Shown: positions 1 through 44,580 of the stretch, one piece after another
How the letters are laid out: every line of letters starts with the position of its first letter
Numbering within the stretch: position 1 is the stretch's first letter
DNA from: an uncultured Pelagibacteraceae bacterium
Lineage (GTDB): Bacteria; Pseudomonadota; Alphaproteobacteria; Pelagibacterales; Pelagibacteraceae
Direction of reading: 5' to 3'
Length of the DNA stretch: 44,580 bases
Assembly: GCA_902586395.1 (NCBI GenBank)
Contig: CACIHL010000002.1
Coordinates: forward strand, 1-44,580
Program-made: the position numbers and the translations under genes
Notes under the pieces: model-generated
The model's database searches: none
The model's input: only the letters and a program-made list of their open reading frames with translations
What the model was told of the DNA's origin: nothing

Positions 1-388
1 TTATTTGATATTTCTTATTATAATAACCAATCTTACCACTGATAGTTACTTTTGCGTTTAGTGGGAGTATTTTTCTAATATATCCCTCATAACTATTAAA
101 AAAGATGCAATCTAGCTTTCCAGTTTTATCTTCACATATTACTTTGTTAGGCAAGTTTCTGATACGTGGAAAATTATATTTTTTTACAACAACTGTTACG
201 GTTTGTATTTTTCCTACTTGCAATTCATTAATTGGATAAACATTTGATCTATCCACAAAATCTCTAGGTAAATTCCACAAAAGATCAAATATTGTGTTAA
301 TATTCTTTTTTCGAAATAATTTTCCTAATTTAGTTCCTATACCTTTTATGGTACTTATATCAGATAGCAAATATTCATATGAAGACAT
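1..388 (-). CDS. recG: ATP-dependent DNA helicase RecG, N-terminal part (cut by window start)
   Basis: Reading the minus strand from ATG at 388 gives MSSYEYLLSDISTIKGIGTK, then LGKLFRKKNINTIFDLLWNL and PRDFVDRS, followed by an OB-fold-like stretch. This matches the start of RecG, the helicase that remodels stalled forks and Holliday junctions: its wedge domain opens with a 'KGIG' helix-hairpin and a 'dLLwhlPrdy' motif. About 129 codons are present; the helicase motor lies outside the window. It is absent from the ORF track because it runs off the edge. Divergent sdhE starts 18 bp away, and recG next to a DUF339/SdhE gene is a common alphaproteobacterial arrangement. Confidence 0.85.
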   Translation of the reverse strand, partial: MSSYEYLLSDISTIKGIGTKLGKLFRKKNINTIFDLLWNLPRDFVDRSNVYPINELQVGKIQTVTVVVKKYNFPRIRNLPNKVICEDKTGKLDCIFFNSYEGYIRKILPLNAKVTISGKIGYYNKKYQI

Positions 389-396
389 AGTGCGGT

Positions 397-403
397 TATA
401 ATA
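397..403. promoter_or_regulatory. Shared -10-like element between recG and sdhE
   Basis: The 17-bp gap between the divergent starts contains TATAAT (397-402, plus strand), which overlaps TATTAT on the minus strand (398-403). A weak TTCATA lies 17 bp upstream of the plus-strand hexamer. If used, sdhE would start transcription at or next to its ATG (406), giving a leaderless message. No Shine-Dalgarno sequence fits in the gap. This is sequence inference only, and a chance hexamer in AT-rich DNA is possible. Confidence 0.4.
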
Positions 404-405
404 TC

Positions 406-666
406 ATGACTCTTAACAAAGAAGATCTTAAAAATAAAATTATATACAGGGCTTCCTATAGAGGGACAAAAGAAATGGATATACTGATGACAGCTTTTGT
501 AAAATCACTAATTAATGATTTGGATGAGAATTTCCTAAAAACTCTAGATTCATTTGTTAATATGGACGATGAAACATTGATTTCTATTAAAAAGAAAGAA
601 TCATTAATAAATTATAAAGATGAAAAAATTTTACACATTATTGATAAGTTTCAAAAATTTAAATAA
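406..666 (+). CDS. sdhE: Succinate dehydrogenase flavinylation/assembly factor SdhE (DUF339)
   Basis: This 86-residue protein carries the family signature RASYRGTKEMDILM; the RGxxE motif (R19-E23) is the conserved patch that contacts the flavoprotein. SdhE/Sdh5 proteins are 80-100 residues and promote covalent FAD attachment to SdhA of respiratory complex II. Length and motif position agree well. The start has no visible Shine-Dalgarno sequence and a TATAAT only 4 bp upstream. The tRNA-Ser 3' end begins immediately after the stop codon on the other strand. Confidence 0.87.
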   Translation: MTLNKEDLKNKIIYRASYRGTKEMDILMTAFVKSLINDLDENFLKTLDSFVNMDDETLISIKKKESLINYKDEKILHIIDKFQKFK

Positions 667-756
667 TGGCGGAGAGACTGGGATTCGAACCCAGGAAAGA
701 GTTGCCCCTTTGCCGGTTTTCAAGACCGGTGCTTTCAACCGCTCAGCCATCTCTCC
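667..756 (-). tRNA. tRNA-Ser (anticodon TGA), CCA encoded
   Basis: The minus strand reads GGAGAGATGGCTGAGC at the 5' end, a CTTGAAA anticodon loop (anticodon TGA), a long variable arm, GGTTCGAATCC in the T arm and a CTCTCCGCCA end. Acceptor stem GGAGAGA/TCTCTCC pairs and the 90-nt length suits a class II serine tRNA. It sits between two plus-strand genes, so it needs its own minus-strand promoter, for which I see no clear -35 box. Confidence 0.95.
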
Positions 757-843
757 ATGAGCTAGTTTTTATAAGTATAATATTAAAATTCAAGAATTAA
801 ATGGGGTTATTTTATCAATAATAGAATATAAATTTCCTTTTTA

Positions 844-1722
844 ATGAACTTAAAAGAATTTAATAAAGGTATTCTGTTTAGCAGCTTAGGATCATTTTGG
901 TGGGGTGCTATTGGAGTAATTTATTTTAGCTATTTTTCTTTTATAGGCCATATAGAATTAGTCATACATAGATGTATTTGGACTGCGGTCATGCTTATTA
1001 TAACCACTCAATTTTTTTCAAAATGGAATATTTTTTTCAAAATTTTAAGAAGTAAAAGAAATCTTTTAGTACTTTTTTTCTCTGGATTACTAATATTTAT
1101 TAATTGGGCAGTTTGGATTTACGCTGTATCTAATGACCAAATCATAGATGCATCTTTTGGGTATTTTATAATGCCAATAGTAAGTGTTTTATGTGGAAAT
1201 ATTTTTTTTAGGGAAAAAATAAGTTTCAAAAGTAAAATTTCTATTTTTTTAGTTTGTGCTGCTATTTTTATTTTATTAAGAAATTTTAATAATGTTCCTT
1301 GGGTTGGTCTTATAGTAGCTTTCTCTTGGGCCTTTTATAATGTTTTAAGAAAATTAATAAATGTTGATACAGATATTGGTCTATTAATAGAAAGTTTATA
1401 CATACTTCCTATTTCCTTAATAGTTTTTTATTTTATTTTTAAAAATGGCCAAAACGATTTTTCATTTGAAGATTTAAATTTGATGTTTATGCTTTTATTA
1501 GCAGGACCAATGACTGTAATTCCCTTGTTCCTTTATGTTAGAGGAGTTGAACTTTCTGGTTTAGGTCCTAGTGGAATGATATTCTATATCACACCAACTC
1601 TTCAGTTCCTTTTGGGTTATTTCTACTATAATGAGCTTTTTTCTTATGAAAAATTCTTTAGTTTTACAATTATATGGATTGCTGTAATAATTTATTTAAA
1701 AGATTTATATGAAAAATACTAA
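844..1722 (+). CDS. rarD: RarD-family EamA/DMT permease
   Basis: A hydrophobic protein of 292 residues with about ten membrane segments in two EamA repeats. The first repeat shows SFWWGAIGVIYFSYF and IELVIHRCIWTAVM, typical of RarD (family pattern 'wG..p.yfk' and 'EilahR..WS'). RarD-type members of the drug/metabolite transporter superfamily are inner-membrane permeases; chloramphenicol sensitivity was the original phenotype, but the physiological substrate is not settled. The stop overlaps the next start by 14 bases, suggesting cotranscription with the cell-wall cluster. Confidence 0.82.
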   Translation: MNLKEFNKGILFSSLGSFWWGAIGVIYFSYFSFIGHIELVIHRCIWTAVMLIITTQFFSKWNIFFKILRSKRNLLVLFFSGLLIFINWAVWIYAVSNDQIIDASFGYFIMPIVSVLCGNIFFREKISFKSKISIFLVCAAIFILLRNFNNVPWVGLIVAFSWAFYNVLRKLINVDTDIGLLIESLYILPISLIVFYFIFKNGQNDFSFEDLNLMFMLLLAGPMTVIPLFLYVRGVELSGLGPSGMIFYITPTLQFLLGYFYYNELFSYEKFFSFTIIWIAVIIYLKDLYEKY

Positions 1723-2707
1723 ACTAATTCTTTTATTACTAATCTCTCTTATAAATTTCAAAACTGTTATTGCAGATGAGTCCTTTAACCAATGGTTGGA
1801 TAACTTCAAGATTAGAGCTGTGAAATCTGGCGTGAGCAAAGAAACAGTTGATATTGTAATGGATAAAGCAATTTTCTTACCCAAAGTCATCGAATACGAC
1901 AGATACCAGCCTGAATTTTATGAAGACACCAAAACTTATGTGGGCAAGAGATCAAATAAAAAAAAGGTAGTTAAGGGGAAAAGAATATATAAAAAAAATT
2001 CTAAGCTTATAGAAAAAGTCGATCAGGAATTTTTAGTAGAAAAAGAACTTTTACTTGCTTTAATGGGTATTGAAACAAACTTTGGTACTTATCTTGGTAA
2101 AATGGATATCATTTCGTCTCTTGCAACTTTAAGTTATGATAAGAGAAGAAGTGAATTTTTTTCTAAAGAATTAATTACAGCATTAAGATTAATTGATAAA
2201 AAAAAAATCAATAAAGATATATTATACGGATCTTGGGCTGGTGCTTTTGGAAACTTTCAATTTATGCCATCAACGATATCAAATTATGCAATTGATTATA
2301 ATCAAAATAATATAATTGAACTAAAAAATGTAGAAGATTCATTTGCCTCTGCAGCTAATTATATGAAAAAAATAGGTTGGAAAAAGAACAACCATTGTTT
2401 TTATCGTGTTGAATTAAATGAAAATATTCCCTCTAAATTTTTAAATTCTTCAGCAAGAAATATTAAACATAAAAAAAATTTCAGATTTTACAAAAAATTT
2501 ATTAAGAATGATCTATCTGATATTGTAAATGATCAGGAAAAAGTTGCTATAATTACACCAGATGTAGATATTATCCCTGGAAGTCAAACTCTTAATCCTG
2601 CCTATATTGTTTTCTCAAATTATGAAAAAATTTTGAAGTGGAATAGGTCATTAAGATTTGCTTTAGCCGTTTGCACCTTGAAAGACAAATTTAAAGATGA
2701 ATTATAA
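1709..2707 (+). CDS. mltB: Lytic murein transglycosylase, MltB family
   Basis: The 332-residue protein begins with a cleavable-looking signal peptide (about residues 1-22, ending near VIADES). The SLT_2/MltB domain follows: LALMGIETNFG holds the catalytic glutamate (E122), and GSWAGAFGNFQFMPS (174-188) is the glycan-binding loop typical of the family. It cleaves peptidoglycan glycan strands to 1,6-anhydromuramyl products in the periplasm. No lipobox is visible, so it is probably soluble rather than lipid-anchored like E. coli MltB. It overlaps both neighbours (rarD and the RlpA-like gene) and heads the wall cluster. Confidence 0.9.
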   Translation: MKNTKLILLLLISLINFKTVIADESFNQWLDNFKIRAVKSGVSKETVDIVMDKAIFLPKVIEYDRYQPEFYEDTKTYVGKRSNKKKVVKGKRIYKKNSKLIEKVDQEFLVEKELLLALMGIETNFGTYLGKMDIISSLATLSYDKRRSEFFSKELITALRLIDKKKINKDILYGSWAGAFGNFQFMPSTISNYAIDYNQNNIIELKNVEDSFASAANYMKKIGWKKNNHCFYRVELNENIPSKFLNSSARNIKHKKNFRFYKKFIKNDLSDIVNDQEKVAIITPDVDIIPGSQTLNPAYIVFSNYEKILKWNRSLRFALAVCTLKDKFKDEL

Positions 2708-3428
2708 AAATTTATTGTTGATCTCTATTTTTTTGACAAGTTGTACAGTTCAAACTACTCAATATAGTGAAAACATATTTTCAAACAGAGGATTTGTTCT
2801 TTTATACGATGAATCTTTAATTGAAAAAAAATTACTAAGGAAACCCCTTGATGATAGGAGCCTTGAGATAGTTCATAATACTTTATCAAAAGGTACAAAA
2901 GTAAGAATTATTAATCTTCTAAATAATAAAAGTACAAATGCAGTAGTAAAAACAAAAAATAAGAATCTTTTTTTTTATAATTCAATTTTTTCAAAAAGAA
3001 TTTTTGATGAACTCGACATCTCACTCAAAGAACCATATGTAGAAATTAGTAAAATAAGAGAAAATAAAACTTTTATTGCTAAAAAATCAAAAACTTTTGA
3101 CGAAGAAAAAAAAGTTGCTAATAAAGCTCCAGTTAAGTCAATAAGTATAAATGAAATTGGAACTCCTAAATCAAATGAGTTGGATGATAGAAGGTCTTTT
3201 AATTATTCAATAAAAATCACTGAGTTTTATTTTTTAAAAAATGCTAAAGAACTCAAAAAAAGAATCGAAAATGAGACTTCACTTAAAAATATCAATATAA
3301 TTTCAATAAATGACACTAAGCACCAAGTATTATTAGGCCCTTATTCTAATATTAATACTCTACAATCAGCTTATAATAGTATAAATAATTTAAATTTTGA
3401 AAATATTGAATTAATTAGAAATGATTAA
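2697..3428 (+). CDS. rlpA: RlpA-like septal lipoprotein with SPOR domain, barrel degenerate
   Basis: The signal peptide ends in LTSC (C16), a lipoprotein signal. Residues about 50-110 hold a double-psi beta-barrel relic, EIVHNTLSKGTKVRIINLLN, aligning with the RlpA pattern 'aAHrtLPfGT.vrVtNl'. The usual InDRGP segment is replaced by VVKTKNK, so the catalytic aspartate region appears lost. The C-terminal 70 residues (SIKITEFYFLKNAKELKKRI ... HQVLLGPYSN) look like a SPOR domain, which binds denuded septal glycan. Position between mltB and dacF matches rlpA in other alphaproteobacteria. Assignment rests on context plus weak motif similarity; enzymatic activity is doubtful. Confidence 0.7.
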   Translation: MNYKNLLLISIFLTSCTVQTTQYSENIFSNRGFVLLYDESLIEKKLLRKPLDDRSLEIVHNTLSKGTKVRIINLLNNKSTNAVVKTKNKNLFFYNSIFSKRIFDELDISLKEPYVEISKIRENKTFIAKKSKTFDEEKKVANKAPVKSISINEIGTPKSNELDDRRSFNYSIKITEFYFLKNAKELKKRIENETSLKNINIISINDTKHQVLLGPYSNINTLQSAYNSINNLNFENIELIRND

Positions 3429-4575
3429 AAAATTTATTATAATTTTAAATTTACTTTTTGCTTTTTTAGCTATGCCCTCTAAGGCAAACTTTGATATAAA
3501 TGCTAGAACTGCTATTTTACAAGATTTTCTATCTGGAGAAATACTTTTTGAAAAAGAAATAGATAGCGTTATTTATCCAGCCTCAATGACAAAAATTATG
3601 ACATCGATTGTGGTGTTTGATTTATTAAAGAGTGGAGATCTTTCACTTGATGACAAGGTGATGGTATCTGAAAATGCTTGGAGACTGTCTCAATCTGGAT
3701 ATTCATCTATGTTTATTATGGTAGGAGACGAAGTAAGTGTAGAAAATTTATTAAAAGGAATAATTATTGCATCAGGTAACGATGCTTGCGTTGCATTAGC
3801 TGAGGGTGTTGCGGGCAGTGAGGAGGAATTTGCCATTTTAATGAATGCAAAAGCGTCCGAAATTGGAATGATCAATACAAATTTTTCAAATTCTTCAGGC
3901 ATTAATGATCCTGATAACTATTCTACAGTTAAGGATATTTTAATAATGTCTAACTATCTTATTAAAAATTATCCTATTTATTATGAATATTTTAAGGAGA
4001 AAGAATTTACATGGGATAGAACCGGCGGAGATCCAATTACACAAGGTAATAGAAATCCTCTTCTTTACAAAAATTTAGGAGCCGATGGTATTAAAACTGG
4101 TTATTTAGCTGTAGAAAAATATTCCTTAGCAAGCTCAGTACAAAGAGGAGAAAGAAGACTTATTGCTGTAGGTAGCGGATTTGAAACTAAAAATGAAAGA
4201 TCTAGACAATCGACCCGATTATTAACTTGGGGTTTAACAAATTTTGATACAGTTGAAATTGCAAAAAAAGATGAGAATTTTATAGACTTAGATGTTTGGC
4301 TTGGAAAAAAAGATATTGTTGGTGGTTATGTAAAAGAGGATATCTACAAAACTTTTCCAAAAGCTAGGAAAAAATTTTTGTCAGCAATTGTTGAATACAA
4401 TGGTCCTATTAAAGCACCTATCAAAAAAGACCAAGAAATTGGTTTATTAAAGATTTCTTACAAAGGGGATTTAATTGATGAGTACCCAGTTTATGCAGTT
4501 GAAAAAGTAAAAAGAGTCAACATTTTCTCTAGAATAATTCACTCTATAAATTATTTGATATGGGGCGATGTATAA
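3421..4575 (+). CDS. dacF: D-alanyl-D-alanine carboxypeptidase (PBP5/6-type, DacF-like)
   Basis: All three penicillin-binding active-site motifs of peptidase family S11 are present: SMTK (S55-K58), SGN (118-120) and KTG (225-227, in GIKTGYLA). A signal peptide covers about residues 1-22. Residues 280-360 form the beta-rich C-terminal PBP5 domain, and the hydrophobic tail IIHSINYLIWG may be the amphipathic membrane anchor. The enzyme trims the terminal D-alanine from muropeptides in the periplasm. It overlaps rlpA by 8 bases and tmk by 8 bases. Confidence 0.93.
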   Translation: MIKKFIIILNLLFAFLAMPSKANFDINARTAILQDFLSGEILFEKEIDSVIYPASMTKIMTSIVVFDLLKSGDLSLDDKVMVSENAWRLSQSGYSSMFIMVGDEVSVENLLKGIIIASGNDACVALAEGVAGSEEEFAILMNAKASEIGMINTNFSNSSGINDPDNYSTVKDILIMSNYLIKNYPIYYEYFKEKEFTWDRTGGDPITQGNRNPLLYKNLGADGIKTGYLAVEKYSLASSVQRGERRLIAVGSGFETKNERSRQSTRLLTWGLTNFDTVEIAKKDENFIDLDVWLGKKDIVGGYVKEDIYKTFPKARKKFLSAIVEYNGPIKAPIKKDQEIGLLKISYKGDLIDEYPVYAVEKVKRVNIFSRIIHSINYLIWGDV

Positions 4576-5179
4576 TAAAGTCATTGTTTTCGAAGGTATT
4601 GATGGATCAGGAAAAAGTTTTCATTTAAATGCTGCATCAAGTTATTTAAAAAAGAAAAAAATCAAGCATATTAAACTTAGAGAACCAGGCGGATCTAAAA
4701 ATTCAGAAAAATTAAGAAAATTATTGTTATCAAATAAATCTGACTTTGAAAAAAAAACTGATTTACTTATATATCTATCTGCTAGATCTGAAAATTTTCA
4801 AAAAATAATTAAACCTAATTTAAAAAAAAAAGTAATCCTGATTGATAGATTTGTTGATTCTACGATTGCATATCAACACTATGGTTTTGGTATAAATAAA
4901 AATATTATTAATTCGTTAAATAGGTTTATATTAGGGAACTTTAGGGTAGATTTTACGTTTCTACATATTGTTAAAAAAAAGGATATTCGTAAAAAAATCA
5001 AGACTAAAAAAAATAGATACGACAAATTTAATAAAAATTTTTATCTTAAAGCCCAAAATGGTTTTTTGAAATTATCAAATAAGAAAAAAAATTATCTAAA
5101 GATCCACTCTAATGAGACAAAAGATAGAAATAAAGAAATTATACGAAAAAAATTAAATTCTTTGATTAAAATAAAATGA
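4568..5179 (+). CDS. tmk: Thymidylate kinase
   Basis: The P-loop GIDGSGKS (10-17) opens the protein. REPGGS follows, as in bacterial thymidylate kinases, then DRFVDSTIAYQ, the nucleotide-binding DRY-type motif. At 203 residues the length is normal. It phosphorylates dTMP to dTDP for DNA synthesis. The sequence between about residues 135 and 165 is very lysine-rich, consistent with the AT-rich codon drift of the genome rather than a new domain. The stop overlaps the holB start by 4 bases. Confidence 0.93.
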   Translation: MYNKVIVFEGIDGSGKSFHLNAASSYLKKKKIKHIKLREPGGSKNSEKLRKLLLSNKSDFEKKTDLLIYLSARSENFQKIIKPNLKKKVILIDRFVDSTIAYQHYGFGINKNIINSLNRFILGNFRVDFTFLHIVKKKDIRKKIKTKKNRYDKFNKNFYLKAQNGFLKLSNKKKNYLKIHSNETKDRNKEIIRKKLNSLIKIK

Positions 5180-6108
5180 CACCTTTAACTCAAACTAAAT
5201 TACTATCTTTTAAAGACAATTTTAAAGAATTAGTTAACCTCTCTTTGAAAAATAAACTACCAACTAAATTGATTTTCTCTGGTAATAAAGGGATAGGTAA
5301 ATCCACTTTTGCTTTTCATTTAATAAATTACTTATTCTCACAGGATGAAGAGGGTAGTTATAATCTTGAAGATAATGAGATTAATATTAATAACAAATCT
5401 TATAAGCTTGTTTCAAACAATACACATCCAAATTTACTTTTAATTGACAGTACTGATAAAAAATTTATAGAAGTTTCAAAAATAAGAGAAATATTGAATT
5501 TTTCGTCGAAAACTTCTTTTTCAAATAAAAAAAAAATTGTGCTTATTAATAATGTTGAAAAAATGAATATCAATGCCTCAAATGCTTTGCTTAAGATTTT
5601 GGAGGAACCATCAACAAATTTGTTTTTTATTTTAATTCATGATTCGCATAAAAAGTTAATCAGCACTATAAATTCAAGATGTATAAAGTTTAATTTTTTT
5701 ATAACTGAATCTGAAAAAGAAAAAATTGTTAATAATTTAATAGACGGCAATTTTTATGAAGGTCTATCGTCTGATTTTAAAATTAAATATCTTTCACCAA
5801 AATTTTATATTGATTTATATGATTTTACAAATAAAGAAAAAATTGAATTAAATGATTTGAATATTAACTTTTTGTTAAATTATATATTTAAAAAACGAAA
5901 TTATCTTAAGGATGAATTTATAATTGAAAATTTGCAAATTCTTATTGAAATATATTTCTATAATAAGATTATTTCACGGAACAATTTTGAAAATGACTAT
6001 AAATCATTTAAACAAACGATGAATAAAATTAACAATATGATTAAGTTTAATTTAGATAAAGACTCATCTTTATTAGAAATAAAAAATATAATTGTAAATG
6101 AAAGATAA
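5176..6108 (+). CDS. holB: DNA polymerase III delta' subunit
   Basis: The clamp-loader AAA+ fold is shown by Walker A GNKGIGKS (36-43), HPNLLLID, an NASNALLKILEEPS segment (Walker B/sensor region of delta', residues about 135-148) and the sensor-1-like SRC in NSRCIKF. Length is 310 residues. No four-cysteine zinc module is visible, unlike E. coli delta'. The placement between tmk and metG is the standard bacterial neighbourhood. It functions with delta and tau/gamma to load the sliding clamp. The start overlaps the tmk stop and the end overlaps metG by 11 bases. Confidence 0.88.
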   Translation: MTPLTQTKLLSFKDNFKELVNLSLKNKLPTKLIFSGNKGIGKSTFAFHLINYLFSQDEEGSYNLEDNEININNKSYKLVSNNTHPNLLLIDSTDKKFIEVSKIREILNFSSKTSFSNKKKIVLINNVEKMNINASNALLKILEEPSTNLFFILIHDSHKKLISTINSRCIKFNFFITESEKEKIVNNLIDGNFYEGLSSDFKIKYLSPKFYIDLYDFTNKEKIELNDLNINFLLNYIFKKRNYLKDEFIIENLQILIEIYFYNKIISRNNFENDYKSFKQTMNKINNMIKFNLDKDSSLLEIKNIIVNER

Positions 6109-7627
6109 TTTTTATATCACCACACCAATTTATTACCCTTCAGCAAAACCTCACATGGGGCATGCTTATTCAAGTATAGTAGCTGATTTTTTTGCACGTT
6201 TAAAAAGAATTCAAGGCCATAAAGTTTTTTTTTTAACTGGAACTGATGAACATGGCCAAAAAATACAAAGAGCCGCTGAGAAATCTAACAAAGATCCTTT
6301 AAAGTTCTGTGATGAAATAAGTAAGACTTTTAGAAACTTATCTTCATTACTTAATTTATCAAATGATGATTTTATAAGAACCACAGAAAAAAGACATGCG
6401 TCAGCTGTAATTAATCTTTGGAATATTTTAGAAAAAAAAGGGGAAATATATCTCTCAAAATATTCAGGTTGGTATTCCGTTTCTGATGAAGCTTTTTATA
6501 ATGAGGATGAAATTGAAGATCTAGAAGGAAAAAAAATATCTAAATCGTCTAGATCACCTGTAGAGTGGGTTGAAGAAGAATCTTACTTTTTTAAACTATC
6601 TAAATGGCAAGAGCCACTTTTAAAATTTTATTCTGAAAATCCTAAATTTATATTACCAGAGAGCCGTAAAAATGAGGTAATTAGTTTTGTAAAAAGTGGA
6701 TTAAAAGATTTATCCGTTAGTAGGAAATCTTTTTCCTGGGGGATTAAAGTTCCATCAAACAAAGACCATGTAATATACGTATGGCTTGATGCTTTAACAA
6801 ATTACCTGTCTGCTTTAAATTATCCTAAAGAGAAAGAAAAGTTATATAAGGACTTTTGGCCCGCTAATATTCATATTATAGGAAAAGATATTTTGAGGTT
6901 TCATGCAGTATATTGGCCAGCCTTTTTATTAGCTGCGGGTATTAAACCCCCGCAGAGAGTCTACGGCCACGGATGGATACTCTCTGGTGATGAAAAAATG
7001 TCAAAGTCTAAAGGTAATATTTTAGATCCTATTGAAATAATTGATATATATGGATTAGATGCGTTGAGATACTATTTGCTTAAAGAGGTATCTTTTGGAA
7101 ATGATGGAAATATTTCTAAGGAAAAATTAGAAAGTTGTATAAATAGTGATTTAGCGAATAACTATGGTAATTTGTGTCAAAGAGTTATTTTGTTTTGTGA
7201 AAAAAATCTTGGACTTAAAGTTCCAGAATATAATTTTACGAAAGAAGACCTTAAAATTCTTAATGATTTTAAAGAAAATATAGAAAATATAGAAAAACAA
7301 ATTAATGATCAAAACATTAATTACTATGTAGAGTATGTTGTAAATCAATTATTTAAAGCTAATAAATATTTCAATGATCAAGCACCTTGGACTAAAAAAG
7401 ATGATAGTCTGAGATTAAACACAATTGTGTTTGTATCTCTTGAATTGATTAGAAAAATTTCAATTTTACTATATCCAATCATTCCTAATACTTCTTTAAA
7501 AGTCCTAAATATTTTCTCTATAAAGGAAAAAGATATAAAATTTGACACAATAAGTAATAATGAATATTTAAAAGATAAAAAAGAAATTATAAAGTTAGGT
7601 ATCTTGTTTGAGAAAATAAAAAAATGA
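6098..7627 (+). CDS. metG: Methionyl-tRNA synthetase
   Basis: Class I synthetase signatures are clear: PHMGHAYS (HIGH motif, 19-22) and GDEKMSKSKGN (KMSKS motif, about residue 300). The connective peptide lacks a knuckle zinc site, as in the shorter MetRS type, and the 509-residue protein ends after the anticodon-binding helical domain with no C-terminal tRNA-binding EMAP-like domain. It charges tRNA-Met in the cytoplasm. It overlaps holB at the start and tatD by 4 bases at the end, forming one tight operon. Confidence 0.95.
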   Translation: MKDNFYITTPIYYPSAKPHMGHAYSSIVADFFARLKRIQGHKVFFLTGTDEHGQKIQRAAEKSNKDPLKFCDEISKTFRNLSSLLNLSNDDFIRTTEKRHASAVINLWNILEKKGEIYLSKYSGWYSVSDEAFYNEDEIEDLEGKKISKSSRSPVEWVEEESYFFKLSKWQEPLLKFYSENPKFILPESRKNEVISFVKSGLKDLSVSRKSFSWGIKVPSNKDHVIYVWLDALTNYLSALNYPKEKEKLYKDFWPANIHIIGKDILRFHAVYWPAFLLAAGIKPPQRVYGHGWILSGDEKMSKSKGNILDPIEIIDIYGLDALRYYLLKEVSFGNDGNISKEKLESCINSDLANNYGNLCQRVILFCEKNLGLKVPEYNFTKEDLKILNDFKENIENIEKQINDQNINYYVEYVVNQLFKANKYFNDQAPWTKKDDSLRLNTIVFVSLELIRKISILLYPIIPNTSLKVLNIFSIKEKDIKFDTISNNEYLKDKKEIIKLGILFEKIKK

Positions 7628-8385
7628 TAGATTCACATTGCCATTTAGACCGAGAACCACTTATATCAAATTTAAGTGAAGTGCTGAGTAGAGCAAAAGA
7701 TGTAGGTCTTAAAAAATTATTAACTATTTGCACTACTAATAGCGGTTTCGATAATATTCTTGATATTGTGACTAAAGATCCAATGATCTATGGAACCTTT
7801 GGGATTCATCCCCATGAAACAAAAAATCATTTTATCGAAAGAGACGAGATTATAAAAAAAGTAAAGATGAATAGCAAAATTATCGGAGTAGGAGAGACTG
7901 GATTAGATTTTTATTATAATAACAGTGATAAAGATACACAATTAAGAAGTTTTCAAAATCATATTGAAGCTGCATTAAATTTGAAAATACCACTAATTAT
8001 TCATTCAAGAAATGCGGAGAACGAAACCTACGATATCCTTAAAAAGAATTATCAGAAAAATTTAAAAATTCTTATGCATTGTTTTACTGGATCAACTGAT
8101 TTTGCTTTAAATTTGGTTCCATTAAACGCCTATTTTTCTGCAAGTGGCATAATTACCTTTAAAAAGTCAATAGAGTTACAGGAAACTTTCAAAAAAATTC
8201 CTGAAGATAAACTTTTAATAGAAACAGACAGTCCTTTTTTATCCCCAGAGCCAAATAGAGGTAAAAAAAATGAACCTTCATTCATCAAATTTACTGCACA
8301 AAAACTTGCTAATCTTAGAAGTATTGAGTTAGATAAGCTCATATTACTTACCACTAATAATTTTAATACTTTATTTTCAAAATAA
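7624..8385 (+). CDS. tatD: TatD-family metal-dependent hydrolase
   Basis: The 253-residue protein starts DSHCHLD (metal-binding HxH) and continues with GIHPHE, GETGLDFYY, IHSRNA, MHCFTGS and ETDSPFLSPEP, the ordered metal and catalytic motifs of the TatD amidohydrolase-like family. Members are 3'-5' DNA/RNA exonucleases or D-aminoacyl-tRNA deacylase-like enzymes; the cellular substrate here cannot be told from sequence. It lies between metG and the metallo-beta-lactamase-fold gene, an order shared across alphaproteobacteria. Confidence 0.92.
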   Translation: MIDSHCHLDREPLISNLSEVLSRAKDVGLKKLLTICTTNSGFDNILDIVTKDPMIYGTFGIHPHETKNHFIERDEIIKKVKMNSKIIGVGETGLDFYYNNSDKDTQLRSFQNHIEAALNLKIPLIIHSRNAENETYDILKKNYQKNLKILMHCFTGSTDFALNLVPLNAYFSASGIITFKKSIELQETFKKIPEDKLLIETDSPFLSPEPNRGKKNEPSFIKFTAQKLANLRSIELDKLILLTTNNFNTLFSK

Positions 8386-8388
8386 TTC

Positions 8389-9159
8389 ATGAGATTTACA
8401 ATTTTAGGATGTGGAAGTTCAATGGGAGTACCAAGACCTGATGGTAATTTTGGAAATTGCAATCCTAATAATAAAAAAAATATAAGAACAAGATGTTCGG
8501 CAGTAATTCAGGGCAAGTCTTTAAATATAATCATAGACACCTCTCCAGATATGAGGCAACAATTAATAAATAACAAGATCACTAATATTGATAAAGTTCT
8601 ATTTTCTCATATGCATGCTGATCAAACTCATGGAATAAATGACTTAAGAGTTTTCTACTTAAAAAATAGGAAACCTGTCGATATATATGCAGATTTACCA
8701 ACACAGAAATATCTAAATAAAACTTTTTCATATTGTTTTAAAAGCAATTCTCGTGAATATCCTGCAACTTTAAAAATGAATTCTGTTAAAAAAGACCTCT
8801 ATTTCAAAGATGGTCAAAAAAAAATTCACATTAGATCTTTTAAAGTAAAACATGGAAATGTTGACTGCACTTGTTATATAGTTGATAAGAAATTGGCCTA
8901 CATAAGTGATGTAAGTGACATAGACAAAAAAGACTTTAAATTTTTAAAAAATTTAAAATATTTAGTAATAGATTGTTTGTGGTACAGAGAACACCCATCA
9001 CATTTGAATTTAGATAAATCACTAAGATTAATTAATACTCTTTCACCTAAAAAAGCTATTTTAACTAATCTGCATTCTGATTTAGATTATAATGAATTAA
9101 AAAAGAAGCTTAAAAAAAATATTGTTCCTGCTTACGATGGAATGAAAATAAATTTATAA
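8389..9159 (+). CDS. Metallo-beta-lactamase-fold hydrolase (PhnP-like)
   Basis: The signature FSHMHADQTHGINDLR gives the HxHxDH metal site of the fold. TILGCGSSMGVPRP at the N terminus and ISDVSDID plus the late LTNLHSDLDY supply the other ligands. This pattern fits the PhnP-type cyclic phosphodiesterase branch rather than RNase Z (no exosite arm visible), but phn genes are absent nearby and the substrate is unknown. Three bases separate it from tatD; the 3' end overlaps the convergent gpx gene by 6 bases. Confidence 0.85.
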   Translation: MRFTILGCGSSMGVPRPDGNFGNCNPNNKKNIRTRCSAVIQGKSLNIIIDTSPDMRQQLINNKITNIDKVLFSHMHADQTHGINDLRVFYLKNRKPVDIYADLPTQKYLNKTFSYCFKSNSREYPATLKMNSVKKDLYFKDGQKKIHIRSFKVKHGNVDCTCYIVDKKLAYISDVSDIDKKDFKFLKNLKYLVIDCLWYREHPSHLNLDKSLRLINTLSPKKAILTNLHSDLDYNELKKKLKKNIVPAYDGMKINL

Positions 9160-9699
9160 AAGGCTCTCAATTTTAGAAGTAATTTTTTTAGACATAGGCT
9201 TTGTAAAAGAGTTATATGTTTCTTCAATCTTGCCTTCTTTATTAATCAAAATTTTGTGAAAGTTCCACTTAGGTATAGCAGATTTACCGTAATTTTTTTC
9301 TGCCCATTTAAATAATTCGTGAGAATTTTCACCTTTAACTTCAGTAATAGTTGTCATTGGAAAATTTATATTAAAATTAACTTCACAAAATTCCTTTACA
9401 TCAGAATCTTCTTTTTTTTCTTGATTAAATGAATTTGATGGCACACCTAAGACAATTAAACCATCGGATTTATATTTTTCCCACAATGACTGTAAATCAT
9501 TGTATTGATTTGTAAATCCGCAGTAACTAGCAGTGTTTACTACTAACACTACTTTATTTTTATAATCTTTAAGATCGATTTGTTCACCTGAGATACTATT
9601 TATTTTAAAGTCAAAAAATATTCTTTCATAGTTGGCTAAAACTTTATCTTTTGAAAAAAAAATCATAATTAAAATTATAAGTAATGTTACTTTCTTCAC
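9154..9699 (-). CDS. Glutathione peroxidase-type thiol peroxidase, probably exported
   Basis: Length is 181 residues. VNTASYCGFTNQYNDLQSLW contains the peroxidatic cysteine (C60, not selenocysteine), and WNFHKILI holds the conserved tryptophan. The usual glutamine-containing CNQF block reads VPSNSFNQE. A hydrophobic N terminus (residues 3-15, then KDKVLAN) suggests a signal peptide, so the enzyme may reduce lipid or other hydroperoxides outside the cytoplasm. Reductant in such cysteine forms is often thioredoxin. It follows nhaA by 4 bases in the same operon. Confidence 0.87.
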   Translation of the reverse strand: MKKVTLLIILIMIFFSKDKVLANYERIFFDFKINSISGEQIDLKDYKNKVVLVVNTASYCGFTNQYNDLQSLWEKYKSDGLIVLGVPSNSFNQEKKEDSDVKEFCEVNFNINFPMTTITEVKGENSHELFKWAEKNYGKSAIPKWNFHKILINKEGKIEETYNSFTKPMSKKITSKIESLL

Positions 9700-9703
9700 A
9701 ACG

Positions 9704-10879
9704 TTACCTTTTGTCAGGTGTAAGTAATATTAAAAAATATCCTGCTAATGTTGAAAGTAAAGATCCTGTTAAAACTCCAATCTTAACACCATCCATATAT
9801 TGAGCATTCTCAACGAATGCTAAATTTCCAACAAATAAACTCATGGTAAATCCAATTCCAGTCAGTATGCCTACACCATAAAAATTATACCAGCTCGAAT
9901 TTCCTGGCATTTGAGCAATTTTTAATTTTATTGATACATAAGAAAAAACAAACACACCTAGTTGTTTACCAACAAATAACCCCAATACTATACCTAACGG
10001 TACTTTGTCTAATAAAGACGAAAGAGATAATCCTTCTAATGAAACTCCAGCATTAGCAAAAGCAAACAAAGGCATTATTCCAAATGCAACATAAGGACTA
10101 ATTGCATGTTCAATCTTTATTAATAATGAAAAGTCTTTTTCTTTTTTTCTGTGTGGAATAGTCATAGCAAGTAAAACACCAGCAATAGTAGCGTGTATTC
10201 CTGAATTGTGGGTGAAATCCCATAATAGAAGTCCAATTAATAAATATGGAAAAAATACTTTTATATTAAATTTATTTATTACTAAAAGAATTATAAATGC
10301 TACTAGCATTAAAGATAAATACATTACATTTAAGTCACCAGAATAAAATAAGGCTATAATTAATATTGCCCCTAAATCATCTATAATTGCTAATGCTGTT
10401 AAAAAAACTTTTAGTGACAAAGGAACTCTTTTACCTAAAAGAGATAAAACACCTAATGAAAAGGCAATATCTGTTGCCGAAGGTATAGCCCAACCATTTA
10501 TAGTTTCAGGATCTCCAAAATTTATTACTACATAGAATAATGCAGGAACAACCATTCCACCCACAGCAGCTATAATCGGTAGCAATGCTTGTTTGATATT
10601 TGAAAGTTCTCCCTGTAAAAATTCTCTTTTAATTTCTAGTGTTACGAAAAAAAAGAAGATCGCCATTAATGCATCATTAATCCAATGCAAGACAGACAAT
10701 TTAAGTCCGAAGTTGTTTATTCCAATGAACAAATATTTGTTTAATGTTTCAAAATAGAGACTAGATAAATCGGAGTTGCTTATTATTAAAGCTAAGATTG
10801 CACTTATAAGTAAGACCAAACCACTTGCGGCTTCTAATTTAAAAAACCATTTAAATGGTGAGGAAATATATCTAAGCAT
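9704..10879 (-). CDS. nhaA: Na+/H+ antiporter NhaA
   Basis: The 391-residue membrane protein has NhaA hallmarks: SATDIAFSLGVLSLLG, then TALAIIDDLGAILIIALFY with the paired aspartates of the ion site (D163/D164 equivalents), and the C-terminal GIGFTMSLFVGNLAF. It exports sodium in exchange for protons across the inner membrane, suited to seawater. Upstream, the zinc-ribbon gene ends 3 bases before it, and gpx follows 4 bases after, so the three form one minus-strand unit. Confidence 0.95.
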   Translation of the reverse strand: MLRYISSPFKWFFKLEAASGLVLLISAILALIISNSDLSSLYFETLNKYLFIGINNFGLKLSVLHWINDALMAIFFFFVTLEIKREFLQGELSNIKQALLPIIAAVGGMVVPALFYVVINFGDPETINGWAIPSATDIAFSLGVLSLLGKRVPLSLKVFLTALAIIDDLGAILIIALFYSGDLNVMYLSLMLVAFIILLVINKFNIKVFFPYLLIGLLLWDFTHNSGIHATIAGVLLAMTIPHRKKEKDFSLLIKIEHAISPYVAFGIMPLFAFANAGVSLEGLSLSSLLDKVPLGIVLGLFVGKQLGVFVFSYVSIKLKIAQMPGNSSWYNFYGVGILTGIGFTMSLFVGNLAFVENAQYMDGVKIGVLTGSLLSTLAGYFLILLTPDKR

Positions 10880-10882
10880 GAA

Positions 10883-11341
10883 TTATTTTATCAAATTTTG
10901 AAAAAAAAGAGAAATATCAATTAGAGACTGGTACAAATTGTCTAAATATTTTTCTGCAAAGGGAACATATTCAGAAATTTGTACTATAAAAGTATCTACT
11001 ATCAAAATGAAAGCAACAAAAGAAATAATAAACACTAAAAGAATCTTAAAAAAATTAACTTTTTTAGTTTTTTGTTTTTTACTGGTTTGAGGTTTTTCTA
11101 ATTCAACTGTTTTATCTTCCTCAAATACATCATCATCATATTTATCTTCTATAATACCAAATGACTCTTGAGCTATCTCTTCGTCAGGTATTTCAACATT
11201 AGTTTCATTAATCGTGTTTATATTTTTTGAGTAAAACCACTCTCGGTCACATTCACCACATTGTAGCAGTCTACCTTTAGCTGGGATAAGTTCGTCTTTA
11301 ACACTGAATTTTTTTTTACCACAGGGACAATCAATAATCAT
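10883..11341 (-). CDS. Zinc-ribbon (MJ0042-type) single-pass membrane protein
   Basis: The N terminus MIIDCPCGKKKFSVKDELIP with CGEC and W (residues 28-34) is an MJ0042-like zinc ribbon; cysteines lie at 5, 7, 28 and 31. An acidic linker (about 45-90) leads to one membrane helix (FFKILLVFIISFVAFILIVDT, about 100-120) and a short extracytoplasmic tail. This is the architecture of alphaproteobacterial zinc-ribbon DUF3426-like proteins of unknown role. The first knuckle is CxC where the family usually has CxxC. It is first in the operon with nhaA and gpx. Confidence 0.75.
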   Translation of the reverse strand: MIIDCPCGKKKFSVKDELIPAKGRLLQCGECDREWFYSKNINTINETNVEIPDEEIAQESFGIIEDKYDDDVFEEDKTVELEKPQTSKKQKTKKVNFFKILLVFIISFVAFILIVDTFIVQISEYVPFAEKYLDNLYQSLIDISLFFQNLIK

Positions 11342-11398
11342 AGGTCTTATATACCAGATTTTTATTAAATTTCTTTTAAATTTGCGCTCCTTTATCCT

Positions 11399-11426
11399 TT
11401 GAAAAAGCTAATATCTACTGTAATAG
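11399..11426 (+). promoter_or_regulatory. Putative sigma-70-type promoter of tRNA-Pro
   Basis: TTGAAA (11399-11404) and TAATAG (11421-11426) are separated by 16 bp and lie 11 bp before the tRNA 5' end. This is the expected geometry for a short-leader tRNA promoter. It would also serve the NDUFS4-like gene that follows the tRNA. Confidence 0.5.
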
Positions 11427-11436
11427 TATTCAAATT

Positions 11437-11513
<77 letters not shown>

Positions 11514-11517
11514 TGTT

Positions 11518-11802
11518 ATGAAAAAAAAAGCTAAAATTTACAAACCAACAAAAAGCTCTATGCAATCTGGTTTAATGAAAACTAAAGAATGGATATTGGA
11601 ATATATTGTACACAACGAACAAATAAATCCATTGATGGGATGGCAAAGCTCTTCAAACACATTATCAGAGGTAAAAATGACCTTTAATTCTAAAGAAGAT
11701 GCAATTGATTATGCAAAGAAAAATAAGATAAATTATATAGTAGTTGAGCCAAATAAAAGATCAATTGTTAAAAAATCTTACGCAGATAATTTTTTAAAAT
11801 AA
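11518..11802 (+). CDS. NDUFS4-like accessory subunit of respiratory complex I
   Basis: The 94-residue protein AKIYKPTKSSMQSGLMKTKE with WILEYI, MGWQSS and YAKKNKINYIVVEP matches the alphaproteobacterial ETC_C1_NDUFA4/NDUFS4 family, an accessory subunit of NADH:quinone oxidoreductase shared with mitochondria. The track start at 11470 lies inside tRNA-Pro, so I place the start at ATG 11518. No Shine-Dalgarno sequence is possible in the 4-base gap after the tRNA. Gene order tRNA-Pro then this gene recurs in alphaproteobacteria. The complex I operon itself is not in the window. Confidence 0.85.
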   Translation: MKKKAKIYKPTKSSMQSGLMKTKEWILEYIVHNEQINPLMGWQSSSNTLSEVKMTFNSKEDAIDYAKKNKINYIVVEPNKRSIVKKSYADNFLK

Positions 11803-12795
11803 ATGTTTAAATTCTTTACAAATAAAAAATGGTCATCTTGGAGTATCTTTGGATCTTTGTTAATTCTTGTTTCAACATGGTACCAAGTACAACTTGATGT
11901 AATGATTAATGAATGGTTTGGTGAATTTTACGACACTTTACAAAAAGCATTAACAACACCCAATTCGGTGACAGAAAAAGAATTCATATCGTATCTCCTA
12001 ACATTTGCTAAAATTGCGGGCGTATGGATGGTAATTTCTGTTGCAACTGATTACTTTACAAGTCATTGGACTTTTAGATGGAGAACAGCTATGGCTGATT
12101 ATTATCATGAGAACTGGTCAAAGGCTAGATTGACAGAGGGTGCGTCTCAAAGAGTTCAAGAAGACACTCTTAAATTTGCAAGAATAATGGAAGGACTTGG
12201 TGTTGAATTATTAAGAAGTTTGATGACCTTAATTGCTTTCTTGCCAATTTTATGGGGACTTTCGAAACAAATAACAATGCTTCCATTTTTTGGGGAAGTG
12301 GATCACGCATTAGTTTGGGTAGCAATAATTTCTGCTTTGGGAGGAACAATATTATTAGCTGCTGTAGGATTTAAATTACCTGGAATAGAGTATGATATAC
12401 AAAAAGAAGAAGCTGCTTATAGAAAAGAGTTGGTATTAGGCGAAGATAATGTAAAAAGAGCAGGAATAAGTAACGTAGACTCATTATATGGAAATGTTAG
12501 AAAAATACATTTTAAAATGTATTTTCATTATCTCTATTTTAATGCAGTTAAATGGAGCTATCTTCAAGGCATGGTAATTGTTCCATATTTAGCTTTAGCT
12601 CCGACAATTGTTACTGGTGCAATTACTCTTGGATTTGTGCAACAAATTGCAAGAGCATTTAATAAAGTAGAAAACTCGTTACAATATTTAGTAAGAAGCT
12701 GGCCAATTATAGTTGAATTAATATCAGTACAAAGAAGATTATCTGAATTTGAAAGTAAATTAGAAAGAGCTACATTTGAACAAGAAAAAGTTTGA
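11803..12795 (+). CDS. sbmA: SbmA/BacA-family peptide transporter
   Basis: The 330-residue membrane protein contains TFRWRTAMADYYHENW and EGASQRVQEDTLKFARIMEG, near-diagnostic for SbmA/BacA, plus about seven to eight hydrophobic segments. Unlike ABC exporters of similar membrane fold, no ATPase domain is fused; SbmA is driven by proton flow and imports peptides such as microcins and proline-rich or NCR-type antimicrobial peptides. It begins directly after the NDUFS4-like stop and overlaps glpX by one base (TGATG). Confidence 0.9.
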   Translation: MFKFFTNKKWSSWSIFGSLLILVSTWYQVQLDVMINEWFGEFYDTLQKALTTPNSVTEKEFISYLLTFAKIAGVWMVISVATDYFTSHWTFRWRTAMADYYHENWSKARLTEGASQRVQEDTLKFARIMEGLGVELLRSLMTLIAFLPILWGLSKQITMLPFFGEVDHALVWVAIISALGGTILLAAVGFKLPGIEYDIQKEEAAYRKELVLGEDNVKRAGISNVDSLYGNVRKIHFKMYFHYLYFNAVKWSYLQGMVIVPYLALAPTIVTGAITLGFVQQIARAFNKVENSLQYLVRSWPIIVELISVQRRLSEFESKLERATFEQEKV

Positions 12796-13745
12796 TGGAT
12801 ATTGATAAAGTTTTTCAGAATCAATTAATAAAAATTACTCAAGAAGCTGCTATTTCAGTTTATCCTCACTTAGGAAAAAATAATAAAATTATTGCAGATG
12901 AAGCAGCAACCAATTCAATGAGAAATAACTTGAATAAAATGAATATCAAAGGGAACATCGTAATAGGTGAGGGCGAAATGGACGAAGCTCCAATGCTATA
13001 TATAGGTGAAAAGTTAGGTACAAAAAAAGGACCTGAATTTGATATCGCGGTCGATCCACTGGAAGGTACTAATTTTGCTGCAAAAAATTTACCTGGAGCT
13101 ATCTCTGTTATTGCAATTTCAAATAAGAATGATTTGCTCAATGCCCCAGAGTCATATATGGAAAAAATTTCTTATCCTAGTGGAATAGATCAAAATGCAA
13201 TCGATTTAGATTTTTCATTAAAAAAAAACTTATCAAATTTAGCTGACTCTAAAAATAAAAAATTTGAAAGTTTAAGAATTTGTATTCTAGATAGACCAAG
13301 ACATAAAAAAATTATAAATGAAGCAAAATCTTTAAATATAGATGTAAAACTAATTACAGATGGTGATGTTTCGGGCGCATTATTAGTGACAGATGAGAAA
13401 TATAAAATTGATTTGTTTCTAGGCACAGGTGGAGGACCCGAAGGCGTTTTAGCTGCATCTGCTTTAGATACTTATGGTTGTGGTTTTCAAGGTAGATTTA
13501 TATTTGATACAGATGAATTAAAAAAAAGAGCAAAGAAAATGGGGATTAATGATTTTGATAAGAAATATAAACTTGATGAAATTGTTAAAGGAGACAGTTT
13601 ATTTTGCGCTACAGGAATTACAAAAGGCGATTTAGTGAGTGGTATAAAATTAAGAGATAACAAGATGATTGTAAACACATTGATAACTCACAAAAGTCAA
13701 AATGTAAAAAAAACTATAATTGGAGAAGTAGATATAAAAAAATGA
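12795..13745 (+). CDS. glpX: Fructose-1,6-bisphosphatase class II (GlpX)
   Basis: The protein shows VIGEGEMDEAPMLYIGEKLG, DIAVDPLEGTNF and LGTGGGPEGVLAA, the metal and substrate motifs of class II FBPase. The track begins at a TTG (12792); the ATG at 12795 overlapping the sbmA stop is more natural, giving 316 residues. The enzyme dephosphorylates fructose-1,6-bisphosphate in gluconeogenesis. glpX followed by recJ is a standard alphaproteobacterial pair, usually preceded by hom; here hom is elsewhere (27.1 kb). Confidence 0.93.
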   Translation: MDIDKVFQNQLIKITQEAAISVYPHLGKNNKIIADEAATNSMRNNLNKMNIKGNIVIGEGEMDEAPMLYIGEKLGTKKGPEFDIAVDPLEGTNFAAKNLPGAISVIAISNKNDLLNAPESYMEKISYPSGIDQNAIDLDFSLKKNLSNLADSKNKKFESLRICILDRPRHKKIINEAKSLNIDVKLITDGDVSGALLVTDEKYKIDLFLGTGGGPEGVLAASALDTYGCGFQGRFIFDTDELKKRAKKMGINDFDKKYKLDEIVKGDSLFCATGITKGDLVSGIKLRDNKMIVNTLITHKSQNVKKTIIGEVDIKK

Positions 13746-15427
13746 TATCTATTTCCGGTAAAGAGTGGAAAGAATACAAAATACCTAAACGTTTAATAGA
13801 CAAATATTCAAGCGATTTTGATATTTCAGAGACTCTATCTAAATTTTATTTAATACGTAATTTTAATAAAGAAGATATTTTGGTTAAAGAAATTACTGAT
13901 AATAATTTAAATATCTTTTCAAAGAACAAAGACTTTTTGTCAGCTTCTGAAATGATAGTCGATATTATTAATAATAAACAAAAAACTTTAATATTTGGTG
14001 ATTATGATGTGGATGGAATTTCTTCTATAACAATATTATCAAGCTTCTTCAAATTCTTAGATCATCCATTCAAATATGTAATTCCAGATAGATTTATTGA
14101 CGGTTATGGTCCAAATATTAGATTAATAGAGCAAAATTTAGATAAAGAAATAGATAATATAATTTTTTTAGATTGTGGATCAAATTCTCATGATGTTATT
14201 AATCACTTAAAGAAAAAAGAAATTAAAACTATCATAGTTGACCATCATATCATAAATAATTTAGATATACCAAAATCAGATATAATTATAAATCCTGTAA
14301 AAAAAAATAAAAAATTTGTTCAAAATAACGTTTGTACAGCCACTTTAACTTTTTTTTTGGTAGATCTAATAAATAAAAGATTATTTTCAAAATTTAAATT
14401 AAATGATTATTTTATTTATTGTTTAATATCTACCATTTGTGATGTAATGCCATTAAGAGGTTTTAATAGAAAATTATTAACAATTGGTTTTAAGAATTTA
14501 ATTATCAAAAATAAAGGGTTAAAGAGATTAATCAACCATAATTTAAAAAAAAAGATAACCTATCAAGATATTGGATTTAACATAGGACCATTAATAAATT
14601 CCTCTGGAAGAGTTGCTAAAGCTAATGATGTAGTCGAATTATTTCTTACACAAAATGATGAAAAAATTGATAAAATATTAAATAAGATGAATATACATAA
14701 TATGAAAAGAAAAAAAATTGAACAAGAGAACTTGGGCTTAATAGATCTTAAAAAATATAATAGTAAAAATGTGATATTTATTTACAATAAAAAATTTCAT
14801 GAAGGTATAATAGGTATAATTGCAGCAAAATTATCACGGATATTCAATAAACCATGTTTTGTAATAACCGAGTCCCATGACATATTAAAATGCTCAATAA
14901 GATCTGGTAATAATCTAAAAATAAACAAGACTATTAATAAGCTAATTGATAATAAATTAATAATTTCTGGCGGTGGTCACGATGAAGCTGGAGGTTTTAT
15001 TGCTCAAAAAGCATACCTTTCCGATATAGAAGATTTTTTAAACACTGAATATAAAGATCTTGAGACAAAAAACTACTCTTATTTTGATGCTTTTACAATT
15101 CTTCCAAAAAGAAATAGTTCTATAATAAATGATTTAAAGTCTCTAGAACCATTTGGAAAGGATAATCCCGAACCTATTTTTTGTTTTAAGAATATAAAAT
15201 CAATTAAATCTAAGATTATTAATAAACGACATGTTCAAAATATTTTAAAAAATAAAAGTGGAAGATCAATTAAAAGTATTAGTTTTGACTGCGTCAATTC
15301 TGAACTAGGTAAATATCTATTAAACTTTAAAAAAGAATTTGATTTAATTGGAAGTGTTGTTGAAAACAATTGGAATAACAAAAAAGATTTAGAATTAAGA
15401 GTAATTGATATAATTCAAAAGACATAA
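13742..15427 (+). CDS. recJ: Single-stranded-DNA-specific exonuclease RecJ
   Basis: DHH-family motifs are in order: GDYDVDGISS (about residue 87), LDCGSN, VDHHI (about 166), SSGR in the DHH domain and SGGGHDEAGG (about 408-417) in the DHHA1 domain. A C-terminal OB-fold region follows (SLEPFGKDNPEPIF onward). Length 561 is normal. RecJ is a 5'-3' ssDNA exonuclease for recombination and base-excision repair. It overlaps glpX by 4 bases; tRNA-Glu lies 44 bp downstream after a long T tract. Confidence 0.95.
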   Translation: MISISGKEWKEYKIPKRLIDKYSSDFDISETLSKFYLIRNFNKEDILVKEITDNNLNIFSKNKDFLSASEMIVDIINNKQKTLIFGDYDVDGISSITILSSFFKFLDHPFKYVIPDRFIDGYGPNIRLIEQNLDKEIDNIIFLDCGSNSHDVINHLKKKEIKTIIVDHHIINNLDIPKSDIIINPVKKNKKFVQNNVCTATLTFFLVDLINKRLFSKFKLNDYFIYCLISTICDVMPLRGFNRKLLTIGFKNLIIKNKGLKRLINHNLKKKITYQDIGFNIGPLINSSGRVAKANDVVELFLTQNDEKIDKILNKMNIHNMKRKKIEQENLGLIDLKKYNSKNVIFIYNKKFHEGIIGIIAAKLSRIFNKPCFVITESHDILKCSIRSGNNLKINKTINKLIDNKLIISGGGHDEAGGFIAQKAYLSDIEDFLNTEYKDLETKNYSYFDAFTILPKRNSSIINDLKSLEPFGKDNPEPIFCFKNIKSIKSKIINKRHVQNILKNKSGRSIKSISFDCVNSELGKYLLNFKKEFDLIGSVVENNWNNKKDLELRVIDIIQKT

Positions 15428-15471
15428 AAACTTGATTAATTTTTTTTTTTACTCTAAAAGAGGTGAAATTT

Positions 15472-15546
15472 GGTCCCTTCGTCTATCGGTTAGGACACAT
15501 GGTTTTCATCCATGAAAGAGGGGTTCGATTCCCCTAGGGACCGCCA
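15472..15546 (+). tRNA. tRNA-Glu (anticodon TTC), CCA encoded; attachment site
   Basis: GGTCCCT and AGGGACC form the acceptor stem, the anticodon loop TTTTCAT gives TTC, and the T arm is AGGGGTTCGATTCCCCT. Length is 75 nt including CCA. The 37 bases from 15511 to 15547, covering the 3' anticodon stem to just past CCA, are repeated at 17075-17111 with three mismatches. This is the pattern left when an integrative element recombines into the 3' half of a tRNA gene. Confidence 0.96.
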
Positions 15547-15601
15547 CTAGTTGTTAGATACAGCAACACTTATTTAAATAAATCAGCCCAAAAATTCTTT
15601 A

Positions 15602-15622
15602 TGGGCACACTCTGGGCACACT
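15602..15622 (+). repeat. Paired TGGGCACAC boxes, left copy
   Basis: Two TGGGCACAC boxes (15602-15610 and 15613-15621) are spaced 11 bp start to start. The same pair occurs at 16995-17014 with one base different in the spacer. Repeats of this sort close to tRNA attachment sites are typical of tyrosine-recombinase binding sites. Here they also overlap the likely -35 region of the protease gene. Confidence 0.8.
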
Positions 15623-15630
15623 GATATAAT
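15602..15630 (+). promoter_or_regulatory. Putative promoter of the protease gene, embedded in the repeat
   Basis: A perfect TATAAT (15625-15630) lies 17 bp downstream of TGGGCA (15602-15607; four of six bases of the -35 consensus). Transcription would start around 15637, the A of the ATG, and there is no Shine-Dalgarno sequence, so the message may be leaderless. The overlap with the TGGGCACAC pair means a protein bound to the repeats would compete with RNA polymerase. Confidence 0.5.
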
Positions 15631-15636
15631 AAAATT

Positions 15637-16983
15637 ATGAAAAAAATATTATTGTCATTGTTTTTTATCTTATCAATGTGCGGAAGTGTTTTTGCAAACT
15701 CTGCCATATATAACGCTATTAATAATGGAGTAATTTACGAGGGTATGAATTATCGGGATTTTGAAATAGTTGTAAGTGGTAAAATTGGAATGGGTGCCAA
15801 AGATGTGAGTGGTTATTATGATCTGTTTGTTACATCTCCTGATGGTGAAAAATTTGGAGATTATAAAGTTGTTTCATTTTACAATGGAATAGCTTTAGTC
15901 ACATTGCATGCCCCAAATGCCAAATGGGTTGCCTGGGGTTTTGGGTCTAAAACAGCTTACGTAACAAAAATTGTAGCTTATAAAAATGGAAATAAACCTG
16001 ATGTTGGAAAAAATTGGATAGAGACAAAAAAACATCTTAAAGAAAAACTTGGAAATATTACTTGGTTAAGACCTAATAAATGGAACACTAACCGGGGAAA
16101 ACTTTTAGTTCTTGATAATGCAGAAAAAGACAGAGAAAAACTATTAATTGCTGAAGAAAAAAAAAGAAAAGAGGAAGAGGAAAGAAAACGTATTGCTGAA
16201 AAAGAGAGAAAAGAAAAAGAAGCTGCAGAGGCAAAAAAACCAAAACCTAAAGTTTCTTCAGAAATAGATAGCTCACTAATTACGATAGGTAGTGGAAGTG
16301 GGTTTTATATAAATAATCAAGGTTATGCTTTAACTAACAATCATGTAATTGAAATCTGTAAACAAACAGTCGCTGTAATTAATGGAGAGGAAACTTTGTT
16401 TAAAGTAATTGCTACAGACATAACAAATGATGTAGCTGTTTTAAAAACAAATTTCAGATCAAGAAGTTTTATAAAAATAAATGATGAAGGAGCCAAACTT
16501 GGAGAAAATGTTATAGCAGTCGGCTATCCACTTGCAGGAAGATTGAGCGATAGTGTTAAAATAACTAGAGGTATAGTTAGTTCGTTAAGCGGTATAAATA
16601 ATAATATTAGTCAGATACAAATTGATGCTGCACTTCAACCAGGTAATAGTGGTGGTCCTGTTTTAAACGAAAATGGTGAAATGATAGGAATTGCTTCAGC
16701 AGGTTTAAATAAATTATTAATGGCAAAAGAAGCTGGTTATGTTCCAGAAAATGTAAATTTTGCTGTAGCCTCACCAACAGTAAGTAACATTTTAAAAAGC
16801 AAAAAAATAAAATTTACAAAGCAAGGTTTTTTCAGTCCGTCTTATTCTAACACTGAACTTGCAGAGTTAGGAAATGATTCAACAATGCAATTATTTTGTA
16901 GAAATACTAAAGTTGCTTATAATAAGTTAAAAAGTAGTAATGAGTATTCCACTGTTCTTTTGGATAAATTAGAAACAGACTAA
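15637..16983 (+). CDS. Secreted trypsin-like (S1C/HtrA-type) serine protease with novel N-terminal region
   Basis: A signal peptide (1-20, ending SVFANS) is followed by about 130 residues I do not recognise (YEGMNYRDFEIVVSGKIG ... WVAWGFG), then a charged coiled coil (about 163-205, EEKKRKEEEERKRIAEKERK), then a chymotrypsin-fold protease domain. The triad is visible: H236 in TNNHVIE, D265 in ITNDVAVLK, S338 in QPGNSGGPV. There is no PDZ domain after the protease, unlike DegP/DegQ. It is the only gene between the tRNA-Glu attachment site and its partial copy, so it looks like mobile cargo. Substrate and role are unknown; a periplasmic or surface location is inferred. Confidence 0.85.
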   Translation: MKKILLSLFFILSMCGSVFANSAIYNAINNGVIYEGMNYRDFEIVVSGKIGMGAKDVSGYYDLFVTSPDGEKFGDYKVVSFYNGIALVTLHAPNAKWVAWGFGSKTAYVTKIVAYKNGNKPDVGKNWIETKKHLKEKLGNITWLRPNKWNTNRGKLLVLDNAEKDREKLLIAEEKKRKEEEERKRIAEKERKEKEAAEAKKPKPKVSSEIDSSLITIGSGSGFYINNQGYALTNNHVIEICKQTVAVINGEETLFKVIATDITNDVAVLKTNFRSRSFIKINDEGAKLGENVIAVGYPLAGRLSDSVKITRGIVSSLSGINNNISQIQIDAALQPGNSGGPVLNENGEMIGIASAGLNKLLMAKEAGYVPENVNFAVASPTVSNILKSKKIKFTKQGFFSPSYSNTELAELGNDSTMQLFCRNTKVAYNKLKSSNEYSTVLLDKLETD

Positions 16984-16994
16984 TAAAAAAATAC

Positions 16995-17015
16995 TGGGCA
17001 CACTATGGGCACACT
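16995..17015 (+). repeat. Paired TGGGCACAC boxes, right copy
   Basis: TGGGCACAC at 16995-17003 and 17006-17014, 12 bp past the protease stop. Over 21 bases it differs from the left copy at one position. The pair is in direct orientation relative to the left copy, so the protease gene is bracketed by direct repeats inside the larger tRNA duplication. Confidence 0.8.
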
Positions 17016-17074
17016 TGATTCTAATTTTTTGATTTTGAAGTTAAAAAAAGCTATAAAATATAATGTTAATGATT

Positions 17075-17111
17075 CATGAAAGGGGCGTTCGATTCCCCTA
17101 GAGACCGCCAC
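17075..17111 (+). repeat. Partial tRNA-Glu copy (att-site remnant)
   Basis: This 37-bp stretch matches 15511-15547 at 34 positions without gaps, including TTCGATTCCCCTAG and ACCGCCAC. It lacks the tRNA 5' half, so it cannot make a tRNA. Two of the three mismatches fall in the T-stem/variable region and one in the acceptor strand, indicating drift since integration or a donor tRNA allele. It is the far attachment site of the 1,564-bp unit starting at tRNA-Glu. Confidence 0.88.
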
Positions 17112-17112
17112 A

Positions 17113-17397
17113 ATGAAATATTTTGTTTATTTATTAGTTTCAAAGAAAAATAGTAAGATTTTTTCCTATGTTGGAATGACTAAAGATCTAAATAAAAGGA
17201 TTACTCTTCATAACTCTTCTAAAGGAGCTAAATATACCAAGGGAAAAAAATGGCTTTTAGCTTATAAAAAATCTTACAATTCTAAATCAAAAGCCTTAAA
17301 AGAGGAATATAGTCTCAAAAAAGACAAAAAAAAAAGGGAGAAAATTAAATTAAACTTTAATTTAAAAAATGAGAATTTCAATTCTTTTACCATATAA
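17113..17397 (+). CDS. GIY-YIG-domain protein (UPF0213/YhbQ-like)
   Basis: The 94 residues show FVYLL and YVGMTKDLNKRITLHN (GIY-YIG strands plus the catalytic arginine helix), GAKYTKGKKW and EEYSLKKDKKKREK with the conserved glutamate. This is the compact single-domain GIY-YIG group, presumed nucleases of unknown role. Its ATG falls two bases beyond the tRNA-Glu remnant, so its original upstream region was replaced at the junction. No Shine-Dalgarno is visible. It overlaps the next gene by 29 bases. Confidence 0.8.
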   Translation: MKYFVYLLVSKKNSKIFSYVGMTKDLNKRITLHNSSKGAKYTKGKKWLLAYKKSYNSKSKALKEEYSLKKDKKKREKIKLNFNLKNENFNSFTI

Positions 17398-19480
17398 AGA
17401 AAACTTTTCACCCCTGTATCCTGGAGCTGTTTCTTTGTTTATTAATTCAATGAATAAGTTAAGTATCTATAAAAAAGAAATTACTGTATACGGTTCGACA
17501 GATCTAAAAGAAAAATTCTCTGATAATTACATAAATATTCAATTAAAAAAAAGTTTTTTAAAAAGTCAAACACGAGATTATGTAAATAAATTTGTTGAAT
17601 TACATAAAAATCAAAATACTGATATAATTGAGATACACAATAGACCTAATTATGTTGAATTTTTAAAATCTTTAAACTCAAAAAAAGTTTTATACTTTCA
17701 TAATGACCCTATATCGATGATAGGTTCTAAATCAGCACTAGAAAGAAAAGAATTAATCAGAAGTTGTGCAAAAATTATTTTTAATAGTGAATGGTCTAAA
17801 AAACAGTTTTTGAAAAAACTTGATAAATTTTACCATAAATCTGAAAAACTAGAAGTAATACATCAATCAATCAATAAAGAAGAAGTTAATATTAATAAAA
17901 AAGAAAAATTAATTACTTTCGTAGGAAAACTGAATTCGGCAAAAGGTTACGATTTATTTGGTAAATCAATTTTAAAAATATTAGACAAACATAGGGATTG
18001 GAAATCTATAGTCATTGGAGATGAACCAAGAGAAAGACTAATTTTTAATCATAAAAATCTTAAAGTTTTGGGTTTTCAAAATCATACAAAAGTTTTAAAT
18101 ATCTTTAAGAAAACAAGTATTGCAGTAGCTTGTTCTAGATGGGAAGAGCCTTTTGGTAGAACAAGTTTAGAAGCATCAAGCCGTGGTTGCGCAGTTATTG
18201 TTTCAAACAGGGGTGGTTTACCAGAAACAATAACAAACGGTATTATCGTTAGAAATTTAAATGTTAAAAATCTATTCAATGCCATTAATAAATTAATTAA
18301 GAACAATAAACAAAGAAAAAATTTACAGAAATCTTCTTTAAAGAATTTTTATTTAACTGATGAATACATTTGTAAAAAAATAGACATTTATCGGAACAAA
18401 ATTGTAAACCAAAAATTAAATTTAAATGGATCTTTAAATTTAAAAAAATTAAAAATTTTACATGTAACTAATTTTAATGAAAGACATAATGGAAGATTAT
18501 TTTACAATACTGGGAAAAGGATCAATAATGGTCTTATAAGATTAAATCATAGCGTCCTGGAATTTAGTGATAGAGATATAGTTAGTTATTATAGAAGTTT
18601 AAATGATATCAACGGCTCCAAAAGATTAAACAAAAAATTAATTGAGGTAATTAGTAACTATGTTCCAGATATAATTATTCTTGGTCATGCTGATTTAATA
18701 AAAAAAGAAACTTTAAATTTTATTAAAAAAAATTATCCTAATATAAAAATGTGTCAGTGGTTTTTAGATAGAATGGATACGCAGTGGTTAAGCAATAAAA
18801 AAAGGTTTTTAGATAAGATTGATATGATGGATGCAAGTTTTTGTACGACAGAACCTAAATCGCTCAATATACCCTCCAAGTATGAGGTTTTTTATATACC
18901 AAATCCTGTAGATGAATCTTTTGAAAAATTAGAGAATTATAAAAATAAAAATTTCAATAATGATGTTTTTTTTGCAATGAGCCATGGCGTTCATAGAGGT
19001 GTGCTTAAAAAAGGAAAGTTCGATCAAAGGGAAAATTTTATAAATAAATTAATTTCTGTAACTCCAAATATAAGATTCGATTTATATGGAATGAATGGAG
19101 TTCAGCCTGTTTGGGCAGATAATTATTTATATGCAATATCACAATCAAAAATTGGTTTAAACCTAAGCCAAGGAAAACCAGCACAGTTTTATTCTAGTGA
19201 TAGATTTGCTCAACTAATTGGCAATGGATTATTAGTTATGGTAGATGAAAAAACAAAAATAGGTAATTTTTTTAATAAAGATGAAATTATACTTTATAAA
19301 AATATTAATGATTTATCTTCTAAAATAATTAAATACAGTAATGATAATAAGTTAAGATGTAAAATTGCAAAAAAAGGTAGAGATAAATACTTTAAATATT
19401 TTAATTCTACAGTCGTAGCCGATTATATAGTAAATAAAACCATTGGAACAAAAAGAAGATTTTTTTGGGAAAATGTTTAA
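17369..19480 (+). CDS. Two-domain glycosyltransferase (GT4 fused to a second GT-B domain)
   Basis: Residues 1 to about 355 form a GT4 retaining glycosyltransferase: FVGKLNSAKGYDLF begins the nucleotide-sugar half, and EEPFGRTSLEASSRGCAVIV is the classic E-x7-E-type region. From about 365 (LKILHVTNFNERHNGRLFYN) a second GT-B-like unit starts, with NDVFFAMSHGVHRGVL and a C-terminal FYSSDRFAQLIGNGLLV resembling the CgeB/Glyco_trans_1_2 group. At 703 residues it is about twice a normal GT. It is probably cytoplasmic or membrane-peripheral, building a surface polysaccharide with the genes that follow. Acceptor and sugar are unknown. Confidence 0.8.
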   Translation: MRISILLPYKENFSPLYPGAVSLFINSMNKLSIYKKEITVYGSTDLKEKFSDNYINIQLKKSFLKSQTRDYVNKFVELHKNQNTDIIEIHNRPNYVEFLKSLNSKKVLYFHNDPISMIGSKSALERKELIRSCAKIIFNSEWSKKQFLKKLDKFYHKSEKLEVIHQSINKEEVNINKKEKLITFVGKLNSAKGYDLFGKSILKILDKHRDWKSIVIGDEPRERLIFNHKNLKVLGFQNHTKVLNIFKKTSIAVACSRWEEPFGRTSLEASSRGCAVIVSNRGGLPETITNGIIVRNLNVKNLFNAINKLIKNNKQRKNLQKSSLKNFYLTDEYICKKIDIYRNKIVNQKLNLNGSLNLKKLKILHVTNFNERHNGRLFYNTGKRINNGLIRLNHSVLEFSDRDIVSYYRSLNDINGSKRLNKKLIEVISNYVPDIIILGHADLIKKETLNFIKKNYPNIKMCQWFLDRMDTQWLSNKKRFLDKIDMMDASFCTTEPKSLNIPSKYEVFYIPNPVDESFEKLENYKNKNFNNDVFFAMSHGVHRGVLKKGKFDQRENFINKLISVTPNIRFDLYGMNGVQPVWADNYLYAISQSKIGLNLSQGKPAQFYSSDRFAQLIGNGLLVMVDEKTKIGNFFNKDEIILYKNINDLSSKIIKYSNDNKLRCKIAKKGRDKYFKYFNSTVVADYIVNKTIGTKRRFFWENV

Positions 19481-20350
19481 ATGTTTTCGATAATTATTCC
19501 TACATTTAATAATTTAGATTATCTCAAACTTTGTATCAAAAGTATTCGACAAAACTCAAAATATACTCATCAAATAATTCCTCATGTAAATATCGGAGAA
19601 GATGGAACCTGTGATTTTTTACGAGGTGAGAATATTGATTTTACTTTTACTAAATACAATTCAGGAATTTGTGAAGGAATGAATAGAGCATCAAAAAAAT
19701 CAAAATTTAAATATATATTATATTCACATGACGACTTTTATTTCTGTCCAAATTGGGATGAAGTTTTAAAAAATGAAGTTGATACTATTGGCCACAATAA
19801 TTTTTACTTATCTGGAGTTATGATGAATAATGGACCAATAAGATTCAATGCTGGATCAGATATAAAAAACTTTGATGAAAATAAAGTTTTAAATGAATAC
19901 CAAAATTATAATCATTATGATTTTCAGGGATCAACATGGGCACCACATCTTTTGCATAGAGACTTATGGGATAAGGTAGGGGGGTTTAGCGAGGAATTCT
20001 TTCCTGGCACTGGTTCGGACCCTGATTTAAACATGAAGTTATGGCAAGAAGGTGTAAGAGTATTTAAAGGACTTAATAATTGTAAAGTTTATCATTTTGG
20101 CTCAATAGTCACACGAAAGTATAAAAATCATCCTACAATTATCACAGAATCAGGCAGCAAAGGTGGAAAAATTTTTCTTTTAAAATGGGGTATAACAATT
20201 AAGTTTTTTAAAAAATTTTATTTAAGATCGGACCAAAAATATGACGGACCTCTAAATAAACCAGTTAAAAATTTAAACTTTTTTACTAAACTTATGTTAT
20301 GTAAATTAAACTATATATATCTTAAATTAATTAATAATTTTAAAAAATGA
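19481..20350 (+). CDS. GT2-family glycosyltransferase
   Basis: A GT-A fold inverting transferase of 289 residues: FSIIIPTFNNLDYLKLCIKS at the N terminus, GICEGMNRASKKSKFKYILY, and SHDDFYFCPNWD carrying the metal-binding acidic motif. GGFSEEFFPGTGSDPDLNMK is the acceptor-side acidic motif typical of GT2 with a cluster D residue. No membrane helices are evident. It starts directly after the stop of the two-domain GT and overlaps the next gene by 4 bases. Confidence 0.88.
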   Translation: MFSIIIPTFNNLDYLKLCIKSIRQNSKYTHQIIPHVNIGEDGTCDFLRGENIDFTFTKYNSGICEGMNRASKKSKFKYILYSHDDFYFCPNWDEVLKNEVDTIGHNNFYLSGVMMNNGPIRFNAGSDIKNFDENKVLNEYQNYNHYDFQGSTWAPHLLHRDLWDKVGGFSEEFFPGTGSDPDLNMKLWQEGVRVFKGLNNCKVYHFGSIVTRKYKNHPTIITESGSKGGKIFLLKWGITIKFFKKFYLRSDQKYDGPLNKPVKNLNFFTKLMLCKLNYIYLKLINNFKK

Positions 20351-21156
20351 GTGATTTATTTATCTATTGCTTAACATCAAAAAAATACAACCTTTTTAAA
20401 TATTTACCATCTAATATAATTCCTTTGGGTCTTGGGGATAATGTTTATCCCAAAGATTTTTTGAATGAAAAATTAGGTATAAATATTACAAAACATAATA
20501 AATATCTCGCCGAAATGACTGGAATATATTGGGTTTACAAAAACCAAATTAACAAATTTAAAAAAGATGATTGGATTGGTTTTTGTCATTATAGAAGGTT
20601 TTGGCTTAATGACTTCTATAATAAAAATCATAAAATAAAATCATCCTTGTACTCAAAATTACTCATAGATAATGGAAAATTTAAAAAAACGGAAGTTATA
20701 CTTGCCCAACCAACAAAACTTAAGAGAGAAACAATCATGGATCATTTCATCAATAACCATGGTGACAAAATTATTTTTGAAGCAATAAATATTTTAGACG
20801 AAAAAACCGCGAAAGATTTTAAAGATTATCTTAATAATAGAGAATTTAGTTGTTGCAACATGTTTATCACAAAGCCGAAAATTCTAATAGATTATTGCGA
20901 ATTTGTTTTTCCATATTTACTCAAGATACTTAAATATTGCGAAGATAACAATCTATGCACTGGCAAAAATACCAAGTTACCAGCTTATTTTATTGAGAGA
21001 TTTACTTCTTTTTGGTTTCATAAAAATACAAATGTAAGTTATTTGTCATATGCTCAATTAAATAATTTTTTTGCCTCTGATTTTTTAAATAAATTTATAA
21101 ATACATTTAAGTTACCTGGAACTTTTATGTTTTATCCGACAGTTTTAGATATATAG
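20347..21156 (+). CDS. DUF4422-family glycosyltransferase
   Basis: The pattern YLAEMTGIYWVYKN, WIGFCHYRRFW, FSCCNMFITKP and PAYFIERFTSFWF is that of DUF4422, a family found in capsule and O-antigen loci and treated as glycosyltransferases. Length is 269 residues. Biochemical activity of the family is poorly characterised, so the precise reaction is inference from context. Confidence 0.8.
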   Translation: MSDLFIYCLTSKKYNLFKYLPSNIIPLGLGDNVYPKDFLNEKLGINITKHNKYLAEMTGIYWVYKNQINKFKKDDWIGFCHYRRFWLNDFYNKNHKIKSSLYSKLLIDNGKFKKTEVILAQPTKLKRETIMDHFINNHGDKIIFEAINILDEKTAKDFKDYLNNREFSCCNMFITKPKILIDYCEFVFPYLLKILKYCEDNNLCTGKNTKLPAYFIERFTSFWFHKNTNVSYLSYAQLNNFFASDFLNKFINTFKLPGTFMFYPTVLDI

Positions 21157-21164
21157 TATGAGAA

Positions 21165-22292
21165 ATGATTGAATCTGATGTGATTATTGTTGGGGGAGGG
21201 CCTGTAGGATGTGTTTTAGCTAATAAGTTATCAAATGAATTGAATTTAAAATGCTTGATAATTGAAAAAAGAAACCATATTGCCGGGAATTGTTACGATG
21301 AATACAATAAAAAAGGACTATTATACCATAAATATGGTCCTCATTATTTAAGATTCAAAAATCGGAAGACTCTAAATTATTTATCCAAATTTACAAAATG
21401 GATACCAGGAGAATATATAGTCAAATCATATGTAAATAAAAAATTATACCCGATACCAATTAATCTCGAAACTTTGGAAATGTTTTTTAACAGAAAATTT
21501 AATTCAAAAAAAGATGTTGTGGATTTCTTGGATAAAAAAAGAATAAAATTAAAAAAAATTAAGAACGCAGAAGATTTTATTCTATCAAAGTTGGGTAAAG
21601 AAATTTATGAGAATTTTTATAAAAACTATACGATTAAACAATGGGGCATACATCCTAGAAATCTATCTAAAACCATAACGGGAAGACTTCCCATTAGGAT
21701 AAATCGCAATCCATACTATGTTAAGGAAAAATTGAGATTAATGCCCAAAAAAGGTTTTACTGAAATGTTTAAAAAGATGATTAATAATAAAAATATTACA
21801 GTCAAATTAAATACTGATTTTAATAAAATTAAAAAAAATTTACGATTTAAGCATTTCCTTATTTATACCGGAGAACCAGATAGGTATTTTAATTATAAGT
21901 ATGGAAAGTTAAACTGGAGATCTTTAATTTTTAAATTTAAGAATCATAAAAAGAAACTTTTACAAAAATGTGTTCAGTATAATTATCCAAATGATCATAA
22001 GTACACCAGAACTGTTGAAATAAAACATGTGACCAAGCAAAAAAGCAACTATACAGTGATTTCAAAGGAATACCCGACCAACAAAGGTGATCCTTATTAT
22101 CCCATAATAAATGATAAAAACTTAAGATTATTCAAAAAATATGAAAATTTGATGAATAAAGAGGCTAAGAATAATATTTTTTTTGAGGGTAGGTTAGCCA
22201 GATACACATATTACAATACTGACGAGGTGATCGAAAGAGCTCTAGATCTATATTTAAATTTAAAAAAAAAATTCAAAAAGATTAAAAATTAA
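21165..22292 (+). CDS. glf: UDP-galactopyranose mutase
   Basis: FAD-binding DVIIVGGGPVGCVLANKL begins the protein, followed by EKRNHIAGNCYDE, HKYGPHYLRF and a late ARYTYYNTDEVIERAL, matching Glf. The 375-residue length is normal. The flavoenzyme converts UDP-galactopyranose to UDP-galactofuranose, so the glycan made here probably contains galactofuranose. The 3' end overlaps the convergent GT2 gene by 4 bases. Confidence 0.92.
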   Translation: MIESDVIIVGGGPVGCVLANKLSNELNLKCLIIEKRNHIAGNCYDEYNKKGLLYHKYGPHYLRFKNRKTLNYLSKFTKWIPGEYIVKSYVNKKLYPIPINLETLEMFFNRKFNSKKDVVDFLDKKRIKLKKIKNAEDFILSKLGKEIYENFYKNYTIKQWGIHPRNLSKTITGRLPIRINRNPYYVKEKLRLMPKKGFTEMFKKMINNKNITVKLNTDFNKIKKNLRFKHFLIYTGEPDRYFNYKYGKLNWRSLIFKFKNHKKKLLQKCVQYNYPNDHKYTRTVEIKHVTKQKSNYTVISKEYPTNKGDPYYPIINDKNLRLFKKYENLMNKEAKNNIFFEGRLARYTYYNTDEVIERALDLYLNLKKKFKKIKN

Positions 22293-23152
22293 AAATCTTC
22301 AATACGTTTGAATGATTTGTTATTCTTTATTGAGTTTATTAAACCATTTAATCTAATTTGGTATTTTGATTTAGTAACTTTATTACCAGAAATAGTATTA
22401 AGACAAATCCTAAAGATTATTCTTAATAAAGCAGGCAAAAACAGTATTAGAGCTGTTAATTTGCCGTATTTTTTTCTATAATAATAAAACTTTGACCAAA
22501 TGAAATGCCATGAATACAGACTCTTAAGTTTACTAAGTTCTTCTTCATTTTTTGTTTCAACAGATGAACCGATATCATGATATACTTTTTGAGAGTTTAC
22601 TTGGTAAATCTTAAAGTTATTTTTATTTGATCTAAAACAATAATCAGTTTCTTCAAAATAAAGGAAGAAATTTTCATCAAACCCTCTATTTTTATCAAAT
22701 ACCTCAGAACAAAAAAACATTGCAGATCCACTTATTGACTCTATCAATCCATATTTTTCATTTATATTTGATTGCTTATGTGATCTCTCACTTACATTTT
22801 CAAATCTAGGTCCTAAAGCTCCAAAATTATCATTTAATTCTTTTGCTGACTCATAAAAAACACTGATTAATTTATCATCAATCTTCTGCATATCTGGATT
22901 CAAAACAAAAAAGTATTTCGTAGCAACATGTCTCCTTGCTAGATTTATTGCACTTCCATACCCATCATTTTCAGAAAAAATTATTTCTGTTTTTTTTCCT
23001 AGTTTTGAAAGCTCAATTTCAATTGATTTATCTAAAGAGTTTTCAACTATTATTATTTTAATATCATTTGAAATATCCTTAATTAAATTAATTAATTTCT
23101 TTTTACTTTTATGTGAAACTATGACTATTGTAACATTATCAATAAAATTCAT
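22289..23152 (-). CDS. GT2-family glycosyltransferase (rhamnosyltransferase-like)
   Basis: VTIVIVSHKSKKKLINLIKD, then SENDGYGSAINLARRHVATK and FFVLNPDMQ (the DxD-equivalent), with GFDENFFLYFEETDYCFR, the WbbL-type pattern seen in rhamnosyl- and galactofuranosyltransferases. A C-terminal hydrophobic stretch (LTALILFLPALLRIIF) may be membrane-associated. It is transcribed opposite to the rest of the glycan genes, next to the recombinase gene (12 bp gap). Confidence 0.87.
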   Translation of the reverse strand: MNFIDNVTIVIVSHKSKKKLINLIKDISNDIKIIIVENSLDKSIEIELSKLGKKTEIIFSENDGYGSAINLARRHVATKYFFVLNPDMQKIDDKLISVFYESAKELNDNFGALGPRFENVSERSHKQSNINEKYGLIESISGSAMFFCSEVFDKNRGFDENFFLYFEETDYCFRSNKNNFKIYQVNSQKVYHDIGSSVETKNEEELSKLKSLYSWHFIWSKFYYYRKKYGKLTALILFLPALLRIIFRICLNTISGNKVTKSKYQIRLNGLINSIKNNKSFKRIEDF

Positions 23153-23164
23153 TATATTTTTCTT

Positions 23165-24118
23165 TTATACCTTTATCTTATTTAGAGCATTATTCTTAAA
23201 GATATTTGCTTCTTTAATATATCTTCTTACCATTTGAGTTGTTTTATGACCTGTCATAGCCATTATGCTTCTTTCATCAGCGCCAGACTCAGCAGCTACC
23301 GTAGCAAATCCTGATCTTAAGCTATGTCCTGCAAAGTTTTTATTTTCAATACCTGCTAAATTTAAATATTCTTTCATTAATAAAACTACTGATTGATCTG
23401 TTAGTCTTTTATCCGTTAATATTGAGCCTTTGGAAAATCTTCTAAAAATAGGTCCTGATTTTACTTTTGATATTTCCAACCATTTTTTTAAACTGGTTAC
23501 AGGGCAATAAGTTTCTTTAGTAAAATAGGGTAGGCCTTTAATCATTCCTTCTCCAAATTGATCTGTTTTTGATCTTCTAATGTTAATTTTGAGACCTTCA
23601 GGAACAAATTCTAAGTCCTCATAATCAATTGAAATCAACTCAGTTCTTCTAAATCCACCTCCAAACCCTACTAATATAATTGATCTATCTCTTAATTTTT
23701 TTATTTCTTCAATTTTTTGTTGATCAATTACATTAATTATTGATTTCAAATGATTGATTAATATAGGCTTTTTTCCTTTCTGAAAGCTTCCTTTAACCCT
23801 TTTTATACCTAATAAATTTTCAGTAATTATTGGATGTTTTGTATCTAAATAATGCCCTTTTAACTTATGAACCATACTTATTGATACCAATCTTCTTCTT
23901 AAAGTGCTTATTTTTGAATTTTTAGATAGATGAGTTAAGTAAATAGAGACTATTTTTGGCTCTGTTGGTAAAGAACTTAACCCATGTTTAGCACAAAAAG
24001 CTCCAAAGTCTTTAAAATCTGACTTATAAGCTCTTAATGTATTATTTGCTTTTGAGCTTTTAAGATTATTTAAAGTTGCTTCATGAAGCGATTTAAGATC
24101 TGTTGTTAATTTATTCAT
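23165..24118 (-). CDS. Tyrosine recombinase / phage-type integrase
   Basis: The N-terminal SAM-like core-binding domain (about residues 10-100, LRAYKSDFKDFGAFCAKH) leads to the catalytic domain: arginine I in GGFRRTELISIDYEDL, HSLRSG (HxxR) and GHKTTQMVRRYI with the histidine and nucleophilic tyrosine. All catalytic positions are present, so it should be active. The track starts at a TTG (24136); ATG at 24118 is likelier and gives 317 residues. An inverted repeat sits directly upstream. It is not XerC/D-like in context and probably moves the neighbouring island. Confidence 0.88.
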   Translation of the reverse strand: MNKLTTDLKSLHEATLNNLKSSKANNTLRAYKSDFKDFGAFCAKHGLSSLPTEPKIVSIYLTHLSKNSKISTLRRRLVSISMVHKLKGHYLDTKHPIITENLLGIKRVKGSFQKGKKPILINHLKSIINVIDQQKIEEIKKLRDRSIILVGFGGGFRRTELISIDYEDLEFVPEGLKINIRRSKTDQFGEGMIKGLPYFTKETYCPVTSLKKWLEISKVKSGPIFRRFSKGSILTDKRLTDQSVVLLMKEYLNLAGIENKNFAGHSLRSGFATVAAESGADERSIMAMTGHKTTQMVRRYIKEANIFKNNALNKIKV

Positions 24119-24120
24119 AT

Positions 24121-24153
24121 TTACTATTGATAACAATTAATTATCATTAGTAA
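24121..24153. promoter_or_regulatory. Inverted repeat upstream of the integrase start (operator or recombinase site)
   Basis: TTACTATTGATAA (24121-24133) and TTATCATTAGTAA (24141-24153) are reverse complements at 12 of 13 positions, around a 7-bp spacer. The repeat begins 3 bp before the integrase ATG and lies in the divergent gap shared with the small membrane protein gene. A dimeric regulator or the integrase itself could bind here. A related sequence, ACTATTGTTATT on the minus strand, recurs twice near 25.1 and 25.26 kb. Confidence 0.6.
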
Positions 24154-24200
24154 TAATATAAGTTATTTAAGATGTCAAGTAAATAAGTTAATTTGTTTTT

Positions 24201-24365
24201 ATGTTAAAATATATAATTTTAGCTTTAGCTTTTATTGGAATAGTTTTTTTTGTGCTGTTTAAATTTGAAAAATTGGATAAGCCTGAGAAAAAAAAATCCA
24301 TATATATTTTGATAGCAGTATTAATTTTAATTTTAGCTGGAATTGTTTCATTATTGTACTTTTAG
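24201..24365 (+). CDS. Small two-helix membrane protein, unknown
   Basis: ATG at 24201 opens a 54-residue frame, MLKYIILALAFIGIVFFVLF, then a charged turn FEKLDKPEKKKS, then a second hydrophobic helix ending GIVSLLYF. It is too short for the ORF track. Two helices with a lysine-rich loop form a hairpin membrane protein. I recognise no family. It is divergent from the integrase and precedes the GC-rich RNA candidate. Confidence 0.55.
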   Translation: MLKYIILALAFIGIVFFVLFKFEKLDKPEKKKSIYILIAVLILILAGIVSLLYF

Positions 24366-24439
24366 AGTTATTAACGTTATTCACACCTATCCTGTTTAAT
24401 CGCTTAAAAAGTGATACATTCAACCTAAGTAGTTTGTTA

Positions 24440-24637
24440 TTGTAGGATGAATTAAGGGGCAACCCTTAACTGGCCGACTGGGGAAAGGCCGAGAGGACCA
24501 AGCCCAGGGGGCAGAAAGTCTTACGGAGTAGCGCTAAAATCGTAGGGCGGAAGGCATGGCGGTAGCGCATACAACGACGTGCCAAAACTACTGTTCTTTG
24601 CACCGTAAAAAGTGCAAGGAAACAGGGGTTTTTCCTC
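24440..24637 (+). ncRNA. GC-rich structured RNA candidate, unidentified
   Basis: In an AT-rich genome this stretch is strikingly GC-rich: 34 of 60 bases in 24481-24540 and 33 of 60 in 24541-24600. Pairing elements visible by eye are TTAAGGG-GCAA-CCCTTAA (a stem capped by a GNRA loop), GGCC...GGCC, AGGAC...GTCTT enclosing GCCC...GGGC, GCGCTA...TAGCGC, and a 3' hairpin CTGTT-CTTTGCAC / GTGCAAGG-A-AACAG followed by GGGGTTTTT. No convincing protein is encoded on either strand. I could not match it to RNase P RNA, tmRNA, SRP RNA, 6S RNA or a riboswitch class I know. It lies directly before the alkyltransferase gene, so it may be a free RNA or its leader. Plus orientation is inferred from the terminator-like hairpin. 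Confidence 0.65.
24591..24634 (+). terminator. Terminator-like hairpin at the end of the RNA candidate
   Basis: CTGTTCTTTGCAC pairs with GTGCAAGGAAACAG (13 pairs, one bulged A) across an 8-base loop, then GGGGTTTTT. This resembles a Rho-independent terminator for a transcript arriving from the left, four bases before the ATG of the alkyltransferase gene. It could equally be an attenuator or the last helix of a structured leader. Confidence 0.5.
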
Positions 24638-24907
24638 ATGAAAGGCACTAGGTTTCAATTACAAGTGTGGAATTATCTTAAAAAGATACCCAAAGGTTCT
24701 GTAAAAACATATAAACAGGTAGCTATAGCAATAAATAAGCCGAAATCAGCTCGTGCGGTTGCTAATGCTTGTGCTGCGAACCCTTATGCCCCAAATATAC
24801 CATGTCATAGGGTAATTAGGTCTGATGGAGGCCTTGGAGGTTACTCCGGAAGAGGTGGAGTTGATCAAAAATTGAAATTATTGAGGTCAGAAAAGGTTGA
24901 TATTTAG
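24638..24907 (+). CDS. Minimal MGMT/Ogt-type alkyltransferase (DNA-binding domain only)
   Basis: FQLQVWNYLKKIPKGSVKTY, then SARAVANACAANPYAPNIPC and HRVIRSDGGLGGYSGR match the C-terminal domain of O6-alkylguanine-DNA alkyltransferase, with the acceptor cysteine retained (C56 in PCHRV) and the arginine-finger RAVA present. At 89 residues it lacks the usual N-terminal domain. Because the cysteine is not replaced by tryptophan, it is not a typical alkyltransferase-like (Atl) protein. It may repair alkylated bases stoichiometrically. There is no Shine-Dalgarno; the start follows the GC-rich RNA candidate. Confidence 0.82.
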   Translation: MKGTRFQLQVWNYLKKIPKGSVKTYKQVAIAINKPKSARAVANACAANPYAPNIPCHRVIRSDGGLGGYSGRGGVDQKLKLLRSEKVDI

Positions 24908-25001
24908 GGCTTTTTTTCACTCAAAAACCCAATTAAATCAACGTTTTTTTAATATTAAGGCTATAAATTGATATTATTTATAGATTCAACGATCAGTTGC
25001 A

Positions 25002-25040
25002 CCATTCAGAGGGTAATTCTTAAAATTGACCCCTCTATGG
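25002..25040. other. Imperfect long hairpin
   Basis: CCAT-TC-AGAGGG-T-AATT pairs with AATT-G-A-C-CCCTCT-ATGG around a 4-base loop (CTTA), with three small bulges. It has no T tract on its 3' side, so it is not a standard terminator. It could be a processed RNA end, a protein site or a mobile-element end. Confidence 0.5.
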
Positions 25041-25086
25041 CCGTTTAAATAGCATATTCAATATCTGCATTGGTCTAAAATTATTG

Positions 25087-25100
25087 AATAACAATAGTTT
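25087..25100. repeat. Direct repeat AATAACAATAGTTT, copy 1
   Basis: Identical over 14 bases to 25247-25260, 160 bp away. On the other strand the core ACTATTGTTA resembles the left arm ACTATTGATA of the inverted repeat at the integrase start. It is a candidate binding site for the integrase or its regulator. Confidence 0.5.
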
Positions 25101-25246
25101 TAGACACCCCTTTTTTTTGATTTTTCACTGTCTTTGATCTAATATTAATGGCTATTTTAAAGGTTTTTTCATTTTTATGATTAATTTACGGTTTTTTTAG
25201 CTTTTTTACCAAAAATATTCCTTTAAAAATACTAATAATATTCAAT

Positions 25247-25260
25247 AATAACAATAGTTT
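25247..25260. repeat. Direct repeat AATAACAATAGTTT, copy 2
   Basis: Second exact copy of the 14-mer at 25087-25100, followed by ACAATAATAT. Together the copies frame about 150 bp of non-coding DNA beyond the alkyltransferase gene. Confidence 0.5.
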
Positions 25261-25313
25261 ACAATAATATATTAAAGTATTACTTAACTAATTAGTAAAC
25301 TTATATTACCTAT

Positions 25314-26165
25314 TTATTTAAGTCTTTTAACGATGTTCTCTCGCCTTGATATATAGATACCACTAAGAATAATAATAAATAAACCTAGGAAAGTCCATTT
25401 ATCAGGGAAATCGCTAAAGAAGTAATATCCTATTATAATATTTGTAACTATCTCAAAGTAACTAAATGGAGCTAATTTCGAAGCATCTGCATATTTAAGA
25501 GACAATATAATAAATAAATGACCTACACATGCAAATATTCCAATAGCCGCCATCATAGACCATTGATTTAAGGTAGGTTTAATCCATACGAAAGGCATAA
25601 TAAATGAGATTATTATGGCCCCTACTACACCAGTTAATAATAAAGTTAATAATGGATTATCAGATGAACTTAGTTTTCGTGTAATTATTAAATAAAAACC
25701 ATACATAACCCCAGTTCCTAAAGCCGCTAAACTTGCTAAGTTTATTTCTACAAATCCTGGTCTGATTACTACCATAGATCCAATAAAACCAATTATAACT
25801 GCAGACCATCTTCTAAAACCAACTTTCTCACCTAAAAAAATTGGAGAAAATGCTGTAACAATTAAAGGAGCAATGAATGCTAATGTAAGAGCTTTTGCCA
25901 ACGAAATTATTGAAATCGAATAAAAAAAACAAACGTTTGCGGTTAATAAAATTAAACCTCTAATAAGTTGTAGTTTAGGTTTATCAGTCCAAACAAGATT
26001 TTTTCTAAAAAAGAAAAACATTATTGGTAATGTAAATGCTACAGTGAAAAAGTATCGTGCCCACGTAATTTGTAAAACTGGAAGATCAGAACTGAGATAT
26101 TTAGCAAAACCATCCATTATGGGGAGCATTACCCACGCTAATAGATTAAAAGTTATAGCTTTCAT
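25314..26165 (-). CDS. EamA/DMT-family permease
   Basis: Ten predicted hydrophobic segments in two EamA repeats across 283 residues; ITWARYFFTVAF and FIAPLIVTAFSPIFLGEKVG are family-typical (the FLGE motif ends repeat one). It belongs to the drug/metabolite transporter superfamily; the substrate is unknown. It follows the AEC transporter gene by 13 bp in one minus-strand unit with hom. Confidence 0.85.
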   Translation of the reverse strand: MKAITFNLLAWVMLPIMDGFAKYLSSDLPVLQITWARYFFTVAFTLPIMFFFFRKNLVWTDKPKLQLIRGLILLTANVCFFYSISIISLAKALTLAFIAPLIVTAFSPIFLGEKVGFRRWSAVIIGFIGSMVVIRPGFVEINLASLAALGTGVMYGFYLIITRKLSSSDNPLLTLLLTGVVGAIIISFIMPFVWIKPTLNQWSMMAAIGIFACVGHLFIILSLKYADASKLAPFSYFEIVTNIIIGYYFFSDFPDKWTFLGLFIIILSGIYISRRENIVKRLK

Positions 26166-26178
26166 TTATATATTATAA

Positions 26179-27075
26179 TTAATTGAAATATCTTAAAGCA
26201 AAGAATACCACAATAGGAATAGTGATAAATGACATTAAAGTTGATGTAACAATTGTACTTGCAATACTATCAACAATTTTTTTGGGAGAATACATGCTTC
26301 CAACTAAATAGTTCAATATAGCACTTGGCATAGCACTTTGTATTAAAAGTACTCCCGCAGGAAATCCTGAAAGATCAAAATAGTAAATAACGGCAAAGCC
26401 TATAATGGGACCTATTATAACTCTTAATAATGAGAATATAATTGAGTCTCGAAAAGAAAATTTAAACCTTGTTAATGCAATACCCAAAGACATCAATACC
26501 AAAAAAATAGTTGCATAAGTGAGAAGAAAAGTTGTGTTTTCAAGAAACAAAGGTGTTTTGATATCAAAAAATAGAAAAAAAACAGAGACTATAATTGCGT
26601 ATACAGGTGGACTTTTAATAAGAATATGAAATGAAAATTTTTTTTTTGCTAAAAAAACACCTAGTGTAAAATGAAAAAGAATAATTACGGAAGCAACAGC
26701 AGAAGCTACTCCTAAACCTTGAGTTCCATAGGCAAATAAACAAATTGGAACACCCATATTCCCAGTATTTGGAAGAATTAATGGTGGAAGTTCCATACTA
26801 AGATCTTTTTTAAGGAGAAAAAGTACTATAAGTCCAACTATTGCAAAACCACCAATCATTAAAATAGCGTATGCAAAGTAATGAACAAAAATACTTAGAG
26901 TTATGCCTGTTGTCGTAACAGTATAAAAGATCATCGCTGGTGTACCAATATTTCCAGCAAAATTTGTTATAAAATTAGTGTCAAATTTTGGATTTTTTTT
27001 ACCTAAATAGTAACCAATACCTATGACAAAAAAAACTGGAAAAATAACTTCAAATATCTTTACGTATATTTCCAT
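26179..27075 (-). CDS. AEC-family (auxin efflux carrier-like) transporter
   Basis: The 298-residue membrane protein has two inverted five-helix units; FIGIGYYLGKK-like start (VFFVIGIGYYLGKKNPKFD), LILPNTGNMGVPICLFAYG and the late SAMPSAILNYLVGSMY are typical of AEC permeases. Bacterial members move malate, malonate or other organic acids; the substrate here is not predictable. It lies 2 bp downstream of hom, suggesting cotranscription. Confidence 0.85.
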   Translation of the reverse strand: MEIYVKIFEVIFPVFFVIGIGYYLGKKNPKFDTNFITNFAGNIGTPAMIFYTVTTTGITLSIFVHYFAYAILMIGGFAIVGLIVLFLLKKDLSMELPPLILPNTGNMGVPICLFAYGTQGLGVASAVASVIILFHFTLGVFLAKKKFSFHILIKSPPVYAIIVSVFFLFFDIKTPLFLENTTFLLTYATIFLVLMSLGIALTRFKFSFRDSIIFSLLRVIIGPIIGFAVIYYFDLSGFPAGVLLIQSAMPSAILNYLVGSMYSPKKIVDSIASTIVTSTLMSFITIPIVVFFALRYFN

Positions 27076-27077
27076 TA

Positions 27078-28367
27078 CTAAAAAAGCCTTAATAAAACAG
27101 GCTTTTTAAGCACATTTTTGTTTTTTTGTAATGATCTAACACATTTATCTGAATTTATTTGTTTAGTTGCATGTGTAATAATAACAATTGAAGCTGTTTT
27201 GTTTTTATTATTCGGAATTTGTATTAATCTTTGAATAGAAATTTTATTATTAGCTAAGTTTTTTGTGATTTGAGATAATACACCCTGTTTGTCTTTTACT
27301 TCAAATCGAATATACAGAGAATTTTCATAATTATTTAGATCATAACTTCTAATTTTATTTCGTTTTGCATTAGGAATGCCAAAAGGATATTTAATATTTC
27401 CTCTCAAAATTGACATTAAATCTGACATTAGTGCCGATGATGTAGGTTCAGGCCCTGCCCCTTCACCTTGCAAAACACTCTCTCCAACTGGTTTTCCCTC
27501 TAATATTACTGCATTCATTACGCCGCCCACATTTCCAATATATGTATTCTTTTTGACCAAACATGGGTGAACCCTTTCAAAAAGCTTATTATTGATGATT
27601 TCTGTAATACCTAATAGTTTTATTCTTAGATTTAATTGATCTGCTATTTCAAAATCCTTTGGTTCGACATTTTCTATTCCTTCCATCAAAGAAACCGAAT
27701 TCGACAAACGTTTATTAAATGCTAAGGCAGATAGAATTTTAACTTTAGCAAGTGCGTCATACCCATTTAAATCTAATTTTGGATTACCTGGTTCCGCATA
27801 GCCCAACTTTTGGGCTTTAGTTAGTACATTTTTAAAATTATCTTTTGTTTTTTCCATCTCAGATAATATGTAATTACATGTTCCGTTCAATATTCCATAA
27901 ACTTTTGTAATGTGATTGGTTGCAAGGCTATCTTTTATTGTCCTAAGAATTGGAATACCACCTCCAACTGATGCTTCAAACTCCAAATTTACTCTTTTAT
28001 TTTCAGCAATTGAAGAAAGTTTGTCACCATGTTTTGATATTAAGGCTTTGTTGGGTGTTATAACATGAATTTTCCTATTTAAAGCAAACTCAACACATCT
28101 TTTTGACATTCCATCTGATAACCCAATACATTCAAATAAAATATCAACTTGTTTACTCTTAAGCATTTTAATTGGATCTTTAAAAAAGATTTTTTTATTT
28201 ATTGGATATCTTCTTTTTTTATTTTTATTTCTTGCTGACAAACCAACAATTTTTATTTTTTTTCCTGTTAAAAGCTGAATAGTTTTTTGATTTCTTTTAA
28301 GCTCATTATAAAGAAAAATTCCTATTTGTCCTAAACCTACAATTGCTATATTAAATTCTTTTTTCAT
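27078..28367 (-). CDS. hom: Homoserine dehydrogenase with ACT domain
   Basis: The N-terminal Rossmann motif is VGLGQIG, followed by TPNKALIS, FEASVGGGIPI and LNGTCNYILSEM, the catalytic block of homoserine dehydrogenase. The C-terminal SLYIRFEVKDKQGVLSQITK is an ACT regulatory domain, normally sensing threonine. Length is 429. It reduces aspartate semialdehyde to homoserine, the precursor of threonine and of the O-acetylhomoserine used by the metY product 2.3 kb away. It overlaps the small lipoprotein gene by 1 base. Confidence 0.95.
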   Translation of the reverse strand: MKKEFNIAIVGLGQIGIFLYNELKRNQKTIQLLTGKKIKIVGLSARNKNKKRRYPINKKIFFKDPIKMLKSKQVDILFECIGLSDGMSKRCVEFALNRKIHVITPNKALISKHGDKLSSIAENKRVNLEFEASVGGGIPILRTIKDSLATNHITKVYGILNGTCNYILSEMEKTKDNFKNVLTKAQKLGYAEPGNPKLDLNGYDALAKVKILSALAFNKRLSNSVSLMEGIENVEPKDFEIADQLNLRIKLLGITEIINNKLFERVHPCLVKKNTYIGNVGGVMNAVILEGKPVGESVLQGEGAGPEPTSSALMSDLMSILRGNIKYPFGIPNAKRNKIRSYDLNNYENSLYIRFEVKDKQGVLSQITKNLANNKISIQRLIQIPNNKNKTASIVIITHATKQINSDKCVRSLQKNKNVLKKPVLLRLF

Positions 28368-28528
28368 TAGTCTATATTTGGGTAATCTTTAATGTTTCCA
28401 TTATTTTCAATCAAAACTCTAAACTCTTCGAAAGTCATTTTTTTATTAATGTCGATAACCTCTGTCTTAAGATCTTGTTTAGTGCATGAGGTTATAAAAA
28501 TGAATATTGTTATTAAAAAATATCTCAT
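28367..28528 (-). CDS. Small lipoprotein (53 aa), unknown
   Basis: Not in the ORF track. ATG at 28528 reads MRYFLITIFIFITSCTKQDL, then KTEVIDINKKMTFEEFRVLI and ENNGNIKDYPNID. ITSC is a lipobox (C15), so a mature lipoprotein of about 39 residues is expected. It overlaps argC by 4 bases and hom by 1 base, precisely the spacing of a translated operon gene, which supports it being real. No family recognised. Confidence 0.72.
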   Translation of the reverse strand: MRYFLITIFIFITSCTKQDLKTEVIDINKKMTFEEFRVLIENNGNIKDYPNID

Positions 28529-29541
28529 TTTAAACCCTCGTTTAATTTAAAATTAAAGATAAGATTTAAATTTTGAACAGCTTGCCCTGCTCCACCTTTT
28601 ATCAAATTGTCTATGCTGCTAAGAATTATTAATTTTTTTTTATCTTTAGATTTACAAACTGATATCTGACAATTATTTGTGTTAATAACATCATTGGTGC
28701 TTAGAGCTTTATTCTTTAATATTTTTATAAATTTATGACTCATATAAAATCTTCTTAATTCATTGTATATCTTATTCAAATTTGCTTTGCTTTTATAATT
28801 TAAATAAATAGTTGATAAAATCCCACGAAACATAGGTAGTATATGAGGAGTGAAAGTAAATTCTATGCTCTTTTTAATATAACTCAATTCCTGCTGAATT
28901 TCTGCATTATGTCTATGAGAACCTATTCCATAAGCGCTTGTTGAACCATATAGATTTTTATTTTTAAATTTTTTATGAACGCCACGACCAGCTCCAGAAA
29001 AACCTGATTTTGAATCAATAATAATATTCTTAAAATCAATTAAATTTTTTTTGATTAAAGGAAATAGTGGTAAAAGTATAGATGTAGGGTAACAGCCTGG
29101 ACAAGCTATAATTTTTGCTTTTGATAAATTTTTCTTATTAATTTCAGATAAGCCATAAACACTTTTCTTAAGATTATCTAAAGATTTATGTTTAATCCCA
29201 TAATATTTGTTATAAATTTTTGGACTCTTTAATCTAAAATCAGCTGATAGATCAATCATGATATTTTTTTTTAATAGTTTGTTAGCAATTTTTTGAGACT
29301 CACCATTGGGTAATGATGTAAATATAACATCCACATCTTTAAATAGTTTATAATTAATCTTAATTATCTTTGGTAGCTTATATTTCTTTAAATCTTTATC
29401 ATAGGATGAAATATTCTTACCAACAGATGTATTGCCACAAAGATATTTTATTTTAATATTTTTGTGTTTACATAAGAGTTTTACTAACTGAGTTCCGATA
29501 TAACCCGTTGAGCCAGCAATTAATACATTAAGTTTGTCCAT
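28525..29541 (-). CDS. argC: N-acetyl-gamma-glutamyl-phosphate reductase
   Basis: AGSTGYIGTQLVKLL (NADP-binding), FTSLPNG, IDLSADFRL, ACPGCYPTS with the catalytic cysteine, SGFSGAGRG and HRHNAEIQQEL identify ArgC. Length 338 matches the family. It performs the third step of arginine synthesis. It lies 33 bp downstream of rpsI, as in other alphaproteobacteria (rplM-rpsI-argC). Confidence 0.95.
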   Translation of the reverse strand: MDKLNVLIAGSTGYIGTQLVKLLCKHKNIKIKYLCGNTSVGKNISSYDKDLKKYKLPKIIKINYKLFKDVDVIFTSLPNGESQKIANKLLKKNIMIDLSADFRLKSPKIYNKYYGIKHKSLDNLKKSVYGLSEINKKNLSKAKIIACPGCYPTSILLPLFPLIKKNLIDFKNIIIDSKSGFSGAGRGVHKKFKNKNLYGSTSAYGIGSHRHNAEIQQELSYIKKSIEFTFTPHILPMFRGILSTIYLNYKSKANLNKIYNELRRFYMSHKFIKILKNKALSTNDVINTNNCQISVCKSKDKKKLIILSSIDNLIKGGAGQAVQNLNLIFNFKLNEGLK

Positions 29542-29574
29542 AAATTATTATAACAGTTGATTGTAAAAAAGTAA

Positions 29575-29997
29575 TTATCTTTTAGAAAACTGAAAGCTTC
29601 TTCTTGCTTTTCTATGACCGTATTTTTTACGCTCAACAGAACGAGAATCTCTCGTGGTAAGTTTTTCTTTTTTTAAAGGAGCTTTAAATGAAGCATCGAA
29701 CAACAATAAAGCTTTAGAAATACCATGTATCATGGCTCCAACTTGACCGCTATGTCCACCACCCTTCACAGAACATCTTACATCGTAAGAAGTAGATTGT
29801 TCAATAAGTTCAAAAGGACGTAATAATTGATTCACATGATTTGATCTTTTAAAATATTCATCATATTTTTTTCCATTAACAAAAATATTTCCACTTCCCT
29901 TTTTAAGCCAAACTTTCGCAATTGACTTTTTTCTTCTTCCAGTAGCATATTTGCTGTCTGTAAAATTACCCATATTTTGTATATTTTCTGTGGCCAT
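29575..29997 (-). CDS. rpsI: 30S ribosomal protein S9
   Basis: The 140-residue protein has the S9 core YATGRRKKSIAKVWLKKGSG and the universal C-terminal KKYGHRKARRSFQFSKR that reaches the ribosomal P site. An N-terminal extension of about 16 residues precedes the core. It is 2 bp downstream of rplM. Confidence 0.97.
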   Translation of the reverse strand: MATENIQNMGNFTDSKYATGRRKKSIAKVWLKKGSGNIFVNGKKYDEYFKRSNHVNQLLRPFELIEQSTSYDVRCSVKGGGHSGQVGAMIHGISKALLLFDASFKAPLKKEKLTTRDSRSVERKKYGHRKARRSFQFSKR

Positions 29998-29999
29998 AA

Positions 30000-30458
30000 T
30001 TAATTTCTGACGATATTTTTATTATTTAATTTTGAGACATCAATTAACACTGGGTTTTGAGACTCATGAGGATGTTTTTCTCCAACATAAACTTTTAGTT
30101 TTGATAATTGTTTTTTTCCTAGAGATCCACCTGGCAACATTCTTTTAACAGCCAATTTTAAAACTTCCTCTGGCTTTTTTTGATGTAATTTTTCAGGTGT
30201 TGTTTCTTTAATACCACCCGGATAACCTGTATGTCGGTAATACTTTTTATTTTCAAATTTATTTCCTGTAAATTTTATGTGTTCTATATTTTTTACTACT
30301 ACAAAATCACCATGATCCATGTGAGGTGAGAATTTAGAGCTATTTTTACCTCTAATTATTTTTGTAATTATAGTAGCTAATCTACCTACAACAGCATTTT
30401 TGGCATCAATTTCATACCACTTACAGTTTATTTCACTTTTTTTAACGAATTTAGTCAT
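30000..30458 (-). CDS. rplM: 50S ribosomal protein L13
   Basis: KWYEIDAKNAVVGRLATIIT begins the L13 fold; YYRHTGYPGGIKE and AVKRMLPGGSLGKKQLSKLK are family signatures. Length 152. It heads the rplM-rpsI pair. The likely promoter puts the transcript start about 5 bases from the ATG, with no Shine-Dalgarno. Confidence 0.97.
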   Translation of the reverse strand: MTKFVKKSEINCKWYEIDAKNAVVGRLATIITKIIRGKNSSKFSPHMDHGDFVVVKNIEHIKFTGNKFENKKYYRHTGYPGGIKETTPEKLHQKKPEEVLKLAVKRMLPGGSLGKKQLSKLKVYVGEKHPHESQNPVLIDVSKLNNKNIVRN

Positions 30459-30469
30459 GTTTGCGGGGA

Positions 30470-30497
30470 TTAATACTTAGAAATAGCTTATTGTCAA
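30470..30497 (-). promoter_or_regulatory. Putative strong promoter of rplM-rpsI
   Basis: On the minus strand a perfect TTGACA (complement of 30492-30497) and TATTAA (complement of 30470-30475) are spaced 16 bp. Initiation is expected near 30463, leaving a leader of about 5 nt before the rplM ATG at 30458. Confidence 0.6.
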
Positions 30498-30531
30498 ATT
30501 ATTATATTTAGCTTGTTTTTTCCAATTATCT

Positions 30532-30620
30532 TATGATAGCCTAAATAATTATATGAAAGTAGTGCATAATTCACAATTTCTACTGATCAAAAAACACAAA
30601 TCATCAACGAAGGGAGAAAA
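30532..30620 (+). promoter_or_regulatory. metY leader: -10 box, small stem and possible SAM-responsive RNA
   Basis: TATGAT (30532-30537) is a good -10 box. The leader then has AGTAG (30558-30562) pairing with CTACT (30580-30584) over a 17-nt loop, an A-rich stretch AAAAAACACAAATCATCAAC, and a strong Shine-Dalgarno AAGGGAG seven bases before the ATG. In Pelagibacter, SAM-V (metY-motif) riboswitches are known upstream of metY. Stem and position fit the compact SAM-II/SAM-V layout, but I could not confirm the pseudoknot to the ribosome-binding site by eye. Confidence 0.4.
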
Positions 30621-30622
30621 AA

Positions 30623-31948
30623 ATGAGTAAATCAAAGAATCCAGAGACTATTGCTCTACATGGTGGTGAATATAGAAGTGATCCAGCAACAACAGCAGTT
30701 GCCGTTCCGATTTATAGAACAACATCATATCAGTTTAATAATACTGGACATGCAGCAAATCTATTTGCGCTTAAGGAGTTTGGAAATATCTATACAAGGA
30801 TCATGAACCCAACAAATGATGTTTTAGAAAAAAGAGTTGCGGCTATTGAAAACGGACTAGCTTGTGTGACTGTTGGTTCTGGTCAAGCAGCTTCTACTTT
30901 TGCAATTCTAAACGTATGTCAGTCAGGTGATAACTTTGTTAGTTCAACAGATCTATATGGTGGAACAGTAAACTTATTTACACATACATTAAAAAAACTT
31001 GGTATTGAAGTGAGGTACGCTGATCCATCTGATCCAAAAAATTTTGAAAAAGCAATAGATGACAAAACAAGATGTTTCTATGCAGAAACATTACCTAATC
31101 CTGCTTTAAGAGTTTTCCCAATTAAAGAAGTTTCTGATATTGGAAGAAAGCACAATATACCTCTAATAATGGACAATACCGCAGCACCAGTTATATGTAA
31201 GCCATTAGATCATGGCGCGGCTGTTGTTGTTCATTCTTTAACTAAATTCATTGGAGGTCATGGTACAGTAATCGGTGGATGTTTAGTTGATGGAGGAAAT
31301 TTTGACTGGACAGCTGATCCAAAAAGACAACCTTTATTTAATGAACCAGATATGAGTTACGGTGGAGCAAAATGGGGTGAAGTTGTACCTCAATTAACTG
31401 GTGCCAATGTATCTTTTGCAGTAAGAGCGAGAGTATGTCTATTAAGGGACTTAGGAGCACCTTTAGCACCTGACAACGCCTGGGGTATCATACAAGGTCT
31501 AGAGACAGCACCTTTAAGGATGAAGCAACACTGTTCAAACGCTGAAAAAGCAGTTGACTTTCTAACCAAACACAAAAATGTTGAGAGAGTTATATATCCA
31601 ACACTTCACAAAGGAGCGGTTGGCGATAGAACTAAAAAATATTTTTCTGGAGGTAACGGTGCTCTAGTAGGTATTGAAGTTAAAGGCGGTGTAGAAGCTG
31701 GTAAAAAGTTTATTGAGGCTTTAAAAATGTTTTATCATGTAGCAAATATTGGAGATGCCAGAAGTTTAGCTATCCACCCTGCTACAACTACACATAGTCA
31801 GCTTACTGAGGAAGAATTATTAGCAGCTGGTGTTACACCTGGATATATAAGGCTATCAATAGGTATAGAGCATCCAGATGATATTATTGCAGACTTGAAA
31901 CAGGCACTTGATGCTTCAGGTAAACCAAGTCTGAAAGCTGTAAGTTAA
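30623..31948 (+). CDS. metY: O-acetylhomoserine sulfhydrylase (aminocarboxypropyltransferase)
   Basis: A 441-residue Cys/Met-metabolism PLP enzyme: IYTRIMNPTNDVLEKRVAAI, GSGQAASTFAILN, and VHSLTKFIGGHGT, where lysine binds PLP. The extended region DPKRQPLFNEPDMSYGG is typical of the longer MetY type rather than MetB/MetC. It makes homocysteine directly from O-acetylhomoserine and sulfide or methanethiol. Codons here are visibly less AT-drifted than in neighbours, suggesting high expression. Its end overlaps the convergent ctaA by 4 bases. Confidence 0.93.
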   Translation: MSKSKNPETIALHGGEYRSDPATTAVAVPIYRTTSYQFNNTGHAANLFALKEFGNIYTRIMNPTNDVLEKRVAAIENGLACVTVGSGQAASTFAILNVCQSGDNFVSSTDLYGGTVNLFTHTLKKLGIEVRYADPSDPKNFEKAIDDKTRCFYAETLPNPALRVFPIKEVSDIGRKHNIPLIMDNTAAPVICKPLDHGAAVVVHSLTKFIGGHGTVIGGCLVDGGNFDWTADPKRQPLFNEPDMSYGGAKWGEVVPQLTGANVSFAVRARVCLLRDLGAPLAPDNAWGIIQGLETAPLRMKQHCSNAEKAVDFLTKHKNVERVIYPTLHKGAVGDRTKKYFSGGNGALVGIEVKGGVEAGKKFIEALKMFYHVANIGDARSLAIHPATTTHSQLTEEELLAAGVTPGYIRLSIGIEHPDDIIADLKQALDASGKPSLKAVS

Positions 31949-32961
31949 TTTTTCTTAGTGTTTATAAATAAAAAATAAACACTAAAGCTTACAAGTAGAA
32001 TTGAGCTAATTTGGTGCATAGATGCAATAATCATTTGTGCACCACTAGTTACAGTCAAAATTCCTAAAACTATTTGAAGCAATAATATTAAACCTAAAAA
32101 TATAACTATTTTATTAAACTTTATTAATTTATTTGAAATTACCAAATAAAGAGTAATTAAATATACAGACATTATAATGTAGGCAAGATTTCGATGTATA
32201 AATTGAACAAGAGACGGTTCGCTAAAAGCTGAAATCTTGAACAAGTTGTAGAGATTATTATCATTTGGAAAAAACGTTGATCCCATTAATGGCCATGAAT
32301 TATAAATTTTTCCAGCATCCATACCCGAAACAAAAGCACCAATAATTATTTGTAAAAAAATCAAGAAAATAAAGATCTCAGGTAATTTAAATTTTATATA
32401 CCCATAATTAGAGTTTAATTTTATTTTAAGATTGAAAATTTGCCAAAGTATGAGTGATAAGATAATAAAAGCAGTTGTTAGGTGAAGAGATAATCTAAAA
32501 TGACTTACATCAACTTTGTTTACTAATCCGCTCATAACCATATACCAACCTATAAACCCTTGAGCACATATTAGTACAAATATAAATATATATGGTTTAG
32601 TTTTTTTAAGACCTAGTCTAAAAATAAAATATATTAATGGTATTAGAAAAAATAAACCGATTATTCTCCCCAAAAATCTATGAGCCCACTCCCACCAGAA
32701 AATTATTTTAAATTCATCTAGTGACATATTGAAGTTTTGTAATTTATATTCAGGTATTTCCTTATATAAATTAAAATAAGCAACCCATTCAGTATTTGAA
32801 AAAGGTGGTAAAAATCCTTTAAATAATTCCCATTCAGTAATTGATAGACCTGAGTCAGTTAATCTTGTAAGTCCACCAACAACTATTATTGATGAAACTA
32901 AGACAAACATAATAATTAACCAAAAAGACAGTAAATTTTCGATACTTTTATTTATGTACAT
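31945..32961 (-). CDS. ctaA: Heme A synthase (COX15/CtaA)
   Basis: The 338-residue membrane protein shows VGGLTRLTDSGLSITEWELF, WWEWAHRFLGR, HFRLSLHLTTAF, FIHRNLAYII and SMHQISSI, the ordered heme-ligand histidines of proteobacterial type CtaA/COX15. It hydroxylates heme o to heme a for aa3-type cytochrome oxidase in the inner membrane. It is a single-gene minus-strand unit between metY and the chorismate mutase gene. Confidence 0.93.
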   Translation of the reverse strand: MYINKSIENLLSFWLIIMFVLVSSIIVVGGLTRLTDSGLSITEWELFKGFLPPFSNTEWVAYFNLYKEIPEYKLQNFNMSLDEFKIIFWWEWAHRFLGRIIGLFFLIPLIYFIFRLGLKKTKPYIFIFVLICAQGFIGWYMVMSGLVNKVDVSHFRLSLHLTTAFIILSLILWQIFNLKIKLNSNYGYIKFKLPEIFIFLIFLQIIIGAFVSGMDAGKIYNSWPLMGSTFFPNDNNLYNLFKISAFSEPSLVQFIHRNLAYIIMSVYLITLYLVISNKLIKFNKIVIFLGLILLLQIVLGILTVTSGAQMIIASMHQISSILLVSFSVYFLFINTKKN

Positions 32962-33004
32962 ATATGAATAAATATAATAATTATAATTAAATCCAAAAGA
33001 TTAA

Positions 33005-33298
33005 ATGTCGCCTAATAATAAAAAAAAATTAATTGTTTTAAGAAAAAAACTAGATTTACTTGATAATCAACTAATCAAAATATTAAAAAAGAGATTTAAT
33101 GTTGTTCAAAACGTCTTGAAGCTTAAAGAAAAAAAGAGTGAAATAATTGATAGAAAAAGAATTAATGTAATTTTAAATAATATTAAGAAAAAATCTAAAA
33201 AGAATAAAATAGATACCAGGATTACTCTAAAGGTATGGAAAAGTATGATTAACGCTTTTATTCAATATGAATTTAGAAATTTTAAGAAAAAAAGATAA
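33005..33298 (+). CDS. Chorismate mutase, AroQ class
   Basis: A 97-residue all-helical protein: RKKLDLLDNQLIKILKKRFN with VLKLKEKKSEIIDRKRINVI aligns with the AroQ pattern 'lR..id.iD..ll.Ll.~R', including the active-site arginine and lysine positions and the DxxR turn. It converts chorismate to prephenate for phenylalanine and tyrosine. It stands alone, not fused to prephenate dehydratase. The 3' end is 4 bp from the convergent rpmG. Confidence 0.82.
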   Translation: MSPNNKKKLIVLRKKLDLLDNQLIKILKKRFNVVQNVLKLKEKKSEIIDRKRINVILNNIKKKSKKNKIDTRITLKVWKSMINAFIQYEFRNFKKKR

Positions 33299-33302
33299 TT
33301 AA

Positions 33303-33494
33303 TTATTTACTGTGCGGTGGAAGTTTTTTTTCGACAAAAACTTCATGTTTTCTTGTAGAAGGATTGTATTTTTTTGCCTTAAGCTTGATCTTAGCCTTTT
33401 CACCACCAGCTGGTTTCTTTACATAATAGAAAAATGGACTATCAGGTTTAGCCTCTGGTACTAATCTTACTTTAACGTGTGTTTTTTTTGCCAT
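33303..33494 (-). CDS. rpmG: 50S ribosomal protein L33
   Basis: MAKKTHVKVRLVPEAKPDSP then FFYYVKKPAGGEKAKIKLKA and KKYNPSTRKHEVFVEKKLP matches the cysteine-free L33 type, whose usual ending is 'KYDPvarkHv.fkE.Ki'. At 63 residues it is longer than the typical 55, with extra residues near positions 12-17. The start overlaps the merR-type gene's 3' end by 23 bases. Confidence 0.88.
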   Translation of the reverse strand: MAKKTHVKVRLVPEAKPDSPFFYYVKKPAGGEKAKIKLKAKKYNPSTRKHEVFVEKKLPPHSK

Positions 33495-33852
33495 TTGAAG
33501 TTTTTAAATCTTTTATTAATTTATTAATTTTGTTTAACTTAAGCTTTAAATCTAGAGCATTTATAGTTTTATTTTCATTAGCGTCAATATCAAATAAGTG
33601 TTCATTTAAGTGTTTTTTTACACCCGATATAGTCATCCCTCTATCCTTTAGTAAAAACTTTATTTTCTTGAGAAGATTTATACTTCTACCGTTATAATGT
33701 CTTCTTTTATTAATGATGATTGGTTTTATTTGTTTAAATTCACTCTCCCAATATCTTATCGTATGAGTATTTTTTTTAACTCCAGAGGACTCTAATTCCA
33801 ATATTTCTGCAACTTCACCAATTGTTTTATAGGCTTTCGAGGTTTTTTTCAT
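33472..33852 (-). CDS. MerR-family transcriptional regulator
   Basis: The helix-turn-helix begins AYKTIGEVAEILELESSGVK and continues NTHTIRYWESEFKQIKPIII, RRHYNGRSINLLKKIKFLLK and RGMTISGVKKHL, the alphaproteobacterial MerR type found after ihfA. The track start at 33990 would read through ihfA; ATG 33852 (MKKTSKAYKT) fits the family and gives 126 residues. No cysteine metal site follows the coiled coil, so any signal is unknown. Confidence 0.85.
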   Translation of the reverse strand: MKKTSKAYKTIGEVAEILELESSGVKKNTHTIRYWESEFKQIKPIIINKRRHYNGRSINLLKKIKFLLKDRGMTISGVKKHLNEHLFDIDANENKTINALDLKLKLNKINKLIKDLKTSNGKKNTR

Positions 33853-34141
33853 TTTTAGTATTAATAAATTCTTTAAAATCGATAGACGGTTTAAATAATA
33901 CCACATTTCTTTCTTTAATAATTTTTTCCTCTTTGGTCTTAGGATTCCTTCCAATTCGTTTTTTTTTAAAACGTACATGAAAAGTTCCAAAGTTTGATAT
34001 TTTTACAACTTTGTGTTTCTTAAGATTTTTAATGATATCAGATAAAATATCTTCAAGAATACTTTCAGACATTTTTTTGGAAAAACCTATTTGCATAAAT
34101 ACAGAATTTATAATTTCTTTTTTTGTAAGGTTTACTCTCAT
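33827..34141 (-). CDS. ihfA: Integration host factor alpha subunit
   Basis: A 104-residue HU/IHF-fold protein: LTKKEIINSVFMQIGFSKKM, then VVKISNFGTFHVRFKKKRIG, RNPKT (the DNA-intercalating beta-arm tip). It bends DNA and supports recombination, including tyrosine-recombinase integration. It starts one base inside the plsX stop and overlaps the merR start by 26 bases. The gene fabH, usual between plsX and ihfA, is absent. Confidence 0.9.
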   Translation of the reverse strand: MRVNLTKKEIINSVFMQIGFSKKMSESILEDILSDIIKNLKKHKVVKISNFGTFHVRFKKKRIGRNPKTKEEKIIKERNVVLFKPSIDFKEFINTKNEKNLESL

Positions 34142-35145
34142 TAAGTAATTATATTATGTTTAATCTTTTCAATCAAATTTCCATTTACTATTTTTTCACA
34201 AACCTTTAGTGAGTTAGAAAATCCAATGTAATCAGTTGAACCATGACTTTTAACCACAGGTGAGTTAAGACCTATAAGGATTGCTCCATTATAGAGTCTG
34301 GGATCTAATTTATCCTTAACCTTTTTTAAGTTTTTTATGTTTAAAAATGAGAGAATTTTTCCATATAAATTGGATGTCATTGAATTCTTCACTTCTTTCA
34401 TTATAAAATTTGCGGTCCCCTCTGCTGTTTTAAGTGCGATGTTTCCAGTAAATCCATCTGTAACAATAACATTTACATCACCCGACATAATATTATTACC
34501 TTCGATATAACCAGCAAAATTGAATTCATCATTTTTTTTTTCACTTAAAATTTTGTAGGCATTTTTTATTGTTTCGTTACCTTTTATATCCTCAGATCCA
34601 ATGTTTAAGAGGGCTACTTTAGGCTCTTCATTAGGAAAAAGCGATTTAAACAAAGATGATCCCATTATTGCAAAATCAGTTAAATTTTTTTCACTACACT
34701 CAATATTTGCACCAAGATCAAGAACCACATTCATTCCAGATTTATTTGGCCATAAAGCGGATAAAGCTGGTTTATCGATATTTTCTATCATTTCTAAATT
34801 CATTTTTGCAATTACGAATAGTGCACCAGTGTTACCAGCTGATATTACTATATCTGATTCTTTTGATTTAACACTTTCTATCGCCTTCCACATGCTCGAA
34901 TTTTTTCCTTTTCTAGCAGCTGTTAATGGAGAATCAGTATCGAGTATTTTATCTTTTGTGTCAAAAATCTTATAAGAGTTGCTTCTTAAATCTTTTAACA
35001 ATTCTTTAATTTCTTTTTCATCGCCAAATATATTGTAATTTATATTTTTTGTTGATTTAGAGTGATGCACTATTCCATCTATAGCTTTTTTTGGTGAACC
35101 TTCCCCACCCATTGCATCAACTGCAATATTTAAGATTTTGGTCAT
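34141..35145 (-). CDS. plsX: Phosphate acyltransferase PlsX
   Basis: IAVDAMGGEGSPKKAIDGIV, AISAGNTGALFVIAKM-type (DIVISAGNTGALFVIAKM), VLDLGAN and VTDGFTGNIALKTAEG identify PlsX. Length 334 is normal. It makes acyl-phosphate from acyl-ACP, the first step toward phosphatidic acid. It follows rpmF by 9 bp. Confidence 0.94.
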   Translation of the reverse strand: MTKILNIAVDAMGGEGSPKKAIDGIVHHSKSTKNINYNIFGDEKEIKELLKDLRSNSYKIFDTKDKILDTDSPLTAARKGKNSSMWKAIESVKSKESDIVISAGNTGALFVIAKMNLEMIENIDKPALSALWPNKSGMNVVLDLGANIECSEKNLTDFAIMGSSLFKSLFPNEEPKVALLNIGSEDIKGNETIKNAYKILSEKKNDEFNFAGYIEGNNIMSGDVNVIVTDGFTGNIALKTAEGTANFIMKEVKNSMTSNLYGKILSFLNIKNLKKVKDKLDPRLYNGAILIGLNSPVVKSHGSTDYIGFSNSLKVCEKIVNGNLIEKIKHNIIT

Positions 35146-35154
35146 ATAGAAAAA

Positions 35155-35334
35155 TTATTCCTTAGGATCTAGTACCTGTCTACCTTTATAAGTACCACTT
35201 TTTAAATCTAAATGATGTGAAAGACGATACTCACCAGATTTTTTATCTTCAATAACGTTTTTCGTATTAAATTTTATATGAGATCTTCTTTTACCAGCTC
35301 TGGATTTAGTTGTTTTGCGTTTTGGTACAGCCAT
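35155..35334 (-). CDS. rpmF: 50S ribosomal protein L32
   Basis: Not in the ORF track because it has 59 residues. ATG 35334 reads [20 protein letters not shown], the invariant L32 start, and ends [11 protein letters not shown]. No zinc cysteines, as in alphaproteobacterial L32. Upstream of plsX as expected. Confidence 0.95.
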
Positions 35335-35337
35335 AAT

Positions 35338-35811
35338 CTAAAATTTATGATTTATTACACTCTTTGTAAATGATTTTAAACTAGTTTTCGATAAATAAAT
35401 TTCAAAGTTATCAAAATAATTAACAATTTTTAGATGATTATCTTTTAAATTGTAATAAAAACCCAAAATTTCACCCTTTTTTACATTATCTAAATTACTC
35501 CAATTATCTATTTTATCCAAAATTGAATAAAAAATATTTATATAATCTTTCATCTTTTTATTAATTGATACATCACCATAGCCAATTTCTCTTAGACTAA
35601 GCTCAATTTGTCTAAAAAAATAATCATAAAATTTTTGAAGGTAATCCTTATCAGTATTATTTTTATATTTTCTTAAAAAAAATGCAAAATGAAACAACAA
35701 AATAAGTATTCTATCGGAAAAGGTGTCTTTGTCGGTAAATATGGAAAAAAGACTTTTATTTCTAGAGAGATTAACTAAAGTATTATATAAATTAATAAAA
35801 TCACTATTCAT
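35338..35811 (-). CDS. Ubiquinol-cytochrome c chaperone (CBP3-like)
   Basis: The 157-residue protein has FSDRILILLFHFAFFLRKYK, DYFFRQIELSLREIGYGDVS and KKMKDYINIFYSILDKID, matching the Ubiq_cyt_C_chap family whose mitochondrial member CBP3 assists cytochrome b in bc1 complex assembly. It lies 3 bp before rpmF; the DUF177 gene that often sits between them is missing. Its start codon shares bases with the divergent bamE start. Confidence 0.78.
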   Translation of the reverse strand: MNSDFINLYNTLVNLSRNKSLFSIFTDKDTFSDRILILLFHFAFFLRKYKNNTDKDYLQKFYDYFFRQIELSLREIGYGDVSINKKMKDYINIFYSILDKIDNWSNLDNVKKGEILGFYYNLKDNHLKIVNYFDNFEIYLSKTSLKSFTKSVINHKF

Positions 35812-36280
35812 GAAAATATTGTTTCTTATATCTGTATTTTTTATAATTTCAAATTGTTCTTTAAATAAAGTAGATGATCATCATGGTGTTTATTTTATAG
35901 AGAAAAAAATGAAAAAAATTCAAGTAAACACTAGCAACACAAATGATATAGTTAAAATCTTTGGTGAACCTTCCACAGTAAGTTCATTTGATAATGACGT
36001 ATGGATATATATCGAGAGAAAAATTACGAATACACATTTTTTTGGAAAACGAGAAATAGTCACAAATAATGTTCTAGTTTTGGAAATAGATCAATATGGT
36101 TTGTTATCAAAAATTAATTTTTATAACATTGATGATATGAACAAACTTAAATTTGATGATGATACAACTGAAATAGCATACAGAAAAAGAAATTTTGTAT
36201 ATGACTTTTTGTCAAGTATGAGACAAAAGATTAATGACCCGCTTGGTGTAAGAAAAAAAAGACGAGAACAAGGTGAATAA
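35810..36280 (+). CDS. bamE: BamE/OmlA-family outer membrane assembly lipoprotein
   Basis: MKILFLISVFFIISNCSLNK has a lipobox (C16). The SmpA/OmlA fold follows: IVKIFGEPSTVSSFDNDVWI matches 'V...lG.Ps....f.~..W.Y'. BamE stabilises the BAM complex at the outer membrane. The track start (35723) extends into the divergent gene; ATG 35810 gives the signal peptide and 156 residues. Divergent pairing with the bc1 chaperone gene recurs in alphaproteobacteria. Confidence 0.82.
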   Translation: MKILFLISVFFIISNCSLNKVDDHHGVYFIEKKMKKIQVNTSNTNDIVKIFGEPSTVSSFDNDVWIYIERKITNTHFFGKREIVTNNVLVLEIDQYGLLSKINFYNIDDMNKLKFDDDTTEIAYRKRNFVYDFLSSMRQKINDPLGVRKKRREQGE

Positions 36281-36284
36281 ACTT

Positions 36285-38390
36285 TTATCCAGCAATAACA
36301 GCTAAAAGTAACAATGCAACTATGTTTGTAATTTTAATCATCGGGTTAACTGCAGGGCCCGCAGTATCTTTATATGGGTCACCAACTGTATCTCCTGTAA
36401 CTGCGGCCTTATGAGCTTCAGAACCTTTTCCACCGTAATTACCGTCTTCAATATATTTTTTTGCATTATCCCAGGCACCACCACCTGCTGTCATAGAGAT
36501 TGCAACAAAGAGACCAGTAATTATAACTCCAAGTAACATTGCACCTACAGATGATAATGCAGCTACCTGACCACCAATTTGATAAATTATTAAATACAAA
36601 ACTATTGGAGATAAAACAGGTAATAAAGAAGGTATAATCATTTCTTTAATAGCTGCTTTGGTTAATAAGTCTACCAGTTTTCCATAGTCAGGTTTTGCTT
36701 TTCTTTTCATTATACCAGGTATTTTTTTAAATTGTCTTCTAACCTCAATTACAACTGCACCCCCTGCTCTTCCTACAGCTTGCATACCCATAGATCCAAA
36801 AAGATACGGCAACATACCACCAACTAATAGACCAACAACTACAAAAGGATTGGAAAGATCAAAGCTTACAACAACATTTTCTAATTTAGATCCTGGAAGC
36901 TCTGAGAAAAATTTTATATCTTCTGTATATGCTGCAAATAAAACTAAAGCTCCTAATCCAGCAGAGCCAATTGCATAACCTTTAGTTACTGCTTTAGTAG
37001 TATTACCAACGGCGTCCAAAGCATCAGTAGTCTTTCTTACATTTTTAGGCAAGTTTGACATTTCAGCTATTCCACCAGCGTTATCTGTTACCGGTCCATA
37101 GGCATCTAATGCAACTACCATACCAGCAAGAGCTAACATTGCAGTTACTGCGATAGCTATTCCATATAATCCAGCAATATAATTTGTTAATAAAATTCCA
37201 CCAACAATAATAAGTGCTGGGATTGCTGTTGCTTCCATAGAAACAGCAAGTCCTTGGATTACATTTGTACCATGACCAGTGGTAGATGATGATGCAACGC
37301 TTTTCACTGGTCTATAATTTGTGCCAGTGTAATATTCTGTTACCCATATAAGAAGACCTGTAATTACTAATCCGATTACACTGCAGTAATAAAGACTTAA
37401 GCCAGAAAATTGTTTTTTGTCAACAGAGTATACTTTTTCTAAACCTAAAACATAATCAGTAAGTGGATATAAGAGTAGTAAAGATGTAATTGCTGTAACA
37501 ACAAACCCTTTATAAAGAGCAAGCATTATATTTTTTGATGAACCTAATCTTACAAAAAATGTACCAAGAATTGAAGTAACTATACATGCTCCTCCAATAG
37601 TAAGAGGATAAACCATCATCATTAAATCATTTGCAAAAAAAATTGAAGATAAAACCATTGTTGCTACAATTGTTACTGCATAAGTTTCAAATAAATCGGC
37701 CGCCATTCCAGCACAATCACCAACATTGTCACCAACGTTGTCCGCTATTACTGCTGGATTTCTCGGGTCATCCTCTGGAATACCTGCTTCTACTTTACCA
37801 ACTAAATCCGCACCTACATCAGCACCTTTTGTGAAAATTCCACCACCCAATCGTGCAAATATAGAAATAAGTGAAGCACCAAATCCTAATGCAATAAGTG
37901 CATTGATTAATTCTCTTTTATCAACATTAAATTTTAAGAGTAAATAATAGTAGACTGCTATAGACAATAAAGCCAATCCAGCCACTAACATCCCCGTAAC
38001 TGCACCGGACTTAAATGCAATTGACAAACCATTTGATAAACCTTTTCTAGATGCTTCGGCTGTTCTAACATTAGCTTGAACTGAAACTAACATTCCTACA
38101 TAACCGGCAATACCAGATAATGTTGCACCAATTAAGTAACCTAAACCCACTAAGAAGCTAAATGAAAAACTTATAATAACAAGAACTACCAAGCCAACGA
38201 TTGCGATGGTTTTATACTGTCTATTTAAATACGCTTTTGCACCAATTTGAATTGCAGATGCAATTTCTTGCATCTTGGAGTTTCCTGTGCTTGAAGCTAA
38301 AATATTTTTTCCTGTAAAATATCCGTAAACTATTGATAAGATTCCAGCTAGAATTGTGTAAATTAAAATTGTTTCGACATTGTAGTTCAT
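36285..38390 (-). CDS. hppA: Membrane-bound proton-translocating pyrophosphatase (K+-independent type)
   Basis: The 701-residue, many-helix protein carries [20 protein letters not shown] and [19 protein letters not shown], the pyrophosphate-binding loops of H+-PPases. At the subtype-determining site it reads [10 protein letters not shown]: lysine and threonine here mark the K+-independent class, which pumps protons rather than sodium in characterised cases. It conserves energy from biosynthetic pyrophosphate at the inner membrane. A clear Shine-Dalgarno AAGGA precedes the ATG. Its end is 4 bp from convergent bamE. Confidence 0.96.
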
Positions 38391-38431
38391 AAATTCCTTA
38401 TGTATTAAAAGTTTCTATTTAAAAAAAATGG

Positions 38432-38459
38432 ACATTACAAAAATAAGTATAAAAGGCAA
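38432..38459 (-). promoter_or_regulatory. Possible hppA promoter
   Basis: On the minus strand TTGCCT (complement of 38454-38459) and TAATGT (complement of 38432-38437) are 16 bp apart within the 80-bp gap after thiL. Moderate consensus match only. Confidence 0.35.
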
Positions 38460-38470
38460 TATAATATTAG

Positions 38471-39433
38471 TTAAAATTGATGAGTATAACCAAGGTTTTT
38501 ATTTATTTTAAACTTCATATTACCTTTTAAAATACATGAATCTTGGTGTTTTTTTAAGATTTTACCGATTCTTTGAATTTTAAGTTTTTTATTTTTAGCG
38601 TACTTATCGATTAAAGATCGGTTCTTTTTTTGAGAGGTAAAAATAATTTCATAATCGTCACCATTAAAAACTGTATTTTCAACTTTATATCTTTTATTTC
38701 TACTTAAAACTTTTTTGAGTTGATTTGATAATTTAATGTCATCCAATTTAATTGAAAAACCATGTTTCTGTTGTCTTATCATTTTTTTCAAGTCAATCAA
38801 CAAACCATCGGATATATCAATAGAAGTATTTGCAAATTTTTGTAAGAAATTTACCATCTTCAAATTTATAGATGGCATATAAAATTTAGAAATGAAGTAA
38901 TTTTTCATTAATTTTGGTATTAAAATTTTTTTTTTTAAAATTTGAAGACCTATGAAACTATCGCCCAAGTGACCAGTGATGTATATATCATCTCCAATCT
39001 TTGAGTTATGTCTTTTTACTATCTTATTGGAAAATCCTATAACACAACATGTAAAAGAGTTAGTATTAGAATAAACAGTATCACCACCAGATAATTCAAT
39101 ATCAAATTTTTTTTGTTCTAAGGATAAAGAGTTTGAAATCTTTTTTAAATTTTTGTTTGAGAAAGATTTTGAGTTACCACTCGCTGATATAAAATAATAT
39201 TTTGGTTTAACACCCTTACAAATTAAATCTGATAGTGATGATCTTAAAATCTTTTTAATCAAAAGATCAGGTGCTTTAAAATTAGGAAAGTGTACTTTTT
39301 CAACATAAGTATCAACTGATACTGCTAATTTGTTGGATTTATCAAAAAAAATATCATCGTTTAGACCTTGAGATGAACTTTTTTTTTTCGTTAATCTTTT
39401 AAGAAATTTGTCAATTAATTGAACTTCGTTCAT
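38471..39433 (-). CDS. thiL: Thiamine-monophosphate kinase
   Basis: NDDIFF near the N terminus, AVSVDTYVEKVHFP, LSGGDTVYS, VIGFSNK and SIDISDGLLIDLKKM are the magnesium- and substrate-binding motifs of ThiL (AIR synthase-like fold). Length 320. It phosphorylates thiamine monophosphate to the cofactor. The NDD sequence replaces a usual GDDaa block but keeps the acid pair. It abuts nusB. Confidence 0.9.
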   Translation of the reverse strand: MNEVQLIDKFLKRLTKKKSSSQGLNDDIFFDKSNKLAVSVDTYVEKVHFPNFKAPDLLIKKILRSSLSDLICKGVKPKYYFISASGNSKSFSNKNLKKISNSLSLEQKKFDIELSGGDTVYSNTNSFTCCVIGFSNKIVKRHNSKIGDDIYITGHLGDSFIGLQILKKKILIPKLMKNYFISKFYMPSINLKMVNFLQKFANTSIDISDGLLIDLKKMIRQQKHGFSIKLDDIKLSNQLKKVLSRNKRYKVENTVFNGDDYEIIFTSQKKNRSLIDKYAKNKKLKIQRIGKILKKHQDSCILKGNMKFKINKNLGYTHQF

Positions 39434-39829
39434 TTAAGCTCTGATTTTATTTGATATTTTATCTAATAATGCATTAAGATATTTTGTTTGTGATAAGTCT
39501 ATAAAATAATTAGATGCATTTAGATATTCTTTGATAATTATTTTTGAAGAAACATTCGGTTTATATAAAAATTCAAAAATAGCACTTTTAATTATTATTA
39601 TGAAAATTTTATCAAGTTTTTTTATTTTAATGTCATTTTCTAAATGTATTTGAATTTCATTATCAATTACTTCGTTTCGTTCAATTGTTCCTTTTACAAC
39701 ATCCTTTATAAATTTTTTAAATCTGTGTTTGGGAAATGTTAATACCTCTTCTTTATTAAAAAATTTTCCATATAATTTTTGAATTATAATTACTCTTGGA
39801 TTGTTTTTTGGACTGTATTGCGGCTGCAT
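39434..39829 (-). CDS. nusB: Transcription antitermination factor NusB
   Basis: The all-helical 131-residue protein contains IFIIIIKSAIFEFLYKPNVS and IIKEYLNASNYFI, aligning with the NusB pattern 'l.RailrlalyEll...~vp..v~inEyv.lak.f'. The characteristic C-terminal 'fvNgvLd' reads YLNALLDKI. It binds boxA RNA with S10. The ribH-nusB-thiL order supports the call. Confidence 0.87.
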   Translation of the reverse strand: MQPQYSPKNNPRVIIIQKLYGKFFNKEEVLTFPKHRFKKFIKDVVKGTIERNEVIDNEIQIHLENDIKIKKLDKIFIIIIKSAIFEFLYKPNVSSKIIIKEYLNASNYFIDLSQTKYLNALLDKISNKIRA

Positions 39830-39833
39830 CTTT

Positions 39834-40247
39834 CTAGTTATCGCTATTCAATAGGTCAATTACTGCATTTGCAGCTTCTTTACCTTTGTTTTTATTTAAT
39901 TTATCAGCACGTTCAATTGCTTGGTCTTTATTTAAGCAAGTTAAAATTCCATTTCCAATAGGTTTTTTACTTTCAATTGATAATTTCATTATTGCATCTA
40001 TTGAAGATCTACTGATAAAATCAAAATGAGGCGTTTCACCTTTGATGACACATCCCAAGGCTATAAAAGCATCAAATTTTTTTAAATTTTTAGATATCGC
40101 ATACGGTATTTCGAAGACACCTGGAACATAAATAATCTTTGTTTTAATTTTTTTTTTATGATTGTTTAGAACATCATTTGCACCACTAACTAGCATATTG
40201 ATGATATCTTCATAATATTTTGATGCGACTATACAAATTTTTTTCAT
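39834..40247 (-). CDS. ribH: 6,7-dimethyl-8-ribityllumazine synthase
   Basis: VPGVFEIPYAI, IALGCVIKGETPHFDFISRS and PIGNGILTCLNKDQAIERA are the lumazine synthase signatures, including the conserved ETxHxD loop (with the active-site histidine). At 137 residues it is slightly short at the N terminus. It condenses DHBP with the ribityl pyrimidine in riboflavin synthesis. Confidence 0.94.
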   Translation of the reverse strand: MKKICIVASKYYEDIINMLVSGANDVLNNHKKKIKTKIIYVPGVFEIPYAISKNLKKFDAFIALGCVIKGETPHFDFISRSSIDAIMKLSIESKKPIGNGILTCLNKDQAIERADKLNKNKGKEAANAVIDLLNSDN

Positions 40248-41347
40248 TTTATAATTTCTTGTTTAGTAATTTTAATTCCAAAACCTTCTAAGCCAATAAC
40301 TTTTTTTGGTGATCTAGTAACTAATATCATATTTTTAACTCTTAAAGCTTTAATTATTTGTGCACCAATACCATAGTTTCTAATTAGTTTATCAGTGCCT
40401 ATTTTATTTTTCTTATCAGATTTAAAATCTCTTAAGGTAGAAGATACAGATTTTAAATTAGAGTCTCTTATAAAAACTAATATACAATTATTATAGTCTT
40501 TAAAATAATCTAATGTATTATTAAATGAATTAGGCAATCTCTTCCCCAGTAAATAACTTTCAACCAAATTAGAAGATATAACTCGTACTCTAGTATTTTT
40601 ACTGGGGCTGATTTTACCTTTTATTAATGCAAAATGTTCAGAGCCATCAAGTTGATTTTCAAAAATTTTAATTTGATATTTTTTATTTTTAATTACAATT
40701 TTATCAGTTTTTTTAAGCTTTACTAATTTTTCATTCTTTAATCTATAAGAAATTAAATCTTCTATTTTTGCTATAGCCAATTTATGTTTATTAGCAAATT
40801 CAAAAAGCTCTTTGCCTTTTGTCATTACTCCTTTATCATTCATTATTTCACATATAACTGCCGAAGGGTTTTTTTTTGCTAGTTTTGATATATCAACTGA
40901 TGCTTCCGTATGACCTGCTCTTACTAAAACTCCACCATCTTTTGATATGATTGGAAATATATGACCTGGTGAAACTATATCTTTTTTTTTAACATTTGTT
41001 TTTATTGCTGTTTTAATTGTTAAAGATCTATCTTTAGCAGAAATTCCAGTCGTTACACCGCTTCTGGCTTCTATTGAAATTGTAAAAGCTGTTTGGTTTC
41101 TTGATTTATTAATTGGAGACATGAGAGAAAGATTTAATTTTTTAGCTTGCTTGTTTGTTAACGCTAAACAAATTAATCCTCTTCCATATTTAGCCATAAA
41201 ATTAATTTTCTTTGGAGAAACATTTGAAGCTGGTATTACCAAATCACCTTCATTTTCTCTGTGTTCATCATCTACAAGGATATACATTTCTCCTTTTTTG
41301 GCTTTACGGATAATGTTTTCTACAGAGCTAAACTTTTTTGTTTTCAT
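40244..41347 (-). CDS. ribB: DHBP synthase fused to a degenerate GTP cyclohydrolase II domain (RibBX type)
   Basis: Residues 1 to about 205 are 3,4-dihydroxy-2-butanone-4-phosphate synthase: VDDEHRENEGDLVIPA, AKYGRGLICLALT and VRAGHTEASVDISKLA. The C-terminal half has the GTP cyclohydrolase II fold (GSEHFALIKGKI, NYGIGAQIIKALRVKNMILV), but its zinc-binding cysteine block is replaced by SSNLVESYLLGKRLPNSF without any cysteine. The second domain is therefore probably catalytically dead, as in alphaproteobacterial RibBX proteins; GTP cyclohydrolase II must come from elsewhere. Confidence 0.9.
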   Translation of the reverse strand: MKTKKFSSVENIIRKAKKGEMYILVDDEHRENEGDLVIPASNVSPKKINFMAKYGRGLICLALTNKQAKKLNLSLMSPINKSRNQTAFTISIEARSGVTTGISAKDRSLTIKTAIKTNVKKKDIVSPGHIFPIISKDGGVLVRAGHTEASVDISKLAKKNPSAVICEIMNDKGVMTKGKELFEFANKHKLAIAKIEDLISYRLKNEKLVKLKKTDKIVIKNKKYQIKIFENQLDGSEHFALIKGKISPSKNTRVRVISSNLVESYLLGKRLPNSFNNTLDYFKDYNNCILVFIRDSNLKSVSSTLRDFKSDKKNKIGTDKLIRNYGIGAQIIKALRVKNMILVTRSPKKVIGLEGFGIKITKQEIIK

Positions 41348-41924
41348 AAAATTTTTTTACGTATTTTGAAAGAATATCTATTTCAATGTTAACAATATCA
41401 TTAACCTTTAAATTTGATAAATTAGTAAGCTTTAAGGTATGCGGAATGCACCAAATTTGAAAGTTATTACCTTTTATTTTTGATATTGTAAGCGAAACAC
41501 CGTTTATAAGTATTGAAGCTTTAGGTATTAAATATTTTGAAAATTTATTTTCAATTTTAAATTCTAATACAATTGATTTACCCACTTTTTTAATTTTTTT
41601 TAGTAAAGAAGTACAATCAACATGACCTTGGCATATATGACCTGAAATATCTTGACCATATTTTAAAGGTAGTTCAAGATTTATCTTTTGACCAATTTTG
41701 AGACGCTTAAACTTTGATTTGTTAATACTTTCTTTGGATAGATAAAATTCTAACAAATCTTTTTTTTTTGAAACCAATGTAAGGCAAACACCATCACATG
41801 CAATGGATGAACCAATATCCTTTTCGTCTAATTTAAGCTTGCTCTTTATATATATTTTTGTCCCTGCGTTTAACTTCGAAAATTTCGATACAGTTCCCTG
41901 TTGATATATAATTCCGTTAAACAT
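41328..41924 (-). CDS. ribE: Riboflavin synthase alpha subunit
   Basis: The two lumazine-binding repeats are visible: MFNGIIYQQGTVSKF with SIACDGVCLTLVS and then GQDISGHICQGHVDCTSLL with ILINGVSLTISKI. Length 198. It dismutates two lumazines to riboflavin. It overlaps ribB by 20 bases and lies 3 bp after ribD. The MFNGI start is the family's usual 'MFTGI'. Confidence 0.94.
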   Translation of the reverse strand: MFNGIIYQQGTVSKFSKLNAGTKIYIKSKLKLDEKDIGSSIACDGVCLTLVSKKKDLLEFYLSKESINKSKFKRLKIGQKINLELPLKYGQDISGHICQGHVDCTSLLKKIKKVGKSIVLEFKIENKFSKYLIPKASILINGVSLTISKIKGNNFQIWCIPHTLKLTNLSNLKVNDIVNIEIDILSKYVKKFYENKKV

Positions 41925-41927
41925 TTT

Positions 41928-43010
41928 TTAATTAAATCTTGTAATTCTATTTTTATCAAAATACTGATTGATATTACTCTTGATTTTAAATTTTTTTGAT
42001 AATTTATAAACTATTTTTTTAATGTTTAATTTACCAGATTGTCTCAATTTATTATCTGTTTTTATTAAATAAAATTCATTAAACAAATTTTTATCCAACA
42101 TTTTGTTTGTAATTTGATTTCCACCCTCAACTAATAAAAAACGAATATTGTTTTGGTATAAAATTGACATAACTTTTTTTAAGTCAAAGTCACCATTTTT
42201 TTCGAGTTTAACCTTGATTAGTTTTGCTTTTTTACTCTTCAGAAACTTTATCTTTTTTTTATCACCTGAGTAATAAAAAATAATTATTTTAGTATTCTTT
42301 GATTTGAAAATATTTGCACTTTTTTTTACTTTTAAATTTTTATCTATAATAACTTTTATTGGTGAATACTCATTTAAACCAGATAATCTACAATCCAATA
42401 ATGGATTGTCTTCGTTAATCGTCCTGTAAGTGACTAATATAGCTTGATTTTTATATCTGAGATGATGAGTAAAATATTGAGTATATGTATTAGAAATATA
42501 TTTTGATTTAGAACTTTTAATAAAAAAATCTTTTGAGCATGCTATTTTTCCTACTATATAAGGTTGTTTATATTTTCTTTGAAAAATATAAGGTTTATAA
42601 AATTCATTAATCTTAGGTACATTAATATTTTTAACTTTAATTTTTTTTGATTTCAGAATTTGTTTAGCTCTTTTTGAGGATCTTTCATCAATGTCATGAG
42701 CTCCAAAAACAAGTCTGGAAATCTTTTTATCTATTATAATGTTAGTGCAAGGCGGTGTTTTTCCATAATGACTACAAGGTTCTAAAGTTACATAAAGAGA
42801 TGAACCCTTGGTTATTTTTTTGTCAATTTTATTTAATAAACTAAACTCAGAATGAGGTGTTCCATTATAACCTGTGGAAGCTAACGAAACAATCTCATCA
42901 TTTTTAACAAGAACACTTCCGACAGAAGGATTTGTCCCTGTTAAACCCTCCATATTTTTTGCTAAATTCAAAGCTAAATTTAAATAGAGCTTATCTTTTT
43001 TTGAAGACAT
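41928..43010 (-). CDS. ribD: Bifunctional pyrimidine deaminase/reductase RibD
   Basis: The N-terminal deaminase has [22 protein letters not shown] and [14 protein letters not shown], the zinc-binding histidine and two cysteines (HSE replaces the common HAE). The C-terminal reductase region shows [28 protein letters not shown] and [11 protein letters not shown]. Length 360. It performs two steps of riboflavin synthesis. It overlaps nrdR by 20 bases. Confidence 0.93.
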
Positions 43011-43449
43011 CTATTTTGTCTACAAATTGTACAAAGTCTTTTTCTTCTCTGAAATTTCTATAAACAGATGCAAATCTTACATAAGCTACTGGGTCTAAAT
43101 TTTTTAAACCGTCCATAACCATTTTTCCAATTGCATTTGATGAAATTTCATTTTGCCCCAACTCTTCAAGTGACCTTGAAATATTAGTAATAAATTTTTC
43201 AACAGTTTCAGTATCAATTGGTCTTTTTTTAAGAGCAATGTAAATTGACTTTGATAATTTATCTCTATCAAATGGTGATTTTCTTCCACTCTTTTTAACA
43301 ACCATTAATTCTCTAAATTGGATTCTTTCAAAAGTAGTAAATCTTTCTCCACATGTGCAAAGTCTCCTTCTTCTTATTGCTGTACCGTCTTCAGTTGGAC
43401 GCGAATCCACAACCGATGTTTCACCTTTTTTTTCACATGGACAAATCAT
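42991..43449 (-). CDS. nrdR: Transcriptional repressor NrdR with CxC zinc knuckles
   Basis: An N-terminal zinc ribbon ([16 protein letters not shown] and [10 protein letters not shown]) and an ATP-cone ([20 protein letters not shown]) define NrdR, repressor of ribonucleotide reductase genes responding to dATP/ATP. Length 152. The zinc cysteines are C3 and C5 (MICPCEKK) and C31 and C33 (LCTCGERF), where the family has CPxC and CxxC. The spacing from the first methionine to DSR is unchanged. It lies 3 bp after glyA. Confidence 0.93.
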
Positions 43450-43452
43450 TTA

Positions 43453-44580
43453 CTATTTTAAATTTTTATAAATAGGGAACTTCGAGCACAATGAAATTAC
43501 TTCTTCTCTTACTTCTGCTTCAACTTTCGCATTATCGTTTGGATTTGCTGATAAACCTTTTATTGTTTTAGTTATTAGTTCACCTACTTTTTTAAATTCA
43601 TCTAAACCGAAACCTCTCGTAGTTGCAGCTTGTGTTCCTAATCTTATTCCAGATGTTATCATTGGACTTTCTGTATCATATGGAATTCCATTTTTATTAC
43701 ATGTTATATTAGCTCTACATAGACTATCAGCTGCAATATTTCCTTTTACATTAAATGGTCTCAAATCTACCAACATTAAATGAGTATCAGTTCCGCCTGA
43801 ATATATTTTAAAACCATTGTTTTTTAATGTCTCAGCTAAAATTTTTGCATTAGCCATTACATTTGAAATATAATTTCTAAATTCTGGTTTTAATGCTTCA
43901 AGGAACCCGACTGCTTTTGCAGCAATTATGTGCATCAAAGGACCACCTTGATAACCTGGGAAAACTGCAGAATTAAATTTTTTAGACAAAGCTTCGTTAT
44001 TAGTTAAAATAATTCCACCACGTGCACTTCTAAAAACTTTATGAGTTGTTGAAGTAACAACGTCGGCATACTCTACTGGATTTGGATATCCTTTACCTGC
44101 AACTAAACCAGAAAAGTGAGCCATATCTACCATAAAATATGCTCCTACTTTATCTGCAATCTCCCTAAACTTTTTAAAATCAATTTGTCTAGAGTACGCA
44201 CTTCCACCTGCAATTATAAGTTTTGGTTTATTCTCAACTGCAAGTTTCTCTATAGATTCATAATCTAGTAATTCTGTTTTTTTATCAACATCATATGCGA
44301 TTGCATTAAACCATTTACCTGAAACAGATGCTTTTGATCCGTGAGTAAGGTGACCGCCGGAATTTAAACTCATTCCCATTATAGTATCTCCTGGTTTTAG
44401 TAATGCTAAGAAGACTGCTCCATTAGCTTGAGCTCCAGAATGAGGTTGGCTATTAGCAAATTTACAATTAAATAATTTCTTAAGTCTTTCGTTAGCTAAG
44501 TTTTCAGCTACATCAACATGATCGCATCCGTTATAATATCTTTTTCCTGGATAACCTTCAGCATACTTATTAGTTAATAC
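43453..44580 (-). CDS. glyA: Serine hydroxymethyltransferase, C-terminal part (cut by window end)
   Basis: The track lists only the part after an internal ATG (44379), but the frame continues to the window edge with [20 protein letters not shown] and [20 protein letters not shown], the SHMT N-terminal motifs. [14 protein letters not shown] carries the PLP lysine. It interconverts serine and glycine with tetrahydrofolate, supplying one-carbon units. It heads the nrdR-rib cluster as in other alphaproteobacteria. The start codon and promoter are outside the window. Confidence 0.96.

Follow-up and report, generated by a model that had tools for sequence, protein, structure and literature searches.

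A single-gene cassette without an integrase at a SAR11 tRNA-Glu gene, probably mobilised in trans, and similarly built elements at other tRNA genes

An intact tRNA-Glu gene in the window (the whole 44,580-nucleotide stretch analysed, from a SAR11 genome of 594 kb that is about 60% complete) is followed by one protease gene and then by a second copy of the tRNA's own 3' part (Table 1). The two copies match without gaps at 34 of 37 positions, lie within a longer alignment of 49 nt at 84% identity and are 1,564 bp apart from left end to left end. With the second copy removed, the next-best match to the core in the window was 19/37 on the forward strand and 21/37 on the reverse strand, so the repeat cannot be put down to chance. 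No recombinase was found between the copies by ORF and domain analysis, the protease gene being the sole open reading frame of more than 56 aa. The original prediction, which had described a 37-bp tRNA-Glu repeat enclosing a secreted protease gene and no recombinase, was thus confirmed; as the genome is about 60% complete, an integrase encoded in another part of it may have escaped notice. The protease has an N-terminal hydrophobic leader, a Trypsin_2 domain and intact HtrA-type His/Asp/Ser motifs, and no PDZ match was detected in it.

Table 1. Features of the element at tRNA-Glu and of its surroundings (positions in the window).
Feature	Positions	Strand	Basis or remark
tRNA-Glu (TTC), intact; probable integration target	15472-15546	+	ARAGORN
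Whole element, attL core to attR core	15511-17111		Probable cassette
attL core, the stretch of the tRNA-Glu 3' part that recurs at the right end	15511-15547	+	34/37 repeat
Left leader, non-coding, core to arms	15548-15601	+	81-82% identity in two diverged relatives, flanks 64-66%
Left arm pair, TGGGCACACT-C-TGGGCACACT (11-bp period)	15602-15622	+	Probable integrase arm sites
Promoter-like TGGGCA-17-TATAAT over the arm pair	15602-15630	+	Consensus 10/12; function inferred
Cargo, trypsin-like (HtrA-type) protease, 448 aa	15637-16983	+	Pfam PF13365, NCBIfam, motif positions
Right arm pair, TGGGCACACT-A-TGGGCACACT	16995-17015	+	Sequence repeat; compared with other elements
Right leader, non-coding	17016-17074	+	90-97% identity in two diverged relatives
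attR core	17075-17111	+	34/37 to tRNA, three mismatches
GIY-YIG gene, host flank outside the element	17113-17397	+	Directly follows tRNA-Glu at empty sites of relatives
Xer-like recombinase, 323 aa	23165-24136	-	Weak XerD match; inside a glycosyltransferase cluster

Just inside both ends lie tandem 10-bp repeats (the arm pairs of Table 1), which the original prediction had overlooked. The window has no further pairs of this kind, and the four copies of GGGCACAC that it contains, against 0.16 expected, all fall within these two. The left pair is overlapped by the promoter-like site, and the ATG of the cargo gene follows 6 nt on.

We then compared the tRNA-Glu locus across relatives. At 13 of 14 other loci inspected, only a few to about 20 nt separated the tRNA from a GIY-YIG gene, the same gene that lies 3' of the window's right repeat; these are empty sites. 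A second copy of the core was present in 2 of the 104 relatives having the tRNA-Glu core, and the relaxed arm pair occurred in 3 of 399 congeneric genomes, twice in each and always within a tRNA-Glu element. Scanning 85,462 species genomes for the core together with the left arm pair gave six loci, all from Pelagibacteraceae single cells. Including the window, this made seven Glu elements of 677 to 1,964 bp, all at the same tRNA, and each of their genomes held exactly two arm pairs, both belonging to its element. No integrase or recombinase fragment was detected in the seven. Their cargo comprised three dissimilar trypsin-like proteases (the window genome, AG-892-J03 and AG-422-F10), a T5orf172 protein (AG-900-P18), a leader-bearing protein of 147 aa (SCGC AAA795-F16) and two sets of small genes (AG-894-A03 and AG-426-E17). 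Both outcomes that the original prediction had expected of a mobile element, empty sites in some relatives and, in others, repeats of this kind enclosing different cargo, were therefore met with, and the case that would have refuted it, protease and remnant in place in all relatives, was not.

The Glu elements shared a fixed architecture. The part of the repeat common to the other elements was the last ~28 bp of tRNA-Glu. Right arms started 91 to 92 and 80 to 81 nt 5' of the right-core TTCGATT in all seven, while the starts of the left arms, counted from the left core, were at 57 and 68 nt in three elements and at 46 and 57 nt in the other four, a difference of exactly 11 bp between the two groups. 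In five of the seven, the arm pair was followed at near-constant spacing by a TATAAT-like hexamer and then an ATG. In the 677-bp element of SCGC AAA795-F16 the repeat is identical to the tRNA throughout the core, unlike the window copy, whose three attR mismatches to the tRNA mark it as probably an old insertion; for the same reason, it may no longer be mobile.

Next, we considered how alike the elements were relative to their hosts. Among the window genome (G000) and two diverged relatives (G401 and G402), the host flanks shared 64 to 73% DNA identity and the non-coding element ends 81 to 97%, with unrelated cargo between them. Four close hosts (flanks 90 to 96% identical) had ends that were less alike, and their cargo varied between cells. 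Without horizontal movement, it is difficult to account for ends that resemble each other more than the hosts do while their contents have been swapped.

Nor is the unit unique: several tRNA genes carry elements of the same family. With the core DegP set aside, homologues of the cargo protease were frequently neighbours of tRNA or tmRNA genes, and in several cases the tRNA 3' end recurred beyond the homologue; the tRNAs concerned were tRNA-Thr and two tRNA-Met genes. The tRNA-Thr and tRNA-Met elements also carried arm pairs in 11-bp register. The tRNA-Thr core was present in 79 of 101 genomes, 33 of which had two or more copies (maximum, five), and the 47 intervals between successive copies made up our Thr set, in which a few low-scoring intervals are perhaps not elements. 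Matched arm pairs at period 11 scored at least 23 in 32 of the 47 intervals, compared with 0 to 1 at the other periods from 8 to 15, and a score of 22 was reached in 38 of 47 intervals versus 2 of 235 shuffles. The distance from the right arm to the core was 99 to 104 bp in 37 intervals and 118 to 122 bp in five longer elements. Arm sequences differed between elements (TGTTGTC, GTGTGAC, GTGTTAG and others) and matched within each; read in the direction of the Glu arms, many had a related form, for example, TGGTCACACT-N-TGGGCACAGT. Matches to TGGTCACACT in G144, G052 and G091, which could pass for noise, lie close to tRNA-Thr, and the one in G144 is a Thr element. In another Pelagibacterales family (L307 to L314), the tRNA-Thr 3' end recurred at spacings of about 400 to 1,000 bp; as these copies had no matched 11-bp arms, they were left out of the element count. 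Two to four elements stood in tandem at one tRNA-Thr in L234, L262, L315 and L317, each with arm sequences of its own.

The start of the cargo was likewise fixed at tRNA-Thr: of the 37 intervals that were shorter than 3 kb and gave such a start, 24 had the first ATG of an ORF, reading away from the arm, at a distance of 115 to 117 nt from the right core. The promoter-like position was retained in most Thr elements as well as in five of seven Glu elements. It is this conservation of position that argues for promoter function, which remains an inference: the consensus match is weak alone, and promoter-like sites in the region of the window element were not more numerous than expected by chance. 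Thr cargo included type IV pilin-like proteins (15 of 83), three Trypsin_2 proteases, three Mrr-type nucleases, one type IIG restriction enzyme and the candidate anti-phage families PDC-S11 and PDC-S57. Pilin-like cargo was seen in L262, L278, L281 and L285, with seven successive pilin-type ORFs in one 4-kb element.

Only one of the 47 Thr intervals (L253, 7.7 kb) contained an integrase recognisable by homology or motif, a search that very divergent recombinases could escape. This stretch (L253 1-15001, from G039) carries an integrase with an arm domain and a DUF5906 protein at tRNA-Thr; it is possibly a satellite and may represent the type of helper used by longer elements that lack an integrase, L279 and L263 among them. 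Phage-type integrases (345 to 556 aa) were present in about a dozen of 151 genomes.

Tandem pairs next to a core, as seen here, resemble the arm-type sites of a phage-type tyrosine integrase. When the relaxed motif was located in viral contigs, a tyrosine recombinase was found in 22 of 59 stretches, most at no more than about 520 bp, and in none of 30 controls. In one GC-rich phage contig (L091), a tRNA-like core is flanked by a pair on either side, and an integrase is encoded 1.7 kb away. Matched 11-bp pairs were also present at both ends of the integrase-bearing SAR11 elements L253, L247 and L254, and the integrases of L253 and L247 have the arm DNA-binding domain. Because the motif flanks tyrosine integrases in phage contigs, the pairs in the window look like integrase arm sites, and the element meets the attP-type layout of a core from a tRNA 3' end with arm pairs on both sides. 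That an integrase binds these pairs is an inference from sequence. Pairs of the TGGGCAC type with 11-bp spacing adjoined tyrosine integrases in phage contigs of widely varied G+C content (L130 to L187).

A helper integrase combining TGGGCAC arms with a tRNA-Glu core was not found in the 85,462 species genomes, the viral contigs or the phage records. In the viral contigs, queries by tRNA core, by arms and by patterns joining the two yielded only integrases from other taxa that have the same arms, and no pelagiphage with a tRNA-Glu core; the single match of one such query was GC-rich and looks like chance. The phage records, queried with the reconstructed attP, gave nothing relevant. The pelagiphages HTVC025P, HTVC011P and HTVC041P were set aside, as their integrase regions hold a whole tRNA-Leu and repeats of the TGTTGCA type, not TGGGCAC.

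From these results, we consider it likely that the element is a non-autonomous, site-specifically integrated cassette mobilised in trans by the integrase of a phage or satellite, and that it is made up of tRNA-Glu-derived cores, arm sites for a phage-type tyrosine integrase at either end and a single accessory gene directly behind a promoter-like site that overlaps the arms. An integrase of the same arm specificity, supplied by a co-resident temperate phage or satellite, would bind the arms, and recombination between attL and attR would release a circle of about 1.56 kb that, after transfer, would insert into the tRNA-Glu gene of another chromosome. As the element carries the tRNA 3' end, the tRNA would be restored on insertion. 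Helper capsids, vesicles or uptake might bring about transfer between cells, by a route that is unknown. Since one arm pair overlaps the putative promoter, binding of the integrase could also affect expression of the cargo, although this is speculation. The claim that duplication of a tRNA 3' end marks integration of a mobile element was supported by the empty sites, alternative cargo and arm pairs. Mobilisation in trans, also part of the original prediction, gained indirect support from the matched arm sites at both ends, the integrase-bearing elements of like build and the conservation of the ends beyond that of the host flanks; direct support was lacking, as we observed no circular junction or excision event and did not find the Glu helper.

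The main competing account is that each element was left by deletion from a larger, integrase-bearing element and is now immobile. Known elements of a comparable kind, the cis-mobilizable elements (CIMEs), are described as arising by such decay (PMC7563491), integrase-bearing elements of the same layout exist, and the window attR has drifted by three mismatches. Decay would not, however, be expected to leave all seven small Glu elements with both arm pairs in register, whole genes starting at a fixed point and ends more similar than the host flanks, nor was any recombinase fragment detected in them. We regard this account as unlikely; it concerns present mobility only, as an origin by deletion is compatible with present mobility in trans. 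It would be much more surprising if the elements were exchanged by homologous recombination between tRNA repeats, as in an additive island, with the tandem repeats serving as regulatory operators and not as integrase sites. The tRNA repeats would suffice for homologous exchange, and one repeat pair does overlap the promoter-like site, but pairs occur at both ends and the promoter-like site at only one, the pairs keep an 11-bp register to the core, the motif stands beside integrases in phages, and integrase-bearing elements have the same layout.

Slightly less credible still is movement of the element by the Xer-like recombinase encoded 6 kb downstream, even though no other tyrosine recombinase was found in the window genome and the gene is close to tRNA-Glu in most relatives. 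It is present, as a single copy mostly near tRNA-Glu, in about 100 of 151 congeneric genomes irrespective of whether they have an element; no arm-binding domain was matched, and its core-binding domain begins near residue 24, which leaves no room for one. The protein is probably SAR11_0551, the "probable phage integrase" in HVR2 of HTCC1062. Chance similarity or an old fixed duplication can be practically dismissed: no evidence for either was found, and they are contradicted by the second-best match of 21/37, the rarity of a second core copy among relatives and, decisively, the empty sites and alternative cargo.

If the element is a cassette mobilised in trans, its closest counterparts by working principle are, by analogy, the CIMEs and the tRNA cassettes of Ca. 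Actinomarinales. CIMEs, known for example from Streptococcus, consist of att sites and cargo without recombination genes, measure 1.2 to 13 kb in their classical form and in some cases lie at a tRNA gene; by definition they derive from ICEs or IMEs by decay, and they are moved in cis after tandem accretion (PMC7563491). The window element agrees with them in its direct-repeat att flanks and in having no recombination, conjugation or mobilisation genes (a single protease ORF, with no recombinase in any of the seven Glu elements). It differs in its standardised ends, which carry arm pairs and a promoter-like site, and in how seldom integrase-bearing partners occur; no conjugative (ICE or IME) relative came up, although none was searched for directly. 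The Actinomarinales cassettes target tRNA genes in additive flexible islands; they belong to a different phylum, and arm sites, a fixed cargo start and absence of an integrase are not described in the passages of PMC7771536 consulted.

The original prediction had likened the unit, in concept, to tRNA-targeting cargo elements of marine cyanobacteria. Tycheposons of Prochlorococcus, as described in PMC10872708, are 4 to 200 kb long and marked by a tyrosine recombinase. The SAR11 elements are likewise tRNA-associated cargo elements of streamlined marine bacteria and share the tRNA border (here tRNA-Glu), whereas none of the seven Glu elements has a tyrosine recombinase and all, at 677 to 1,964 bp, fall below that size range. 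Phage satellites such as PICI, PLE and PICMI (listed in PMC11389934) are similarly small, chromosomal and helper-dependent, and the 7.7-kb L253, with its integrase and DUF5906 protein, may be satellite-like; the Glu elements, in contrast, have no integrase, replication gene or recognised packaging function. With integron cassettes and CALINs (PMC11389934) they share mostly single genes, standard ends, tandem arrays and an integrase from elsewhere, but their cores are tRNA 3' ends with arm pairs, with no attC-type site apparent, and each cassette has its own promoter-like site. In the open literature (subscription papers lay outside the search), we found no earlier account of such elements from SAR11, in line with the original prediction, which knew of none in this form.

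SAR11 are the most abundant bacteria of the ocean and have small genomes with few integrases, which raises the question of how they acquire and exchange accessory genes. Extra tRNA-Thr attachment copies in 33 of 79 genomes contrast with phage-type integrases in only about a dozen of 151. The recurrence of one design at several tRNA genes, with near-identical ends around unrelated genes, suggests an unrecognised gene-swapping system driven by the enzymes of other elements. If mobilisation in trans is real, most integrative traffic in SAR11 would consist of elements that escape ordinary island finders, which rely on the presence of an integrase, and the fixed arm-promoter-cargo layout provides a search key. 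The cargo (restriction enzymes, candidate anti-phage genes, pilins and secreted proteases) points to interactions with phages and surfaces; any benefit to the host is inferred.

A broader hypothesis, which we put forward tentatively and would not yet favour, is a cassette economy across the genus, in which single genes travel in standardised, integrase-less tRNA cassettes whose arms double as the cargo promoter. Arms diversified between cassettes and matched within them would each be tuned to one of many helper integrases from phages and satellites, and a bound helper would not only mobilise the cassette but also silence its cargo, in many cases anti-phage or surface genes, or set the timing of its expression. 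Such a system would be integron-like without an integrase of its own. Otherwise unrelated cargo proteins in L103 (286-729), L102 (1697-1930), L271, L262 and others have a near-identical N-terminal leader, MKKLLGIVVLGLL, as if signal peptides had been exchanged between cassettes.
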